A stretch of DNA of 62,981 bases from an uncultured Maricaulis sp. (GTDB lineage Bacteria > Pseudomonadota > Alphaproteobacteria > Caulobacterales > Maricaulaceae), in assembly GCF_905480005.1 (NCBI RefSeq), contig NZ_CAJQOO010000122.1, positions 1 through 62,981 on the forward strand. Reading direction: 5' to 3'. The stretch's first letter is position 1; every line of letters starts with the position of its first letter. This document shows positions 1-62,981 of this stretch, piece after piece. The notes beneath the pieces are model-generated. The model saw only the letters and a program-made list of their open reading frames with translations. It was not told the origin of the DNA and made no database searches. The position numbers and the translations under genes were made by a program.

Positions 1-439
1 TGTCGGTCTTGAGATAGGGCTTCACCGCCGCGTGCTGGGCATAGAATTGCGTCAGGTCCGGGATCAGGTCGCGGACCACCGGCTGGTGCGGTAGCGGCGA
101 AATGGTGATGTCGCCCTTGTACTCGTCAATGCCCGAGGTGCAGGCGATGGTGTTGCGGCCGCCGATATTCATCGAGCAGGAGCCACACACGCCTTCGCGA
201 CAGGAGCGGCGGAAGGCCAGCGAGGCGTCGACATTGTTCTTGATCCACAACAGGGCATCGAGAACCATCGGTCCGCAATCATCCATGTCGACCTTGTAGG
301 TGTCCCAACTCGGATTCTGGTCGGTTTCCGGGTTGTAGCGATAGACCTTGAAGGTACGCGTATTCTTCGCCCCGTCCGGCGTCGGATGGGTCTTGCCCTT
401 TTGCGGAGCGGAACCTTTGGGGAGTGTCAGCTGAACCAT
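1..439 (-). CDS. sdhB: Succinate dehydrogenase iron-sulfur subunit (C-terminus outside window)
   Basis: This is the N-terminal 146 codons of SdhB, the subunit that passes electrons from the flavoprotein to quinone in complex II on the inner face of the cytoplasmic membrane. The plant-ferredoxin 2Fe-2S loop is complete: Cys80, Cys85, Cys88 (motif SCREGVCGSC) and Cys100. The 4Fe-4S and 3Fe-4S domain lies beyond base 1. The ATG at 439 follows the preceding gene by 27 bp. It is the last visible gene of the sdhCDA-x-y-sdhB run. Two unrelated genes separate it from sdhA, where the two are normally adjacent. Identification is firm; only the 3' part is unseen. Confidence 0.96.
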   Translation of the reverse strand, partial: MVQLTLPKGSAPQKGKTHPTPDGAKNTRTFKVYRYNPETDQNPSWDTYKVDMDDCGPMVLDALLWIKNNVDASLAFRRSCREGVCGSCSMNIGGRNTIACTSGIDEYKGDITISPLPHQPVVRDLIPDLTQFYAQHAAVKPYLKTD

Positions 440-466
440 TGTGGAGCCTTCTTCGGAATTCCTGCG

Positions 467-847
467 TCAGACGATCGGTTCGTCATCGCAATTGGTCACG
501 GCACCGACGCTGCCGTAGCTTGTAACGAAATAGAGATGTCGCTCATCCCGGAACACTGTCCAGCATGACGCGCCCGCCTGAGGGTTCCGGACGCTGTACC
601 GGTAGCAGATTTCGTCATTCTCAACCCACCAACTACCGACCTCGCGCTGCGGCGTGGCGGTCTGATCAAACAGGGTGCCATCGGCCCGGGTCAGCTCGTG
701 CCACTCCGCGCCATCCGGGTAGCACCCCCGCAGGCTGGCACCGGTAAACACGTCGGTCAGCGCGGCACCGTCGAGCTCTGTGGGCTCGCCCTGAGCCGTC
801 AGAAGCGCCGCCGCAACCAAAGCGAATGAAACCGAAGCCAGCATCAA
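467..847 (-). CDS. Small secreted protein of unknown function, four cysteines
   Basis: A 126-residue protein with a hydrophobic N-terminal signal (about residues 1-20, cleavage near AQG), so probably periplasmic. The mature part has exactly four cysteines (42, 81, 95, 120) and several Trp and Tyr residues, which suggests a small disulfide-stabilised domain. I do not recognise a family. It overlaps the DUF3052 gene by 4 bp (ATGA) and sits 27 bp before sdhB, so it should be translated from the sdh transcript. The ATG at 844 is an alternative start one codon later. A respiratory role is suggested only by its position. Confidence 0.75.
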   Translation of the reverse strand: MMLASVSFALVAAALLTAQGEPTELDGAALTDVFTGASLRGCYPDGAEWHELTRADGTLFDQTATPQREVGSWWVENDEICYRYSVRNPQAGASCWTVFRDERHLYFVTSYGSVGAVTNCDDEPIV

Positions 848-1269
848 TTCACCATCCGCTTGTTCCGGGGGATCATCAGTTTCAGGCCGGACCAGATCGC
901 GTCAACAGCACACACTTTCACATCGACCAAGTCGATGGGAAGGGCGACGTCGCGGATCACGTCCTCGGTCATGTCGGTTTCGACTTTCGACGCCTTCTTG
1001 GGCCAGGAGACCCAGATCATGCCGTCTTGCCGGATGGATGAGCGAAGGCGCGGCAGATCGGTTTCGAACTCGGTGCGCACCTTTGTGAAATAGTGCACAT
1101 AGTCGAGATCATCGCCGGCCTCGGCCGTCGCCTGTTCGCGGGCAAAGATCGCCGCCGAGCGCAGATCGTCATGCGCCTCGGGCAAATTCAGGAATGCCAC
1201 AGCCTGCCCGTCCTTGAGACCGAGCTTTCTTGGCAGGGGTGTTCCTGAATATCCGGCGGTTTGCGCCAT
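844..1269 (-). CDS. DUF3052 family protein
   Basis: A 141-residue cytoplasmic protein that matches the DUF3052 family in pattern: an N-terminal GYSGTPLxxKLG segment and a C-terminal WPKKAS...TEDVIRDVAL...LVDVKVCAVDxxWSGLK segment. Family function is unknown; the fold looks like a small alpha/beta domain. I chose the ATG at 1269, not the longer reading frame starting at 1374, because the family begins at MAQTAGYSG and the extra part lies inside sdhA. It starts 2 bp after the sdhA stop and overlaps the next gene by 4 bp, so it is embedded in the sdh operon. Family assignment is confident; a role in complex II is not shown. Confidence 0.88.
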   Translation of the reverse strand: MAQTAGYSGTPLPRKLGLKDGQAVAFLNLPEAHDDLRSAAIFAREQATAEAGDDLDYVHYFTKVRTEFETDLPRLRSSIRQDGMIWVSWPKKASKVETDMTEDVIRDVALPIDLVDVKVCAVDAIWSGLKLMIPRNKRMVN

Positions 1270-1271
1270 GC

Positions 1272-3059
1272 CTAGTAAACCCGTGCCTTCGGCTTGATGT
1301 ACTCGATATCGTTCGACATCGTGTAGGTGTGGACCGGGCGGTAGTCGATCTTCACATTGCCGGCCTCGTCGCACCAGGCGAGCGTGTGCTTCATCCAGTT
1401 TTCATCGTCGCGATCGGCGAAGTCCTCGCGGGCATGGGCGCCGCGGCTCTCTTCGCGATTGGCCGCACCATTCACCGTCACAGCCGCCTGGCTGAGCAGA
1501 TTGTCCATCTCGAGGGTTTCCATGAGGTCGGTATTCCAGACCATGGTCCGGTCGGTGACACCGATATCGGCCATACCCGTATAGACTTGGCGGATCGCCT
1601 CGACGCCTTCATTCAGGACCTCACCGGTGCGGAAGACGGCGCAGTTATTCTGCATGGAGCGCTGCATTTCCAGCCGCAGCTTGGCGGTCGGCGTGGCGCC
1701 GGCAGCATTGCGATACTTGTCCAGTCGATCCAACGAAACCTGGCCGTCGGTCGCTTTGATCTCGGGCTGGCTGGCGCCGGCCTTGGTCGTCTCGCCCAGG
1801 CGCAGGCCTGCGGCGCGGCCGAAGACGACGAGGTCGATCAGCGAGTTCGAGCCGAGACGATTGGCGCCATGCACCGAGACGCAGGCCGCTTCGCCCACAG
1901 CCATCAGGCCCGGCACGACCGTATCGGCATCGCCACCGACCTTGGTCAGGACTTCGCCATGATAATTGGTCGGGATGCCGCCCATATTGTAGTGGACCGT
2001 CGGCAGGACCGGGATCGGCTCCTTGGTCACATCGACACCCGCGAAGACGCGGGCGCTTTCGGAAATGCCCGGCAGGCGCTCGCCGAGAATGTCCGGATCG
2101 AGATGATCGAGATGGAGATGGATATGGTCGCCATTGGCGCCAACCCCGCGGCCTTCGCGGATTTCCATCGTCATCGAGCGCGAGACGACATCGCGGGACG
2201 CGAGGTCCTTTGCCGATGGCGCATAGCGCTCCATGAAGCGCTCGCCGTTGGAATTGGTCAGATAGCCGCCTTCACCGCGGGCCCCCTCGGTGATCAGGCA
2301 GCCGGCGCCGTAAATGCCGGTCGGGTGGAATTGCACGAATTCCATGTCCTGGAGCGGCAGGCCGGCGCGCAGCACCATGGCATTGCCGTCACCGGTGCAG
2401 GTGTGCGCCGAGGTGGCGGAGAAATAGGCGCGGCCATAGCCGCCCGTTGCCAGGACCACGGTCTGGGCGCGGAAACGGTGCAATGTCCCGTCGTCAAGCT
2501 TCCAAGCCGTAATGCCGCGGCAGACACCGTCATCATCCATGATCAGATCGAGCGCAAAATACTCGATGAAGAATTCGGTCTCATTGCGGACCGACTGGCC
2601 ATAGAGCGTATGCAGGATGGCGTGACCGGTCCGGTCGGCAGCAGCACAGGTGCGCTGGACCGGGCCTTCGCCGTAATTCTTGGTCATGCCGCCAAAGGCG
2701 CGCTGGTAGATCTTGCCGTCCTCGGTGCGCGAGAAGGGCACGCCCCAGTGCTCGAGCTCGTAAACAGCATCGGGCGCATTGCGGCAAAGATATTCAATCG
2801 CGTCCTGGTCACCCAGCCAGTCCGACCCCTTGACGGTGTCATACATGTGCCAGCGCCAGTCATCCTCACCCATATTGCCGAGCGAGGCGGAAATCCCGCC
2901 CTGGGCAGCAACCGTGTGCGAACGGGTCGGGAAGACCTTGGTGATGCAGGCGGTCTTCAGACCAGCCTGGGAAGCTCCGAGTGCCGCGCGGAGGCCCGAG
3001 CCCCCGGCGCCGACGACGACCACATCATAGGTGTGATCGATCCAATTGTATTCGGCCAT
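1272..3059 (-). CDS. sdhA: Succinate dehydrogenase flavoprotein subunit
   Basis: The 595-residue catalytic subunit oxidises succinate to fumarate in the TCA cycle. Visible features are the FAD-binding [10 protein letters not shown] motif near residues 17-26, the covalent-FAD histidine in [10 protein letters not shown] (His48), the [21 protein letters not shown] substrate segment, and a C-terminal ending in KPKARVY typical of SdhA. Length is normal for the family. It lies 12 bp after sdhD and is followed 2 bp later by the DUF3052 gene. A 769-codon open frame on the opposite strand here is only its shadow. Confidence 0.98.
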
Positions 3060-3071
3060 GTGGTGCGTCCG

Positions 3072-3443
3072 TTAAAGCGCGAGTTTGAGCAGGGCGAAGG
3101 CGGTAACCAGCCACAGCCCCAGCGTCAGGAATGTATTCCCCAGCATGAGCACCATCTTGGTGCCCGACTTGTGGATATAGTCCTCGATGATCACCTGCAT
3201 ACCCAGACGCATGTGCGACAAACCCGCCGTCAGGGTGAGCAGCGTAATGATGGCGCCCGCCGGGCTGGCGAAGAAGTCGGCGGCAGTCTCCGGCGCGCCC
3301 GACTTGGCCAGCATCCAGACGAAGACCGGAGCGAGGAAGAAAAGGGCGATCGAGGTCACCCGGTGCGTGATCCAGTGGCTCGCGGCATGGCCGGAGGCTC
3401 CGAGGCCGCGGACCTTGGCGGTCGGGGTGCGATAATCACTCAT
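3072..3443 (-). CDS. sdhD: Succinate dehydrogenase membrane anchor subunit
   Basis: A 123-residue integral membrane protein with three predicted helices, one of the two anchors that bind heme b and ubiquinone in complex II. The family hallmark is the second-helix segment SHMRLGMQVIIEDYIH, with the heme-ligand His and the DY pair. The N-terminal segment HWITHRVTSIAL also fits. The start lies 2 bp after the sdhC stop and the stop 12 bp before sdhA, as expected for one transcript. Confidence 0.95.
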   Translation of the reverse strand: MSDYRTPTAKVRGLGASGHAASHWITHRVTSIALFFLAPVFVWMLAKSGAPETAADFFASPAGAIITLLTLTAGLSHMRLGMQVIIEDYIHKSGTKMVLMLGNTFLTLGLWLVTAFALLKLAL

Positions 3444-3445
3444 GA

Positions 3446-3838
3446 TCAGATCCCCAGCTCGAGCCAGACCAGCGCGGTCGGAATGATGGCACCAACAATG
3501 ATCAGTACAGAGCGCAGATTGGACCCCGCCGGATCATAGCCCTTGCCGGCATCCCAGACGAGGTGGCGCAGACCGTTGAGCCAGTGATAACTCACCGCAT
3601 AGGTGAGCGCGATCAGGCCCAGCTGCGTCACCCAGGCCATCCAGCCCTCGAACAGGAAGCTGACTGCGCCCTCGGCGCCGAAAGCCAGCAGGATCACCCA
3701 GACGCTGATCGCGACTGCGCCGATATAATTCGCCACGCCCGTGGCACGATGAAGGATGGATGACGCCATCGTCGCGTGCCAGCGCCAGACCTGAAGGTGT
3801 GGCGACAACGGACGCGGATCAGACCAGTCGGAAGCCAT
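3446..3838 (-). CDS. sdhC: Succinate dehydrogenase cytochrome b556 subunit
   Basis: A 130-residue three-helix protein. The N-terminal signature RPLSPHLQVWRWH and SILHRATG are the quinone-site motifs of SdhC, and YHWLNGLRHLVWD carries the heme-ligand histidine. It is the first gene of the sdh operon, so the promoter should lie in 3839-4060, the space shared with the divergent SDR gene. I could not identify a clear -35/-10 pair there. Confidence 0.96.
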   Translation of the reverse strand: MASDWSDPRPLSPHLQVWRWHATMASSILHRATGVANYIGAVAISVWVILLAFGAEGAVSFLFEGWMAWVTQLGLIALTYAVSYHWLNGLRHLVWDAGKGYDPAGSNLRSVLIIVGAIIPTALVWLELGI

Positions 3839-4060
3839 GCGGCAGCCTTTCGCTCTTTTGTCCGGAACCTGCGCGGCAGCCCCGCCGACGCAGAAAGTCA
3901 GTGCTGAGGCAGCACAATAGGCCTGAAGCTGTCAGGGTCAACGCGACAGGAAGTGCACCGCTGACAACATCCGGACATTTTTTCAGGGATTCGGTACGCA
4001 ATCCCGTTTGAGAACGGCCCGGCACGCCCTAGGTTAAGCCTGTCCATCAAGGAGATCGAC

Positions 4061-4930
4061 ATGACCCAAGTCCAGCCATCCGCCGTCGTGACAGGCGCCT
4101 CCACAGGGATCGGCGCCGCCTGTGCCAAGCGTCTTGTCGATGAGGGCTGGCGTGTCTTTGCCGGCGTGCGAAAGCCGGCAGATGGCGAGCGCCTCAAGGC
4201 CGATCTGGGCGCCAGCCTCATCCCGGTCATTATCGACGTCACCGACACGGCGAGCGTCAAGGCCGCCGCCAAGACAGTCGGCGCGGCGCTCGACGGCCAG
4301 ACGCTGAAAGGCTTGGTCAATAACGCCGGGATCGCCGTGGCGGGTCCGATGCTGGAATTGCCGCTCGAGGAATTCGAGAACCAGATGGACGTCAATGTGA
4401 CCGGTATTGTCCGCGTCACCCAGGCTTTCGGACCGCTTCTGGGCGTCGATGCAAGCCTGACCGGCGAGCCGGGCCGTATCGTCATGATGTCCTCGGTTGC
4501 CGGCGAGATGGGGGCCCCCTTCCTGGGGCCCTATGCCGCGTCCAAACATGCCGTTGAAGGGATCAGCAAATCGCTGCGCCGCGAGCTGATGTTGTATGGC
4601 ATCGAGGTTGTCGTGATCGGACCGGGCGCCGTCGCGACGCCGATCTGGTCCAAGGCCGAAGAGATCGATACCACGCCGTATGAGAACAGCCCCTTCTTCG
4701 AGGCCATGACCCGCATCCAGGGCTGGATGGCCAAGAACGGTCCGGCCGGCTTCCCGCCCTCGAAGATTGCGGACCGGGTCTTCCGCGGGCTGACAGATGC
4801 CAAGCCGCGCTTCCGCTATGCCATCGTGCCGGACAGGCTGACCAATTGGTCTCTGCCGCAGATCCTGCCCGAGCGCCTGGTCAACAATCTGGTCGCCAAG
4901 CGCGTCGGACTGCAACGCAAACATCGCTAG
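4061..4930 (+). CDS. Short-chain dehydrogenase/reductase (classical SDR)
   Basis: A 289-residue NAD(P)-dependent oxidoreductase. The Rossmann glycine motif TGASTGIG is at residues 11-18, NNAG at 87-90, the catalytic Ser in MMSSVAG at about 144-145, and YAASK (Tyr158, Lys162) completes the active site. The substrate is unknown; overall it resembles retinol or hydroxysteroid dehydrogenase-like SDRs. The start is well supported by AAGGAG 7 bp upstream of the ATG. It is divergent from sdhC and apparently monocistronic, since 74 bp separate it from the next gene. Confidence 0.9.
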   Translation: MTQVQPSAVVTGASTGIGAACAKRLVDEGWRVFAGVRKPADGERLKADLGASLIPVIIDVTDTASVKAAAKTVGAALDGQTLKGLVNNAGIAVAGPMLELPLEEFENQMDVNVTGIVRVTQAFGPLLGVDASLTGEPGRIVMMSSVAGEMGAPFLGPYAASKHAVEGISKSLRRELMLYGIEVVVIGPGAVATPIWSKAEEIDTTPYENSPFFEAMTRIQGWMAKNGPAGFPPSKIADRVFRGLTDAKPRFRYAIVPDRLTNWSLPQILPERLVNNLVAKRVGLQRKHR

Positions 4931-5004
4931 ATGCGTATTTCCGCGTGTTAATTTGATCAGGTGTCCTGTTTGCCGCTGAATACGGTCCATTCGGGGAGAC
5001 ACAC

Positions 5005-6708
5005 ATGCTGCACACACTTCTGGCCACTGCCGGGACGCTCGCGCTTCAAGCGGCCGACGATCCAGCCACACTGGACTACACGCTCGATATCTCCAGCGAA
5101 GCCGGGGTGACCTACGTCACCGTCGAGGTGAACCTGACTGGCGAGGCCGATGGCGAAACCGGCATCATTCTGCCGAATAGCTGGGGCGGTCAGGACGCCT
5201 TGTGGGGCGCCATCGATGACGTCTCGCTGACCAGCGATGACAGCGCAGCCGCCATCCAGACAGGGGATGACCCCTCAAGCCTGACCCTGACACATGCTCC
5301 CGGTGCAGACCTCAGCCTGCGTTACACGATTACGCCGGAACGCACGGGCGAACCGCAAAATGCGCTGGGCGACAATTATCGCCCCTATGTGGAACCGGAC
5401 TGGGTTCACCTTATCGGACAGACCATATTTGCCTTTCCTGATTCCGACGCGGATTTCGATGTCGAGGTCGCGCTCACGGCGCCTGATGGCTGGGCGCTGG
5501 CATCGGACCTCGAACAGGGTGATCTGGACGTCAATACACTGCTGACCAGCATCACGGTGGCCGGCGATTTCAGGCTCCAGGACAATCTGGTCGACGGCGT
5601 CTCTCAGCGGGTCGCCATTCGCGGTGACCAGGCCTTTACCGATGCCGACATGGCCCAGTCGGTCAGCCAGGTTCTGGCCGCCAATGCCACCTATTGGGGC
5701 GTCGAGGCCGAACCCTTCCTGGTCACGGTTCTGGAACTGGAGGCGGAACCGGGCGTGATGAGCGTCGGCGGCACCAATCTGGGCGACGCCTTTGCCTTCT
5801 TCACGACCAGCAATGCGGAGCGCGCCATCCTCCTTCGCATCCTCATGCATGAACATGTCCACACGTGGATTCCCGGCCGCGTGGGCGGCGCCATTACCGG
5901 CGAAACCGAGCCGTCCGGATACTGGTTCTCCGAAGGTTTCACCGACTTCCTCACCCAGCGCGCCGCTGTGCGGGCCGGTCTGTGGCCGGCGGAAGTTGCG
6001 ATCGAGACCTGGAATGAAGCGCTGGTGGAAAACTACGCCTCCCCGGTTCGGGATGCGCCCAATGACGCCATCATCGCCGGCTTCTGGACCGATGGCGACT
6101 TTCAGCGTCTGCCCTATCATCGCGGTATGATTTTCGCCGCCCTCATCGACCAGACCATCCATGCCCAAACCGGCGGCCGCCTCGATCTCGACGACGTCCT
6201 TCTGGCGATGCAGGATGATCCGCCGGCTGACCCCGCGCCGCTCGCTTTCGCGGACCGGGTTCTGGATGTCACCGGTATCGACATCGCTCCCCTGATCGAC
6301 TGCCACATCATCAATGGCGAACCGGTCAGCCTGCCAGCCGAGACCTTCGGGGCCTGCGGCCTCGTCGAGACGATCAGCGAACCGGTCTTCGTCTATGGCA
6401 TGTCGGGACAACGCAATGCCGATGATCGCTATGAGATCGCTGCCGTGGATCCGGACGGGCCGGCGGCGCCCGCGGGCTTCCAGCCCGGCATGATCATTCT
6501 GGAACGCCTCGAAGGGGCCGTGGGCGATGCCACGGTGGACAGTGTGCTGCGCGTCCAGACACCGCAGGGCGAAACGCTCGACCTGCGCTACCGCCCGACC
6601 AATGGCGAGGTGCAGACCTATCCGCGCATCACGATGGCGCCCGGCGATCTCGTTTCGAATGGCTGCACGGCACGGCTGGCGGGCTTGCCCGCAACCGGCA
6701 CAGACTGA
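5005..6708 (+). CDS. Secreted M61-like zinc metallopeptidase with C-terminal PDZ-like domain
   Basis: A 567-residue exported protein. A short hydrophobic N-terminus is followed by a beta-rich region (about 20-210) and a gluzincin catalytic core: HEHVH at 282-286 supplies two zinc-ligand His and the catalytic Glu, and WFSEGFTDF provides the third ligand Glu310. The C-terminus (about 455-545) reads like a PDZ domain. This order is that of M61 glycyl aminopeptidase-like proteins, but the sequence is divergent. Start chosen at ATG 5005, with GGGGAGA 5-10 bp upstream. It is followed 77 bp later by a second secreted peptidase-like gene on the same strand. Peptidase activity is inferred from motifs. 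Confidence 0.8.
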   Translation: MLHTLLATAGTLALQAADDPATLDYTLDISSEAGVTYVTVEVNLTGEADGETGIILPNSWGGQDALWGAIDDVSLTSDDSAAAIQTGDDPSSLTLTHAPGADLSLRYTITPERTGEPQNALGDNYRPYVEPDWVHLIGQTIFAFPDSDADFDVEVALTAPDGWALASDLEQGDLDVNTLLTSITVAGDFRLQDNLVDGVSQRVAIRGDQAFTDADMAQSVSQVLAANATYWGVEAEPFLVTVLELEAEPGVMSVGGTNLGDAFAFFTTSNAERAILLRILMHEHVHTWIPGRVGGAITGETEPSGYWFSEGFTDFLTQRAAVRAGLWPAEVAIETWNEALVENYASPVRDAPNDAIIAGFWTDGDFQRLPYHRGMIFAALIDQTIHAQTGGRLDLDDVLLAMQDDPPADPAPLAFADRVLDVTGIDIAPLIDCHIINGEPVSLPAETFGACGLVETISEPVFVYGMSGQRNADDRYEIAAVDPDGPAAPAGFQPGMIILERLEGAVGDATVDSVLRVQTPQGETLDLRYRPTNGEVQTYPRITMAPGDLVSNGCTARLAGLPATGTD

Positions 6709-6785
6709 TCGGATCGGCACGATGACGGCCCGGCTTGCGGGTCGTCGCGTGCCGGGCCATCCTCTGGCCAACAGGGGAGAGATTT

Positions 6786-8627
6786 ATGCTTTTTCAACGA
6801 CCCGCGCGCCTGCTCGCCGGCGCCTCGCTGCTCGTCCTGGGCATGACCGCGCCTGCCGCTCTTGCCATGTCGCCGGCGGACCAGACCGCCAAGACGACCT
6901 TGACCATGCAGGACGAGACGGCCGCCAGCGCTTTCGCCCAGCTGGTCGAGGACTTTGAAGCTTTCGAGCACGAAAACAGCCCCGGCGCCCGCGCTCGCGA
7001 CGGTGATCTGGAAGCGGCCGGCGAATGGTTTGACATTTCGCCCGAAAGCCTCGCCGCCCAGGCCGAGGCCGAAACCGGTTTTCTGCAGCGGCTCGAAGCC
7101 ATTGATGTTGACGCGCTCGATGAAAATGACGCGACGTCCTATGCCGTGCTCGACTATATCCTGCGCTTCCGGGTGGAATTGGCACCCTTTGACGAGATGC
7201 GTGCGCCGTTCCGGAATGATAGCGGGTTCTTCTCGGCCCCGTCCTATGCCTCTGCCTCGACCCGCCCGCGCACAATTGCCCGCGCCGACGCCTGGGTCGC
7301 GCGGATCAATGCCATCCCGGATTATTTCGACGCCAATATCGCCTGGATGCAGCAGGGGCTGGAAGACGGCTTCACCCAGCCGCGCCTGATCGCCGAGCTG
7401 GCCGCCTCCCAGATCGAATCCCTGAGCGACCCGGAAACGCTGACCACACTCCTGATCGCCCCGATCGACCGCTTGCCGGAAGGTCTGCCGCAAGCCGAGC
7501 GTGATCGCGTGCGCGCCGACGCCGAAGCTGCCATTCGCGACGCCGCCATCCCGGCTTACGAGACTCTGCTCGCCTTCTTCCAGGACGAGTACATCCCGCA
7601 GACCCGCGCGAGTCTCGGCATTTCGGAAACTCCGGACGGTCGCGAATACTACCAGACCGTCGTCCGCTACCACACCACACTGGATACATCGCCGGAAGAG
7701 GTTCACCAGCGCGGCCTCAATGAGGTCGCGCGCATCCGGGCGGAAATGGACGAGGTGATTTCCCGCACGGGTTTCGAAGGCACATTCGCCGAATTCCTGA
7801 ACTTCCTGCGCACGGACCCGCAATTCTACGCCGAGACGCCGGAAGAATTGCTGATGCATGCCGCCTGGATATCGAAGCGGGCCGACGATGCCATGCCCCG
7901 CTTTTTCGGCAATCTGCCGCGCCTGCCCTATGGCGTCAGGCCCGTGCCGGACACGATGGCCCCAACCTATACGACGGGCCGTTACTGGCCGGGCGATCTG
8001 GAAAATGGGGTGGCCGGCGGCTACATGGTCAACACCTATGACCTGACCCAGCGCCCGCTTTATACCCTGCCGGCCCTGACCGTTCATGAGGCGGTGCCGG
8101 GTCACCACCACCAGATCTCGATCGCCGCCGAGCTCGAAGACGTCCCGGATTTCCGCCGCGACAGCTATATCACCGCCTTTGGTGAAGGTTGGGGTCTCTA
8201 TACCGAGACCCTGGCCACCGATATGGGGCTCTATACGACGCCTTATGAGGAGTTTGGCCGCCTGACCTACGAGATGTGGCGCGCCTGCCGTCTCGTGGTC
8301 GATACCGGCATCCATTACATGGGCTGGACCCAGGCCGAGGCTGAGGCCTGCCTGCTGGAGAATTCAGCCCTGGCGCCTCACAATGTGCGCACAGAGGTCC
8401 AGCGCTACATCTCCTGGCCTGGCCAGGCGCTGGCCTACAAGTCCGGGGAGTTGCTGATGCGTGATTTGCGCGCCCAGGCCGAAGCCCGGCTCGGCGCGGA
8501 CTTCGACATCCGGGCCTTCCATGATCGGCTTCTGGACGATGGGGCCATGCCGCTGTCAGCCCTGGAAGCAAAGATGCTGGCCTGGATCGATGAACAGGAA
8601 GCGGAGCTGGCGGAGGCGGCCGAATGA
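6786..8627 (+). CDS. Secreted DUF885 family metallopeptidase-like protein
   Basis: A 613-residue protein with a clear signal peptide of about 27 residues (hydrophobic core followed by APAALA). DUF885 hallmarks are present: HEAVPGHH at about 434-441, a zinc-site motif, and GEGWGLYTE at about 467-474 with the third ligand. Family members are thought to be M32/M3-like metallocarboxypeptidases, mostly uncharacterised. I chose the ATG at 6786, preceded by GGGGAGAG, over an upstream frame extension starting at 6735 that has no signal sequence. Its stop overlaps the next start (ATGA), coupling it to a membrane protein. Confidence 0.88.
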   Translation: MLFQRPARLLAGASLLVLGMTAPAALAMSPADQTAKTTLTMQDETAASAFAQLVEDFEAFEHENSPGARARDGDLEAAGEWFDISPESLAAQAEAETGFLQRLEAIDVDALDENDATSYAVLDYILRFRVELAPFDEMRAPFRNDSGFFSAPSYASASTRPRTIARADAWVARINAIPDYFDANIAWMQQGLEDGFTQPRLIAELAASQIESLSDPETLTTLLIAPIDRLPEGLPQAERDRVRADAEAAIRDAAIPAYETLLAFFQDEYIPQTRASLGISETPDGREYYQTVVRYHTTLDTSPEEVHQRGLNEVARIRAEMDEVISRTGFEGTFAEFLNFLRTDPQFYAETPEELLMHAAWISKRADDAMPRFFGNLPRLPYGVRPVPDTMAPTYTTGRYWPGDLENGVAGGYMVNTYDLTQRPLYTLPALTVHEAVPGHHHQISIAAELEDVPDFRRDSYITAFGEGWGLYTETLATDMGLYTTPYEEFGRLTYEMWRACRLVVDTGIHYMGWTQAEAEACLLENSALAPHNVRTEVQRYISWPGQALAYKSGELLMRDLRAQAEARLGADFDIRAFHDRLLDDGAMPLSALEAKMLAWIDEQEAELAEAAE

Positions 8628-9238
8628 TCGCCTTTGCCCTGACCGACGCCCTGGTCACGATCGGGGCGATTCTCGGCATTTATCTGCTCTGGCCGCACCG
8701 GCGCAATGGCAAGGTCCGGATGATCCGGCTGGGCCTCGGCCTGATGGGCTTTGCCGCACTGGTCGGGGCGATCCGCTTTGCCTCGGGACAGGTCGATGCG
8801 CTCGCCGAAGCGCACAGCCTGACCAGCCAGTTCGCGGCGGCGGCAGGCCTCCTGTTGATCGCCACCGGGCTGTTGCTGAAAGCGAATGATGCCCGGCTGG
8901 ATCCGGGCATCACCCGCTATGTGCGCTACGGCATTCCCATGCTTGTCGTTTTCCTGATGATTTTCCCGGGAACGGGCGGCGTTCTCGGCTTCCTGCCGAC
9001 GCTGGCCTTCATCCTCGGACTGATCGGCAGCGGCATGCTGATCATGCACGGCCAGCGCCCGGCGGGCCTGGCCTGGCTGGCCAGCTTCCTGGTGCTTGGC
9101 GTGGCCTCCATCCTGATAGGGGGAAGCCGGACCGAAACAACATTCGGGATCACCAACTGGCACCTCTACCACGCCCTGCTCGGCATCTGGGCGGTCATGG
9201 TGGGCGAGGCAACCAAGCGGGTCATGGCCCGGTCCTGA
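8624..9238 (+). CDS. Multi-pass membrane protein of unknown function
   Basis: A 204-residue hydrophobic protein with about six or seven transmembrane helices and short loops; the only charged clusters are HRRNGK near residue 25 and the basic C-terminus ATKRVMARS. I do not recognise a family. It overlaps the DUF885 gene by 4 bp (8624-8627), so it is probably translationally coupled to it, and may share its envelope location. Its stop lies 71 bp before the chosen mtaB start. Confidence 0.78.
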   Translation: MIAFALTDALVTIGAILGIYLLWPHRRNGKVRMIRLGLGLMGFAALVGAIRFASGQVDALAEAHSLTSQFAAAAGLLLIATGLLLKANDARLDPGITRYVRYGIPMLVVFLMIFPGTGGVLGFLPTLAFILGLIGSGMLIMHGQRPAGLAWLASFLVLGVASILIGGSRTETTFGITNWHLYHALLGIWAVMVGEATKRVMARS

Positions 9239-9309
9239 CACCGGAGTGACGGAGTGATTGCCCGCGCGGCTTGACGATGGGCAGCCACTCCACCACTTAT
9301 CCGCACTCC

Positions 9310-10644
9310 ATGAGCACGCATGATGACAATCCGGCCGCTTCCGGTGCCGACACCCCGCCGACACGGCCGGTCGACACCGAAGCCGGGCTCGACATTCTGA
9401 CCTTCGGCTGCCGGCTCAATGCCTGGGAGAGCGAGGTCATGCGCAAGCATGCGCGTGAGCAGGGGCTGACCAATACCATCCTGGTGAATACCTGCGCCGT
9501 GACCAATGAGGCGGTGCGCCAGGCGCGTCAGCACATTCGCCGCGCCCGCCGCGACAATCCCGACGCCCGGATCATCGTCACCGGCTGCGCCGCCCAGGTC
9601 GATCCGGACATGTTCGGCAACATGCCGGAAGTGAACCGCGTCATCGGCAATGACGAAAAACTCAAGGCGGAGACTTTCCGGCCGGCTGACCTTCTGGGTG
9701 GCACCGAGAAGGTGCGCGTCAACGACATCATGAGCGTCACCGAAACCGCAGGCCATCTGGTCGAGGGCATGGAGGGGCGCGCCCGCGCCTATGTTCAGGT
9801 CCAGAATGGCTGCGACCATCGCTGCACCTTCTGCATCATCCCCTATGGCCGCGGCAATTCACGCTCGGTGGGAGCCGGCGAGGTGGTCGACCAGATCAAG
9901 ACGCTCGTCGATAGCGGCCATAGCGAAGTCGTGCTGACCGGTGTCGACCTGACCTCATGGGGCGATGACCTGCCGGGCACGCCGCCGCTGGGCCGCCTGG
10001 TCCAGTCCATCCTCAAGCATGTGCCTGACCTGCCGCGCCTGCGGCTGTCTTCGATCGACGCCATCGAGATTGACGAAGCCCTGTTCGAGGCCGTCACCGG
10101 CGAAAACCGGATCGCGCCCTATCTCCATCTGTCGCTACAGGCCGGCGACGACATGATCCTCAAGCGCATGAAGCGCCGGCATTTGCGCGATGACGCCATA
10201 GCCCTGTGCGATCGCCTGAAGTCAGCCCGACCCGAGATCGCGTTTGGCGCCGACATGATTGCCGGTTTCCCGACCGAGACCGAGGCCATGTTCGATAATT
10301 CGATCCGGCTCGTCGACGAATGCCAACTGGCCTATCTGCATGTATTTCCCTACTCGCCGCGCCCGGGTACGCCGGCGGCCCGCATGCCTCAGCTCGAACG
10401 CGCCGTGATCAAGGAACGCGCCACCCGGCTGCGCGCGAAGGCCGATGACGCGCTGACCGCTCATCTCGACAGCATGATCGGCATCGAAAAGGCAGCGCTG
10501 GTTGAAAAACCAGGCTTCGCGCGGGCCGGCAATTTCGCCAGCATCCGCATACCCGAGGCCGACATTCCGCGGCCAGGTGCGCTTGTCGATATCGCCATAT
10601 CCGGGCATGACGGACGCGAACTTCAGGGGGTCATCACCGGATGA
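9310..10644 (+). CDS. mtaB: tRNA (N6-threonylcarbamoyladenosine-37 C2)-methylthiotransferase
   Basis: A radical-SAM methylthiotransferase that turns t6A37 into ms2t6A in ANN-decoding tRNAs. The N-terminal UPF0004 domain has three cluster cysteines (34, 62, 93), followed by the radical-SAM CxxxCxxC motif CDHRCTFC (168-175) and a C-terminal TRAM-like domain. The N-terminal pattern LDILTFGCRLNAWESE is MtaB-like, not MiaB- or RimO-like. The start is uncertain: 9310, 9277 and a TTG at 9271 are all in frame, none with a strong ribosome site. The stop overlaps the ftsY start (ATGA). Confidence 0.9.
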   Translation: MSTHDDNPAASGADTPPTRPVDTEAGLDILTFGCRLNAWESEVMRKHAREQGLTNTILVNTCAVTNEAVRQARQHIRRARRDNPDARIIVTGCAAQVDPDMFGNMPEVNRVIGNDEKLKAETFRPADLLGGTEKVRVNDIMSVTETAGHLVEGMEGRARAYVQVQNGCDHRCTFCIIPYGRGNSRSVGAGEVVDQIKTLVDSGHSEVVLTGVDLTSWGDDLPGTPPLGRLVQSILKHVPDLPRLRLSSIDAIEIDEALFEAVTGENRIAPYLHLSLQAGDDMILKRMKRRHLRDDAIALCDRLKSARPEIAFGADMIAGFPTETEAMFDNSIRLVDECQLAYLHVFPYSPRPGTPAARMPQLERAVIKERATRLRAKADDALTAHLDSMIGIEKAALVEKPGFARAGNFASIRIPEADIPRPGALVDIAISGHDGRELQGVITG

Positions 10645-11570
10645 GCGAGAAGAAACCGGGCTTCTTTTCCCGACTGGCGCAGGGGCTGAAACGCTCCTCC
10701 ACCAAGCTGGGCGACAGCGTCACCGCAATTTTCACCAAGCGAAAGCTCGACCGCGAAGCGCTGGACGAGCTGGAAGATGTCCTCATCGCAGCCGATCTCG
10801 GCGCGGCCGCGGCCATGCGTGTCACCGAGCGCCTGGCCAAGGATCGCTTCGACAAGGAAGTGTCGGACGAGGACGTGCGCGAAGCCCTCGCAGACGTCGT
10901 CGCCGAAACCCTCACGCCACTGGAACAGGCGCTCGATCTGGGTGGCAGCAAACCGCAAGTCGTCCTGTTTGTCGGGGTCAATGGCTCGGGCAAGACCACG
11001 ACCCTGGGCAAGATTGCCGTGAAGCTGAAGCGCGAAGGCCGGAACCCGATCCTTGCCGCCGGCGACACGTTCCGCGCGGCCGCGATCGAACAGGTCTCGA
11101 TCTGGGGTGAGCGGGCAGAAGCCCCGGTCATCAAGCGCGAGATCGGCGCCGATGCGGCCGGCCTCGCCTATGACGCCATCGATCAGGCTGATCGTGACGG
11201 GCATGATGTCGTGCTGATTGACACGGCCGGCCGGCTTCAGAACAAGGCCGAGCTGATGGATGAGCTGAAGAAGGTCGTGCGCGTCATCAAGAAGCGGATG
11301 CCGGACGCGCCGCATCATGTCGTGCTTGTGCTCGATGGCACCGTCGGCTCCAACGCCGTCTCCCAGGCCCAAGCCTTCCTGGCAGCCTCGGACGTGACGG
11401 GCGTGGTGATGACCAAGCTGGACGGAACCGCCAAGGGCGGCGCCCTCGTCCAGGTCGCCGAGAAATTCCAGCTGCCTATTCACTATATCGGCATTGGCGA
11501 GGGCGAGGCTGACCTCCAGCCCTTCTCGGCACGGGATTTCTCGCGGGCATTGGCCGGGCTGGAAGGCTGA
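10641..11570 (+). CDS. ftsY: Signal recognition particle receptor FtsY
   Basis: A 309-residue SRP-family GTPase that docks Ffh-ribosome complexes at the membrane. The helical N domain is followed by the G domain with P-loop GVNGSGKTT (112-120), the DTFRAAA insertion-box motif, DTAGR and TKLDGTAKGG. The long acidic A domain of enterobacterial FtsY is absent; about 35 basic residues precede the N domain, as usual in alphaproteobacteria. It is translationally coupled to mtaB through a 4-bp overlap and followed 3 bp later by an EamA transporter. Its partner ffh is at 49881. Confidence 0.97.
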   Translation: MSEKKPGFFSRLAQGLKRSSTKLGDSVTAIFTKRKLDREALDELEDVLIAADLGAAAAMRVTERLAKDRFDKEVSDEDVREALADVVAETLTPLEQALDLGGSKPQVVLFVGVNGSGKTTTLGKIAVKLKREGRNPILAAGDTFRAAAIEQVSIWGERAEAPVIKREIGADAAGLAYDAIDQADRDGHDVVLIDTAGRLQNKAELMDELKKVVRVIKKRMPDAPHHVVLVLDGTVGSNAVSQAQAFLAASDVTGVVMTKLDGTAKGGALVQVAEKFQLPIHYIGIGEGEADLQPFSARDFSRALAGLEG

Positions 11571-11573
11571 CGC

Positions 11574-12422
11574 GTGGACAACACGCTCGCCCTTGCCACA
11601 GTGGCGATGCTGGGCTCAGCGCTGGCTCACGCCATCATGACCCTGCTGACGAAAAAAGCGGATGACCGGCTGGTTTTTCGTGGCCTGACCCAGGGCTTTC
11701 TCGCCATTCTCATCCTGCCCTGGCTCGTCTTCCAGCCGATACCGCCCTGGGAAGTCTGGCGTTTCCTGCTCGCCGGTGCCCTGGTGATCTGGGCCTTCAA
11801 CATGCTGCTGGTCGCCGCCTTCAATGAGGGCGAGATGAACCTCGCCTACCCGGTCATGCGTGGCGCCGCTCCCGCCCTGGCAGCGATTGCCGCCTTCGTC
11901 TTCCTCCGGGAAACCGTCAGCCTGGGCCAGATGGCCGGACTGGGCATTGCCACCGCCGCCCTGATCGGTTTTGCCTGGCCGGAGAAGGACGGTCGCCCGA
12001 AGTTGAAACTCATCCTGCTGGCCCTCGCCGCAGCGAGCATGACGGCCAGCTATACCGTGATCGACGCGGCAGGCGTGCGCACGTCCGGCCAGCTTTTCAT
12101 CTATCTGGGCTGGTTCTTTGTCCTGTCCGGCATGACCATCCTGCCGACGGCCATCTTCCGGCGCGGCGCGCAATTCCTCGCGATCGCGCGGCAGGAGACC
12201 AGGCCGGCCCTGATGTGCATGGGCTTCAACCTCGCCACCTACGGCCTCGCGCTCTACGCCTATGCCAATGCACCGGTTGCACCGATGGCAGCGCTGAGGG
12301 AGCTCTCTATCGTGCTGGGGGCGCTGCTCGCCGCCTTCGTACTGAAGGAACCCTTCGGCGGACGGCGCATCACGCTTGCAATCTGTCTTGCTGCCGGGCT
12401 CGTATTGCTTCAGGTGATGTAA
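11574..12422 (+). CDS. EamA/DMT-superfamily transporter
   Basis: A 282-residue inner-membrane protein with about ten hydrophobic helices in two EamA repeats. The pattern FLRETVSLGQMAGLGIATAALIG... near the middle and VLKEPFGGRRITLAICLAAG at the end are the repeated EamA signatures. The substrate is unknown. It starts with GTG 3 bp after the ftsY stop, so it is co-transcribed with mtaB-ftsY, and yciB follows 21 bp later. Confidence 0.87.
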   Translation: MDNTLALATVAMLGSALAHAIMTLLTKKADDRLVFRGLTQGFLAILILPWLVFQPIPPWEVWRFLLAGALVIWAFNMLLVAAFNEGEMNLAYPVMRGAAPALAAIAAFVFLRETVSLGQMAGLGIATAALIGFAWPEKDGRPKLKLILLALAAASMTASYTVIDAAGVRTSGQLFIYLGWFFVLSGMTILPTAIFRRGAQFLAIARQETRPALMCMGFNLATYGLALYAYANAPVAPMAALRELSIVLGALLAAFVLKEPFGGRRITLAICLAAGLVLLQVM

Positions 12423-12443
12423 ACCGCAAACGGAGAGCCGATC

Positions 12444-13085
12444 TTGGCCCAGACCCAGAAAACGTCCGAGCAGAGCTCGCGCCTCCTCATTGATGCCGGC
12501 CCCATCGGGGTGTGGATCGTCGTCTACAATGTCGCGCGCATGATTGCGGCCGATCAGGCGATCTATATCGGAACCGGCGCCTACATGATCGCCGCAACGA
12601 TCGCCCTGGTGATGTCGATCCGGGTCGAGAAGCGGGTCCCACCCATGCTCGTCTTCACGACGGTCATCGTGCTCTTCTTCGGCGCTTTGGGGATTTTCCT
12701 GCAGGACCCCGTCTTCATCTATGCCAAGCCGACCATCATCAATCTTTTCCTGTCCTATCTGATCCTGGTCAGCCTCGCCTTCGGCCAGAATATCTGGAAG
12801 GTCTTCTTCAAGCACATTTTCGAACTGACCGACCGGGCCTGGATGCTGCTGGCAATTCGCTGGGCGCTCTGGTTCCAATTCCTGGCCTTCCTCAACGAGG
12901 TGATGTGGCGCCACATCACCGACAGTGTTGTGCCGGAGAGCGCACGCTGGTTTGCCGGGCTGGAGCTGAGTGAGGCCTTCTGGTCAAACGCCAAGCTGGG
13001 CGTGATGGTCCTGTCGATCGGTTTTGCCGCATCACAGATGCCACTTGTACTGAAGAACCAGCCCAAAAAACCGGATGGTGAGTAG
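12444..13085 (+). CDS. yciB: Inner membrane-spanning protein YciB (septation protein A family)
   Basis: A 213-residue protein with about five to six helices. Family hallmarks include KPTIINLFLSYLILVSLAFGQNIWKVFF (abbreviated) and the WxxFxxFLNEVMWRHITD segment. In enterobacteria YciB interacts with cell-wall elongation and division proteins. Translation probably starts at the TTG at 12444, since CGGAGAG lies 6-10 bp upstream and no better ATG exists before the conserved N-terminus. The mtaB-ftsY-EamA-yciB order suggests one operon. Confidence 0.9.
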   Translation: MAQTQKTSEQSSRLLIDAGPIGVWIVVYNVARMIAADQAIYIGTGAYMIAATIALVMSIRVEKRVPPMLVFTTVIVLFFGALGIFLQDPVFIYAKPTIINLFLSYLILVSLAFGQNIWKVFFKHIFELTDRAWMLLAIRWALWFQFLAFLNEVMWRHITDSVVPESARWFAGLELSEAFWSNAKLGVMVLSIGFAASQMPLVLKNQPKKPDGE

Positions 13086-13175
13086 AGCCGATACCGGCAT
13101 TCCGTGCTCGGACATTTGTCATTCTCGCGTTATAAATCCGACCTAGGATGAATTCCCGAGCACACGGGGGGCGTC

Positions 13176-13787
13176 ATGGCGCACGACAGGCACGACACCA
13201 AGACCTTCCACCTCTCGGAATCCCCGGGACACCTGCTTCATCGCGCCCAGCAATTCGCCGCGGAACGCTTCACCAAGGCGATGGCCGGGGCAAAGCTGAC
13301 CCAGCGCCAATTCGCTGTCCTGCACGCGACTGCGGAGGAGGAGGGGCTGACCCAGACCCAGCTGGTCAAGTCGACCGGGATTGATCGGTCCACCCTGGCC
13401 GAGCTGGTCGCGCGAATGGTCAAGAATGGTCTCCTGGAACGCGAGAAACTCGCCGATGACGCACGCGCCAATGCCGTCAAACTGACAGCCAATGGGCGCA
13501 CATTGCTGGAGGCGGCCACGCTCGGCGCCATGGACGCCGACAAGGCCATTCTCTCCGCCCTCCCGAAGAACAAGCGGGCCAGCTTTCTGGAAACCCTCCG
13601 CCGCATCGCCGAAACGCTCGAGAAGGGCGAGGAGGCCGCCAAGGCTGCCAAGCTGAAGGCCAAGGAGAAGAAGAAGAAGGCCAAGAAAAAGGCGAAGGAG
13701 AAGGCCAAGGCCAAGGCCAAGAAGGCCGAGAAGAACGCCAGGAAGGCCAGGACGTCCAAGGCGGCCCGGAAGGCCGACGCCGCCTAG
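13176..13787 (+). CDS. MarR-family regulator with lysine/alanine-rich histone H1-like tail
   Basis: A 203-residue protein. Residues 1-148 form a MarR winged-helix domain: the recognition-helix region LTQTQLVKSTGIDRSTLAELVARMVKNG and the wing EKLADDARANAVKLTANGR are clear. Residues about 150-203 are almost entirely Lys, Ala, Glu and Arg in repeats such as KAKEKKKKAKKKAKEKAKAK, predicted to be a long basic helix or disordered tail like histone H1 or AlgP-type proteins. MarR proteins normally end near residue 150. The tail may add nonspecific DNA binding; this is inference. Start ATG at 13176 follows GGGGGCGTC. It converges on ccmG with a 4-bp overlap. Confidence 0.85.
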   Translation: MAHDRHDTKTFHLSESPGHLLHRAQQFAAERFTKAMAGAKLTQRQFAVLHATAEEEGLTQTQLVKSTGIDRSTLAELVARMVKNGLLEREKLADDARANAVKLTANGRTLLEAATLGAMDADKAILSALPKNKRASFLETLRRIAETLEKGEEAAKAAKLKAKEKKKKAKKKAKEKAKAKAKKAEKNARKARTSKAARKADAA

Positions 13788-14290
13788 TCGCGACTGGCGC
13801 GGTCGAGTGCCGGATAGATTTCGTTGCGCAAGGCGTCAGAGGTCAAAGGCCCCGGCCAACGGGCGTATATCTCGCCATCCTTGATGACCAGGGTCTCCGG
13901 CGCCCCGTTAATGCCCAGCGCAGTGACCGATGCATTGTCGATATCCTGCATCACGCCGACAAAGGGATTGCCGAGATCGTCCAGGAATTGCTGGGCATCT
14001 TCGGGGGTGTCCCTCCAGTTGAGCCCGTAGATTGCAATGCCCTCACGGCGCAGCGCCATCAGCACCGGATGCTCGGCATGACAGGGCGCACACCAGCTGC
14101 CCCAGACATTGAGCAGCCAGACACCCTCAACCTCATCCGGCTCGAAACCGGCGCGTGCTTCAAGCGACTGCATCTGCAGTGCCGGCAGGGCTTGTGTGGG
14201 CGGCGGCGTCTGATCGGCCAGATAGCGCCAGCCCAGGGCCGCCACGAGTCCGAGCAGCGCCAGCCAGGCAATGAGACGAGCCCACTTCAT
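13784..14290 (-). CDS. ccmG: Cytochrome c biogenesis thioredoxin CcmG/DsbE-like
   Basis: A membrane-anchored periplasmic thioredoxin that reduces apocytochrome c or its chaperone before heme attachment. One N-terminal helix (about 4-22) precedes the thioredoxin domain with active site WCAPC (Cys67 and Cys70 from the ATG). The family GxNWRD/cis-Pro segment INGAPET is present. The ATG at 14290 overlaps the ccmD stop (TGATG); a GTG at 14293 is an alternative. It is the last gene of the ccmABCDG run and converges on the MarR gene. Confidence 0.92.
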   Translation of the reverse strand: MKWARLIAWLALLGLVAALGWRYLADQTPPPTQALPALQMQSLEARAGFEPDEVEGVWLLNVWGSWCAPCHAEHPVLMALRREGIAIYGLNWRDTPEDAQQFLDDLGNPFVGVMQDIDNASVTALGINGAPETLVIKDGEIYARWPGPLTSDALRNEIYPALDRASRD

Positions 14291-14445
14291 CACGCTTCAT
14301 CCTCTTCAAGCCGGCGCAAAGCAGTCTGCGCCGCGCGACGCTCCAGGACCGCATGAACAACCAGGCCTGCGAGCGCGGCAAAGGAGAGCCCCCAGGTCGG
14401 CCAGACGAAGGCCGCATACCCGCCCATGTCCAGAAACGCGTTCAT
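14290..14445 (-). CDS. ccmD: Heme exporter protein CcmD
   Basis: A 51-residue protein with one transmembrane helix (about residues 9-32) and a charged C-terminal helix ending LRRLEEDEA. The segment MGGYAAFVWPTWGLS is characteristic of CcmD, the small subunit needed to release holo-CcmE from the CcmABC heme-loading complex. The start overlaps the ccmC stop (ATGA at 14442-14445), and the stop overlaps the ccmG start, so translation is coupled on both sides. Confidence 0.92.
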   Translation of the reverse strand: MNAFLDMGGYAAFVWPTWGLSFAALAGLVVHAVLERRAAQTALRRLEEDEA

Positions 14446-15191
14446 GATACGGCCTCCTCTCGCGCCCGGGCCGCCTGCTCACGCTGGCGCTGCAGGGTCC
14501 GGACCCGGCGCCGCAAGGCCTGACTGCGCAGGCGATAGAGGATCAGCCAGCCGGCAAGGAAGCTGTATCCCAAAGCCATGATGGCCAATGGCCAGAGCTG
14601 GCTGGAATGGATGGTCGGACCATCGAGGCGAATGACCGAGGCCGGCTGGTGCAGGCTGGACCACCAGTCGACCGAGAATTTCACGATCACCAGATTGATA
14701 ATGCCGGCCATGGCGAGGATGGCACCGGTCCGGGCCGCCTGCTGGGCATCCTCCAGCGCGGCGCGCAGGGCCATATAGCCCAGATAGACCAGAAGCAGGA
14801 CCAGCACGGAGGTCATCCGGGCATCCCATTCCCACCAGGCCCCCCACATCGGCTTGCCCCAGAGTGAACCGGTAAACAGGGCCAGAACGGTAAAGACGGC
14901 GCCGATCGGGGCAATCACCTCCGCCGCCGCATCCGCCAGCGCATGGCGCCAGACGAAATAGACGAAACTCGCCGCCGCCAGCGCCGCATAGAGTGCCATC
15001 GCCATGTAGGCCGCGGGCACATGCACATACATGATCCGGATCGTCTCGCCCTGCTGGTAGTCCGGCGGCGATGCGAAGAAGGACAGATAGACCCCCACGG
15101 CGAGCAGGCCGAGCGCCAGAACCGCGAAGATCGGGATCAGGGTCCGGGCCAGCTGATCGAAACGCTGGGGGTTGGAAAAGTAGGACAGCAT
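14442..15191 (-). CDS. ccmC: Heme exporter protein CcmC
   Basis: A 249-residue protein with six transmembrane helices and the tryptophan-rich periplasmic motif WGAWWEWD that, with flanking histidines (MYVHVPAAY and SSLHQPASV), binds heme and delivers it to CcmE. The extreme C-terminus is a basic, Gln/Arg-rich cytoplasmic helix longer than usual. It is coupled to ccmD and lies 202 bp after ccmB. Confidence 0.96.
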   Translation of the reverse strand: MLSYFSNPQRFDQLARTLIPIFAVLALGLLAVGVYLSFFASPPDYQQGETIRIMYVHVPAAYMAMALYAALAAASFVYFVWRHALADAAAEVIAPIGAVFTVLALFTGSLWGKPMWGAWWEWDARMTSVLVLLLVYLGYMALRAALEDAQQAARTGAILAMAGIINLVIVKFSVDWWSSLHQPASVIRLDGPTIHSSQLWPLAIMALGYSFLAGWLILYRLRSQALRRRVRTLQRQREQAARAREEAVS

Positions 15192-15393
15192 GTCAGCTGA
15201 TTACTTTGCGACCGACCAACCGGCAAGTGCGGCAAACGATCCCGTCCCGGGCCACAGGTGGGCGCGACGGCACAAACCGCCAAGACAGGGGCCGGGCATG
15301 ACCGGTGACACACGGGTCAGCCAGGGCAGGAAATCCGTACCGGGCGGCCTTTTGGCCTCGCCCGTCACATGCAGGACGCCATGACCGGCAAAC
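15192..15393. other. Non-coding spacer between ccmB and ccmC
   Basis: A 202-bp gap inside an otherwise tightly packed ccm operon. On the coding strand there is only a 32-codon open frame starting at 15299 with no family resemblance and no ribosome site. I see no strong hairpin with a T-run and no convincing promoter. It may hold an internal promoter for ccmCDG or be relic sequence. Confidence 0.4.
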
Positions 15394-16062
15394 CTAGCCC
15401 AAGCGGCTCCGGATCGCCGCAGCGATACCGAAGGGGGCAAGCGCGATCGTGCCGAGCGAGACTGCGGCAGTGAGCAGGAGATTGGCCAGGGCCCGCTCGT
15501 CACCCTCGAAGGCAGAGCGTCCGGCGCCGGCGGCAAAAATCAGGACCGGCACCATCATCGGCGTGGCAATCAGGGCAATCAGCAAGCCGCTGCGCCGTAT
15601 CCCGGCGGCGAGAGCACCGGCAAATCCGGCAATCAGCGACAGCGCCGGGATAGCGGCCAGCAGCGCCAGTGCGCCCATCAGGGCCGGTTGGACGGGCACG
15701 CCATACATCATCGCGCCAAGGCATCCGATCACCGGCAGCGGCCAGAGTGTGGCCAGGGCCTGGCCCGTGACCTTGGCCAATACCAGCCAGGCCGGCGAAA
15801 CGCCGCTGAGGAGGTAGAGTTCCGCGGTTCCATCCCCATGATCATCACCGAACAGGCGGTCGGCGGATTGCAGGACGGAGAGCAGCGCGGCAAAGCCCAT
15901 GATACCGGGACCAACTGCGGAGAGGAGGTCTGCCGCCGGACCGATGGCCAGCGGTGCCAGGGTAATCGCGGCGAGAAAGAAGGCTGTCGGCCCGGCTGCG
16001 CCGCCGCCGCCGGCCCAGGCCAGGCGAGCCTCCCGCATGAAGATCGCTCGCAGCGCGCTCAT
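15394..16062 (-). CDS. ccmB: Heme exporter permease CcmB
   Basis: A 222-residue, six-helix permease partner of the CcmA ATPase. The N-terminal pattern MSALRAIFMREARLAW and the DRLFGDDHGDGTAELYLLSG loop are family signatures. The start overlaps the ccmA stop by 4 bp. Length is normal. The ccmE, ccmF and ccmH genes needed to complete system I are not in this window. Confidence 0.95.
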   Translation of the reverse strand: MSALRAIFMREARLAWAGGGGAAGPTAFFLAAITLAPLAIGPAADLLSAVGPGIMGFAALLSVLQSADRLFGDDHGDGTAELYLLSGVSPAWLVLAKVTGQALATLWPLPVIGCLGAMMYGVPVQPALMGALALLAAIPALSLIAGFAGALAAGIRRSGLLIALIATPMMVPVLIFAAGAGRSAFEGDERALANLLLTAAVSLGTIALAPFGIAAAIRSRLG

Positions 16063-16718
16063 CGATGCGCTCCCAGATCAATCCGCCTGGCATCAGGCCA
16101 GTCGAGCCGCTGATGGGTCGCGGCAATCACACTACCGCCACGGGCGCGGTGCCAGGCGACAAGCGAGGCCAGCCGCGCGCGACCACCGCCATCGAGCGGG
16201 CCGGCAGGTTCATCGAGTAACCAGATCGGGCGATTGGCGAGGGCAACGCGCACCAGTGCCGTCCGCCGCTGCTGGCCGCGCGACAGGCGCGCTGCGGGCC
16301 GGTCAATCAGGCTCTCGACCGCCATCGCCCGCATGAGCGGCAGGATGGCCTTGCGGCTCTGCCCGGTGAGGTCTGCCCAGAAGCGCAGCGCGGCGCGGGG
16401 CGTCTCATTGGGCTTGAGGCCATCGGCATGCCCCAGCCAGCCCAGACAATCTGCAGCCACCTCGCCTGGTGGCAGCTCGCCGAAGCGGATCTCACCGGCA
16501 TCGGGGCGGATAAAGCCGGCAAGCGCTCTGAGCAATGTCGTCTTGCCGGTCCCGTTCGGGCCACTCATGAGCACGGCATCCCCGGGAGCGAGATCGAGCG
16601 AAAAACCGCGGACCAGCTCGATCCCCCCGCGCGCCAGCGACAAACCGGAAACCCGAAGTGTTTCCGTCTCAAATTCCGGCATGTCCGGAGAAATTTCGGT
16701 CGCGCTTTGCATGGTCAT
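16059..16718 (-). CDS. ccmA: Heme exporter ATP-binding protein CcmA
   Basis: The ABC ATPase of the CcmABCD complex, which powers release of heme-loaded CcmE. Walker A is GPNGTGKTTLL, the signature is RLSRGQQRR, and Walker B is IWLLDEPAGPLDGG, where the variant LDEPxxPLD is typical of CcmA. The start is uncertain: 16718 has AGGCGA 6-11 bp upstream and gives 219 residues; 16712 and 16682 are possible, and the frame stays open to 16742. It is divergent from acnA across about 150 bp. Confidence 0.94.
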   Translation of the reverse strand: MTMQSATEISPDMPEFETETLRVSGLSLARGGIELVRGFSLDLAPGDAVLMSGPNGTGKTTLLRALAGFIRPDAGEIRFGELPPGEVAADCLGWLGHADGLKPNETPRAALRFWADLTGQSRKAILPLMRAMAVESLIDRPAARLSRGQQRRTALVRVALANRPIWLLDEPAGPLDGGGRARLASLVAWHRARGGSVIAATHQRLDWPDARRIDLGAHR

Positions 16719-16874
16719 GCATGTCGCCTGACAGCGCGCCATCCGTCAACGCACGGAACGCCGCATTGCAGCAAACCGAATGTCCGGCTAAAACCCCGCC
16801 AAAACATATGGCCGTAACCTGCGGCCACCCTCCCCACCGGGTATTTTACCCCTGACCCCATGAGGACGACGCAT

Positions 16875-19550
16875 ATGCCCTCTCTCGACAGCTTTTCCTG
16901 TAAACGCACCCTCACCGCTGCCGGTGAAACCTATGTCTATTATGATCTGAAGGTCGCTGAAGCGAATGGCCTGGCCGGGGTTTCCCGCCTCCCGGGTTCG
17001 CTGAAAGTGCTTCTGGAAAACCTGCTGCGTTTTGAAGACGGCAAGACCGTCACCAAGGCTGATATCGAGGCGATGGCCGAATGGCTGACGACCCGCAAGT
17101 CGACCCATGAAATCGCTTACCGCCCGGCCCGTGTGGTCATGCAGGACTTCACCGGTGTTCCGGCCGTGGTCGACCTCGCCGCCATGCGCGATGCCGCGAC
17201 CAAGCTCGGCGCCGACCCGGACCGCATCAACCCGCAAGTCCCGGTCGACCTCGTAATCGACCACTCGGTCATGGTCGACAATTTCGGCCAGGCCAACAGC
17301 TTCTCGAAGAATGTCGAGCGCGAATACGAGCGCAATGGCGAGCGCTACAAATTCCTCAAATGGGGCGCCAAGGCATTTGACAATTTCCGCGTCGTCCCGC
17401 CGGGCACGGGCATCATCCACCAGGTCAATCTGGAAAATCTCGCCCAGGCTGTCTGGACCAAGGAAGAAAACGGCGAAACCGTCGCCTATCCCGACACCTG
17501 CGTTGGCACTGACAGCCACACCACCATGATCAACGGCCTCGCCGTCCTGGGTTGGGGTGTCGGCGGTATCGAAGCCGAAGCCGCCATGCTCGGCCAGCCG
17601 GTGTCCATGCTGATTCCGGAAGTCATCGGCTTCGAGCTGACCGGCAAGCTGCCGGAAGGCGCGACCGCGACCGACCTGGTCCTCAAAGTCGTCGAAATGC
17701 TCCGCAAGAAGGGCGTGGTCGGCAAGTTTGTGGAGTTCTACGGCACCGGCCTCGACCATCTTTCGCTGGAAGACGAAGCCACCATCGCCAACATGGCGCC
17801 CGAATATGGTGCGACTTGCGGCTTCTTCCCGGTCGACAATGAAACCCTCGCCTATCTCAAGGCCACCGGCCGCGACGACAAGCGCGTCGCCCTCGTGGAA
17901 GCCTATTCCAAGGCACAAGGCATGTTCCGCCCGGAATATGACGCCGACCCGACCTTCACCGATACGCTGCACCTGGACATGTCGACCGTCGTGCCGGCCG
18001 TGTCCGGTCCCAAGCGTCCGCAGGACTGGATCGAGCTGTCCAATGCCGCTGCCGGCTTTGCCCGCATCATGGAAAGCGAGTACGGCAAGGGCGACGAGCT
18101 GGACAAGTCTGCGCCGGTCACCGGTGAGGATTTCCCGTTCACCAATGGCGATGTCGCGATCGCGGCCATCACCTCATGTACCAACACATCCAACCCGTCC
18201 GTCATGCTCGGCGCCGGCCTCCTGGCTCGCAATGCCGTGGCCAAGGGCCTCAAGACCAAGCCCTGGGTGAAGACCTCGCTGGCTCCGGGTTCCCAGGTTG
18301 TGACCGATTATCTGCTCCGCGCCGGCCTGAATGACGATCTCGACGCGCTTGGCTTCGATCTCGTTGGTTATGGCTGCACGACCTGTATCGGTAATTCTGG
18401 CCCGCTGCCGCCGGCCATTTCCAAGACCATCAACGAGAATGACCTCGTCGCGACCTCCGTGCTGTCGGGTAACCGCAATTTCGAAGGCCGGATCTCGCCG
18501 GATGTGCGCGCCAACTATCTGGCCTCGCCGCCACTGGTTGTCGCCTACGCCCTGGCTGGGTCGATGAAGGTCAATCTGGTCACCGATCCGCTGGGTCAGG
18601 ACCAGGACGGCAATGACGTCTATCTGAAGGACATCTGGCCGAGCTCGGCCGAGATCGCCGAAGTGGTGCGCACCTCGGTCACGCCGGACATGTTCGCCAC
18701 GCGCTATGCCGACGTGTTCAAGGGTGATGACGCCTGGGGCGGTATCGAAGTCTCCGGTGGCCTGACCTATGCCTGGGACCACACATCCACCTATGTTCAA
18801 AACCCGCCCTATTTCGAAGGCATGACGATGGATCCGGAAAGCCCGGGCGATGTCATCAATGCCAAGATCATGGGCCTGTTCGGCGACTCGATCACGACCG
18901 ACCACATCTCGCCGGCCGGTTCGATCAAGGCCGACAGCCCGGCTGGTCGCTACCTGCAGGAACGTCAGGTGCCAGTGCTGGAGTTCAACTCTTACGGCTC
19001 GCGTCGCGGCAATCACGAAGTCATGATGCGCGGCACGTTTGCCAATATCCGCATCAAGAACAAGATGCTGGACGGCGTCGAGGGCGGTTACACGCTCAAG
19101 GACGGCAAGCAGGTCGATATCTTTGACGCCTGCATGGAACACCAGGCCGCGGGTACCCCGCTGGTCGTGTTCGGTGGCAAGGAATACGGCACGGGCTCCT
19201 CGCGTGACTGGGCAGCCAAGGGCACGCGCCTGCTGGGCGTGAAGGCCGTCATCGCCGAGAGCTTCGAACGTATTCACCGCTCCAACCTGATCGGCATGGG
19301 CGTCCTGCCCCTGCAGTTCGAGGACGGCGGTAGCTGGGAATCGCTCGGCATGACCGGCGACGAGACGGTCACGATCAAGGGCATTGAAAGCCTCGAGCCT
19401 CGCGCCGTGATGACCGTCGAGATCACCCTCCCGGACGGCACGGTGAAAACCGCCCCGGCCCGCGCCCGGATCGATACCGAGAACGAGCTGGAATACTTCC
19501 GCCATGGCGGCATCCTGCACTACGTTCTGCGCAACCTCGCAGCGTCGTAA
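16875..19550 (+). CDS. acnA: Aconitate hydratase A
   Basis: An 891-residue aconitase that interconverts citrate and isocitrate in the TCA cycle. The 4Fe-4S ligands fall at Cys435 (in SCTNTSNP), Cys501 and Cys504 (GCTTC), the positions known in AcnA. The swivel-domain motif [10 protein letters not shown] is intact. The ATG at 16875 has GAGGACG upstream and gives the usual N-terminus; an in-frame ATG at 16860 is less likely. It is monocistronic, followed by a GC-rich hairpin at 19569-19610. Confidence 0.98.
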
Positions 19551-19568
19551 GTCGCCGGACAGCATTCT

Positions 19569-19610
19569 CCCGCCCGCGTCACGCCCAATTGATTGGATGA
19601 TGCGGGCGGG
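19569..19610 (+). terminator. Possible acnA transcription end (hairpin)
   Basis: A 9-bp perfect GC stem, CCCGCCCGC (19569-19577) with GCGGGCGGG (19602-19610), encloses a smaller CCAAT/ATTGG stem. No clear T-run follows, so it could be a weak or factor-assisted terminator or an RNA-stabilising structure. It lies 18 bp after the acnA stop and 18 bp before the DUF1223 start. Confidence 0.5.
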
Positions 19611-19628
19611 CATGCTTATCTAGATGCC

Positions 19629-20378
19629 ATGAAATGGCTCCTTCCCCTTTTGCTCGCAGCCATGAGCGGGCTGTCGCTGCCGGGTGCGGTCGCTCAGGAT
19701 GACGCGGAAACGCCCTGCGAGGAGCGCCCGGTCCTGGTCGAGCTCTTCACCAGTCAGGGCTGCGGGCTGTGCCCGGAAGCCAATCGCTATCTCGGCGAGC
19801 TGGACCAGCGCGAAAATGTCTTCGTGCTCGCCTATGCGGTGTCCTACTGGGACATGTATGGCTGGACCGACACCTATGCCCGGCCGGAATATGTCCAGCG
19901 CCAGCGGACCTATCTGCCGCGGCTCGACGTGCCCCGTCTCTACACTCCCCATTTCGTGGTTGATGGCGTGACCGATGCGCCCGGCTGGGAACGCGATGCC
20001 GTTGCCCTGGCCGTGGGCGAACGTCTGACCGCCATGCCGGACAGCCCGGTTATCACGATTGCCGACGGTCCCTTCGGCTCCTTTCAGGTCACGCTGGACG
20101 GCAATGCGCCGGAAGAGGAGCTGGATGTCTGGCTCGTCGCCTATTCTCCCGGATGGGCCACGGTGGAAGTCCGCGCGGGCGAGAATGACGGCCTCGACAT
20201 GCTTCACTACAACATGGTCAAGAGCATGACATATCTGGGAAACTGGGCGGGCGGGCCGGCCACTTTCACCGGTGAGAGCTTCCGCCGCTATGGCACGGTC
20301 GCCATCGTTCAGGGCGCCAATGGCGGCCCCGTCTATGGCTATGCCCGGGTCGCCCCCAGCGAAATGGCCACCCGCTAG
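19629..20378 (+). CDS. Secreted DUF1223 thioredoxin-fold protein
   Basis: A 249-residue protein with a signal peptide of about 23 residues (cleavage near AVAQ), then the DUF1223 signature VELFTSQGCGLCPEA. Cys45 and Cys48 form a CxxC redox motif in a thioredoxin-like fold. The biochemical role of the family is unknown. I chose the ATG at 19629 since it immediately precedes the signal sequence; the frame extends to 19593 without one. It converges on regA with a 4-bp overlap. Confidence 0.88.
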   Translation: MKWLLPLLLAAMSGLSLPGAVAQDDAETPCEERPVLVELFTSQGCGLCPEANRYLGELDQRENVFVLAYAVSYWDMYGWTDTYARPEYVQRQRTYLPRLDVPRLYTPHFVVDGVTDAPGWERDAVALAVGERLTAMPDSPVITIADGPFGSFQVTLDGNAPEEELDVWLVAYSPGWATVEVRAGENDGLDMLHYNMVKSMTYLGNWAGGPATFTGESFRRYGTVAIVQGANGGPVYGYARVAPSEMATR

Positions 20379-20926
20379 CGCGGTGCGCGTTTGGCCAGGA
20401 TGCGCTGCAGGGTGCGGCGGTGCATGTTCAACCGGCGGGCCGTTTCCGAGACATTGTGATCACACAGCTCGAAAACGCGCTGGATATGCTCCCAGCGCAC
20501 GCGATCGGCCGACATCGGGTTCTCCGGCGGCTCCGGCTTGTCTTCCGGGTGGGCCAGCAGCGCCTTGATGATGTCATCGGCATCGGCCGGCTTGGAGAGA
20601 TAGTCCACGGCGCCCGCTTTCACGGCAGCCACTGCGGTCGCGATATTGCCGTAACCGGTCAGCATCACCACACGGCAATCGGCGCGCGAGGCGTGCAGCG
20701 CCTTGACCACATCCAGTCCGTCCCCGTCCTGCAGGCGCAGGTCCAGCACCGCGAAGGCCGGTGGGTTGGAGCGGGCCACTTCCTTGGCCTCATCAACGCT
20801 GGCCACGGCCGAGACGATGAAACCGCGACCGGTCATGGCACGGCCAAGACGGGTCCTGAAGGGCGCGTCATCGTCCAGGATGAGAAGGGATTTGTCTTCG
20901 GGAAGCTCGTATTCGATCTCGCTCAC
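20375..20926 (-). CDS. regA: Redox response regulator of the ActR/PrrA/RegA family
   Basis: A 183-residue two-domain regulator. The receiver domain has the acidic pocket Asp18-20, phospho-acceptor Asp62 (in AVLDLRLQDGDG), Thr90 and Lys112. A proline-rich linker leads to the Fis-type helix-turn-helix (about 140-183) ending NVSETARRLNMHRRTLQRIL, almost invariant in this family. RegA proteins control respiration, carbon and nitrogen metabolism according to redox state. It follows its kinase regB by 37 bp on the same strand. Confidence 0.95.
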   Translation of the reverse strand: MSEIEYELPEDKSLLILDDDAPFRTRLGRAMTGRGFIVSAVASVDEAKEVARSNPPAFAVLDLRLQDGDGLDVVKALHASRADCRVVMLTGYGNIATAVAAVKAGAVDYLSKPADADDIIKALLAHPEDKPEPPENPMSADRVRWEHIQRVFELCDHNVSETARRLNMHRRTLQRILAKRAPR

Positions 20927-20963
20927 GCGTCGGTCCTCGTGAATTTTGGTCCTTGACCACTAT

Positions 20964-22286
20964 CTAGCCCAGTGCGGGCGGCACCTCTACCCGTTTGCGC
21001 GGCCAGCGGATTGCGACAATCGCGCCACCCGGCCCGGGCGCATTGTCAAAACGGACCACACCCCCGCTTTTCTCGATCATGGTCTTGGCGATGAAGACAC
21101 CCAGTCCGAGGCCGCCCTGGCCGGGAGTCCCCGACCGGGTCGTAACATAGGGCTCACCGATCTTGGAGAGAATGTCCGAGGTGAAACCGGGCCCGTCATC
21201 GACCACACGAACATAGATGTTGGACCGGTCCCATCGCCCTTCCACAACAACGCGGGAGGCCGCGAAATCTACTGAGTTTTCAATGAAGTTCCCGATGCCA
21301 TAGAGCAGCTCAGGAATGCGCCGCAAGACAGGCGCGTCGCCATCGCCGGTTTCCGACAACTCCACCGTCACGACCGGGCCAAGGCCGCGCAAGGGCACGC
21401 TCGCCTCCTCGAGTGCAGCGAGAAACTCGATACGGTCATGCCGCTCGTCGGAGGCTTCCTGCACCTCGCCCAACCGCTTCAGTATGTCGCGGCAACGGCG
21501 CGCCTGTGTGACCAGGAGATCGGCATCCTCGGCCAGCGGCGAGTCGGCCTCGATCTCGCGGAGCATTTCCTTGGCGGTCAGCTGGATGGTTGCCAGTGGC
21601 GTTCCCAGCTCATGCGCGGCAGCGGCCGAAAGGGCACCCAGTGCCGACAGGCGCTGCTCGCGGGAAAGAACGCTCTGGGTTGCCGCCAGCGCCGTGGCCA
21701 TGCGCTTGCCTTCCTGACTGACCCGCCAGGAATAGACGGCGGTAAAGGCGACGGCGATGAAGATGGCCGCCCACAGGCCAAAGACGTACATGCCCGGCAG
21801 GTCAAGCGTGTCACCGCCATACCAGGGCAGGGGCAGGCTCCACAGCCACATCGCGCCTGTCCCGCTGATCGCAACAGCTGCGACACCGCCGGACCAGTGC
21901 GCCGGGAGGGCAGCGACGGCAATGATGATGGGGGCTGCCAGCATCACGATGAAGGGATTTTGCAAGCCACCTGTCAGGGTCAACAGCGCGCACATCTGGA
22001 GGATGTCAAAACCCAGCTGGGCGAAGGCTTCCCAGTCCCGGGCGAATTTCTGCGGCGGCACAGCAAGGGTCAGCCAGGTATTGACCAGCGCGCTCATGGC
22101 AATCAGGCCGAGGCAGAATCCGATCGGCAGCTCGAACCCGACAACGAAATGCACGATCAGAATGGTCAGCGTCTGCCCGCCAACCGCGAGCCATCGCAGC
22201 ATGACCAGTGTACGCAGGCGCAGCCGCCCGAAGACCGGTGTCAGATGGGCGTCCCCGCCATAGGGGTCCCAATCGCTCTCACTCAT
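20964..22286 (-). CDS. regB: Redox sensor histidine kinase of the RegB/PrrB/ActS family
   Basis: A 440-residue kinase with six N-terminal helices (about 25-190), the quinone-sensing heptad GGLQNPF at 106-112, and an H-box HELGTPLATIQL with phospho-acceptor His225. Cys265, in the dimerisation domain (QARRCRD), sits at the same number as the redox-active cysteine described for Rhodobacter RegB. The ATPase domain has DDGPGF and the GQGGLGLGVFIAK G box. It is first in the regB-regA operon and divergent from senC. Confidence 0.96.
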   Translation of the reverse strand: MSESDWDPYGGDAHLTPVFGRLRLRTLVMLRWLAVGGQTLTILIVHFVVGFELPIGFCLGLIAMSALVNTWLTLAVPPQKFARDWEAFAQLGFDILQMCALLTLTGGLQNPFIVMLAAPIIIAVAALPAHWSGGVAAVAISGTGAMWLWSLPLPWYGGDTLDLPGMYVFGLWAAIFIAVAFTAVYSWRVSQEGKRMATALAATQSVLSREQRLSALGALSAAAAHELGTPLATIQLTAKEMLREIEADSPLAEDADLLVTQARRCRDILKRLGEVQEASDERHDRIEFLAALEEASVPLRGLGPVVTVELSETGDGDAPVLRRIPELLYGIGNFIENSVDFAASRVVVEGRWDRSNIYVRVVDDGPGFTSDILSKIGEPYVTTRSGTPGQGGLGLGVFIAKTMIEKSGGVVRFDNAPGPGGAIVAIRWPRKRVEVPPALG

Positions 22287-22437
22287 CGCGTGCTTGCCTC
22301 CTGAAAGCGTGACCGCGTCCGGTTATGGACAGGGCGCGGGCTTGGCCCTACCTTCGCATCCGCAGCAAAACCGGAGCATTCTGACTAGCATGCTTCGTTT
22401 GCGCCCGGATAGACCGGGCGCCGGCCAAGGAGTGACA

Positions 22438-23070
22438 ATGCCGCGTCCATTGCTCTGGCTGCTGATCGCAGCGCCCACAGTCTTGTTGATAGCGTTCTTC
22501 ACTCTCTACCTGACCCAGCCGGGCGAGGTCGTGGAGCGTCGCTCAGGCGTGCGCACAACCGGGGAAGCCCTGGTGGGCGGCCCGTTCGAACTGATCGACC
22601 AGACCGGAGCAAGCGTCACGCAGGAAGCCTATGCCGGCAAGGTCATGCTGATCTATTTCGGCTACACGTATTGCCCGGATGTCTGCCCCTTTTCCCTGCA
22701 GATCATGGCCGCCGCCATGGACCAGCTGGATGCCGGGCAACAGGCCCGAATTCAGCCCATCCTGATTACGGTCGATCCGGAGCGGGACACGCCGGAACAG
22801 ATGGCCCGCTATGTCAGCTCGCCGGCCTTTCCCGACGGCCTTGTCGGTCTGACGGGCAGCGAGGAGCAGATTGCCGCCGTCGCCCGGGCCTATCGCGTGG
22901 TCTACCAACGCGCCGAAGAAGACAGCAGCAGTGACTATCTGATGGATCATTCGTCGATCATCTATGTGATGGATGGCGACGGGCGTTTCGTTGATCTCTT
23001 TACCTCGGGCGTGGACCCGCGCGATGTCGCGCTCCGCCTGCAAGACTTCCTTGAGGAAAATCCCGGATAG
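22438..23070 (+). CDS. senC: SCO1/SenC/PrrC copper chaperone
   Basis: A 210-residue membrane-anchored protein with a helix at about 5-24 and a periplasmic thioredoxin-like domain. The copper site CPDVC (Cys79, Cys83) and the distal His in DHSSIIYV are present. SCO proteins help assemble the CuA centre of cytochrome oxidase. The ATG at 22438 is preceded by AAGGAG, which rules out the longer frame starting at 22294. Linkage to regB-regA is the arrangement known from Rhodobacter. Confidence 0.94.
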   Translation: MPRPLLWLLIAAPTVLLIAFFTLYLTQPGEVVERRSGVRTTGEALVGGPFELIDQTGASVTQEAYAGKVMLIYFGYTYCPDVCPFSLQIMAAAMDQLDAGQQARIQPILITVDPERDTPEQMARYVSSPAFPDGLVGLTGSEEQIAAVARAYRVVYQRAEEDSSSDYLMDHSSIIYVMDGDGRFVDLFTSGVDPRDVALRLQDFLEENPG

Positions 23071-23116
23071 TCATCCGGAACAGTGCCGGCGCACGGCGCC
23101 GACGCGAGGAGAGCGT

Positions 23117-24382
23117 ATGCTTTACAGCGTCTATGAATTCAATCGTCTCGCCATGACACCATGGCGCGCGGCGGCCAATGCCACCCGGCAGGCCCTCCGC
23201 TCGCCCATGAATCCGATGGCCGAGTCCATTGCCGGTCGTTCGATGGCCGCCGCCGCCGAACTCTTTGAATCCGTGACCCGGCGCTATGCCAAGCCGGAAT
23301 GGATGCTCGATCACACCACGGTCAACGGGCAGTGCGTTGGCGTCAGCGAGGAAGTCGTCTGGACCAAACCCTGGTGCTCACTGCTCCACTTCGAACGCGA
23401 TCATGACGCACTCATCGCGGCCCGGGGCAATGAGACGCCGGATCGAAAAGTCCTCTTCGTCGCACCGATGTCGGGCCATTATGCGACGCTGCTGCGCGGC
23501 ACCGTTGAAGCCTTCCTGCCGGATAGTGAGGTTTACATCACCGACTGGCAGGATGCGCGGATGGTCCCGGTCACTGACGGCCGTTTCGATCTCGATGAAT
23601 TCACCAGCTATATCCGTGAAATGGTCAGCCTTCTGGGACCGGACGTCCACGTCGTCGCTGTCTGCCAGCCAGGTCCGCCAACACTGGCCGCGATCGCGCT
23701 GATGGCCGAGGATGACGACCCGAACCGTCCGGCTTCGATGACCTATATGGGCTCGCCCATCGATACCCGCCTGTCGCCGACCGTGCCGAACAAGCTGGCA
23801 GAAGAGAAACCGTTCGACTGGTTCGCAGGAAATCTGATCCACACCGTTCCAGCGCCGAATCCCGGCGCCTTCCGGCGTGTCTATCCGGGCTTCCTGCAGC
23901 TGGCCGGCTTCATGAACATGAATCTGGAGCGCCATGTCGACGCTCACTGGGATTTCTTCACCCACCTGGTCGATGGCGATGGCGACAATGCCGACAAACA
24001 CCGCACCTTCTACGACGAGTATCTTGCCGTCATGGACCTGTCGGAAGAATTCTACCTGCAGACCATCACCGACGTCTTCCAGGAGCACAAACTGGCCAAG
24101 GGCGAGCAGATGCACGGCGAGCGCACGGTCAACCCGGCCGCCATTCGCGACATCGCCCTGTTGACGGTTGAAGGCGAGAATGACGACATTTCCGGCATTG
24201 GCCAGACCCAGGCCGCGCACACTTTGTGCTCAGGCCTTCCGGACACGCTGCAACAGGACTGGATCCAGCCCGATGTCGGCCATTACGGCGTTTTCAATGG
24301 GCGCCGTTTCCGCGAGCAGATTGCGCCGCGGATGAAGGCTTTCATGGACGAAACCGGCCAGGCCGCACTCGCCAGCCGCTAG
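23117..24382 (+). CDS. phaZ: Intracellular polyhydroxyalkanoate depolymerase (PhaZ, Cys type)
   Basis: A 421-residue cytoplasmic protein without a signal peptide. The lipase-like elbow has a nucleophilic cysteine, VAVCQPGPP (Cys183), as in intracellular PhaZ of PHB-storing bacteria, and the C-terminal DVGHYGVFNGRRF supplies the catalytic His. It should mobilise stored PHB. The ATG at 23117 follows GAGGAGAG; the longer frame from 22973 overlaps senC and was rejected. A strong terminator follows at 24412. No phaC synthase is in the window. Confidence 0.93.
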   Translation: MLYSVYEFNRLAMTPWRAAANATRQALRSPMNPMAESIAGRSMAAAAELFESVTRRYAKPEWMLDHTTVNGQCVGVSEEVVWTKPWCSLLHFERDHDALIAARGNETPDRKVLFVAPMSGHYATLLRGTVEAFLPDSEVYITDWQDARMVPVTDGRFDLDEFTSYIREMVSLLGPDVHVVAVCQPGPPTLAAIALMAEDDDPNRPASMTYMGSPIDTRLSPTVPNKLAEEKPFDWFAGNLIHTVPAPNPGAFRRVYPGFLQLAGFMNMNLERHVDAHWDFFTHLVDGDGDNADKHRTFYDEYLAVMDLSEEFYLQTITDVFQEHKLAKGEQMHGERTVNPAAIRDIALLTVEGENDDISGIGQTQAAHTLCSGLPDTLQQDWIQPDVGHYGVFNGRRFREQIAPRMKAFMDETGQAALASR

Positions 24383-24411
24383 GGCCTGCCCCTTTGGACG
24401 GCGAACAAGAA

Positions 24412-24442
24412 AAAGGCGCCAGTCGAACCGACTGGCGCCTTT
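24412..24442. terminator. Bidirectional intrinsic terminator
   Basis: A perfect 14-bp stem (24412-24425 with 24429-24442) and a 3-base AAC loop. A-rich sequence precedes it and T-rich sequence follows on both strands. It separates phaZ (plus) from the convergent secreted-protein gene (minus), and should end both transcripts. Confidence 0.9.
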
Positions 24443-24464
24443 CCTGTCTCTCGTCAGGACACGA

Positions 24465-26033
24465 TCAGGGCGCTTCGGACGTGAAGCTCAGCCCCAGCAC
24501 GTTGTAATCAAAGGTGCCGGCCTCGATATCCACCAACATCTCACCGATGCTGAGCGGCTCGGGCGGGGTCATATCGATCGTCAGGCTGCCACCCTGATTG
24601 ACGAACTTCGTCAGGGCCGACGACAGCTCGGCGAGTACCGTTCGCGGGATCTCCGGCGGTGCCGCCATCAGACCCATACCCATCATCGCACCAGCCTGGA
24701 CACGCAATTCGTCCTTGGTGATGCCCTGGGCCGCAGCGCCAGCATCAAGGGCGCGGTCAAGCAATGACAGGTCGACGAAGCGCATGGACATATTATTGAT
24801 GAGAAGCGGCCCCATCAGACTGACCATCGCATCCATCTGGGCGGCCTCATCGGACTCGTCCACGGTAGAGAGCGTTTCCATCGCCGACGGCATGTTGGCC
24901 AGATACTCGTTGAAGCCGGACATGTCCTGCGCCATCTCGATACGCAGACCATCCGTCAGCTCGAGATAGTTTTCGCCGGTTGTGTAGGAGCGGCCCGAGT
25001 CTTCGTCATAGACCGAGTTGGCCTGCATCCGCAGTTCGAGCTGGTCATAGCCGAGCATGCCCAGACCCATGGCGAGTTGTGCCCCGCCCGGCTTGGATGC
25101 GTCCGGGATCAGCATTGCGGAGCCGAGTTCAGCCGTGCTGAAGACCCGGGAGCCGCTGCGCTCCATTTCGGCCGTGAGGTGATCCATGGAGAAATGAACA
25201 CCCGACGCCTCGACGAGGATGTCGCGCACGGCGAAGCGGTCATAGATATCAACCGGAGAGAGGAAGGCGCTCTGGTAATAGGCCTGCATCACCGCGTCTT
25301 CATCAGCGCCCGCAGCCGCGGCATCCATCATGTCGGCATAGGCCGCCGTCTGGAAGCCGAGGATCGACATCTCGCCGAGATTGACGGTCACATTCTCACC
25401 GGTCTCGTCTGCACCCGAGAAGGCGAAGCCGAGCATGGCCAGGCGACCCAGTTCGACGCGTGAGTATTGCTCGACGACGAATTGGGCGAGGCTGAACTCG
25501 AACGGATTGCCGTCTTCTTCGCCTTGGCCCACGAGACCTTCAATCGCGAATCCCTCAAACTCGTAGAGATTCCAGTCCGGCTCGAAATCATCATCATTTT
25601 CGCCCGCGACGGCGCGACCGAAATCATGCGTCATGACCGAATTGGGGCCATCAAGGCTGACGCGGTCGAGCCGGACCACGGTGCCATCCATATCATCGGT
25701 GGCCGAGATGCCTTCCAGAGCGAGACCGTCAAACAGCACTTCACCGTCGGAATCGAGGCGAAGCGCGTCAAAGATCATGCGCTCGACCTGGACCACGTCC
25801 GGGCCGCCATCGCCTTCATCATTGATGTCGCTGAAAGTGACATCGTTGAGAATGTAGCGACCGCTGCGGAAGCTGACGCTGTCATAGCTGAAGCCGTCCT
25901 GTCCGCCATCCAGTCCCATCCGCTCCATGGCGGCTTCCGCCGCTGCACGGCTCTGGGCCTCGACGCTGCCGGCCGGCAGCATGTAAATGGCGACGCTCGC
26001 CGCGGCAGCGGCAGTAAGCAGGCTGTATCTCAT
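24465..26033 (-). CDS. Large exported protein of unknown function
   Basis: A 522-residue protein with a standard signal peptide (about 1-26, ending SVEAQ). The mature protein is acidic, lacks cysteine, and alternates short beta-like segments (for example FDALRLDSDGEVLFDGLALEGI) with Met- and Ala-rich helices. Repeated phrases about VxLxxxSxxG suggest a repetitive beta architecture. I do not recognise a family. It lies downstream of PBP1A on the same strand with a 107-bp gap, so co-transcription is possible. A periplasmic or outer-membrane-associated location is inferred. Confidence 0.8.
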   Translation of the reverse strand: MRYSLLTAAAAASVAIYMLPAGSVEAQSRAAAEAAMERMGLDGGQDGFSYDSVSFRSGRYILNDVTFSDINDEGDGGPDVVQVERMIFDALRLDSDGEVLFDGLALEGISATDDMDGTVVRLDRVSLDGPNSVMTHDFGRAVAGENDDDFEPDWNLYEFEGFAIEGLVGQGEEDGNPFEFSLAQFVVEQYSRVELGRLAMLGFAFSGADETGENVTVNLGEMSILGFQTAAYADMMDAAAAGADEDAVMQAYYQSAFLSPVDIYDRFAVRDILVEASGVHFSMDHLTAEMERSGSRVFSTAELGSAMLIPDASKPGGAQLAMGLGMLGYDQLELRMQANSVYDEDSGRSYTTGENYLELTDGLRIEMAQDMSGFNEYLANMPSAMETLSTVDESDEAAQMDAMVSLMGPLLINNMSMRFVDLSLLDRALDAGAAAQGITKDELRVQAGAMMGMGLMAAPPEIPRTVLAELSSALTKFVNQGGSLTIDMTPPEPLSIGEMLVDIEAGTFDYNVLGLSFTSEAP

Positions 26034-26140
26034 AATGACCCCCTTAATGGATCGGTGTTTCTAGGTCCCTCGAACGGGAGTTTAACACCACGGCAGCGAC
26101 ACGTCCTTGAAACAGTGTGGCTCTTTGGGGGGATTTTGGG

Positions 26141-28168
26141 TCAGTCGCGTCCCCCCAAACCGGCGAGGAATGCACCGATGGGGTCTTCGCCACTGTCCGT
26201 GTCAGTCTCCGCATTCGTCGCGGGCGCATCGGATGTGGCTTCGGGTGATGGGTCCAGGCTTGCCGCGAGGATGTCGGCGAGTGCATCAGGAGCGGCAATC
26301 GGCGCCGCGCCGAGGCCGTGACGCGGGGCGTTTTGCAGATAGGCCTGGAATATCCGCGCCGGCGGACCGCCGCCCGTGGCCCGTTCAGTGGGCGAATTAT
26401 CGTCATTGCCGGTCCAGACGACCGTCACCAGCTCGCTGTTGAATCCGGCGAACCAGGCGTCCCTGAAATCATTGGTGGTCCCGGTTTTGCCGCCAATCGT
26501 CAGTCCGGACACTGCCGCGCGGCGACCCGTGCCCTGACGGACATTGGTCAAAAACAGATCACGCATGCGCTGGCCCGTGCGCGCGTCCAGCACCAGCTCA
26601 CCCCCGGCGGGCGCGGCGGCGTAGACGAGGTCACCGTCGGCGCTTTCAATCCGGTCAATGCCATAGGCCGAGGCCCGCAGACCGCCATTGGCGAAGGGCG
26701 CATAGGAGGAGGCGAGTTCCAGCGGCGTCACCTCGAACACGCCGAGCGCCAGCGAGCGATCGACCCGCATCGGGCTCTCAATGCCCAGTCGGCGCGCCAG
26801 ACGGGCGACATGACCACGGCCGGTCTCCTCGGCAATCTGGACGGCGATGGAATTGGACGAGCGGATGAAACCCTCGCGCAAGCTCATCTCACCCCGATAC
26901 TCGTCATTATAGTTCTGCGGTGCCCAGTCCCCGATCCGTACGGGGGCGTCATTGCGCCGGTCTTCCGGTGTCAGCCCCGCTTCGAAAGCCGAAGCGTAGA
27001 CAAAGGGCTTGAAGGCGGAACCCGGCTGGCGCTGGGCCAGGACAGCGCGATTGAATTGCGACCGGGCATAGGAGCGCCCGCCGACCATCGCGCGCACGGC
27101 GCCATCATGCGCCAGGGAGACCAATGCGCCCTCGCCGGCACCGGCTGCCAGGTCATCATCGTCCAGTATAGTGCTGAGCGCCCGCTCGGCGGCGCGTTGG
27201 GCATCAACATCCAGCGTGGTGTGCACGACCAGGTCGCCATGATCGAGGCCGGCAATGCCGCGCACCTGTTCCGCGGCCCAGTCGACGAAATACTGGGCGC
27301 CCTGGCTCGAGGCGCCGCGTGAAACCCGGATCGGGGTCGAGGCGGCGTCAATCCGTTCGGCGTCGGTAATCCGGCCGGTCTGGGCCATCAGATCAAGCAC
27401 GACGGTTGCCCGCGCCGCGGCGCGCTGGGCGTCATTGACCGGACTGTAGCGGGAGGGCGCCTTGAGCAGGCCGGCAAGCAGGGCCGCTTCACCCAGACCC
27501 AGTTCGCTGGCCGGACGGGAGAAATAGCGCAGGGATGCCGCCTCGACGCCATAGGCGCCGCCGCCGAAATAGACGCGGTTCAGATAGAGCTCGAGAATCT
27601 CGTCCTTGCTGAAACGGCTTTCCAGCCAGAAGGCCAGCATCATTTCCTGGACCTTCCGGCGGAGGGTCCGTTCAGGGGACAGGAACAGGTTCTTGGCCAA
27701 TTGCTGGGTCAGCGTCGACCCGCCCTGGACCACACGGCCGGCGCGCAGATTGGCGACCATGGCGCGGCCAAGACCGATCACATCAATCCCGGGATGGCTG
27801 TAGAAGCGACGATCCTCCACCGCGAGGACCGCATCGACGAGATAGGGCGGCAGCTCGTCGATCGTTACTTCATGCCCGTGAGCCGAGCCGCGTCGTGCGA
27901 TCAGGGCGCCATCCTGGTCAAGAAAGGTGATTGTGGCCGTGCGTTCGACCGCTTCCAGGCCGCTTGTGTCCGGGAGGTCGCGCGCGATCGAGACCAGCAA
28001 GCCACCGATGAAGAGTGAGGCGATGATGACAAGGCAGGCCGCGATGCGGAACCAGGGAAAGCCTCCGCCGCTCTTGCGCTTTCGCCGGGGCGAACGCCTT
28101 TGACCGCGCGATGGCGCTGCCGAGCGGGCGCGCTGCGCCGCCTGAGATTTTCTGGGCCGGCGGGCCAT
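26141..28168 (-). CDS. Penicillin-binding protein 1A-like (bifunctional transglycosylase/transpeptidase)
   Basis: A 675-residue class A PBP. A very basic cytoplasmic tail (about 1-40, many Arg/Lys) precedes one transmembrane helix. The GT51 domain has EDRRFYSHPGID and GGSTLTQQLAKNLF. The transpeptidase domain has the active-site SxxK in PGSAFKPF, SSN in RSSNSIAVQ, and GGKTGTTNDF. The C-terminus is an acidic Ala/Pro/Asp-rich tail. The gene makes and crosslinks peptidoglycan. Start chosen at 28168 (MARRPRK); an ATG at 28186 is in frame. It has no OB-fold insertion as large as in E. coli PBP1A, so assignment to a subclass is open. Confidence 0.93.
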   Translation of the reverse strand: MARRPRKSQAAQRARSAAPSRGQRRSPRRKRKSGGGFPWFRIAACLVIIASLFIGGLLVSIARDLPDTSGLEAVERTATITFLDQDGALIARRGSAHGHEVTIDELPPYLVDAVLAVEDRRFYSHPGIDVIGLGRAMVANLRAGRVVQGGSTLTQQLAKNLFLSPERTLRRKVQEMMLAFWLESRFSKDEILELYLNRVYFGGGAYGVEAASLRYFSRPASELGLGEAALLAGLLKAPSRYSPVNDAQRAAARATVVLDLMAQTGRITDAERIDAASTPIRVSRGASSQGAQYFVDWAAEQVRGIAGLDHGDLVVHTTLDVDAQRAAERALSTILDDDDLAAGAGEGALVSLAHDGAVRAMVGGRSYARSQFNRAVLAQRQPGSAFKPFVYASAFEAGLTPEDRRNDAPVRIGDWAPQNYNDEYRGEMSLREGFIRSSNSIAVQIAEETGRGHVARLARRLGIESPMRVDRSLALGVFEVTPLELASSYAPFANGGLRASAYGIDRIESADGDLVYAAAPAGGELVLDARTGQRMRDLFLTNVRQGTGRRAAVSGLTIGGKTGTTNDFRDAWFAGFNSELVTVVWTGNDDNSPTERATGGGPPARIFQAYLQNAPRHGLGAAPIAAPDALADILAASLDPSPEATSDAPATNAETDTDSGEDPIGAFLAGLGGRD

Positions 28169-28299
28169 GCTCGATCCTTGTCGCAAAACCGGGAGTTTTA
28201 TCTGCGCGCAGCAGGGTTAATTCCCCATGAAGGCACGCCCCTAAAAGCTTGCACTGGAACAAGCCTGACGGCACGATATGGCCGAAGAGGGGCCTCATC

Positions 28300-28479
28300 A
28301 TGTCAGTCAAGCGTTCACTTCTTGTCCTCGCCGTGCTTCTGGGCGCAGCCAGCCTGTCCGGCTGTATTGCTATCTATGAAGGCACGGATGCGGTCTGCCC
28401 GCACGGCGACCCCAATGCCGACAACTGGCCCTATTGCGGCGGGGCCCCGCCCGGCGGGTCACAGCCCTACGACGACTGA
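28300..28479 (+). CDS. Small lipoprotein of unknown function
   Basis: A 59-residue protein with a lipoprotein signal: positively charged start (SVKR), hydrophobic core and lipobox ASLSGC with Cys about residue 21. The mature part is about 39 residues, Gly/Pro-rich with two further cysteines (VCPHG and PYCGG). No family recognised. The ATG at 28300 is preceded by AGAGGGG. It converges on the antiporter gene, and the two 3' ends overlap by 13 bp. Confidence 0.75.
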   Translation: MSVKRSLLVLAVLLGAASLSGCIAIYEGTDAVCPHGDPNADNWPYCGGAPPGGSQPYDD

Positions 28480-30341
28480 TCGTCAGGCCTGTTGTCCGGT
28501 GCGTCCGCCTCTGGCGGTCCAAAACGGATCAGGATCGTTCCCGGCTGGCTGGGTGCCTCGCGGCCCGAGCCCAGCAGATGGAAACTGCCATTGAGCATGC
28601 GCGCCATGACCAGATCCGGACTTTCACCGGCGTCCTCGAGATAGGTTTCGAGCGGATAGGTGTCGGACAATTTGGTGTTGCGAAACCGCCACCCCTGCCA
28701 CCAGTCCCGTGCAAGGCTGTCATAGCCGCGCCCGCGCCGGATCAGCGTGCGGCCACGCGCTGTGAAGGCAATCGCTCGCGGATCATCCTCCACCTTCTCG
28801 GCGTCCACAGGCCCGTCAAAGCCGGACAGCTGGAACACCCGGCTACGGCCCATGTCCGGCCCGTATTCGATACAGACCAGGGCGTTGTAGGCATCATTGG
28901 GAGAAACGGCGAGCAGGGCCGAGAAACGGGCGGGCTCCAGCCGGTGATCAGCGACCTCCGACAGGACTTCGCCATAATGGACATCGTGCCCGGCCAGACG
29001 CGCGGCCCGCAGCCGCCGCCAGCTGGTATCGGCGATCGTGACCGGTACCTCGGCCTTCTTCAACGCATCCGCGAGGCCGAGACTCCAGGGGTTCGCGCCG
29101 ACGAGAAGAAGACGCTCGGGGCCCGACTGGGACAGACCCAGAAGCTTGGCCAGCGGTGAGACCGCAAACCCGCACCCGAAAACACTGATGAAGATGGTCA
29201 CGAAGACCAGCGGGGCGAGAATGGCCGCATCCTCGCGCCCGACCTCGACAAGGCTGGCCGCGAGATGGCCCGCCGCCGCCGCCGCAACGACACCGCGCGG
29301 GCCGATAATGCCGATAAAGGCGGTCTCTTTCAGATTGAGGCCGGACCCCCAGGTCGCGAGCACGACCGAGATCGGCCGGGCCACCAGGATGAAGACGCCG
29401 ACGAAGGCCAGATGCCAGCCATTGAGCGCCAGCAAGTCGCCCGGGGCGAGATCGGCCGCCAGCACAACGAAAACACTGGCGACAAGGATGGAGGCAATTC
29501 CTTCCTTGAAGCGACGCATTTCCTCGATCGAGGCCAGCCGCGAATTCGCCACCACGAGGCCAAACAGGGTCACGGCAACAAGCCCGGTCTCACTGGCCAG
29601 CGCGTCGGCGACAGAAAAGCAGACCAGGACAGCCGCGAGAATGAGCGGCGCCTTCATGGGTTCCGGTACCCAGCCGCGCCGGAAAGCGCGCGAAAGGCCG
29701 GTTCCGAAGGCGAAGCCGAGCGCCGCGCCGATCAGCGCGCCCAGCCCAAGCGCCATGCCGGCCTGGATCCAGTCCTGGCCCAGTGCGGTCTGGCGGATGG
29801 CTTCAAAGACAAAGACGGCCGACAACGCACCGATCGGATCATTGACGATACCTTCCCACTTCAGCACCGAAGCGATCCGGCCGGGCAATTTGGCCTGGCG
29901 CAGGAGGGGCAGGACAACGGTCGGACCGGTCGTGGTCAAAAGGGCCCCGATCATGGCGGAAATGTCCCAGGCGAGACCTGCCACATAATGCAGGGCGAGG
30001 ACCGCGCCGGCCCATCCGAGCGGATAGCCGAGAAAGACCATGCGCCGTACCGGACCGGAGGCATCGCGCAGCTCGCGGAAATTCAGGGTGATCCCGCCCT
30101 CAAAGAGAATGACGGCCACGGCCAGGGCAATCATGGGGCGCAGATAATCACCGAAAACGGCGCTGGGATGGACCAGGGGCGCGCCGGCGGCGAAGGCCCA
30201 GATCGGCCCCAGGATAAGGCCTGCCCCCATCATCAGGACGATGGAGGGCCAGCGCAGGCGCCAGGCCAGCCATTGGGCAGCAACACCTGAACCGGCGATG
30301 AGCGCGATAGTCAGGGTGAGGTCAGGTCCGGTCTCTATCAT
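28467..30341 (-). CDS. CPA-type cation/proton antiporter with C-terminal RCK-like domain
   Basis: A 624-residue protein. About 12-13 helices fill residues 1-400, with antiporter signatures LFEGGITLNFRELR, TTTGPTVVLPLLR, and NDPIGA carrying the ion-binding Asp. A nucleotide-binding domain follows (LLLVGANPWSLGLADAL...), resembling RCK/TrkA-N, then a C-terminal regulatory part. It likely exchanges Na+ or K+ for H+. I used ATG 30341 (MIETGPD), directly before the first helix; the frame extends to 30446. A small membrane protein is divergent upstream. Confidence 0.9.
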   Translation of the reverse strand: MIETGPDLTLTIALIAGSGVAAQWLAWRLRWPSIVLMMGAGLILGPIWAFAAGAPLVHPSAVFGDYLRPMIALAVAVILFEGGITLNFRELRDASGPVRRMVFLGYPLGWAGAVLALHYVAGLAWDISAMIGALLTTTGPTVVLPLLRQAKLPGRIASVLKWEGIVNDPIGALSAVFVFEAIRQTALGQDWIQAGMALGLGALIGAALGFAFGTGLSRAFRRGWVPEPMKAPLILAAVLVCFSVADALASETGLVAVTLFGLVVANSRLASIEEMRRFKEGIASILVASVFVVLAADLAPGDLLALNGWHLAFVGVFILVARPISVVLATWGSGLNLKETAFIGIIGPRGVVAAAAAGHLAASLVEVGREDAAILAPLVFVTIFISVFGCGFAVSPLAKLLGLSQSGPERLLLVGANPWSLGLADALKKAEVPVTIADTSWRRLRAARLAGHDVHYGEVLSEVADHRLEPARFSALLAVSPNDAYNALVCIEYGPDMGRSRVFQLSGFDGPVDAEKVEDDPRAIAFTARGRTLIRRGRGYDSLARDWWQGWRFRNTKLSDTYPLETYLEDAGESPDLVMARMLNGSFHLLGSGREAPSQPGTILIRFGPPEADAPDNRPDDQSS

Positions 30342-30406
30342 GGCGATCCTGTTAGCGCGTTTCGTTCCATTCGTCGCCCGGAGGCGACAGACCTGGGGAG
30401 GCAAAA

Positions 30407-30664
30407 ATGGACACCCTGCCGCAAGAGGCCCAACTGGCCGTGACATCCTTCATCGCCGCCATGCTGATCGGCGGCCCTGTCGCCCTGATCGGGGCCGGCA
30501 ATGCCTTTGCCATCGCCCGCTGGACCGGGGCATTCATGCTGCGTCGCCGGCTGGCGTCCAGCGCCCTTCTGGGCCTGGTCGGCGGCGCTGGCGTGTTCGG
30601 ATCCGGCCTGTTTGGCAGTCCGGGACTGGATATCGCCGCACTGATCGGTCAGGCCTTCGCCTAG
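30407..30664 (+). CDS. Small two-helix membrane protein of unknown function
   Basis: An 85-residue protein with hydrophobic segments at about 12-35 and 50-80, the second very Gly/Ala-rich. A basic loop, MLRRRLAS, lies between them. GGGAGG is 6-11 bp before the ATG, so translation is well supported. No family recognised. It is divergent from the antiporter (65 bp between starts) and overlaps the convergent next gene by 4 bp. Confidence 0.72.
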   Translation: MDTLPQEAQLAVTSFIAAMLIGGPVALIGAGNAFAIARWTGAFMLRRRLASSALLGLVGGAGVFGSGLFGSPGLDIAALIGQAFA

Positions 30665-31191
30665 AGCGAGCCCTCGTCGGAGTGAACCAGATCGAACCCG
30701 ATCGTGCGACCGCCATAATCGCCGTTCTCGTAGAGATCGGCCTGGTCGTTGAACCAGGCAATCAGATGCGCCTGCAAGCGCTCGAACACGATCGTCAGCG
30801 CCGACTCGCCAAGCGGCAGCTCCAGATCGAAAACCGGACCATTGGCGATCGCGATCTCGACATGATGGCCCTTCTTCGCACAGGACAGGACGAGACGCGT
30901 CCAGTCACCCGTGCGCGAGACTTTCACTGCCAGTCCGAAACTGATGACGCCAAGCGGCAAGAAGCCCTTGCCCGACACCGAAAAAGCGCCGGACCGGTGC
31001 GGTTGCGGTGACCACGCACCTTCCGGCGGGACCAGGTGGACGCACACCTTGTCACCCGACCCGAGAAAGCGGCAGAATCCGGTCGAGACATTCTCGGCCA
31101 CCGAACGGATCACCGCATAATTGTCCAGCGAGCACACCCCATAGCGCTCCGCCGCATCGGCAAGCTCGTCAAACCGGCTCTTGTCGCGCAT
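30661..31191 (-). CDS. Cytoplasmic protein of unknown function
   Basis: A 176-residue soluble protein without signal or membrane segment. It has alternating beta-like stretches in the middle (GAFSVSGKGFLPLGVISFGLAV, shortened) and a C-terminal amphipathic helix around FERLQAHLIAWFNDQADL. Four cysteines are scattered. I considered PilZ but its RxxxR and D/NxSxxG motifs are missing. It is divergent from the GDPD gene, with 62 bp between the starts. Confidence 0.7.
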   Translation of the reverse strand: MRDKSRFDELADAAERYGVCSLDNYAVIRSVAENVSTGFCRFLGSGDKVCVHLVPPEGAWSPQPHRSGAFSVSGKGFLPLGVISFGLAVKVSRTGDWTRLVLSCAKKGHHVEIAIANGPVFDLELPLGESALTIVFERLQAHLIAWFNDQADLYENGDYGGRTIGFDLVHSDEGSL

Positions 31192-31253
31192 TTGTCACTC
31201 CCGTGCGATACCGGCTCAGGCTAGAGTGCAATTCAGCAAAGCGGGAGGGGGCG

Positions 31254-32249
31254 ATGCGACAAATCTTTCTGGGGATTGGGATTCTTGTCGGGCTCGCAGC
31301 CTGTACACCGGCTGCAGAAGGCCCGCAGCCGCATGTCTGGACCACGCTCGACGGCCAGCCACCCCTGGTCATCGCTCATCGCGGCGCATCGGGTGACCGG
31401 CCGGAACACACGCTGGAAGCCTTCAGACTCGCGATCTCCCAGGGCGCCGATGTGATCGAACCGGATCTCGTCATGACCGCCGACGGCGTTCTGGTCGTAC
31501 GCCATGATCACTATCTCTCCACGACAACCAATATCGCCGACCTTCCCGAATACGCGGACCGGCGACGCACCCAGGGCGATCGCGAGGATTGGTGGGTCGA
31601 GGACTTCACCCTGGCCGAAATCCGCGCCTTGCGCGCCCGCCAGCCCTGGCCGCAGCGGGATGCCAGCTACAATGACCAATTCCTGATCCCGACATTCGAG
31701 GAGGTTCTGGACCTCGCGGCCGAGCACAATGTTCGCACCGAACCCGAGGTGAAGGCGCCGGGCCATTTCACTGCCATCGGCCTCGACCCCTTGCCGGTTC
31801 TGGTCGAAATCCTGCGTGCCCGCGGTCTCGATACGGCCGACGCGCCGACTGCGATCCAGTGTTTCGAGCCGGACTTTCTCGCCCGCCTCAACGGTGAGGT
31901 CGAAACCCGGCTTCTGATGCTGGTTTTCCCGATGATCGAGCTGGATACGGAAGCCGACCCGCTTACCCCGACAGTCTCACTGGAAGATGCCGCGACCTTC
32001 GCGGACGGGGTCGGACCCTCCAAGGCCCTGCTGATCTCTGCGGACGGGGACGATACCGGCTTCGTGACGCGCGCCCACGCGCTGGGCCTGGCCGTTCATC
32101 CCTGGACTTTCCGTGATGATGTTCCGGTTTCCGAGGACATGGATATCGACGCCGAGCTGCAGCGTATCTATGCCCTCGGCGTGGATGGCGTCTTCACGGA
32201 CTTTCCCGCAACGGCAGTGCAGGTTCGCGACGCCATGAGCGACGGCTGA
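31254..32249 (+). CDS. Lipoprotein glycerophosphodiester phosphodiesterase
   Basis: A 331-residue enzyme that hydrolyses deacylated phospholipids to glycerol-3-phosphate and an alcohol. The N-terminus is a lipoprotein signal (lipobox GLAAC, Cys17). The GDPD TIM-barrel signature HRGASGDRPEHT carries His42, metal ligands are Glu69 and Asp71, and His84 lies in VRHDHYLS. The closing VDGVFTDFP is typical. It resembles periplasmic GlpQ. GGGAGGGG precedes the ATG, so the longer frame from 31008 was rejected. A strong terminator follows. Confidence 0.93.
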   Translation: MRQIFLGIGILVGLAACTPAAEGPQPHVWTTLDGQPPLVIAHRGASGDRPEHTLEAFRLAISQGADVIEPDLVMTADGVLVVRHDHYLSTTTNIADLPEYADRRRTQGDREDWWVEDFTLAEIRALRARQPWPQRDASYNDQFLIPTFEEVLDLAAEHNVRTEPEVKAPGHFTAIGLDPLPVLVEILRARGLDTADAPTAIQCFEPDFLARLNGEVETRLLMLVFPMIELDTEADPLTPTVSLEDAATFADGVGPSKALLISADGDDTGFVTRAHALGLAVHPWTFRDDVPVSEDMDIDAELQRIYALGVDGVFTDFPATAVQVRDAMSDG

Positions 32250-32286
32250 TCCCGACCGGACAAAGAATCCCGTCTGGACAAAGAAA

Positions 32287-32318
32287 AACGGCGCGGAGCC
32301 TGAGCTCCGCGCCGTTTC
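32287..32318. terminator. Bidirectional intrinsic terminator
   Basis: A perfect 14-bp stem (32287-32300 with 32305-32318) with a CTGA tetraloop. A-rich sequence lies on the left and T-residues on the right. It sits between the convergent GDPD (plus) and cold-shock (minus) genes. Confidence 0.9.
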
Positions 32319-32346
32319 CCGTAGATCTTGCGATCCCTGAACTGCC

Positions 32347-32559
32347 TTAGTCGGCCAGCTGCAGGTCAACCGCCTTCGGACCCTTGCCGCGACGATCCGG
32401 CTCGGTTTCGAAAGAGACTTTCTGGCCATCTTCCAGACCCGGCAGACCAGAAGCCTGGACAGCCGAGATGTGCACGAAGACGTCATCGCCGCCCTCGTCC
32501 GGGGTGATGAAGCCAAAGCCTTTGCTTTGGTTGAAGAATTTAACGACACCTGTAGCCAT
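32347..32559 (-). CDS. Cold-shock protein (CspA family)
   Basis: A 70-residue single cold-shock domain with both RNA-binding motifs, KGFGFI (RNP1) and DVFVHI (RNP2), and the typical start [14 protein letters not shown]. It binds single-stranded RNA or DNA and acts as an RNA chaperone. The frame is open up to 32601 but homology starts at 32559. AAGG lies about 10 bp upstream. The upstream 290 bp contain an imperfect dyad and could be a structured leader, as is usual for csp genes. Confidence 0.95.
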
Positions 32560-32850
32560 TAGAGGGAACCTTCCCAGTATGCATGCCCCGCGTCCGGACA
32601 AAAAATAAAGTCAGTACCAGCGTCCTGATACCGGTAATACGGACGTAGAAAGTCGGGGAAGGCTGAAGTCTCTGGGCCCGATGGGACCCTGCCAGAAAGG
32701 CAGGCACCGGGTAGGCGATCAGTTTTCCGTCCGGCCAGTTCGGCCGCCCGTTGCCAAACTTATGCGCATGAAATCGCGCCCAACGCAAATGAAACTCCTG
32801 TGGCGCAACGCGATTGGAGCGCCATAATCGGGATCGGGGAGACCGTGTCC
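32560..32850. other. Intergenic region: cold-shock gene leader and divergent start region
   Basis: No gene seen in this 291-bp space. An imperfect 25-bp dyad lies at 32621-32645 (CGTCC...ACCGGT...GGACG), which in the cspA transcript would form a hairpin about 60 nt before the start. Such leaders often control csp expression with temperature. I could not place a confident promoter for either flanking gene. Confidence 0.35.
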
Positions 32851-33438
32851 ATGACCGAGCATGACCGCAATCAATACGCCCTGTCTTTCGGCGCCGTCGC
32901 GATGTCGGCCATTGCGCTCCTGTTCGCCTTCCTGGAATTGCAATCGTCTGATCGTCAACTCGACGCCTCGGTCTGGCCCTATGTCGACACCACTTTCACC
33001 CTCAATTCCGAAGCCGGGAGCCTGACCCTGTCCAACAAGGGGCTTGGGCCGGCCCTCATTCATGAATTCCGGGTCCTGTATGAGGGCGAGCTCGTCCGTC
33101 ATCCGATGGAATTGCCACAATTTGCCGAGCTCGTCGGGGATTACTCCGTGACCACGGCATCCGTGCCGAGCTCGGTCCTGTCGGTCGGTGAGGATCTGGT
33201 TGTGTTCGAAGTGCGCGGCGATGATGCTGGCGAGCGCATGCAGTCCGCGTTGCGCGGCCTGGAGCTGGAAATCTGCTATTGCTCACTGAATGGCGCTTGC
33301 TGGAGCAATGCCTCCGAGGTCAATTTCCGTGAGCCCGTGGAGGCCTGCGCGGTGCAGGATGTCGACATTGACGATGCGCTGGATGTCCTCCGGGATATCC
33401 ACTCGCCCGCGGACCAGACACAGGAGAATGAGGGATGA
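32851..33438 (+). CDS. Membrane-anchored 'CYCS' protein A (unknown function)
   Basis: A 195-residue protein with one N-terminal helix (about 10-30) and a probable periplasmic domain. It is a paralogue of the protein at 48109: both carry DASVxP/KASVMP after the helix, an N(K/T)GLGPA motif (62-68 here), and a C-terminal CYCS-x4-CW-x8-REPV-x2-C motif with identical spacing (Cys142, 144, 150, 166). I know of no described family with this motif. The ATG at 32851 lies before the helix; the frame is open from 32800. It overlaps the following small membrane gene by 4 bp. Confidence 0.8.
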   Translation: MTEHDRNQYALSFGAVAMSAIALLFAFLELQSSDRQLDASVWPYVDTTFTLNSEAGSLTLSNKGLGPALIHEFRVLYEGELVRHPMELPQFAELVGDYSVTTASVPSSVLSVGEDLVVFEVRGDDAGERMQSALRGLELEICYCSLNGACWSNASEVNFREPVEACAVQDVDIDDALDVLRDIHSPADQTQENEG

Positions 33439-33746
33439 GTCGACGCCGCTTTCTCGAACGCACGCGCCGCAATCGCGAAGAACAATCCCGGGCCGGTCGC
33501 AGCTTCAACCCGGCGACGATGATCCGGCTCGCCTTCTTCGGCGTTGCCATCGTGGTCGCAGCCGCTGTCTATATCGGTTTCTGGCGACAGGGCGAGACGA
33601 TCTATGACGGCCCCTGGGGCCTGCTGCAGCGTCTGATCACACCGCTCTTCCTCGGCATCAATGCCCTGGAGCTGATTGTCATTGCGCTCGGTGGACTGGT
33701 TGCCTGGCGTATCTGGCTGCAGATGAAACGGCCACGCCAGCCCTGA
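33435..33746 (+). CDS. Small membrane protein coupled to CYCS protein A
   Basis: A 103-residue protein with a very basic N-terminus (nine Arg in the first 22 residues) and two helices (about 29-48 and 68-95). The basic start predicts a cytoplasmic N-terminus. It overlaps the CYCS gene by 4 bp (ATGA) and is surely co-translated. The second CYCS locus is likewise followed by a small membrane protein, though I see little sequence identity between the two. Function unknown. Confidence 0.74.
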   Translation: MSRRRFLERTRRNREEQSRAGRSFNPATMIRLAFFGVAIVVAAAVYIGFWRQGETIYDGPWGLLQRLITPLFLGINALELIVIALGGLVAWRIWLQMKRPRQP

Positions 33747-34057
33747 AAATCGAACCTGGGCAGTGTTTGAATCGCGGATGCTATCCGGGGCGCGTTTCGA
33801 CCCTTGCTGGCAGGCCGCAAGACAACCGCGAACAAGGCCAAACAGTCCAGGGCGTCGCCGAAAGGCAATCCGGGTATCATCGTCCATCGCGGGCATCGCC
33901 GCGCCTGAACCCGCTGCAAGATTGGAAATTTTTGCCCGGCTTAGCCAGAAGAACGGCGCCATACCGCAAAATCAGCCTAGCCAGTGCCCTGATGCGGGTT
34001 TATGTGCACCCGATCGGCATGGATAAACCCTTGGGCAAGTGAAAGGTCATCACGCAA
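33747..34057. other. Intergenic region upstream of asd
   Basis: A 311-bp region without a convincing gene; the open frames at 33763-34026 and 33767-34042 have arginine- and proline-rich, non-protein-like translations. It presumably contains the asd promoter, but I see no clear consensus elements or terminator. Confidence 0.4.
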
Positions 34058-35077
34058 ATGGGCGTCAAGATAGCAGTATTCGGAGCGACCGGAGCCGTGG
34101 GCAAGGAGATGCTCACCATCCTCGCGGAGCGCCTTTTCCCGGCAGATAAAGTCCATGCCCTGGCCAGCCGAAAGTCCATGGGTGTCGAACTGTCCTATGG
34201 CGACAGCACGCTCCGCTGCCAGAATGCAGAAAGTTTCGACTTCTCCAGCGTCGATCTGGTCCTGATGTCGGCCGGCGGTGATGTGTCCAGGGAATGGGCG
34301 CCGAAAATCGCCAAGGCGGGTGCCATCGTGGTCGACAATTCCTCGGCCTGGCGCATGGACCCGGATGTCCCGCTGGTCGTGCCCGAGGTCAATCTGGACG
34401 CGCTGGACGGCGTGACGAAAAAACGCATCATCGCCAATCCGAATTGCTCGACCATCCAGCTCGTCGTGGCCCTGAAGCCGATCCATGACCGGGTCGGCAT
34501 CAAGCGCGTCAATTGCGCCACCTATCAATCGGTGTCCGGCGCCGGACAGGCGGGCATGGATGAGTTGTGGACGCAGACGAAGGGCATTTTCGTCAATGAC
34601 AGCGTCGACCCGCAGGCCTTCACCAAGCAGATCGCCTTCAATGTCATCCCCCATATCGACACCTTCATGGAAGACGGTTCCACCAAGGAAGAGTGGAAGA
34701 TGATGGTGGAGACGAAGAAGATCCTGGACACCAGGATCAAGCTCTTCGCCACCTGCGCCCGCGTTCCGGTCTTTGTGGGTCACTCCATCGCGGCACATCT
34801 CGAACTGGACGCCCCGATGTCCTCCGGCGAAGCCCGCGACCTGTTGCGCGAGAGCCCGGGCCTGATGGTGATCGACAAGCGCGAGGACGAAGGCTACGTG
34901 ACCCCGGTCGAATGCGTTGGCGAGTTCGCCACCTTCGTTTCCCGCGTTCGCGAGGACCCGACCGTCGATAACGGTCTGGCGCTGTGGATCGTCTCCGACA
35001 ATTTGCGCAAGGGTGCGGCCCTCAACGCCGTACAGATCGCAGAAGGCCTGCTCAACAAGGGGCTGATCGGCAGCTGA
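34058..35077 (+). CDS. asd: Aspartate-semialdehyde dehydrogenase
   Basis: A 339-residue enzyme making aspartate semialdehyde for lysine, threonine, methionine and diaminopimelate. The NADP-binding FGATGAVGKEM (8-18) and the active site NPNCST with Cys130 are present, as is the GHSxAxHLEL segment with the acid-base His. The NADP motif and length fit the long-branch ASADH of alphaproteobacteria. It appears to be a single-gene transcript; rarD follows after about 100 bp. Confidence 0.97.
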   Translation: MGVKIAVFGATGAVGKEMLTILAERLFPADKVHALASRKSMGVELSYGDSTLRCQNAESFDFSSVDLVLMSAGGDVSREWAPKIAKAGAIVVDNSSAWRMDPDVPLVVPEVNLDALDGVTKKRIIANPNCSTIQLVVALKPIHDRVGIKRVNCATYQSVSGAGQAGMDELWTQTKGIFVNDSVDPQAFTKQIAFNVIPHIDTFMEDGSTKEEWKMMVETKKILDTRIKLFATCARVPVFVGHSIAAHLELDAPMSSGEARDLLRESPGLMVIDKREDEGYVTPVECVGEFATFVSRVREDPTVDNGLALWIVSDNLRKGAALNAVQIAEGLLNKGLIGS

Positions 35078-35180
35078 GCCGGCAGGCCGGCAGACGCAGA
35101 CCTGTCATGCGCAAGAAGCGGGTCGTCATCGACATGCGGGCACCCTATGTGCGATGGACGACGTCGACCGAGGAGCCCGC

Positions 35181-36089
35181 ATGTCCACCGAGACTTCGAC
35201 TGATACGCGGCGTGCCCTCGCGGCGGGCCTTTCCGGCTATCTCATCTGGGGCATTTCCCCCTTCTTCTTCCAGGCCCTCAGCTTTGCCGGCGCGATCGAG
35301 ATCATCCTCCATCGTGTGGTCTGGGCTGTGCCGCTTCTGGCGGCCTCGCTGCTCGTTTCCGGTCGACTGAGGACCGCCCTGGGCGTCCTCGCGGACCGCC
35401 GGACCCTGCTGACACTGCTCGCGACCTCGGCGCTGATTTCGGTGAATTGGTGGGGCTTCATCTTTGCGGTGAATACCGGCCAGGTTCTGCAGGCTTCACT
35501 GGGCTATTACATCAATCCGCTGATGAGTATCGCCGTCGGTGTGGTCATTCTTCGCGAGCCGCTCGGGCCGTGGCGGATTGCGGCCATCTCGCTGGCCGCC
35601 CTTGGTGTCGCCAACCAGATTCTCACCGTGGGCGAAGTTCCGTGGATTTCCCTGATGCTGGCGACGAGCTTCACGGCCTATGGCTATCTGCGCAAGGTGG
35701 CCGCGGTGGACGGCCGCGTCGGGCTGTTATGGGAAACACTTTTCCTTCTGCCCTTTGCGATCATCGGCCTGATCTGGATGCAAGCCTCTGGGGTCGGACA
35801 TTTCCTCGAATCCCCGATCCAGGCCGCGCTGCTGATCGCGGCCGGCGCCGTCACTGTCGTGCCGCTTCTGCTCTATACGATCGGCGTGCGCGGCCTGCGT
35901 CTGTCGACCATGGGGCTGATGCAATTCCTCGCGCCTTCCATCCAGTTCGGGATTGGCGTGATGAGCGGCGAACCCTTCGCGACCGGCCACATGATCACCT
36001 TCGCGCTGATCTGGTCAGGCGTGGCCTGTTTCGCCTGGAGCCAGATCCGTCGCGACCGCAAGCAGGACGCGCTGCCCGGGGATGTCTGA
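35181..36089 (+). CDS. rarD: RarD-family EamA transporter
   Basis: A 302-residue protein with ten helices. RarD signatures are present: GYLIWGISPFFFQAL at the first helix, HRVVWAVPLL, and NWWGFIFAVNTGQVLQASLGYYINPL (shortened). The substrate is unknown, although RarD is annotated as chloramphenicol-sensitivity protein in pseudomonads. AGGAGCC lies right before the ATG at 35181, supporting this start over 35154. Confidence 0.93.
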   Translation: MSTETSTDTRRALAAGLSGYLIWGISPFFFQALSFAGAIEIILHRVVWAVPLLAASLLVSGRLRTALGVLADRRTLLTLLATSALISVNWWGFIFAVNTGQVLQASLGYYINPLMSIAVGVVILREPLGPWRIAAISLAALGVANQILTVGEVPWISLMLATSFTAYGYLRKVAAVDGRVGLLWETLFLLPFAIIGLIWMQASGVGHFLESPIQAALLIAAGAVTVVPLLLYTIGVRGLRLSTMGLMQFLAPSIQFGIGVMSGEPFATGHMITFALIWSGVACFAWSQIRRDRKQDALPGDV

Positions 36090-36195
36090 ACCGGCTGCCT
36101 CGCGCTTGACCCATGCCGGTCCCTGCTTTCTCCTGCCCGCCAACCCGCAATGATCTGATCCCGCTCACCGATCGGGATCGAGACGAGGCTGTTCC

Positions 36196-37155
36196 ATGAC
36201 TGATTTCCCGACACCGCAACGGATCGCCACCAACGGCATAGAGATTTCCGTGCATCTGGCAGGCCCCGAGACCGGGCAGGCTTTGCTGCTGGTCCATGGC
36301 TGGCCCGAGCTGGCCTATTCCTGGAAGAACCAGATCAGCGTGCTCGCCAATGCCGGCTATCGGGTTATCGCGCCCGACCTTCGCGGCTTTGGTGGCTCGG
36401 ACTGTCCCGGCGGTGTCGACGCCTACGACATTGACACAATGATTGCCGACCTCACCGGACTGCTCGATGCGCTGGGCCATGACAAGGCTGTCTGGATCGG
36501 TCACGACTGGGGCGGGATCATAACCTGGCACGCAGCCATGCTGGCGGCCGACCGGTTTGACGGCGTGATCGGGGTCAATACGCCCCACCTGCCGCGGGGA
36601 GCCCAGCCGCCGACCGAGGCCTTCCGGGAAATTGGCGGAGAGGACCACTATATCCTGCGCTTCCAGGAGCCCGGCTATGCGGAAGGCGTGTTCGAGGGCA
36701 AGGAAGATGAGTTCTTCGCCTTTATCTTCGGCAGCCCGCCCAAAATCGGCAAGCTCGAGGATTATTTCCCCGACATCACCCATATCCCCGCCCAGTTCGA
36801 GCGCTTCAATGGCCGTCCGGAAAAGCGGATCGTGGTGAAGCCGGAGGACCGGGCCGTCTATGCCGAGGCCTATCGCAAGACCGGCTTCGCGCCCGGCATC
36901 AATCTCTACCGGAATTTCGACGCCAACTGGCAGCGCATGGGCGGTGTCGACCACCGCCTCTCATTGCCCTGCCTGATGATCTCCGCCGAGCTCGACTTCA
37001 TGCTGCCGCCGAAACTGGCCGGGTGGATGCCGGCCTTGTGCAAGGACAGCGAGTTCGCCGTGATCGAAGGCTGCGGCCACTGGACAATGTGGGAAGCTCC
37101 GGACGAATTGAACGCCTATCTTCTGGAATGGCTCGAACGCCGCTTTCCGGCCTGA
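36196..37155 (+). CDS. Epoxide hydrolase (alpha/beta-hydrolase fold)
   Basis: A 319-residue soluble enzyme. The oxyanion motif HGWPE starts at His34, the nucleophile elbow GHDWGG has Asp104, and the catalytic His lies in GCGHWTMWE near the C-terminus. An Asp nucleophile plus HGWP is characteristic of epoxide hydrolases; a haloalkane dehalogenase would normally have HGxP with a different elbow. It should open epoxides to diols; the natural substrate is not evident. It stands alone between rarD and an unknown gene. Confidence 0.9.
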   Translation: MTDFPTPQRIATNGIEISVHLAGPETGQALLLVHGWPELAYSWKNQISVLANAGYRVIAPDLRGFGGSDCPGGVDAYDIDTMIADLTGLLDALGHDKAVWIGHDWGGIITWHAAMLAADRFDGVIGVNTPHLPRGAQPPTEAFREIGGEDHYILRFQEPGYAEGVFEGKEDEFFAFIFGSPPKIGKLEDYFPDITHIPAQFERFNGRPEKRIVVKPEDRAVYAEAYRKTGFAPGINLYRNFDANWQRMGGVDHRLSLPCLMISAELDFMLPPKLAGWMPALCKDSEFAVIEGCGHWTMWEAPDELNAYLLEWLERRFPA

Positions 37156-37235
37156 TCACAGCAAGATGAGAAGATATCTGGCGCACTGGGCAAGGAACAT
37201 GTCTAGACTACACGCCTGCACTTCCGGGGAGCCGT

Positions 37236-37637
37236 ATGGGCAAGGCACACTGGACACTCCATCGTGATCTCAAAGTCGCCGAACTCGTCTTCGGTGCCGA
37301 TACATCGATGTTGAATTTGCGCCATTCCATTGCGGAATTACCGGGCATTCCGGGCTGGCAGTCGGACTTCGATTTGTTGTTGATCATTGGCGACTTTGCC
37401 ACGCTCGAGACCTTCACCCCGGCAGCGATGAATGATCACCAGACCTTCATGCGGGGCTGGAATGAGCGCTACCGCGCCGGCCACTCACCAAAGACCGCGC
37501 TGGTCTGTGCCGATGATCTCAAGCGGATCATCCCCGAACTCTGGTCCGCCATGACGCGGGAAGGGTGGAAGACGAGGATCGCCGTCTTCACGACCCGACC
37601 GGAAGCGCTGGAATGGCTGGCAGAAGACGGCACATGA
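37236..37637 (+). CDS. Protein of unknown function, possible STAS/SpoIIAA-like fold
   Basis: A 133-residue soluble protein. The alternation of beta strands and helices, with LLLIIGDF in the middle and a C-terminal TRIAVFTTRPEALEWL, resembles the SpoIIAA-like (STAS/SEC14) family, in which the last helix often reads (E)ALxWL. The match is by pattern only. GGGGAG lies 5-10 bp before the ATG. The convergent serine-hydrolase gene ends 14 bp after its stop. Confidence 0.65.
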   Translation: MGKAHWTLHRDLKVAELVFGADTSMLNLRHSIAELPGIPGWQSDFDLLLIIGDFATLETFTPAAMNDHQTFMRGWNERYRAGHSPKTALVCADDLKRIIPELWSAMTREGWKTRIAVFTTRPEALEWLAEDGT

Positions 37638-37650
37638 CCACGACAGCCGA

Positions 37651-38790
37651 TTAAAGACAGCCGTAAACCGCCTCGATGATCCGGACGGGCCGCGGGTCAC
37701 CGGCGAGATAATGGTGCTGGCGGTTCATGACATAGGCGCCGGTCAGATTGCGCACCGGATCGGCGAAGGCGCAGGATCCGCCCCAGCCGGAATGACCGAC
37801 GGTTTCCGGGGTCGGTCCGTAAAAGCCCGGCGATACATTGCGCATGATACCGGCACCCCATGAGAGGTCGAAAGGCAGGACCTTGTCCGGGCCATGGACG
37901 CGTTCCTTGACCAGCGCGGCGAGGGTCGCCTCGGAAATAAAGCGCTTGCCCTCCAGCTTTCCGCCATCAGCGTAAGCCGTCATCAGACGGGCGAGCGAGC
38001 GCGCGGTGGCATGAGCGTTGGCGGCAGGGAATTCGGCCTTGCGCCATTCCGTTGCACCGCGGCGCCCGGGCGAGGACCAGGGCTTGAGAAAGGCCAGTTG
38101 GCGCGCCGTGTTCAGCTCACCGAGATCCGGGACCTGTCGCGGCATGGCGTGCTCGGCCGTGCGCTCATGCTCGCTCTCGGGCAGGCCGACATGGAAGTCG
38201 ATGCCGCGCGGACCACAAACCTCCTCGCGCAGGATCGCGCCGATGGAGCGGCCATCGGTCCGGCGGGCGAGCGCATCGGCGATGAAGCCGAACGTGACCG
38301 GGTGATAGCCCGATCCTGTCCCCAGCTCCCAGAGCGGGACCTGCCGCGCCAGCCTGTCTTCGATCTTTGCCGCATCGAACCAGTCGCCGGCATCCATCTC
38401 CTCGGCAATGCCGGACAGGCCCGCCTGGTGGGACAGGGCCTCGGCCACCGTCACTGCGGATTTGCCGCCCGCACCAAATTCCGGCCAGTAATCAGCCACC
38501 GGCGCGTCATAGCGCAGGAGCCCCCGGTCCACGAGGCGGGCCAGGACCAGCGCCGCGATAGCCTTGCCGGTGGAATAGACCGGAACCAGCGTATCGGCGG
38601 TCCAGTCCTGCGACTTCCTGCGGTCTGCCCAACCGGCATGGATGTCGACCACCATCTCGCCATCCAGGCTGAGGGCGAAACCGGCGCCGATCTCGTCCTG
38701 ATCTTTCCAGTTGGCAAGGAAGGCATCGGCCACTGGTTCGAAACCGGCGGCAACATGTCCATGGAGGGCGGGCAAAATCTCGGTGCTCAT
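37651..38790 (-). CDS. Serine hydrolase of the beta-lactamase/class C PBP fold (esterase-like)
   Basis: A 379-residue cytoplasmic protein without a signal peptide. Motifs of the family: nucleophile SxxK in YSTGKAIAA (Ser73, Lys76), the Tyr motif in SGYHPVTFG, and the third motif GHSGWGG replacing KTG. The HSGWGG form is typical of EstB-like esterases or lactamase-related carboxylesterases. True beta-lactamase activity is unlikely without export. ATG 38790 is preferred over 38826. Pyridoxal kinase lies 41 bp upstream on the same strand. Confidence 0.88.
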   Translation of the reverse strand: MSTEILPALHGHVAAGFEPVADAFLANWKDQDEIGAGFALSLDGEMVVDIHAGWADRRKSQDWTADTLVPVYSTGKAIAALVLARLVDRGLLRYDAPVADYWPEFGAGGKSAVTVAEALSHQAGLSGIAEEMDAGDWFDAAKIEDRLARQVPLWELGTGSGYHPVTFGFIADALARRTDGRSIGAILREEVCGPRGIDFHVGLPESEHERTAEHAMPRQVPDLGELNTARQLAFLKPWSSPGRRGATEWRKAEFPAANAHATARSLARLMTAYADGGKLEGKRFISEATLAALVKERVHGPDKVLPFDLSWGAGIMRNVSPGFYGPTPETVGHSGWGGSCAFADPVRNLTGAYVMNRQHHYLAGDPRPVRIIEAVYGCL

Positions 38791-38831
38791 GAGGAACTGG
38801 CTAACGCGCGCCGCGGCAGCGATCAAGCGGG

Positions 38832-39698
38832 CTAAACTGCCTCGGCTTCGAGCGTGACCAAGGGTGAGGTCAGCACATCCGCTGCCGCGACCACCGGGAG
38901 TTCAGGCGCAGACCATTCATGCGCCCTCATGACGAGACTGACCGTCATCGCCACGGATTGCTCCAGAGCCGTGCGGGCGTCAACCCCGGCGAGCAAGCGA
39001 TTGATAAAGGCCGCGGTGAGGGCATCGCCCGTGCCGTTCGGCGCCTTGGGCAGTCGGTCATGGGTCACCAGCCAGGCCTGTTCGGAGTCGACGTAGAGCA
39101 CGCCGATCTGTCCATGACGCGGCAGGGACGAGACCAGGACTGGCCGCTCCATCGCCCGCGCCGCCCGCACCATCGAGGCCAGGTCGGTCAAGGGCCGGCC
39201 GGTGATATGGCCCAGCTCGAACAGGTTCGGCGTGACCAGGTCCGCGCGGGTGATCAGTTGATCCTTGATGGCAGCCGCGATCGCCGGCGATACATACAAT
39301 CCGCCCGGCGAGTCGCCCATGATTGGATCTACCACGATGATGGGCGCCGGCAGGGCCGCCTTGACGCCCTTGTTCATGCGCCGCCCCTTGCGCACGACAT
39401 CGATCACCGAGGCGGTATCGAAAACCTGACCGACATCGGCAAAATAGCCCGCCAGCACGATATCGGTGATGTCGAGCAGACCCTGATCGGCAATACCGCT
39501 GAGAACGCTCTCGAACTGGTCCTGCTCCACCGGACCACCGCCGGGCTCACCCCAGCCGGGGTGCCGCCCGAAGAGAACGGTCGGCACCAGCATGGTGTCG
39601 ATACGGGCTGAATTGAGCACGCGCTGGGAGACCCCGCCTCCGACCATGGAGGCGGCCACATGACTGGAAAGGATCAGCGCCATCGGCATGGAAAACAT
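38832..39698 (-). CDS. pdxY: Pyridoxal kinase
   Basis: A 288-residue ribokinase-fold kinase that phosphorylates pyridoxal in the B6 salvage pathway. Visible are the substrate-site SSHVAAS start, VVDPIMGD, TPNLFELGHITG and the anion-hole motif NGTGDALTAAF with catalytic Asp. It could be PdxK or PdxY; the segment order is PdxY-like. Three ATGs are possible (39698, 39689, 39683); a GGA lies 7 bp before the first. It is divergent from the CitE-like gene with 45 bp between starts. Confidence 0.88.
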   Translation of the reverse strand: MFSMPMALILSSHVAASMVGGGVSQRVLNSARIDTMLVPTVLFGRHPGWGEPGGGPVEQDQFESVLSGIADQGLLDITDIVLAGYFADVGQVFDTASVIDVVRKGRRMNKGVKAALPAPIIVVDPIMGDSPGGLYVSPAIAAAIKDQLITRADLVTPNLFELGHITGRPLTDLASMVRAARAMERPVLVSSLPRHGQIGVLYVDSEQAWLVTHDRLPKAPNGTGDALTAAFINRLLAGVDARTALEQSVAMTVSLVMRAHEWSAPELPVVAAADVLTSPLVTLEAEAV

Positions 39699-39743
39699 GC
39701 TATATCCAAAACCTCACCGAGCAGAAGCCCCGGAAACGACTTG

Positions 39744-40592
39744 ATGCGCCGACTGATCCGTTCAGCCCTCTTTGTGCCGGCCTCCAAGCCTCGCGCCATC
39801 GAAAAGGCCGCCCATGTCGGCGCCGACCTGCTTATCCTTGACCTGGAAGATGCCGTCGGCCCGGAAGAAAAGACCGATGCGCGCACCGTGGTCGAGAACG
39901 CCCTGCACAGCTGGGAATCATCGGGCGCGGTCCGGGCCGTGCGGATCAATGCCCTCGAGACAGAGTGGGGCGCGGCCGATCTGCGCAGCGCGGCCAGGGC
40001 CGATGCCGTCATCCTTCCCAAGGTCGAACAAGTGGGCGACCTACACGCCGCCCGGTCGGCCTTGAGCTCGCACGGGTCCTCGATTCCGATCTGGGCGATG
40101 ATCGAGACGCCGCGTGCTGTCCTGGCTCTCAATGCGATCGCCAGCGCCGTGGGGACAGGGCTCGCCGGACTGATCGCCGGCACCAATGATCTCAGCAAGG
40201 AATTGCACTGCTCACTCGAGCATGAACGCCTCGCCCTGGTGCCGCACCTGGTGAATATGGTCTGCGCCGCCCGGTCACGGGGCCTTTATGTCCTTGATGG
40301 CGTTTACAATCATTTCCGCGACCCCAAGGGGTTTCGGGCCGAGGCCGAACAAGGGCGGGCGCTGGGTTTTGACGGCAAGACCCTGATCCACCCCGGGCAG
40401 GTGGATCTGGCGCATCTCTATTTCGGGCCGACCTCGCGGGATCTCGAGCAGGCCGCCAAGGTCGTCGCCGCCTTCGCGGACCCGGAAAACGCGGGAAAGG
40501 GTGTGATATCGCTGGAGGGCAACATGGTCGAACGGCTCCACCTGGAAGCCGCGCGCGCACTGCTTTCAACCGCCAGCGAAAATGATTCCTGA
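39744..40592 (+). CDS. CitE-like CoA ester lyase (HpcH/HpaI aldolase family)
   Basis: A 282-residue TIM-barrel enzyme. The family start RSALFVPASKPRAIEKAA, the LDLEDAV metal motif and the IETPRAVLALNAIAS segment are all present, and LIHPGQVDLAH lies near the end. Relatives cleave malyl-CoA or citramalyl-CoA or hydrolyse malyl-CoA. Which substrate applies is not visible. I chose ATG 39744 since homology begins there. The frame runs back to 39660, inside pdxY. Confidence 0.88.
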   Translation: MRRLIRSALFVPASKPRAIEKAAHVGADLLILDLEDAVGPEEKTDARTVVENALHSWESSGAVRAVRINALETEWGAADLRSAARADAVILPKVEQVGDLHAARSALSSHGSSIPIWAMIETPRAVLALNAIASAVGTGLAGLIAGTNDLSKELHCSLEHERLALVPHLVNMVCAARSRGLYVLDGVYNHFRDPKGFRAEAEQGRALGFDGKTLIHPGQVDLAHLYFGPTSRDLEQAAKVVAAFADPENAGKGVISLEGNMVERLHLEAARALLSTASENDS

Positions 40593-40677
40593 TTGCATAA
40601 ATGCAGAAGAAACGCAGGCCAAGACTTGATGTTGCAGCACAAGACCGGCTTTCATAGCTGCACTTGAGGGACTTTCA

Positions 40678-41031
40678 ATGACCGATTCGACGATTATCTG
40701 GCACAATCCGCGCTGTTCGAAATCGCGGCAGACGCTGGCCTTGCTTGAAGCCCGTGGCAGCGCGCTTGAAGTCCGTGACTACATGGACGACGCGCCCAGC
40801 GTGGACGAATTGAAAGCCGTGATGAAGAAGCTCGGCTTCGTTTCCGCCCATGAATGGCTTCGCAAGGCGGAACCCGACTATCGTGAACTCGGCCTCAAGG
40901 CGGTCGAGGATGAGGAAGCGCTCTTCAAGGCGATGACCGAGTATCCGAAACTGATAGAGCGGCCCGTTGTCATTCATGGTGACAAGGCGATGATCGGACG
41001 CCCGCCGGAGCAGGTCCTGGAGCTGTTCTGA
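40678..41031 (+). CDS. ArsC-family reductase (arsenate reductase-like)
   Basis: A 117-residue glutaredoxin-fold protein of the ArsC/YfgD group. NPRCSKSRQTL carries the catalytic Cys13; the C-terminal LIERPVVIHGDKAMIGRPPE is the second family signature. In true ArsC three arginines bind arsenate. No other ars gene is nearby, so the protein may be a YfgD-like member without an arsenic role. It is monocistronic and convergent with the DUF4166 gene. Confidence 0.88.
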   Translation: MTDSTIIWHNPRCSKSRQTLALLEARGSALEVRDYMDDAPSVDELKAVMKKLGFVSAHEWLRKAEPDYRELGLKAVEDEEALFKAMTEYPKLIERPVVIHGDKAMIGRPPEQVLELF

Positions 41032-41041
41032 CGCCCGGACG

Positions 41042-41572
41042 TCAGTCCGACGCCTGTTCCAGCCGCCCCCGATATCTCACGATCAGACCGACCAGCGGCA
41101 GGCTGAGTGCGACATCGAAAAGATGCGCCTGACCATCAGCGCGTTCGCGGGCCCGGATTCGCGGCCACAGGATGTGAGGCAGGGAGAGTGACCAGAGCGT
41201 CACACCGGCCTGATCAAAGACCAGGGCGCCAGCCTCCAGCCGCAGGTCGAACGCCAATGTAAACGGTCCGATGCGCTCGGTCAGCCGGCCGGCCGAGCGA
41301 GCCTGACGGGTCGCGAAATGGCGGCCGTCATACCAGCGCTCCAGCAATTCATCGCCGTCGAGCCGGCTGACCCGGACCAGAGCCGGCAGATCGCGCCCCG
41401 ACTTTGGCAGGCCGAGCAATGCAGCGACCAGATCCGCAAGCGGATTGCGGCCACGGATAATCTCGACCCGGCCTTCGAAGAGAACCGCCGGGTCGGGGCT
41501 GTGCAATTCCTGCGTAACCGCAGCAAGCTTCGCCCAGTCCGGCCCCAGAAGAGCCTGGTAGAGATGGGTCAT
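41042..41572 (-). CDS. DUF4166 domain protein
   Basis: A 176-residue soluble protein with the DUF4166 layout: an N-terminal LYQALLGPDWAKL segment, a central RLDGDELLERWYDGRHFATRQ (shortened) and a C-terminal LSLPLVGLIVRYRGRL. Family members often lie next to saccharopine-dehydrogenase-like or regulator genes, and their function is unknown. It starts 10 bp after the GbsR-type regulator, so the two form an operon, presumably under control of the operator at 42127. Confidence 0.82.
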   Translation of the reverse strand: MTHLYQALLGPDWAKLAAVTQELHSPDPAVLFEGRVEIIRGRNPLADLVAALLGLPKSGRDLPALVRVSRLDGDELLERWYDGRHFATRQARSAGRLTERIGPFTLAFDLRLEAGALVFDQAGVTLWSLSLPHILWPRIRARERADGQAHLFDVALSLPLVGLIVRYRGRLEQASD

Positions 41573-41582
41573 GGCGACCCCC

Positions 41583-42107
41583 TCATCCGCCGACGAACCG
41601 GGCGATGCGACTTCCCATCTCCATCAGCTTCAGCAAGGTGCCCTGCGGGAGTTTGCGGATCTGCGCGTACCAGCCCGTCAGATTGGTGACAAAGCCCTCC
41701 ATGCGACGCAGACGCTGGACCGCCAGTTTCGGGGTGTCGGGGTCGGCCTCGGCGGCTTCAGCGCACTCGCGCAGGATATCGATCATTGGATCGATCTCCC
41801 TTTGCTTGCGCGCTTCGGCGATCGCCATGAGCATGTCCCAGGGCTCATGGGTCGCGGTAAAATGATCGCGACGATCGCCCAGCACATGCTCGCGCTTCAC
41901 CAGACCCAGCGCCTGAAGTTCTTTCAGGGAGTTGGACACATTCGAGCGGGCGATCTGCAAGACCTCGGTGATCTCTTCGGCGTGCAGCGGCGATTCCGCG
42001 AGATACAGGAGGGCGTGGATCTGCGCGATCGAGCGGTTCACACCCCAGCGGGCGCCCATCTCGCCCCAATGGAGGACAAATCGCTGCATGGGTGCGGAGA
42101 GCTTCAC
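41583..42107 (-). CDS. GbsR/MarR-type transcriptional regulator
   Basis: A 174-residue winged-helix protein. The recognition region LHAEEITEVLQIARSNVSNSLKEL and the wing LGDRRDHFTA are typical of the GbsR branch of MarR, which senses compatible-solute or lipid-related signals. A C-terminal amphipathic helical region likely dimerises. The start is GTG with AGG 7 bp upstream. A perfect dyad 19 bp upstream suggests autoregulation. It heads an operon with DUF4166. Confidence 0.87.
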   Translation of the reverse strand: MKLSAPMQRFVLHWGEMGARWGVNRSIAQIHALLYLAESPLHAEEITEVLQIARSNVSNSLKELQALGLVKREHVLGDRRDHFTATHEPWDMLMAIAEARKQREIDPMIDILRECAEAAEADPDTPKLAVQRLRRMEGFVTNLTGWYAQIRKLPQGTLLKLMEMGSRIARFVGG

Positions 42108-42126
42108 GACGCCTGACCTTCTTCAA

Positions 42127-42144
42127 TTTCTGTCCTGACAGAAA
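42127..42144. promoter_or_regulatory. Putative operator of the GbsR-type regulator
   Basis: TTTCTGTCCTGACAGAAA: two perfect 8-bp inverted arms (TTTCTGTC and GACAGAAA) around a 2-bp centre. It lies 19 bp upstream of the regulator start, where a repressor would block its own promoter. It is also 143 bp upstream of the divergent receiver gene. Binding is inferred, not shown. Confidence 0.65.
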
Positions 42145-42287
42145 CTAACAGGAGGCTGAAGCGTTGTCGCGTGTCGCCATGACGCAGGCCGCGAAGCGGG
42201 GGAGCGCGGGAGCCGGATTTTTTTATACATTCTACCGATGGTCGATTCAGCCGAGTCTCGCGTCGTACCTGGTAGGAAGATACCCGC

Positions 42288-42650
42288 ATGCGCGTTGCAG
42301 TCGTCGATGATGATCCTGTCGAGCACGTCATCCTGAGCGAAATGAGCCAGTCATTGGACTTGAATGTTCATATGGAAGGCTTTGCGCGACTGGACGCGTT
42401 TCTCGACTCGGAGCCGAGCAGTTTCGACATTGTTTTTCTGGATCGGCGCATTCCGCCGCATGATTCATACTCGGAGACCCTGCCGCAACTCCAAGAGAGC
42501 GGCTATTCGGGGCATGTGGTCCTGATGAGCGCCCATGTCGATGAGCCTCGCGTCGACCAGTTTGCATTTCGTGTGACCGGGCCAGTCGACAAGATTGACT
42601 TGATGCGCAGCGATCGCCTGAAGCGGATTCTGACCGCAGGGGCTGACTGA
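42288..42650 (+). CDS. Single-domain response regulator (receiver only)
   Basis: A 120-residue receiver with no output domain. The acidic pair Asp7/Asp8, phospho-acceptor Asp52 (VFLDRRIPP), Ser81 in LMSAH and Lys102 (GPVDK) make a complete phosphorylation site. Such proteins act as phosphate shuttles or protein-protein switches. No histidine kinase lies nearby, so the partner is unknown. TAGGAAG lies 7-13 bp before the ATG. It converges on oxyR, the two stops being 4 bp apart. Confidence 0.85.
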   Translation: MRVAVVDDDPVEHVILSEMSQSLDLNVHMEGFARLDAFLDSEPSSFDIVFLDRRIPPHDSYSETLPQLQESGYSGHVVLMSAHVDEPRVDQFAFRVTGPVDKIDLMRSDRLKRILTAGAD

Positions 42651-42654
42651 GGCC

Positions 42655-43569
42655 TCAGGGGCTGTCCGGCGCCTGCAGGATGTCGCGGATCGCATCGCCG
42701 AGCTGGATCGCTTCTTCCGAACGGGCGGACCCTTTGCGCCAGGCCACCCCGATTTCCCGGCCGACAACAGGCGGATCAAAGGGTCGGACCTCAAGACCCA
42801 TGCGATCCACAAGACCGGCTTCCACCGCCATACGTGGCAAAAGCGTCGCGCCGAGGCCGGACTTCACCATGTGAACCAGCGTGTGCAGGCTGGTGGCCGC
42901 AAAATCGGCGCGCGCCGAGCCGGTCGCGCAGGCCGCGAGTGCGTGATCGCGCAGACAATGCCCGTCCTCGAGCAAAAGCAGGGGCTCGTCCGTCAAGTCG
43001 GACGGCGCCAGTGTCTTGTTTCGGGCAAGGGGGTGATCCGGCGGGGCGGCAAACAGGAATTCATCCGCCCACACAGCGTGGGTTTCGATCATCGGTGCAT
43101 CATAGGGGAGCGCAATCAGGGCCGCATCAATGCGCCGCTCACGCAGGGCGTCAAACAGGCGGTCGGTCAGGTCTTCGCGCAAGAACAGCTCGATATCGGG
43201 ATAACGCTCCCGCAGCGCGGGCAACACACGCGGCAACAAGAAGGGCGCGATGGTCGGAATCACGCCCAGTTTGAAAGGTCCTGAAAGTGGCTCGCCGGCA
43301 GCCTGCGCCGCGATCACCAGATCCTCGGCCTCGGTCATGACCCGGCGCGCGCGCTCCAGCACCGCGTCACCAGCCGGGGTCAGCACCGCACCCCGGGCTC
43401 CGCGTTCAACCAGGACCGTTCCGAGAATGGTCTCCAGCTCCTTGATGGCAGCGCTGAGCGTTGGCTGAGTAACGAAGACGGCCTCGGCCGCTCGAGAGAA
43501 ACTTCCATGCTCGGCAAGGGCGATGATGAATTGCAGTTGGCGAAGAGTCGGAAGCTGAGACATGGCCAT
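42655..43569 (-). CDS. oxyR: Hydrogen-peroxide-sensing LysR regulator OxyR
   Basis: A 304-residue LysR-type activator. The N-terminal helix-turn-helix (FSRAAEAVFVTQPTLSAAIKELE, shortened) is followed by the sensor domain with LEDGHCLRDHALAAC. Cys205 and Cys214 are nine apart, as are Cys199 and Cys208 of E. coli OxyR, which form the regulatory disulfide. AGG lies 9 bp before the ATG at 43569; 43563 is an alternative. The OxyR-type site at 43568-43582 overlaps its own ribosome site and start, implying autorepression. ahpC is divergent. Confidence 0.95.
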   Translation of the reverse strand: MAMSQLPTLRQLQFIIALAEHGSFSRAAEAVFVTQPTLSAAIKELETILGTVLVERGARGAVLTPAGDAVLERARRVMTEAEDLVIAAQAAGEPLSGPFKLGVIPTIAPFLLPRVLPALRERYPDIELFLREDLTDRLFDALRERRIDAALIALPYDAPMIETHAVWADEFLFAAPPDHPLARNKTLAPSDLTDEPLLLLEDGHCLRDHALAACATGSARADFAATSLHTLVHMVKSGLGATLLPRMAVEAGLVDRMGLEVRPFDPPVVGREIGVAWRKGSARSEEAIQLGDAIRDILQAPDSP

Positions 43570-43604
43570 AGATAATACCTATGACTTCTCCAAATACAAT
43601 CCAT
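43568..43604. promoter_or_regulatory. OxyR binding site upstream of ahpC
   Basis: ATAGATAATACCTAT at 43568-43582 matches every fixed base of the OxyR half-site consensus ATAGnTnnnAnCTAT. The second half-site, seven bases on (43590-43604), matches six of ten fixed bases. The site overlaps the oxyR translation start and abuts the -35 element of the likely ahpC promoter. Confidence 0.8.
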
Positions 43605-43632
43605 TGGATTAATCGCAGAACGCCCGTAGTAC
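43604..43632 (+). promoter_or_regulatory. Likely ahpC promoter
   Basis: TTGGAT (43604-43609), a 17-bp spacer and TAGTAC (43627-43632). The -10 is weak, as expected for an activator-dependent promoter, and the -35 directly follows the OxyR site. Predicted leader is about 50 nt. Confidence 0.5.
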
Positions 43633-43687
43633 CGGCCCCGTTCACAACGCCGGCAGACAAGCCGGCCCGTCCAAATGGAGAGACACA

Positions 43688-44233
43688 ATGCTGGGTATCG
43701 GCGAAAAACTTCCGGAATTTGAGATCGTCGGCGTGAAGCCGGGCTTCAACGCACACGAGGAAAATGGCGAGTCGGCCTTCGAGCCGATCAACCAGGACAG
43801 TTTTGAGGGCAAGTGGAAGGTCATCTTCTTCTACCCGAAGGATTTCACCTTCGTCTGCCCGACTGAAATCGTCGCCTTCGCCAACCTGGCTGAAGAGTTT
43901 GCCGATCGCGACGCCGTCGTGATGGGCGGTTCGTCCGACAATGAGTTCTGCAAGCTGGCCTGGCGCCGCGAGCACCCGGACCTCGACAAGCTCGGCATGT
44001 GGCAGTTCGCCGACACCACGGGCTCGCTGATCGACAGCCTGGGCATCCGCTCGGAAGAGGGCGTTGCCTATCGTGCAACCTTCGTTGTCGACCCGCACAA
44101 TGTCATCCAGCACGTCTACGTCACCAATCTGAATGTCGGCCGCAACCCGGAAGACACGCTGCGCGTCCTCGACGCCCTGCAGACGGACGAGCTGTGCCCG
44201 TGCAACCGTCCGCTCGGCGGCGACACGCTGTAA
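43688..44233 (+). CDS. ahpC: Alkyl hydroperoxide reductase C (peroxiredoxin, AhpD-linked type)
   Basis: A 181-residue 2-Cys peroxiredoxin. FTFVCPTE holds the peroxidatic Cys57, and the C-terminal LCPCNR has Cys170 and Cys172. This double resolving cysteine is the mycobacterial AhpC arrangement, in which AhpD, not AhpF, reduces the enzyme; ahpD indeed follows. It detoxifies H2O2, organic peroxides and possibly peroxynitrite in the cytoplasm. GGAGAG precedes the ATG. Regulation by the divergent oxyR is supported by the site above. Confidence 0.96.
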   Translation: MLGIGEKLPEFEIVGVKPGFNAHEENGESAFEPINQDSFEGKWKVIFFYPKDFTFVCPTEIVAFANLAEEFADRDAVVMGGSSDNEFCKLAWRREHPDLDKLGMWQFADTTGSLIDSLGIRSEEGVAYRATFVVDPHNVIQHVYVTNLNVGRNPEDTLRVLDALQTDELCPCNRPLGGDTL

Positions 44234-44277
44234 TCCAGCAATTCTGACCGGCAGCCCGCCCTCCGCAGGTTGCCATT

Positions 44278-44343
44278 GCCCTGGAGCCACCCTCACCCGA
44301 CCGGCGCATTGCCGGCCTGGCAGGCGGCTCCAGGGCCCTTTTC
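44278..44343 (+). terminator. Intrinsic terminator/attenuator between ahpC and ahpD
   Basis: A perfect 11-bp stem, GCCCTGGAGCC (44278-44288) with GGCTCCAGGGC (44326-44336), contains an inner CCGGC/GCCGG hairpin and is followed by CCTTTTC. It should stop many transcripts after ahpC. Since no other promoter for ahpD is obvious, read-through probably sets a lower AhpD level. Confidence 0.75.
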
Positions 44344-44380
44344 TCCTACCCCGATCACAGACCGCACCAGATGGGAGCGA

Positions 44381-44905
44381 ATGATGTCGCTTGACGCCTT
44401 GAAGAATGAATTGCCGGACTACGCCAAGGACCTGAAGCTGAACCTGTCCTCTCTTGGCCGTGAAACCGAACTCGACGCGCAGAAGAAATGGGGCACTTTC
44501 CTCGCCTCAGCCCATGCCATTGGCGAGCCGAAGACCCTGGCCGCCATCAGCGCCGCGGCCGAAGCCGAGTTGAGCCCGGAAGCGGTCAATGCTGCCAAGG
44601 CAGCGTCGGCCATCATGGGCATGAACAATGTCTACTACCGCTTCGTTCACCTGGCGAAGAACAAGGAATACAGCACGCTGCCAGCCAAGCTGCGCATGAA
44701 CATCCTGGCCAATCCGGGTGTCGACAAGGCCGACTTTGAACTGTGGTCACTGGCCGTCTCCGCCATCAATGGCTGCGGCTTGTGCATCGACAGCCACGAA
44801 GCCGAATTGCGCAAACATGGCATGACCACGAGCCAGATCCAGGCTGCGGTCCGGATTGCTTCGACGGTGAATGCGGTCGCTGCGGTGGTCGCTGCCGAAA
44901 GCTGA
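44381..44905 (+). CDS. ahpD: Alkyl hydroperoxidase AhpD
   Basis: A 174-residue all-helical carboxymuconolactone-decarboxylase-fold protein. The active site [11 protein letters not shown] carries Cys132, Cys135 and His139, with Glu120 upstream in the proton relay. AhpD shuttles electrons from a lipoyl/dihydrolipoamide system to AhpC. GGGAGCG lies 4-10 bp before the ATG at 44381; a second ATG follows directly. It is downstream of ahpC beyond an apparent attenuator. Confidence 0.95.
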
Positions 44906-44928
44906 GTAAGGGTCTTTTTTTGCAGTGC

Positions 44929-44954
44929 GGGAGCGTGTTTGAAAACGCGCTCCC
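44929..44954 (+). terminator. Hairpin after ahpD
   Basis: A 12-bp stem with one G-T pair (44929-44940 with 44943-44954) and a very small loop. The T-run lies before the stem rather than after it, so it is not a canonical intrinsic terminator. It may mark the 3' end of the ahpCD message by another route. Confidence 0.4.
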
Positions 44955-44999
44955 AAAGCGCTGAAAAGGGGATTTAAAAGCGAGTTTTACACAGCCCGG

Positions 45000-45028
45000 T
45001 TGCATCCGAAAAAATAAGTCCGTATAAT
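45000..45028 (+). promoter_or_regulatory. Sigma70-type promoter, probably giving a leaderless mRNA
   Basis: TTGCAT (45000-45005), exactly 17 bp, then a perfect TATAAT (45023-45028). Transcription should begin about 7 bp later, at 45034-45036, which coincides with the ATG at 45035. No Shine-Dalgarno sequence is present. Confidence 0.75.
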
Positions 45029-45034
45029 GATTGA

Positions 45035-45337
45035 ATGTCGCTTATAGATCATTCATTCGATCCGCTGCCGAGGCGGACGACTCGCAAGGACCATGACGTC
45101 CGCGGCGGCCGCATATGGTTCTCCCGCGAGACGATCAACAAGGCTCGCAGCTATGACGATGTGTCCTGGCTGCGGGTTTCCCGCACCGCCCAGATCGGCG
45201 CCGCCCTTGTGGCCGCCGGCCTTCTGATTGGCGCTGGCGGCACCAGCTCCCTGCTGATTCTGTCCGGCGTGGCGGCTATCGCGATCAATATGCCGGCCCT
45301 GATCCTCAAGGCTGCCTACGCCTCCAAGGCGGGCTGA
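45035..45337 (+). CDS. Small membrane protein of unknown function (leaderless start)
   Basis: A 100-residue protein. The first 50 residues are hydrophilic and basic (PRRTTRKDHD), followed by two hydrophobic segments (about 52-70 and 73-95). No family recognised. The consensus promoter immediately upstream puts the transcript start at the ATG itself, which explains the lack of a ribosome-binding site. It stands alone between ahpD and the symporter. Confidence 0.75.
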   Translation: MSLIDHSFDPLPRRTTRKDHDVRGGRIWFSRETINKARSYDDVSWLRVSRTAQIGAALVAAGLLIGAGGTSSLLILSGVAAIAINMPALILKAAYASKAG

Positions 45338-45436
45338 ACCCCACCTCTCCCCAAAGATTGACCCCGACCGCGCACCCACTAGTGTGCGAACGCATCATCG
45401 TGCCTGCACGGCGCGTCTGGATCGGGGAGAGACTTC

Positions 45437-46711
45437 ATGGGCTGGTGGTTCAAGATCAAGCTGTGGCAGCGCGTACTGGCCGCTCTGGTGCTGGGGGTTG
45501 TGTTCGGTCTGGTGACATCCAATTTGATGGGGCAGGACGCAGCGACAAGCTGGCTCGACAGCTATATTCGCCCCGTCGGCCTGCTATTCATCAACTTGAT
45601 CCGAATGTTGATCGTACCGCTGATTTTCACCACGCTGGTGGCCGGTGTGATTGCGATGGGCAAGCCCTCCAAACTGGGCTCGCTGGGTCTCAAGACAATC
45701 GCCCTATATCTGGTAACCACATTCTTCGCCAATGTGATTGGCCTCACCTTCGGCGCGCTCTTCCGCCCCGGCGCCGGCGTCAATCTTGAAGGTGTCGAGG
45801 CCGTGCCAGTCAGCACCGACCCGCCCTCCATTACCGAGCGGCTTCTCGAGATCGTTCCGACAAATCCGATCGCGGCTCTCGCGGATGGCGATGTGCTGGC
45901 GATCATCTTCTTCTCACTCTTCCTGGGCATCGCCATTCTTTCAACAGGCGCCGCCGGCAAGCCGTTGGGCGACCTGTTCAACTCGGCCTCCGAAGTCGTG
46001 CTGAAGATCACCCACTACGTGATGGAGGTCGCACCCTTCGGAGTCTTCGCGCTCGTCAGCTACACCGCTGCCAGTCAGGGGCTGGAGGCGCTTCAAGCCA
46101 TCCTGACCCTGATTGTGGCGGTCTATCTGGGCCTGATCGCGCATGCGATCATCACCTACGGCATACTGGTCCGCTTCGTGCTGAACCTGCCGCTGGTCCG
46201 TTTCTTCCGCGGCATGACCGACCCCATCGCGGTGGCCTATTCCACGGCGTCTTCCTCGGCGACCCTGCCGGTCACCATCGCCGCGGCCTCCGACAACCTC
46301 GGCGTCAAGAAATCCGTTGCCGGTTCGGTTCTGCCGCTCGGGGCCACCATCAATATGGATGGAACGGCGCTCTATCTCGGCATTCTCGCGCTCTTCACGG
46401 CCCAAGCCTTTGGCTACGACCTCACCTTCATGAATTACGTCATGATCGCCTTCACGGCCGCGATTGTGTCAATCGGCGCCGCCGGCATCCCGTCGGCATC
46501 GCTCTTCCTGTTGGCGATCGTGCTTGAGACCTTCGGTGTCACCCCGGAACACACCGCGATCATTGTCGGGTTCATCCTGCCGGTTGACCGGATCATGGAC
46601 ATGGCGCGTACGGCCGTGAACGTGACCGGCGATGCCGCTGTCGCGACGGCGGTCGCCAAATGGGAAGGCGAGCTGGACGAGGAACGCTTCCGCGACCCGG
46701 CCGTCATCTAG
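45437..46711 (+). CDS. Dicarboxylate/amino acid:cation symporter (DctA/GltP family)
   Basis: A 424-residue sodium or proton-coupled symporter for C4-dicarboxylates or glutamate/aspartate. The re-entrant-loop motif SSSATLP, the transport-core motif GATINMDGTALY and the C-terminal DRIMDMARTAVNVTGD are intact. Substrate choice between aspartate/glutamate and succinate cannot be made from motifs alone. GGGGAGAG lies upstream of the ATG. A large hairpin follows the gene. Confidence 0.93.
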   Translation: MGWWFKIKLWQRVLAALVLGVVFGLVTSNLMGQDAATSWLDSYIRPVGLLFINLIRMLIVPLIFTTLVAGVIAMGKPSKLGSLGLKTIALYLVTTFFANVIGLTFGALFRPGAGVNLEGVEAVPVSTDPPSITERLLEIVPTNPIAALADGDVLAIIFFSLFLGIAILSTGAAGKPLGDLFNSASEVVLKITHYVMEVAPFGVFALVSYTAASQGLEALQAILTLIVAVYLGLIAHAIITYGILVRFVLNLPLVRFFRGMTDPIAVAYSTASSSATLPVTIAAASDNLGVKKSVAGSVLPLGATINMDGTALYLGILALFTAQAFGYDLTFMNYVMIAFTAAIVSIGAAGIPSASLFLLAIVLETFGVTPEHTAIIVGFILPVDRIMDMARTAVNVTGDAAVATAVAKWEGELDEERFRDPAVI

Positions 46712-46738
46712 CGACTGCCATTCGCTTTGAACCCGATC

Positions 46739-46787
46739 AAACCGTCCCTCCACCTGTCTCAATAGAGGCACGGTGGAGGGACGGTTT
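46739..46787 (+). promoter_or_regulatory. Long hairpin covering the ribosome-binding site of the glycosyltransferase
   Basis: A perfect 15-bp stem: 46739-46753 pairs with 46773-46787, around a 19-nt loop. The right arm contains GGAGGG, the Shine-Dalgarno of the ATG at 46791. On a read-through transcript the site would be hidden. The TTT at the end could also make this the symporter's terminator. Confidence 0.7.
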
Positions 46788-46790
46788 GTC

Positions 46791-48074
46791 ATGAAGATTG
46801 CCATCCACGCATTCGGTACGCGCGGCGATGTTCAGCCCTATCTCGCCCTGGGGCTCGAACTCCAATCCCGCGGCCATGCGGTGACCCTGTCAGCGCCGCG
46901 CGATTTCACCGCCTGGATCGACAGTTTCGGCCTTCCGGCCCGCGCCTTCGATTTCGACATGGGCGAATTCATTCGCCGGGCCGAGGCCCTGGGCGTCACC
47001 CGCAATCCGCTCAAGGCGTTTTCCAATCGCGGCGAGATGATCGAACCGATGATCGATGCCTGCCTGACCGAGGCGGTCGAGGGGACGCGGGATGCCGACA
47101 TGGTCATCGCCCACCCCAAGGCCCTGTTTTCAGCCAGCGGTGCGGAAGCGGTCGGGGCCGGCTTCATCCTCGCCGCGCCGCTCCCCATTATCAGCCCGAC
47201 CCGCGACTTTCCGATGCCCGGCGTGATGGCCAATAATCGGGCCCACTGGCTCAATGCGCTGAGCTGGGCGCCACTGGGGCTGGGCATGATGCCCTTCCGC
47301 AGAAAGCTGAATGCCTTGCGCACGTCACTCGGTCTCGCGCCGGTCGGCAACAGTCTCGACTACGGCACGTATCGCGGCGAACCCTGCCTGCGGCTGACGG
47401 CCAATTCCGCTCATATCCTGCCGCGGCCGGATGATTGGGACGATTACAGCGTGCTGACCGGGAACTGGGTCTTGCCGGACCCATCCCGATCGCTGGCGCC
47501 AGACATCGACGCCTTTCTCGAGAGCGGCGCCCCGCCCGTCTATGTCGGCTTCGGGTCCATGGTCACCGGTGATGCGACCCGGCTCGTCACCGCCGCGGTC
47601 GCCGGGCTTCGACGGGCCGGCCTGCGCGGGATTATCGCCCGCGGATGGGCCGAACTTCCGGCCACTGCCGAGCCGGACATGCTGGTGATCGACGGCGCCC
47701 CGCACAGCCTGCTTTTTCCGCGTTGCCGTCTGATTGTCCATCACGGCGGCGCCGGGACGACGGCCGCGGCCCTGACGGCCGGCAAGCCCAGCCTGATCAC
47801 CCCCTTCATGGTCGACCAACCCTGGTGGGCTGAACGATTGCGTGAGGCCCGGCTCGGACACAAGGCCCTGCGCCCTGAACGTCTGAACGCCGGACGCTTT
47901 GCCCGCGCGCTCCGGCGGCTCGAGGACGACAGGGCCGTCGCCCGAAATTGCGCGGATCTGGGCGAGCATCTCCGCCGTGAGAATGGCGTCGCCAAGGCCG
48001 CCGATCTGGTTGAGCGCGACGCAGAGCGCTGGGCCGGACTGAGCCGAGCTGGAAGCCCGCCCAAATCAGGCTAG
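46791..48074 (+). CDS. Glycosyltransferase, UGT/sterol-glucosyltransferase-like (GT1)
   Basis: A 427-residue GT-B enzyme. The N-terminal MKIAIHAFGTRGDVQPYLALG is the acceptor-domain start of the sterol/lipid 3-beta-glucosyltransferase group, and the nucleotide-sugar donor motif HHGGAGTTAAAL, followed by PFMVDQPWWAERL, is in the C-terminal half. It probably glycosylates a lipid or hydrophobic small molecule with a UDP-sugar. GGAGGG lies 11-16 bp before the ATG but is within a hairpin. It is followed 34 bp later by CYCS protein B. Confidence 0.88.
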   Translation: MKIAIHAFGTRGDVQPYLALGLELQSRGHAVTLSAPRDFTAWIDSFGLPARAFDFDMGEFIRRAEALGVTRNPLKAFSNRGEMIEPMIDACLTEAVEGTRDADMVIAHPKALFSASGAEAVGAGFILAAPLPIISPTRDFPMPGVMANNRAHWLNALSWAPLGLGMMPFRRKLNALRTSLGLAPVGNSLDYGTYRGEPCLRLTANSAHILPRPDDWDDYSVLTGNWVLPDPSRSLAPDIDAFLESGAPPVYVGFGSMVTGDATRLVTAAVAGLRRAGLRGIIARGWAELPATAEPDMLVIDGAPHSLLFPRCRLIVHHGGAGTTAAALTAGKPSLITPFMVDQPWWAERLREARLGHKALRPERLNAGRFARALRRLEDDRAVARNCADLGEHLRRENGVAKAADLVERDAERWAGLSRAGSPPKSG

Positions 48075-48108
48075 ACTGCGCATTCACACGGGTCGGGGGG
48101 GCGCCATC

Positions 48109-48729
48109 ATGAAACTGCAGCACCGCATGATCGAGCTGATCGTGGCTGTGAGTGTCGTTGTCATCTCGCTCGCATCCCTCTTCGTCGCGGTCTACCAGGG
48201 CATCGTCATGGACCGCACGATGAAGGCATCGGTGATGCCGGTCATCCAGGTCGAAAGCGGCAATATCGATGATGACCGCGAAACCTGGGTAATGACAATC
48301 AACGTCAAGAATACCGGGCTTGGCCCCGCCGAAGTCCGCTATTTCAACATGTATTGGGGCGGCGAAATCATCCATGACACCTCGGTTTTCATTGCGCGCT
48401 GCTGCCTTCCGGAAGAAATCCCGGCCGATGAACGCCTGCCCTTTGTCCATGACGCGTTCCGCAATGGTCAGTTGAATCTTGTGTTCGACAATGTCCGACG
48501 CCGCTTCCTCGCTCCCCAGGAAGACATCGACTACATCGCCTTCGACCGACCGGATGCCACAACCCAGCCGCTTGGCCACGCGCTTTGGGACTCCCTCGAC
48601 GCCGTGCGCCATGAAATGAGCTATGAAGTCTGTTACTGCTCGGTCTTCGATGATTGCTGGCTGGCGCGCTTCCCGGAGCACAGCCGCGAACCGGTTCGCC
48701 AATGCATTGATCCGGCCATTGCGGACTGA
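48109..48729 (+). CDS. Membrane-anchored 'CYCS' protein B (unknown function)
   Basis: A 206-residue protein with an N-terminal helix (about 8-32) and a probable periplasmic domain. It is a paralogue of the protein at 32851: KASVMP, NTGLGPAEV (68-76) and CYCS-x4-CW-x8-REPV-x2-C at Cys175, 177, 183, 199, without a gap relative to the other copy. It has an additional pair Cys98-Cys99. Identity outside these motifs is low, so the duplication is old. A small membrane protein follows 31 bp downstream, as at the other locus. Confidence 0.8.
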   Translation: MKLQHRMIELIVAVSVVVISLASLFVAVYQGIVMDRTMKASVMPVIQVESGNIDDDRETWVMTINVKNTGLGPAEVRYFNMYWGGEIIHDTSVFIARCCLPEEIPADERLPFVHDAFRNGQLNLVFDNVRRRFLAPQEDIDYIAFDRPDATTQPLGHALWDSLDAVRHEMSYEVCYCSVFDDCWLARFPEHSREPVRQCIDPAIAD

Positions 48730-48760
48730 TCCGGCACGTGCGGGACCACGTACCAACCGC

Positions 48761-49129
48761 ATGACCTCCTCGGAACCCCGCTTCAAATCGCTCCTCATTC
48801 GTCTGGCCGCCCTCATCGGGACGCTCGGGCTGACCGCGCTGATTGTGTGGGCCGTCCAGGCTGGCGACTTCGGAGCCGCCGGTGACTGGCTGACACATCA
48901 TCCGTGGGGCCTGGTCACGCTTGCCGATCTGTATTTCGGCTTTCTGATCGCGGCCATTTTCATCGCTGGAATCGAGCGGGACTGGCGCTGGGCCTTATTC
49001 TGGATTTTGCCCCTTCCCCTTCTGGGCAATGTCTGGGCCGGCCTTTGGCTTTGCCTCCGGGCCGGTCGTGTCTGGAACACGCTGCGCGGTCGGAATGGCC
49101 GGGACACACAACAAAACCGCCCCGAGTGA
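48761..49129 (+). CDS. Small membrane protein, DUF1475-like
   Basis: A 122-residue protein with three hydrophobic segments (about 10-32, 46-70, 74-98) and a basic C-terminus. The segment HPWGLVTLADLYFGFLIAA followed by a Trp-rich stretch and LLGNVWAGLWL resembles DUF1475, an unknown membrane family; the match is from memory of the pattern. I chose the ATG at 48761, directly after CYCS protein B. The frame is open from 48623. Confidence 0.72.
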   Translation: MTSSEPRFKSLLIRLAALIGTLGLTALIVWAVQAGDFGAAGDWLTHHPWGLVTLADLYFGFLIAAIFIAGIERDWRWALFWILPLPLLGNVWAGLWLCLRAGRVWNTLRGRNGRDTQQNRPE

Positions 49130-49485
49130 TCCAGCCGAGCCCGGGCAGCGTAACTGCCATGTCCCCCGAGCGGTGCATGGGCTGACCCTCCAAAAACCGT
49201 GCCCGCTCAAACCGCGTCGGCCCTGTCCGCCTCATGTCCCGGCGGGCAGGCCGGCGTCTCCCTGGACAGCCCCGGATCCGGATCAGACATCGCCCCTCTT
49301 GAACGGGCCAAACCGTCTCCCATATTCAGGCCACATTCATTGGATACGCCGACAAGACAGTTTGAGGCGTATTTTACTTGTTTTAACGATAAACCCGCTT
49401 CGAACGCCGCCGCTAGGACCCCGTTAAGGGAATCGGCGCTCAAATCGGTACGCGTAAAAAAGGGCAATCCCGCCCCGAGGACATC
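49130..49485. other. Intergenic region without recognised gene
   Basis: A 356-bp region. The first part is GC-rich with only poor open frames. The second part (49360-49410) is AT-rich with the only T-rich stretch for kilobases and probably holds the promoter of the 63-residue protein at 49486. I see no hairpin with a T-run. Confidence 0.4.
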
Positions 49486-49677
49486 ATGGCCAAGGCTCAA
49501 TTCGCAATCAGCACGCTCGCAAAGACAGCCCTTCTGTGGCTGACGGCAGCGCTGATCTTTGCGTCTCTGTTCGGCGCCATGCTTTCTGCGCGCCCTGATC
49601 GTCCGGGTCTGACCTTCTCCAGCTCCGAACCGGTCATGGTCTCCGGCGAAGCCGACACGGTTGCCGAGACCCGCTGA
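49486..49677 (+). CDS. Tiny single-pass membrane protein of unknown function
   Basis: A 63-residue protein with a basic N-terminus, one helix (about 12-35) and a Ser/Glu-rich tail. CGAGGAC lies 4-10 bp before the ATG, and the AT-rich upstream region looks like a promoter. Codon use is like that of neighbours. No family recognised. It could equally be read as an uncleaved signal sequence with a short periplasmic tail. Confidence 0.62.
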   Translation: MAKAQFAISTLAKTALLWLTAALIFASLFGAMLSARPDRPGLTFSSSEPVMVSGEADTVAETR

Positions 49678-49703
49678 GCCTCGCCCCGCATCGTGCGTGC
49701 GGC

Positions 49704-49732
49704 TTGACTCTTTTCCACACGCCACGTACTAG
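49704..49732 (+). promoter_or_regulatory. Likely ffh promoter
   Basis: TTGACT (49704-49709), 17-bp spacer, TACTAG (49727-49732). It lies 148-177 bp upstream of the ffh ATG, predicting a leader of about 140 nt. That leader could close on itself, since GCCCCGCT (49732-49739) is complementary to AGCGGGGC (49834-49841). Confidence 0.5.
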
Positions 49733-49880
49733 CCCCGCTTCATCTTGCAAGCATCACGCTTGTCTTACCGGCACATCCGCACCAACTGGTCGGGGGAGGT
49801 CGGCGAGAACCCTGCTCGGCGAAGGTTTCGCTCAGCGGGGCCGCTTTGCTTTGTGATGATGGCGACGGATTGAGGTTTTG

Positions 49881-51443
49881 ATGTTCGACACACTGACAGA
49901 ACGACTTGGCGGCGTTTTCGACAAGCTCACCGGGCGCGGTGTGCTGTCGGAGAAGGATGTCGATGCGGCGTTGCGCGAAATTCGCGTCGCCCTGCTCGAA
50001 GCCGATGTCGCTCTGGACGTGGTGAAGGCCGCGACCAAGCAGATCCGCGAACGCGCTGTCGGAGAAGATGTGATCCGCGCCGTCTCGCCGGGTCAGCAAG
50101 TCATCAAGATCGTCCATGACGCCCTCGTCGACCTGCTCGGCGGCGAAGGCGAGCCGGTCGGCCTGTCCCTGGACGGCGAACCGCCGGTCGCCATTTTGAT
50201 GGCCGGCCTGCAGGGCTCCGGTAAAACCACGACCTCGGCCAAGCTCGCGAAACGCATTCAGGAAACGCAGAAGAAGAAGGTCATGCTGGCCTCGCTTGAT
50301 ACGCGTCGCCCGGCGGCCATGGAGCAGCTCCAGCAGCTGGCCGGCCAGATCGATGTCGCCTTCCTGCCCATCGTTCCGAACCAGCGCGCGGTCGATATTG
50401 CCAAGCGTGCGATGAGCGCCGGCCGCCTGCAGGGCTTTGACGTCGTCATCCTCGACACCGCCGGCCGCACCTCGATCGACGAGGACATGATGGCCGAGGC
50501 GCATGAGATTGCGCGCGTCACCAATCCGCACGAGACCCTGCTGGTCGCCGACGCCCTGACCGGTCAGGACGCTGTCGAGACCGCCCGTCGCTTCCACGAG
50601 CGCCTGCCGCTATCCGGCCTGGTACTGACGCGGATGGATGGCGATGGCCGTGGCGGCGCCGCCCTGTCCATGCGCCATGTGACCGGCCTGCCGATCAAAT
50701 TCCTTGGCGTCTCGGAAAAGCCCGACGGGCTGGATGTCTTTGACGCCAAGCGTGTCGCCGGCCGCATTCTCGGCCGCGGCGACATCATCTCGCTGGTCGA
50801 GAAGGCCGCCCAGAATGTCGACGAGGAAAAAGCCGCCCGCATGGCCAAGAAGATGGCCAAGGGCAAATTCGACCTCGACGATTTGCGCGAACAGTTCAGC
50901 CAGCTCAAGACCATGGGCGGGCTTGGCGGCATCATGGGCATGCTGCCGGGCATGAACAAGAAGATGCAGGCCCAGGCGGCCGCGGCCGGCATGGACGACA
51001 AGATGCTGACCCGCCAGGAAGCCATCATCCTGTCGATGACCAGGCAGGAACGCGCCAAGCCGGAAATTCTCAAGGCCAGCCGCAAGAAGCGCATCGCCGC
51101 CGGTTCCGGCGTTCAGGTTGCCGACGTCAACAAGCTGATCAAGATGCACCGCCAGATGGCCGACATGATGAAAAAGGCCGCCAAGGGTGGCCGCGGCGGT
51201 CTCGCCGGCATGATGGGCGGAATGGGCGGCGGCATGCCTCCGGGCATGGGCGGCCAGATGGGCGGAATGAACCCCGCCGATATGGGCCGCGCCACACAGG
51301 ACCTGCTGGGCGGCAAGGCGCCATCCGGCTCAAAGCTGCCCGGTCTGGGCAATTCAAACACCAGCAAGCCTGCGGGCCTGCCGGGATTGGGCGGCGTACC
51401 GCTCGGTCCCGACGGGCTGCCGCTGGGTCTGCCGAAGAAATGA
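49881..51443 (+). CDS. ffh: Signal recognition particle protein Ffh (SRP54)
   Basis: A 520-residue GTPase that binds signal sequences and 4.5S RNA for co-translational membrane targeting. N domain, then G domain with GLQGSGKTTTSAKLA, DTRRPAA, DTAGR and the TRMDGDGRGGAAL closing loop. The Met-rich M domain (about 300-460) is followed by a Gly/Met-rich low-complexity tail, longer than in E. coli Ffh (453 residues). Start is ATG 49881; a TTG lies directly before it. Partner ftsY is at 10641. The next gene overlaps by 4 bp. Confidence 0.97.
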   Translation: MFDTLTERLGGVFDKLTGRGVLSEKDVDAALREIRVALLEADVALDVVKAATKQIRERAVGEDVIRAVSPGQQVIKIVHDALVDLLGGEGEPVGLSLDGEPPVAILMAGLQGSGKTTTSAKLAKRIQETQKKKVMLASLDTRRPAAMEQLQQLAGQIDVAFLPIVPNQRAVDIAKRAMSAGRLQGFDVVILDTAGRTSIDEDMMAEAHEIARVTNPHETLLVADALTGQDAVETARRFHERLPLSGLVLTRMDGDGRGGAALSMRHVTGLPIKFLGVSEKPDGLDVFDAKRVAGRILGRGDIISLVEKAAQNVDEEKAARMAKKMAKGKFDLDDLREQFSQLKTMGGLGGIMGMLPGMNKKMQAQAAAAGMDDKMLTRQEAIILSMTRQERAKPEILKASRKKRIAAGSGVQVADVNKLIKMHRQMADMMKKAAKGGRGGLAGMMGGMGGGMPPGMGGQMGGMNPADMGRATQDLLGGKAPSGSKLPGLGNSNTSKPAGLPGLGGVPLGPDGLPLGLPKK

Positions 51444-51865
51444 TCCGCGCGCTCGTCATATTCCTGCTTGTGGCCAGTGGCTCGGCGTTGGCTGACGACT
51501 GGGCGGATGAGCTGCGCGCGACCACCCGGGTCGAGCCCACCTATCCCTATCTCGCTGCGGCGACGGGCATGACAGCCGTGTGCCGCGCGGCCTACGGCAT
51601 TGATGAAAATGGTCGCCCGTTTGACGTTTGCGTGGCCTGCAATACAGGCTTGGAACGGCCAACACCGCCGCGGACGCAGACCCTGGTATCGCAACAATTC
51701 GTGCAGTCGGTTGAAGTCGCCATCAGCCAATGGGCCTATTCACCCGATCTGGCTGGATACATTGGCGTACGGACCGAAATTCAATTTCTGCTCGCCGACC
51801 AAAGCCCCGACGTCCTGCCGGAACCACCCGCAATGGATGAGTGCCGCGGCCCTCAAATCACCTGA
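51440..51865 (+). CDS. Secreted protein with TonB C-terminal-like domain
   Basis: A 141-residue protein with a signal peptide (about 1-18, ending SALA). The mature part has the strand-turn pattern [27 protein letters not shown] (shortened) of TonB C-terminal domains (YPxxAxxxGxxGxVxVxFxVdxxG). It lacks a membrane anchor and Pro-rich arm, so it is not a classical TonB. Four cysteines in the mature part could be disulfides. It overlaps ffh by 4 bp (ATGA). Confidence 0.72.
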
Positions 51866-51897
51866 TCTCCCTATACGACTCTAGAAGGAATACCCCT

Positions 51898-52356
51898 ATG
51901 TCTCTGAAAATCCGTCTCGCCCGTGGTGGCGCCAAGAAGCGCCCTTACTACCGCATCGTCATTGCCGACAGCCGCTCGCCGCGCGATGGCCGCTTCATCG
52001 AGAAGATCGGTTCCTACAACCCGATGCTCCCGAAAGACGGCCAGCGCGTCGAGCTGGACATGGACAAGGTGAAGGCCTGGCTCGCCAAGGGCGCCAAGCC
52101 GACCGATCGCGTCGGCCGTTTCATCCACGCCATCGAAGCCGAGACCTGGAAGTGGGAAGCCAGCAACAACCCGAAAAAGGGTGAGCCGGGCCAGAAAGCC
52201 AAGGAACTCGCTGCCGAGAAGGCCGAGAAGGAAGCTGAGCGCAAGGCTGCTGCTGAAGAAGCCAAGGCCGCTGCCGAAGCACCAGCCGCTGAAGAAGCTC
52301 CGGCTGAAGAGGCTCCGGCCGCTGAAGCTGCTGCTGAAGAAGAAAAGTCCGAGTAG
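51898..52356 (+). CDS. rpsP: 30S ribosomal protein S16
   Basis: A 152-residue S16. The first 80 residues are the conserved protein ([21 protein letters not shown] start). Residues 95-152 are an Ala/Glu/Lys-rich tail with repeats of APAAEEA, so the protein is nearly twice the length of E. coli S16 (82). Such tails are known in several alphaproteobacteria. ATG 51898 is preceded by AGAAGGA. It begins the rpsP-rimM-trmD-rplS operon. Confidence 0.97.
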
Positions 52357-52370
52357 GACTTTCCCGCGAT

Positions 52371-52396
52371 CGGCCCCCTCATGAGTGAGGGGGCCG
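52371..52396 (+). promoter_or_regulatory. Hairpin between rpsP and rimM
   Basis: A perfect 11-bp stem (52371-52381 with 52386-52396) and TGAG loop, with no T-run after it. It lies 14 bp after the rpsP stop and 19 bp before rimM. It may protect the rpsP part of the message or reduce read-through, allowing more S16 than RimM/TrmD. Confidence 0.65.
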
Positions 52397-52415
52397 TCAC
52401 GACCGGATACCCATC

Positions 52416-52973
52416 ATGACCGAGCCCGCCGACGATCTCGTCTTTATTGCCGCCATCGCCGGCGCCCACGGTGTCCGTGGCGAGTGCAAGGTCAAGAGCT
52501 TCGCCGGCACCCCGGCCGACGCTTTCATCTATGGCGCCTTCCTGGACACAGACGGCAAGACCATCCTGACTCCCAAGGCCGCCCGGTCGGTCAAGGACGG
52601 TTTCGTGGTCCGCTTCGCCGAACCGCTCGACCGCGACACGGCCCAGGCCCTCAAGGGCACAAAACTCCACGTCCTCCGCTCAGCCCTGCCGGAACTGGAA
52701 GAGGACGAATTCTACCATTCCGACCTGTTGGGCCTGAAAGTCCAAGGCCTGGACGGCGCGCCCATGGGTACGCTCAAGGCCGTCCATGATTTCGGCTCCG
52801 GCGACCTCTTGGAAATCACCGGCACGCCCGACCGTAATGGCAGCTGGATGCTCCCCTTCACCCGCGAATTCGTGCCGCATGTCTCGATTGCCGAGGGTGT
52901 GGTGACGATCGACCCGCCGGAAGATGTCGGCTCGAAGGCCGAGGAAGAGGCGAGCGGAACTGTCGATGACTGA
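52416..52973 (+). CDS. rimM: Ribosome maturation factor RimM
   Basis: A 185-residue 16S rRNA processing factor that binds S19 during 30S head maturation. The N-terminal RimM domain has [16 protein letters not shown], and the C-terminal PRC barrel starts at [11 protein letters not shown] and includes [12 protein letters not shown]. The C-terminus is a short acidic tail. Its end overlaps trmD by 8 bp, coupling the two. Confidence 0.95.
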
Positions 52974-53706
52974 CGCCACCAGCCCTTCCCTGCCTTGGAC
53001 CGCGACCGCGCTCACCCTCTTCCCGGATGCCTTTCCGGGACCCCTGGGGGTTTCGCTGATTGCAACAGCTGCGAATCATGGGTTGTGGGCGCTTGAAACT
53101 GTGGACATCCGGGATTTTTCCCGTCATAAGCACCGCTCCGTGGACGACACCCCAGCCGGCGGAGGCGCCGGTATGGTGCTCAGGCCGGATGTCGCGACGG
53201 AGGCGATTGATGCGGTGCAGTCTCGCTGGCAAGGCGGGAAACGACCGTTGATCTATTTGACGCCGCGCGGAAAACCGCTGACCCAGTCCCGGGTTCGGGA
53301 ATGGGCGACGGGTCCGGGCGTTGTCGTGTTTTGCGGACGCTTCGAAGGCCTCGACCAGAGGGTGATCGAAAGCCGCGAGATGGAAGAGGTCAGTGTTGGC
53401 GATGCCGTGCTGGCCGGGGGCGAAGCGCCCGCGCAGGTTCTCATCGAGGCCTGTGTGAGACTTCTCCCCGGCGTGCTGGGCGACCCGATGTCGGCCGAGG
53501 ATGAAAGTTTCGAGGGTGATCTCCTCGAATATCCTCATTACACGCGACCGCGCGTGTTTGAGGATCGGGAGATCCCGGACGTCCTGTTGTCGGGGCATCA
53601 TGGCCGTGTTGCGGCCTGGCGCCAGGAACAGGCTGAGAAAATTACGAAGGCGCGTCGCCCCGACCTCTGGACGAGGTACAAGGCCCGCAAGGAGAATGCA
53701 CGATGA
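52966..53706 (+). CDS. trmD: tRNA (guanine-37 N1)-methyltransferase
   Basis: A 246-residue SPOUT methyltransferase that forms m1G37. The knot region has [30 protein letters not shown], and the C-terminal [24 protein letters not shown] (shortened). ATG 52966 lies within the end of rimM; the longer frame starting at 52924 is rejected since it runs deep into rimM. Its stop overlaps rplS by 4 bp. Confidence 0.96.
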
Positions 53707-54101
53707 ACATGATCGAGCAGCTTGAACAAGAAGAAGCCGCCCGCGTCCTGGGTGACAAGAAAATTCCGGATTTCAGCGCCGGCGACACGCTGCGCGTCCA
53801 TGTTCGCATCAAGGAAGGCGAACGTGAGCGGATCCAGGTCTTCGAAGGCGTCTGCATCGCCCGCAATGGTGGTGGCCTGAACGAGAGCTACACTGTCCGC
53901 AAGATCTCCTTCGGTGAGGGCGTCGAGCGCGTTTTCCCGCTCTACTCGCCGAATGTCGAGCAGATCGAGATCAAGCGCAAAGGCCGTGTCCGCCGCGCCA
54001 AGCTCTACTATCTGCGCGATCGTCGCGGCAAGTCGGCCCGTATCGCCGAGCGCGTCACCGGTCGTGGCATCGAAAAGCGCGAGCCGAAGAAGAAGGGCTA
54101 G
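53703..54101 (+). CDS. rplS: 50S ribosomal protein L19
   Basis: A 132-residue ribosomal protein at the 30S-50S interface. Conserved segments are [22 protein letters not shown] (shortened), [12 protein letters not shown] and [18 protein letters not shown]. It is the last gene of the operon, coupled to trmD, and is followed by a strong terminator at 54128. Confidence 0.97.
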
Positions 54102-54127
54102 TCCCGCCTCTTCGCGACAGCGACACG

Positions 54128-54161
54128 AAAAACCCCGTCAGCCTCGCTGGCGGGGTTTTTT
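54128..54161 (+). terminator. Intrinsic terminator of the rpsP-rimM-trmD-rplS operon
   Basis: A 10-bp GC stem (54133-54142 with 54146-54155, one G-T pair) with a CTC loop and a run of six T after it, five A before it. It is a textbook terminator 27 bp after the rplS stop. Confidence 0.93.
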
Positions 54162-54277
54162 CATCCGATCGCTTCACAAACCGGGCCCAAGTGTCGCTGT
54201 GACTGGTTTGCGCGAGAATTCTGTGCCCGAATGCGGGCTGATCCGCTCGCCGCTTGAATGACAGGACCGCCACCGAG

Positions 54278-55894
54278 ATGTCGATGACGCCGCAAGAAGC
54301 CTTTGCTCGTTCCCAGTCCGGGTTCGCCGCCTATCGCGACCATCGCTTCGTCGATGCCGAATCCGTAGCCGATGCCATTCTCGCCGCCCTGCCGAACGAC
54401 CCCAATGGACTCTATCTGAAGGCGATCTGCCGACGCGCCCGTCAGGATCCGGACGCCGCGCTCTTGTGGATCAAACAGGCCTGTGATGCTGCCCCGGGAC
54501 AGATGGGCTTCGAGCTGGCCGCCGCACAGATCCTTGGCGATCTGGCGGATTATGTTTCCGCGCGAAGCCGATTCGACGCCATTTCCGATGCCTTCCCGGA
54601 CGCTGTGGAACCCCACGTCCTGCGCGGCGCCATGGAACGTCAGGCCAATGATCTTGGCGCCGCGCGTGCGGCATATGAAGAAGCCCTGACGCGTCAGCCC
54701 GGTCATGTCGAAGCCCATCGGGGCCTGGCCATTGTGTGTGAGAACCAGCGTGACTGGTCGGCGGCGCGCGAGCATGCGGACGCGGTCCTGGCCGTCGAAC
54801 CGAGCGATGCGGCCGCCCTTTCTGCGCGCGCTGGCTCCGACCTCGCCAACCGGACACCGGACCAGGCGCGCCAGCTGATCGAGGCGCAATTCGATGCCAG
54901 CCGTGCGAATCCGGCGATCAATGCTACAGTCTGGCGCCGTCTGGGTGATGCCTGCGAAGCAATGGACGACCATGCGGCCGCATTCGCGGCCTGGGAAACC
55001 GGCTATTCGGCGTTGCGCGAGCATCTTGCTCCGGGCGGGCAATTCTTCGATGGCCTGCATGGGCTCGACAGCCTGAAACGGCTGACCGCTGCCTATGCGA
55101 CCATCAAGCCGCCGAGCCTGCCGGCACCTGAAAAGCGCCGCGCGCCGGTCTTTCTTGTCGGCTTTCCGCGGTCAGGCACGACGCTGCTGGAACAAATCCT
55201 GGCGAGTCATTCGGGGATATCCACGAGTGACGAGGCCCTTCTGGTCCAACCCATCCTCGATGAGGCCGGCGACAGTGACGACAGTCTGCGGCGCTTCTTC
55301 GCGGCCCTGCCCCGAAACCGGGCCCGGCTGCAAAGCGAATACTGGGCGCGCGCCAAGGCACTCGGCGTACCGGACGACACCGTCTTCATTGACAAATTGC
55401 CGCTGAATTTGCCCTGGCTGGGCGTGCTGGGACAGGTCTTCCCGAATGCCCGGGTCCTGTTGGCGCTGCGCGATCCGCGGGATAGCGTCTTCTCGACCTT
55501 CAAGCGGCTCTTCCAGTTCAACACGGCGATGCTGCGCACCTACACGCTGGCCGACACGGTCGCGCTTTACGATGCGACCATGAAAGCCGGCGAAGCGGGC
55601 CGCAAAGTGGCTCCGGACCTGCGCGTCACCCAGGTCCGCTATGAGGATGTCGTGACCGACATGAAGGACGAGATCGCACGGGTGCTTCTGGTGCTCGGTC
55701 TGGAATGGGAAAGCGAGATGGCCGACTATCGCGAGCGGCTGTCGCCCAGCCTCTCGACCCCCTCAGCCTCGCAGGTCGAGGAGGCCATTCATGACCGTTC
55801 CATCGGTCTCTGGCGGCACCATGCCGAGGCGCTGGAGCCCTATCGGGCCCAACTCGATCGGTGGATCAACCATTGGGGCTATCCCGACCGATAA
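54278..55894 (+). CDS. TPR-repeat sulfotransferase
   Basis: A 538-residue protein. The N-terminal half has tetratricopeptide repeats (about 20-230, e.g. GAARAAYEEALTRQPGHVEA). The C-terminal half is a sulfotransferase with the PAPS 5'-phosphosulfate loop FLVGFPRSGTTLLEQIL and the 3'-phosphate motif LALRDPRDSVFS. It probably sulfates a peptide, glycan or small molecule using PAPS. The start is uncertain (54278, 54284, or a TTG at 54254). TPR-sulfotransferases are frequent in this bacterial group. Confidence 0.88.
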   Translation: MSMTPQEAFARSQSGFAAYRDHRFVDAESVADAILAALPNDPNGLYLKAICRRARQDPDAALLWIKQACDAAPGQMGFELAAAQILGDLADYVSARSRFDAISDAFPDAVEPHVLRGAMERQANDLGAARAAYEEALTRQPGHVEAHRGLAIVCENQRDWSAAREHADAVLAVEPSDAAALSARAGSDLANRTPDQARQLIEAQFDASRANPAINATVWRRLGDACEAMDDHAAAFAAWETGYSALREHLAPGGQFFDGLHGLDSLKRLTAAYATIKPPSLPAPEKRRAPVFLVGFPRSGTTLLEQILASHSGISTSDEALLVQPILDEAGDSDDSLRRFFAALPRNRARLQSEYWARAKALGVPDDTVFIDKLPLNLPWLGVLGQVFPNARVLLALRDPRDSVFSTFKRLFQFNTAMLRTYTLADTVALYDATMKAGEAGRKVAPDLRVTQVRYEDVVTDMKDEIARVLLVLGLEWESEMADYRERLSPSLSTPSASQVEEAIHDRSIGLWRHHAEALEPYRAQLDRWINHWGYPDR

Positions 55895-55907
55895 AGGCTG
55901 AGAGCCG

Positions 55908-56306
55908 TCAGTCTGCGTCCTCAATACGGTGCATATCCTCATCGGAAAGGCCGAAATGATGGCCGATCTCATGCACCAGGACATGAGAAATCAACTCGCC
56001 CAGCGTGATGGCGCCGTGATCGGCCCATTCATCAAGAATAGGGCGACGATAAAGGACAACCCGGTCCGGCTCAGGCGACGGGTCCGAGACCGATTTCTGC
56101 GACAGGTCCACGCCGATATAGACGCCGGTCAACTCGAACGGATCGGTCAGCCCGACCGCGGCCAGGGTCTCGGCATCCGCAAATTCACTGACAAAGACCT
56201 CTACCCGACCGCAAAGCGCCCGCATCTCGTCAGGCAATGCGTCAAAGGCGGTCGCGGCGATCCGCTCGAAGTCATCCAGCGATGGCGCGATACTGTCTGC
56301 GGTCAT
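55908..56306 (-). CDS. Zincin-like metallopeptidase (minimal HEIGH family)
   Basis: A 132-residue protein of the small metallopeptidase family that ends in HEIGHHFGLSDEDM. His112, Glu113 and His116 form the zinc motif, with a probable third ligand in the following SDED. No signal peptide is present, so it is cytoplasmic. Substrates are unknown. It converges on the sulfotransferase gene and is divergent from mmcB. Confidence 0.88.
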   Translation of the reverse strand: MTADSIAPSLDDFERIAATAFDALPDEMRALCGRVEVFVSEFADAETLAAVGLTDPFELTGVYIGVDLSQKSVSDPSPEPDRVVLYRRPILDEWADHGAITLGELISHVLVHEIGHHFGLSDEDMHRIEDAD

Positions 56307-56390
56307 GGCGCGTCTTCCCGAAATCCTGCCTCAATCTGATCGAGCCTGGCTGGCTTGAACAGAGGCATGGTCAGCACGGCCTTGCCGCGC

Positions 56391-56405
56391 GAACAAATCA
56401 GGTAC
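56391..56405 (+). promoter_or_regulatory. Putative LexA (SOS) box upstream of mmcB
   Basis: GAACAAATCAGGTAC matches the alphaproteobacterial LexA direct repeat GAAC-N7-GAAC at seven of eight fixed bases (GTAC for GAAC in the second half). It lies 11 bp before the ATG of mmcB, a position suited to repression. mmcB is SOS-regulated in Caulobacter. Confidence 0.6.
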
Positions 56406-56416
56406 AAACTCCGGCA

Positions 56417-56896
56417 ATGTCCAGAGATGATGTCGCCTCAACTGCCAACCCGCTGATCGATGACGCCCAGGCCCTGATGCGTGGCGCCGCGCGCCTGCTC
56501 TGGCATATGGGTTACAGCGCGGTCCCGGAGTTCAGCCTGCCCGACGGGCGGCGCGCTGATCTCGCTGCGCTTGGTCGCAAGGGCGAGATCACCATTATCG
56601 AGATCAAGTCCGGTCTTGCCGATTTCCGCGCCGACAGCAAATGGACGAATTATGCCGGCTATTGCGACCGGCTCTATTTCGCGGTGTCCGAGCGCTTTCC
56701 CCATGACGTCATTCCGGACGATGCCGGTCTGATCATCGCCGACGGGTTCGGCGGCGCGATTATCCGGGAGAGCCCGGTTCTCAAACTCGCACCCGCCCGA
56801 CGCAAGGCGCTGACCTTGCGCTTTGCCCGGGCCGCGGCAGACCGGCTGATGCGCGTGGGCGAGCCCGCGGTCGACCCGGCGCCGACTGCCGATTGA
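56417..56896 (+). CDS. mmcB: MmcB family DNA repair protein
   Basis: A 159-residue protein of the DUF1052/MmcB family. The segment RRADLAALGRKGEITIIEIKSG has Asp48, Glu62 and Lys64 in the spacing of a PD-(D/E)xK nuclease core. In Caulobacter crescentus, loss of mmcB sensitises cells to mitomycin C and the gene is LexA-controlled. The ATG at 56417 has no strong ribosome site; the frame is open from 56237. A LexA-like box sits just upstream. Confidence 0.88.
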   Translation: MSRDDVASTANPLIDDAQALMRGAARLLWHMGYSAVPEFSLPDGRRADLAALGRKGEITIIEIKSGLADFRADSKWTNYAGYCDRLYFAVSERFPHDVIPDDAGLIIADGFGGAIIRESPVLKLAPARRKALTLRFARAAADRLMRVGEPAVDPAPTAD

Positions 56897-56900
56897 CGGA

Positions 56901-57590
56901 TCAGGCGTCGGCCGTGGCCGTGACCCGGTCCACGACCTCCAGAAACGCTTCCAATCGTGGTGCGAAGCGCGCATCGACGGCGTCACGAACCGGCGCCGGG
57001 GCCTTGTCCGGGGACCCGGCATTCACCGGAGGCGCCGGATCATATTCAAGACCCAGCTGAATGGCCTGGGCCAGCGCCTCGCCATAGAGTTCGCGCACGA
57101 TCGTCAGCGCGAAATCAATCCCGGCCGTGACACCGCCGCCAGTGAAGAGGTTTCCGTCCCGGACAACCCGGGCCGTGACCGGCTCGGCACCGAAGCGGGA
57201 CAGGGAGGCATGATAACTCCAGTGGGTGGTGGCCTTTCGGCCCTCGAGCAGCCCTGCCGCGCCGAGAATAAACGCCCCTGTGCAGACCGACGTCATGAAT
57301 TGCGCTCCGGTCGCCTGCTGGCGCAGGAAATCCACCGTCGCCGCATCTTCCATCGCCGCGTCGACGCCCCATCCACCGGGCACGCAGACCAGGTCGAGCT
57401 GAGGACAATCGGAAAAGCTGGTATCAGCAAGGATGAAGGGGCCGCAATCCGTCCTTACCGGACCGGCCTCCCGGGCAACCAGGTGGATTTTGACACCCGG
57501 AAGTCGGTTGAGCACTTGCAGCGGCCCGGTGAAGTCCAGCTGGGTGAGGTCGTCGAACAGGACAAAGCCGATATGTTTCAGACGTGGCAT
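56901..57590 (-). CDS. DJ-1/PfpI family protein, isonitrile hydratase-like
   Basis: A 229-residue glutamine-amidotransferase-fold protein. The start IGFVLFDDLTQLDFTGP and the nucleophile elbow SVCTGAFILGAAGLLEGRKATTHW (shortened) with Cys103 closely resemble Pseudomonas InhA, which hydrates isonitriles to N-formamides. The AraC-type DNA-binding domain seen in related regulators is absent. ATG 57590 is chosen; 57602 is in frame. Its substrate in this organism is not evident. Confidence 0.85.
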   Translation of the reverse strand: MPRLKHIGFVLFDDLTQLDFTGPLQVLNRLPGVKIHLVAREAGPVRTDCGPFILADTSFSDCPQLDLVCVPGGWGVDAAMEDAATVDFLRQQATGAQFMTSVCTGAFILGAAGLLEGRKATTHWSYHASLSRFGAEPVTARVVRDGNLFTGGGVTAGIDFALTIVRELYGEALAQAIQLGLEYDPAPPVNAGSPDKAPAPVRDAVDARFAPRLEAFLEVVDRVTATADA

Positions 57591-57668
57591 GCATGTCTCC
57601 AATCCCAGCCACGCGCAAGCTAGCCAGAGCGGTCAGATGCGGGAATGCCAAATCCCCGGCAAATCCGG

Positions 57669-58049
57669 TCAATGACGGTCCGGCGAGACGCGCCAGGGCG
57701 GATCGATGCGGTTTTCGCCGGCGTAATAGAGTTTGATGCGATGACCATCCGGGTCCCGCAGGATCGCTTCACGCCAGAGCCAGCTCTCATCGCGCGGCGC
57801 GGTCTCAAAAACAAAACCCACCGCCTGCAGGCGGTGGTAATCAGCGTCCATGTCCTCGGATTCGAGATAGATGACCGCCCCGGTCCCAACCGGTGTTTCG
57901 GCATGAATTGAAAAGGTCGCATCCCCGTCCGGTGCGAGAAACCGGCAGTAATGCGGACTGTCGACCAGCAGCCGGAATCCGAGACGCGCGTAGAAATCCT
58001 TCGAGCGCGGAATGTCGCTGACGGGAAGGGTGATCTGGTTAAGGCGCAT
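57669..58049 (-). CDS. VOC (glyoxalase/bleomycin-resistance fold) protein
   Basis: A 126-residue protein with two beta-alpha-beta-beta-beta repeats: LNQITLPVSDIPRSKDFYARLGF and, near the end, LRDPDGHRIKLYYAG. The latter motif carries the usual metal-ligand Glu/Tyr region but with KLYY. Possible lyase or dioxygenase-like; no substrate is visible. The ATG at 58049 lies inside the end of the DUF4340 gene (11-bp overlap), so it is the last cistron of the gld-type operon. Confidence 0.85.
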   Translation of the reverse strand: MRLNQITLPVSDIPRSKDFYARLGFRLLVDSPHYCRFLAPDGDATFSIHAETPVGTGAVIYLESEDMDADYHRLQAVGFVFETAPRDESWLWREAILRDPDGHRIKLYYAGENRIDPPWRVSPDRH

Positions 58050-59085
58050 CACCGGCCTCCTCGCGCGGGTCCGCAATTCTGTCGAGCGGTCTGATCAGGC
58101 GATCAATCGTGAGGTCAGACATCAGATAGGCCCAGCCATCGGTGAGCGCATTGAGCGCCGAAGCTTCCGCCGCTGCATCATCGGTGATGGCTGACGCCGT
58201 GATCAGCGCCCAGCGCGTTTCGCCCAGCGCCTTGACGTCAATCCGAACCCTCAGGCCCGAAAAGGTTTCGGCCGTGTGGTGGGCCACGAACTCGCCACCC
58301 AACCGGTCCGCCCGGCGAACATCGCGGAAGCGAACGCGGCCAAGCGCGGCTGCCGGACCATTCCCGGCGGCGGCGGTTATGGTCTGCCAGCCCGCGGGTC
58401 GCCGCAGGGCGAAATTCCGTGACGCCGTCGAGGCCCGCTCCAGGCGATAGGCCGGGCCAGCTTCCGGCTGGATATCCGCACGGGCAATGTCATTCGTGCC
58501 GAGGGAGAGGAAATCGAGATCAAGCCAGGCATCCGCCGGCAGCAGGTCGGGCCGTGCCACCGCGCCATCGCCCAGCCGGGCAGCAAAAGCCCGGTTCCGA
58601 CCGGGTTCACGCACATAAACCCGCTCACCACGCGTCTCGCCCAGAAGAATGTCGGCCAAGATGGTCCCGTCCGCATCGCGAACGCTGATACGGGTCGCGC
58701 CGTTCTCGGTGCCCGGCTCGGCCAGTCCCAGACGCCCCAGCCGGCCAGGATTGTCGGTTCGGGCCCCCTCGAATGTCAGGGCCGCAAGATAGGCGTCCAG
58801 CTCGGCGAGGCGTTCCGGCCGGACCGGATACCCGTCCCGGCTGGGCATGGTCCAGACGCCCGCCGCCTGTTGAAGAAGAAAGTTCTCATCGCCGGTGATG
58901 TCGATGACCCGGGCGCTGGCCACTGCACTGGACCAGTTTGGCAGGACCGGTCCGCTGACAGCCGGGCGCCAGGTCTCGCTGGCCTGCGAGAGAAGCGTCA
59001 CGAGGGCGGCGCCGGCAAGCAGCAAAGCCGAGCCGGCAGCCACCAGCAATTGGGTGCGTCGCCGCTTGTCCGTGGTCACACTCAT
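58039..59085 (-). CDS. DUF4340 domain protein of the Gld-type ABC system
   Basis: A 348-residue protein with one N-terminal helix (about 12-33) and a large, probably periplasmic, domain. The repeated pattern W...DGYPVRPERLAELDAYLAAL (shortened) and LLGETRGERVYVREPG are those of DUF4340. The gene follows gldG with a 4-bp overlap. DUF4340 proteins accompany GldAFG-type transporters in many non-gliding bacteria. Confidence 0.85.
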   Translation of the reverse strand: MSVTTDKRRRTQLLVAAGSALLLAGAALVTLLSQASETWRPAVSGPVLPNWSSAVASARVIDITGDENFLLQQAAGVWTMPSRDGYPVRPERLAELDAYLAALTFEGARTDNPGRLGRLGLAEPGTENGATRISVRDADGTILADILLGETRGERVYVREPGRNRAFAARLGDGAVARPDLLPADAWLDLDFLSLGTNDIARADIQPEAGPAYRLERASTASRNFALRRPAGWQTITAAAGNGPAAALGRVRFRDVRRADRLGGEFVAHHTAETFSGLRVRIDVKALGETRWALITASAITDDAAAEASALNALTDGWAYLMSDLTIDRLIRPLDRIADPREEAGDAP

Positions 59086-60926
59086 CCGCGCCGCCTCCGT
59101 CGCCGGACAACCGCTCCGGCGATCCCGAGCAGGATGATCAAGGCGGGCGGGACGCCGATCGTCCAGAATTGGAGGTCTGCGTTGAGCGCATCGATATCCT
59201 GCCGGAAATCCCGTTCGATTCCCCGCAATGCCTCGCGTCCCTGGAGAATTTGTTCACGCAGACGCATCGCCTCATCGCGATCACTGGCCTGGGAATCCGC
59301 GAGCAGGGCCGAAGCCTGACCGCTGTTCAACAGCACGCTCAACCGGTCCTGCGCATCGGCAATTTCCGCTTCGAGCCGGTCCTGTGTTTCGACATAGCGG
59401 GCCTCGGCTTCTGCCCGCAGACGTTCAACCCGGGCCATCGGGCGTAGGGATGGCGTGCGCGAACGCAGTGAGACAAGGGCCGGGTCGCCCGCTGCCATAT
59501 CGATGAGATTGAGCGCCAGGGTCAGATTGTCGGCGACAAAGCTGCGACCCGTGCCCGGGTCATTGCGGACATAGTAATTGTCATCGAGCCAGTCTGCGTC
59601 GGCGACAATGACGATATCCACCGGACCGGAAGCCATCTCGCGATGGGCGCCCGGATTGAATGCGATCTCGCCGGCGGGTGGCCCGGACGGGAAAGCCGTC
59701 TCGATCATGCCCGTTACACGCGCCGCGATGATGAGCGCCTCGTTTGCCGCAACATAGTCCTGCAGCAGGGCGTCGGGGCCCGGCGCGCCCGCGGCTATGT
59801 CGGCGTCCAGCAAGGCGCCTTCCGGCGAGGTCGACAGGAGTGGTGTCACTTCGACACCGGCAAGCGGATTGATCGACAATGCGCCGGGCGACCCGAAATT
59901 CAGGCCGAGATCGAGAGTAGACGTGGCCAGGTCGGTCTGGCTGATCTGGCCGGCCCCCAATGAGAACCAGAGCGGGTAGGCTCGCCGACGGGCCCGACCG
60001 TCGGACTCCACAATCTCTACCGGCAGGCCGAGTTGCCGGTCCATGCTCACCGTTTCACTGTCATATCCGATCCCCCAGCGGGTGAGGAGCGGTCCGAGAT
60101 CGGACGAGCGGCGGGCATTGATCGGCGGCAAACCGTCCGGGCCCGGCCGCAAGGCCATGTGGGCCAGCGGATCAAGGAAGGCGAGGACGCGCCCATGGCT
60201 CAGCGCGAACTGGTCGACGAGATAGAGCTGTTCCTCGCTCAGAGCGCCAGGATGCACGATCAGCAGGGCGCTCGCCTCGGGCATGGCCACAAAATCGCGC
60301 TCCAGCCAGATCAGATCATAGGCCGCGTTCAATTCGGCAATGAAGGCGTTCGGAGCCCCATCATCGGGGCTGAGCGGCAAACTTGTAAGGACGGCCAATC
60401 TCGGCCGGGCAGGCCGCTCGATATCAACGATGAGGCGGGTGAGATCGTATTCCAGCCGGGCTTCCGCCTCTTCCCGGAAAAGCGGAATAACCGCCTGTTC
60501 GTCGACAGAATTCCGCGCCACGAGGCCGAAAAACAGACTGTCCCCGCCATCCGTGGGCATGGGCGACAAGCCGGCTGCCAGCGCCTCATCCTCATTCGAC
60601 GAGAAGGGCTCCGGATCAATCTCGGTCACGCGGATTCGCCCGTTGGACCGGTCCGCATAAGCGTCGAGAAACTCACGCACTCGGGTCGCATAGGCCCGGA
60701 TCGCGGGATATTGGGCGGCCTCGGCGCGGGAATAGTAGAAGCGCCACTCAATCGGCTCCTCGAGGCGGGTCATCACCGCAACCGAGCCGTCAGACAGGCG
60801 GTAGAGGCCGTCCTGTGTCAGATCGAGTCGGGCACTGCCGAACCATCGGCCCGCCAGTTCATTGCCACCAAGGAAGACGACGATCAGGCTGATCAGCATC
60901 AGGGGCAGGAAGAATGTGCGCTTCAT
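59082..60926 (-). CDS. GldG-like protein (ABC-type auxiliary subunit)
   Basis: A 614-residue protein with an N-terminal helix (about 4-24), a substrate-binding-like domain (GldG; LDLTQDGLYRLSDGS, ARLEYDLTRLIVDI) and a C-terminal helix (about 585-607) after a coiled-coil stretch (about 510-580, rich in Arg/Glu/Ala). The ATG at 60926 overlaps the permease stop by 4 bp; the longer frame starting at 61355 has no homology in its first 143 codons and overlaps the permease. Confidence 0.88.
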   Translation of the reverse strand: MKRTFFLPLMLISLIVVFLGGNELAGRWFGSARLDLTQDGLYRLSDGSVAVMTRLEEPIEWRFYYSRAEAAQYPAIRAYATRVREFLDAYADRSNGRIRVTEIDPEPFSSNEDEALAAGLSPMPTDGGDSLFFGLVARNSVDEQAVIPLFREEAEARLEYDLTRLIVDIERPARPRLAVLTSLPLSPDDGAPNAFIAELNAAYDLIWLERDFVAMPEASALLIVHPGALSEEQLYLVDQFALSHGRVLAFLDPLAHMALRPGPDGLPPINARRSSDLGPLLTRWGIGYDSETVSMDRQLGLPVEIVESDGRARRRAYPLWFSLGAGQISQTDLATSTLDLGLNFGSPGALSINPLAGVEVTPLLSTSPEGALLDADIAAGAPGPDALLQDYVAANEALIIAARVTGMIETAFPSGPPAGEIAFNPGAHREMASGPVDIVIVADADWLDDNYYVRNDPGTGRSFVADNLTLALNLIDMAAGDPALVSLRSRTPSLRPMARVERLRAEAEARYVETQDRLEAEIADAQDRLSVLLNSGQASALLADSQASDRDEAMRLREQILQGREALRGIERDFRQDIDALNADLQFWTIGVPPALIILLGIAGAVVRRRRRRG

Positions 60927-61666
60927 CGCCCGCCTCCGCGCCGCTCGGCAATAAGGACACCCGCAATTGTCAGCGAGACGAGGATGAGGCCGACAAAATA
61001 GATCAGGTCGGACAGGCCTATCACGCCGTATCGGAAGGCGTTGTAATGCTCCAGAGCGCTCAGCCGCGCGACGAATTCGGACAGGGCGGCCGGGGCATTC
61101 TCCCCCAGCGCCGACAGCACGAATGGCCATCCCGCCATGGTCAGGAGAAAGGCCGCTCCGGTACCGAGAACAAAGGCCACGACCTGGTTCGATGTGGTCG
61201 CAGACAATGCCTGGCCAACCGCCAGATAGCTGCCCGCCATGAGCCAGGCACCCAGATAGCCGGTTGCGATCGCCGCATTGTCGGGCGCGCCGAGATAGTT
61301 GACTGCAATCCACATCGGGAAGGTCAATGCCAGGGCGAGGCCGGCGACTGTCCAAGCGGCGAGGAATTTGCCACCCGTCGCCGCCCAGAGCGGGATCGGC
61401 AGGGCCATCAGGAATTCCAGTGTCCCGCGATCACGCTCCTCGGCCCAGGCCCGCATCGCCAGGGCCGGCATGAGGACCACAAACAGCCAGGGCAGATAGT
61501 CGAACATCGGCGCGAGATCGGCGCGATTGGTGTCGAAGAAGCGCCCGATATGAAACGCGAAGGCGGGCGCACAAATCGCGAAGACCGCCAGGAAGACATA
61601 GGCCAGTGGCGTCTGGAAATATGCCGTGAGTTCGCGGCGATAAACAGCATGGAGGGTATGGATCAC
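60923..61666 (-). CDS. ABC-2 type permease (GldF-like)
   Basis: A 247-residue permease with six helices. The start RRELTAYFQTPLAYVFLAVF and the loop MRAWAEERDRGTLEFLMALP are GldF/NosY-like signatures. It pairs with the ATPase upstream (4-bp overlap) and GldG downstream. Confidence 0.9.
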   Translation of the reverse strand: MIHTLHAVYRRELTAYFQTPLAYVFLAVFAICAPAFAFHIGRFFDTNRADLAPMFDYLPWLFVVLMPALAMRAWAEERDRGTLEFLMALPIPLWAATGGKFLAAWTVAGLALALTFPMWIAVNYLGAPDNAAIATGYLGAWLMAGSYLAVGQALSATTSNQVVAFVLGTGAAFLLTMAGWPFVLSALGENAPAALSEFVARLSALEHYNAFRYGVIGLSDLIYFVGLILVSLTIAGVLIAERRGGGR

Positions 61667-62400
61667 GCCACCGCCTCCGCGCCGCCAACGCCCTGGGTGA
61701 GGGCACGGAAGGCCGATTCCACCGTCGAATCGGGACCTTTCGCAGCGAGCGCATGCGGGGTGCCGTCAAACAGGACACGCCCCTTGTCGATCACGATCGC
61801 GCGCGAGCAGACAGCGGGCACTTCTTCCAGGATATGGGTTGAGATGATGATCGCCTTCTCCGGCGCCATGTCCCGGATCAACTGGCGCACACCATCCTTC
61901 TGGTTGGGATCAAGCCCGTCAGTGGGTTCATCCAGAATGAGGACAGCCGGATCATGGGCGATGGCCGCGGCAAGGGCAGCGCGTCGCTTATAGCCCTTGG
62001 ACAGCGTCCCGATCGGCTGATCCGCCATCTCGCCCAGAACGGCGCGCTCAAGCGCCAGACCCGTGGCCCGCATCAATGCACCGCCGGAGAAGCCGCGTGC
62101 ACGCAGACCGAAAATGACAAAGCCCCGCGGCGTCATGGCTGGATAGGCCGGCGCTCCTTCCGGCAGGTAACCAAGGCGCGACTGCGCCTCCAGGCGCTGG
62201 GTCATACAGTCATAGCCGGCAATCGAAGCGGTCCCGCCATCCGGCTCCAGCCCGCCGGCGAGCATGCGCATACTGGTCGTCTTCCCGGCCCCATTGGGGC
62301 CGAGAAAACCGAGCACTTCGCCGCGCTCGAGGGTGAAGCTCACTCCATCGACCGCACGGAAGGATCCGAAATCCTTGATGAGTTGATCGGCAACCAGCAT
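61663..62400 (-). CDS. ABC transporter ATP-binding protein (GldA-like)
   Basis: A 245-residue ATPase. Walker A GPNGAGKTTSM, signature LSKGYKRR (the Y in place of Q is common in this subfamily), Walker B VLILDEPTDGLDPNQ, and switch His in ISTHILEE. It resembles GldA of Flavobacterium gliding and NosF. First gene of the ATPase-permease-GldG-DUF4340-VOC operon. Confidence 0.92.
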   Translation of the reverse strand: MLVADQLIKDFGSFRAVDGVSFTLERGEVLGFLGPNGAGKTTSMRMLAGGLEPDGGTASIAGYDCMTQRLEAQSRLGYLPEGAPAYPAMTPRGFVIFGLRARGFSGGALMRATGLALERAVLGEMADQPIGTLSKGYKRRAALAAAIAHDPAVLILDEPTDGLDPNQKDGVRQLIRDMAPEKAIIISTHILEEVPAVCSRAIVIDKGRVLFDGTPHALAAKGPDSTVESAFRALTQGVGGAEAVA

Positions 62401-62706
62401 GGTTCGCAGGGCTCATGATCTGACTGATCTAGCGTTAGCGCGACGCGGCGCGCTTGGCCAGAGGCAAGGCAAGTTGTCCATTTCATGAGCGGAATTGGGG
62501 GTGTCGACCGGACCGCAGCCTCTTGACCCGGGGGGCTGGGGGGGCTGTCTAAAACCAGGCTGGGAGGCGGTTATTGCGACCGGCCGACAGGTGAGACGGT
62601 GGTCGGGCGGTATGGCCGGAACGCGCCGAGAATGTGGCGACTTTGCGGCGCTGCGTGAAATGTTTGTAAGCTGGACAGGGTGATTCAACTGGTGGGAGAA
62701 TTCGGC
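62401..62706. other. Divergent intergenic region
   Basis: A 306-bp space between the divergent gldA-like and DUF2794 genes. It should contain both promoters. A 62-codon frame at 62495-62683 has a Gly/Trp-rich, non-protein-like translation and no ribosome site. I cannot assign promoter elements with confidence. Confidence 0.4.
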
Positions 62707-62981
62707 GTGCAATCTTTATCCCCCTTCGCGAAACGCAAGCCGGACCCGGTCATGTGGAACCGTCGTGAGCTCGACGCGATCCTGCGGGTCTATGGGCGTT
62801 TCGTCGCCCAGGGGGAGTGGAAGGACTATGCCATTGACGGCCTGCGGACCGAGGCCGTCTTCTCGATTTTCCGCCGCGCCAGCGAGGTGCCGATGTTCAC
62901 GGTCGTCAAGACGCCGGCGGACACCAATCGCCAGGGCCAGTACAAGGTCGTCGCCATGAGCGGCCAGATCCTCAAGCGCGG
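62707..62981 (+). CDS. DUF2794 family protein (N-terminal part; runs off window)
   Basis: At least 91 codons are visible. The sequence fits DUF2794: an ILRVYGRFVAQGEWKDYAID segment, AVFSIFRRASEVP and a GQILKRG at the window edge. Function unknown; the family is confined to alphaproteobacteria. The start is GTG 62707, supported by GGGAG 8 bp upstream; in-frame GTGs at 62692 and 62680 are alternatives. Confidence 0.85.
   Translation, partial: MQSLSPFAKRKPDPVMWNRRELDAILRVYGRFVAQGEWKDYAIDGLRTEAVFSIFRRASEVPMFTVVKTPADTNRQGQYKVVAMSGQILKR

What the first reader, a model, noticed from the sequence alone, without database searches (positions are those of the whole stretch)
32851..33746. CYCS locus A: uncharacterised membrane protein with a fixed Cys4 motif coupled to a small membrane protein
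The protein at 32851 ends in CYCS-x4-CW-x8-REPV-x2-C (33274-33348). A second gene 15 kb away (48109) carries the same motif with identical spacing, along with NxGLGPA and ASVxP in the same order after an N-terminal helix. Elsewhere the two are very different. Four cysteines kept at fixed spacing in divergent paralogues imply a metal site or paired disulfides in the periplasm. I know of no described family with this motif. The adjoining gene overlaps by 4 bp, implying a two-protein complex.
Basis: partly seen in the sequence, partly recalled or inferred. Interest (0 to 1): 0.72.

Follow-up and report, generated by a model that had tools for sequence, protein, structure and literature searches.

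The report
Unnamed four-cysteine membrane protein family
The gene belongs to a real but unnamed bacterial family: a small protein held in the membrane by one helix, with a sandwich-like domain carrying four cysteines that are kept together; it often sits inside operons of essential genes, and its job is unknown.

Summary
A (32851-33438) and B (48109-48729) share a Cys4 motif and clear homology (BLASTP E 8e-11). Their family is in 89 of 200 genomes of the order, and also in Gammaproteobacteria, one Verrucomicrobia and one Saprospiraceae record. No Pfam or NCBIfam model claims it; the one clear profile relative is phrog_35671, function unknown. AlphaFold gives one membrane helix plus an Ig-like beta-sandwich. 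In 136 rows found without selecting for the motif, all four cysteines are present; REPV is not conserved. Outside the membrane helix, cysteines number 4 (99 members), 4 plus a CC pair (18) or 5 (1). This favours two periplasmic disulfides over a metal site.

A Cys4 member beside a phage portal gene and a cysteine-less relative between phage tail genes suggest an accessory, possibly phage-excluding, envelope protein. Function is not shown.

The parts
32851..33438 (+). Gene A: 195-aa single-helix membrane protein with an Ig-like domain and the Cys4 motif
   Evidence: translation; family profile E 6.2e-43; AlphaFold pLDDT 89.1
32857..32970 (+). N-terminal helix of A (residues 3-40), holding the membrane segment
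   Evidence: AlphaFold secondary structure
33274..33348 (+). Cys4 motif of A: C142, C144, C150, C166
   Evidence: kept in 136 measurable family rows not chosen by the motif
33435..33746 (+). Adjoining 103-aa membrane protein (P0003), overlapping A by 4 bp; kept in the genus with or without A
48109..48729 (+). Gene B: 206-aa paralogue, Cys4 motif at 48631-48705 plus an extra CC pair (residues 98-99 in the B clade)
   Evidence: AlphaFold pLDDT 95.2; one clade in the tree, support 100/97
48761..49129 (+). 122-aa membrane protein 31 nt downstream of B; relatives lie next to B in other genomes
   Evidence: tblastn; no Pfam hit

Best explanation
A and B are members of one unnamed family of single-pass inner-membrane proteins. 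A short N-terminus and one long helix anchor an Ig-like beta-sandwich, most likely on the periplasmic side. The four cysteines sit on the last hairpin and just after it: Cys2 ends one strand and Cys3 starts the next, so they face each other across the hairpin, and Cys1 and Cys4 are left to pair. I infer two disulfides that staple the C-terminal edge of the sandwich, with the domain working as a membrane-tethered binding domain for an envelope partner. The genes are accessory: copies come and go, are under purifying selection while present, and travel in constitutive operons (pheS-X-pheT, pdhC-X-lpd, dctA-X) that supply steady expression. Shown: family, fold prediction, cysteine pattern, contexts, loss of A. 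Inferred: topology, disulfide pairing, binding role.
For: Homology of A and B. AlphaFold models at pLDDT 89.1 and 95.2 place C142/C144 at the end of strand 137-144 and C150 at the start of strand 150-154 in A, and C175/C177 and C183 likewise in B. Of 150 rows found without selecting for the motif, 136 have all four cysteines; of the other 14, nine are distant relatives lacking the motif as a whole and the rest are truncated or split copies. A profile without the Cys region finds matches in 90 of 200 genomes, the same tally as the full profile. Cysteines beyond the membrane helix: 4 in 99, 6 in 18 (always an added adjacent pair), 5 in 1 of 118 members; seven other window proteins carry 20 Cys in 2760 residues, which would predict roughly 138 extra Cys in 19,572 residues against 37 seen. 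A distant relative, L319, has only a Cys2/Cys3-like pair. dN/dS is 0.10-0.18 for A and 0.10-0.20 for B. Contexts. Remnants of A.
Against: Topology is not settled. Net charge favours N-in in 42, the reverse in 21 and neither in 30 of 93 members, and cysteine-less relatives often have positive residues after the helix. The window proteins used as a cysteine baseline are a convenience sample. The 118-member set is partly motif-selected. No model coordinates were available, so Cys-Cys distances were not measured. L319's spacing differs by one residue and it is a single case. No binding partner is known.
Confidence: 0.55

Rival explanations
1. The four cysteines form one metal site (Zn or Cu) in the periplasmic or cytoplasmic domain, and the protein is a metal sensor or carrier.
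For: All four cysteines come and go together (136 with all four, nine cysteine-less relatives), as one four-ligand site would. C-x-C plus two further Cys can bind metal. Foldseek lists methane/ammonia monooxygenase subunits and a Cu(I) chaperone among weak matches.
Against: No unpaired extra Cys in 117 of 118 extramembrane domains and extra Cys only as CC pairs, which fits an oxidising compartment. The structure matches are generic (no E of 0.001 or better). L319 keeps only two of the four. Neighbours seen are not metal genes.
Confidence: 0.2
2. An obligate two-protein complex of A with the adjoining P0003.
For: 4-bp overlap in the window and adjacency in the seven genomes that carry A.
Against: P0003 is in 18 of 19 genomes of the genus, an A orthologue in 7. 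In G018 and G010 A is decayed while the P0003 frame is open. In five further genomes examined the gap upstream of P0003 shows no A remnant (best E 0.018). B and the pheS-pheT copies lie next to other genes.
Confidence: 0.08
3. The family is an envelope-level exclusion protein of phage origin (like SieA in effect) that bacteria took into housekeeping operons.
For: A Cys4 member lies directly upstream of a portal gene and a head maturation protease gene in an IMG/VR contig. A cysteine-less relative sits on the opposite strand between tail genes in Pseudomonas phage vB_PaeS-D14H, and both it and P0001 match phrog_35671 (E 1.4e-7 and 5.6e-9). Turnover of copies. [quoted passage not shown]
Against: Only one Cys4 member in 2.9 million viral contigs by pattern scan and none in 50,697 phage records with three queries. 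No PADLOC model beyond one weak match of 25 members (E 0.05). The pheS-pheT placement looks stable across genera, unlike a defence gene. No sequence likeness to SieA was tested.
Confidence: 0.15
4. A function tied to phenylalanyl-tRNA synthetase, such as tethering or stress sensing.
For: pheS-X-pheT in 71 of 137 Cys4 rows and 46 of 80 named loci, all on the same strand; one member follows asnS (L141).
Against: A and B and 40 other rows lie elsewhere, including between pyruvate dehydrogenase E2 and lpd genes (L122, L130). A domain with disulfides could not reach a cytosolic synthetase.
Confidence: 0.05

Closest known systems
phrog_35671 (PHROGs v4, unknown function)
   Same: P0001 matches it at E 5.6e-9 over residues 9-126 (helix and most of the Ig-like part); 13 of 25 family members match at E up to 0.1
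   Different: The match stops before the Cys4 motif in P0001, and the phage protein P0004 that also matches it lacks the motif
Ig-like beta-sandwich domains such as ApaG (1xq4), TRAP subunits, adaptin ears
   Same: Same general sandwich: VIA Z 6.2 (rmsd 3.0, 86 aligned) for A and 6.0 (rmsd 3.5, 91 aligned) for B against 1xq4
   Different: Z under 8, no Foldseek E of 0.001 or better in the PDB, and no sequence relation
P22 SieA superinfection exclusion protein
   Same: Inner-membrane protein, phage-borne, diverse in sequence (abstract of PMC10883804); here only an analogy
   Different: No sequence comparison was made and no exclusion activity is known for this family

Membership tests
phrog_35671 | Profile match to the family HMM | tested here: met
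   P0001 E 5.6e-9, residues 9-126; P0002 only 0.012
phrog_35671 | Absence or presence of a Cys4 motif in the profile's own members | not tested
   Profile members not seen; the match to P0001 ends before the motif
Any curated Pfam-A or NCBIfam family | Score above the curated cut-off | tested here: not met
   P0001 and P0002: no family at E up to 1; 95 members: best E 0.0058 (Pfam) and 0.021 (NCBIfam), no family in more than 4 members
Ig-like fold | Predicted beta-sandwich with structural match | tested here: inconclusive
   Confident models; best Z 6.2 and 6.0 against ApaG and TRAP among others
Superinfection exclusion proteins (SieA-like) | Blocks phage DNA entry when expressed | not testable with these tools
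   Only context evidence
Known anti-phage systems (PADLOC) | Profile match | tested here: not met
   25 members scanned: a single match at E 0.05
Obligate partner pair with P0003 | The two genes occur together | tested here: not met
   18 of 19 against 7 of 19 genomes of the genus; decayed A beside open P0003 frame in G018 and G010

The most novel reading that the evidence does not exclude
A previously unnamed class of disulfide-stapled, membrane-tethered Ig-like proteins, spread between phages and bacteria, that acts at the inner membrane to exclude phage or other foreign DNA entry, and that marine Alphaproteobacteria have fixed inside pheS-pheT and other essential operons so that it is always expressed and hard to lose.
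Probability: 0.13. Interest if true: 0.7.

Novelty: new variant of a known kind. Interest (0 to 1): 0.42.

Why it matters
It defines a family with a rigid four-cysteine signature that Pfam and NCBIfam lack and points to a gene placed inside one of the most conserved translation operons, pheS-pheT, across many genera. Why an exported-looking protein is fixed there is an open and testable question. It also corrects the idea of a two-gene complex at locus A.

Tried and rejected
Metal site: kept as a rival, not preferred, because of the even cysteine counts. Obligate complex with P0003: rejected on presence/absence and on decayed A copies. Known family: no confident hit in Pfam, NCBIfam, PADLOC or PDB sequences; Foldseek on the PDB gave no E of 0.001 or better for either model. 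The viral structure library gave two matches better than 0.001, both without a named function and with low TM-scores.

REPV as part of the motif: dropped (10 of 137). Plasmids: one weak Cys4-query hit, a Sphingomonas plasmid at 22%, not followed further. Literature: searches for the motif strings and for three combinations of related terms found nothing on this family; two searches returned no paper, one search listed seven by title and abstract start only, and none was opened. Searches (Maricaulis with pheS/pheT, 10 of 98 papers listed; superinfection exclusion, 8 of 33 listed) were seen as listings; of all papers only PMC10883804 was opened, and only its abstract and outline were read. No claim that the family is absent from print goes beyond these searches.

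Biases to keep in mind: the 80 named loci are the best 80 of 263 and were found with a CYCS-containing pattern, so Cys1-3 there prove nothing. The unselected counts come from whole-genome searches that mostly cover one order, and rows with identical cores were merged (188 hits to 150 rows). The 136 include fragments, for example the distal half of a stop-interrupted B copy in G002. My working note said '52-ish' pheS-pheT loci; the recount is 46 of 80 plus one cut off at a contig end.

Full report
What was checked. The window holds gene A at 32851-33438 (195 aa) and gene B at 48109-48729 (206 aa) with the motif as described, and the neighbour P0003 at 33435-33746 overlaps A by 4 bp. A and B align at E 8e-11 with 25% identity. 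A third member lies on another contig of the same genome. Contigs that names Maricaulis have the same lengths as contigs of the window's genus, so the genus is Maricaulis.

Family and distribution. A profile of 25 members and then of 95 was searched. In the order, 90 of 200 genomes have a match; 89 of these have a Cys4 member and one (G059) only a distant cysteine-less relative. Wider draws give 4 of 289 genomes of the class, 11 of 299 of the phylum and 3 of 229 of another class, that of G480, in the same phylum; some of these matches are cysteine-less. In named genomes, 263 stretches encode relatives; the 80 kept are mostly Alphaproteobacteria and Gammaproteobacteria, with one Verrucomicrobia and one Saprospiraceae record. 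Pfam and NCBIfam have no confident match. phrog_35671, of unknown function, matches P0001 at 5.6e-9 over residues 9-126.

Cysteines. In 150 merged rows that were not chosen by the motif, 137 were labelled Cys4 and 136 show all four cysteines (the other is a split copy, L146). The remaining 13 rows are nine cysteine-less distant relatives and four truncated or split copies. Y in CYCS, the S and the W vary a little (CFCS, CYCA, CYCT, CF, CY). Residues between Cys3 and Cys4 number 13-20 and REPV is in 10 of 137. A profile built without the Cys region gives the same tally of 90 of 200 genomes, so the motif is not an artefact of the query. In 118 members (partly motif-selected) the part beyond the membrane helix has 4 Cys in 99, 6 in 18 and 5 in 1; every added pair is an adjacent CC. 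In cysteine-less relatives the site reads like I-x-Y-x-S-I-Y-G. One distant relative, L319, has a Cys2/Cys3-like pair only.

Structure. AlphaFold gives A pLDDT 89.1, pTM 0.74 and B 95.2, 0.83: helix 3-40 (A) or 2-41 (B), then a beta-sandwich. Cys2 ends the strand 137-144 (A) or 170-177 (B), and Cys3 starts the next strand (150-154 or 183-188). PDB comparison gives only generic Ig-like matches, best Z 6.2 and 6.0. Charge bias supports N-in weakly: 42 against 21 of 93, 30 neither. Two disulfides in the periplasm are inferred, not shown.

Neighbours. Of the 137 Cys4 rows, 71 lie between pheS and pheT, 3 more touch one of them, 16 are B-type, 7 A-type and 40 elsewhere. Of the 80 named loci, 46 are pheS-X-pheT on one strand, and L143 has pheT but starts at a contig end. 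Other places include between pyruvate dehydrogenase E2 and lpd genes (L122, L130) and after asnS (L141), named here from the look of the protein sequences, not from a family scan; pheS, pheT, L20 and IF3 were likewise named by eye and then traced by tblastn. The tree of 93 rows puts A in one clade (100/100) inside a mostly gammaproteobacterial group (99/98) and B in one clade (100/97), so A, B and the pheS-pheT copies are old lineages and not recent duplicates.

A and its neighbour. P0003 matches in 18 of 19 genomes of the genus (missing in G007, 69% complete) and weakly in one other genus. An A orthologue (E below 1e-50) is in 7 of 19. In G018 and G010 the interval holds decayed pieces of A (best E 1e-6 and 1e-8 in a search of that interval alone), while five other intervals show none (best E 0.018). 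The P0003 frames examined in 11 genomes are open, 97-103 aa; in G010 it begins with GTG. A and B are under purifying selection (dN/dS 0.10-0.18 and 0.10-0.20) but evolve faster than the aspartate-semialdehyde dehydrogenase gene next door (0.05-0.08); several dS values exceed 1 and are rough. B copies are interrupted by a stop or truncated in G002, G010 and G014.

Phage links. One Cys4 member lies directly before a portal gene and a head maturation protease gene in IMG/VR contig L275. A cysteine-less relative in Pseudomonas phage vB_PaeS-D14H stands on the opposite strand between tail genes J and I, a place typical of independently expressed cargo genes (recalled), and it matches phrog_35671. 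Cysteine-less relatives are also on plasmids of Photobacterium, Vibrio, Klebsiella and Catenovulum. Against this, three Cys4 queries found nothing in 50,697 phage records, and PADLOC has no clear match.

Verdict. A real, unnamed family; the cysteine claim stands and is sharpened; the complex with P0003 is not supported. The most likely reading is an accessory inner-membrane protein with a disulfide-stapled Ig-like binding domain. An exclusion role of phage origin is the boldest reading left open.

Noticed in passing
G000:C187:11839-12402 (L002, L268) and loci such as L069, L083: A third family member lies between pheS and pheT; this placement holds in 46 of 80 named loci.
   Followed up: yes
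window 48761-49129: A 122-aa membrane protein downstream of B without a Pfam match; relatives lie near B in other genomes.
   Followed up: partly
window 33435-33746: P0003 is kept in nearly the whole genus between a cold-shock gene and the aspartate-semialdehyde dehydrogenase gene, function unknown.
   Followed up: partly
L067, L011, L098, L106: Two family genes in tandem between pheS and pheT.
   Followed up: no
L122, L130, L141: Family genes between pyruvate dehydrogenase E2 and lpd genes, and directly after asnS.
   Followed up: no
L275:336-1001: A Cys4 member directly upstream of a phage portal gene.
   Followed up: partly
window 30407-30664 (+) and 30661-31191 (-): Two short open frames without a Pfam match.
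   Followed up: no
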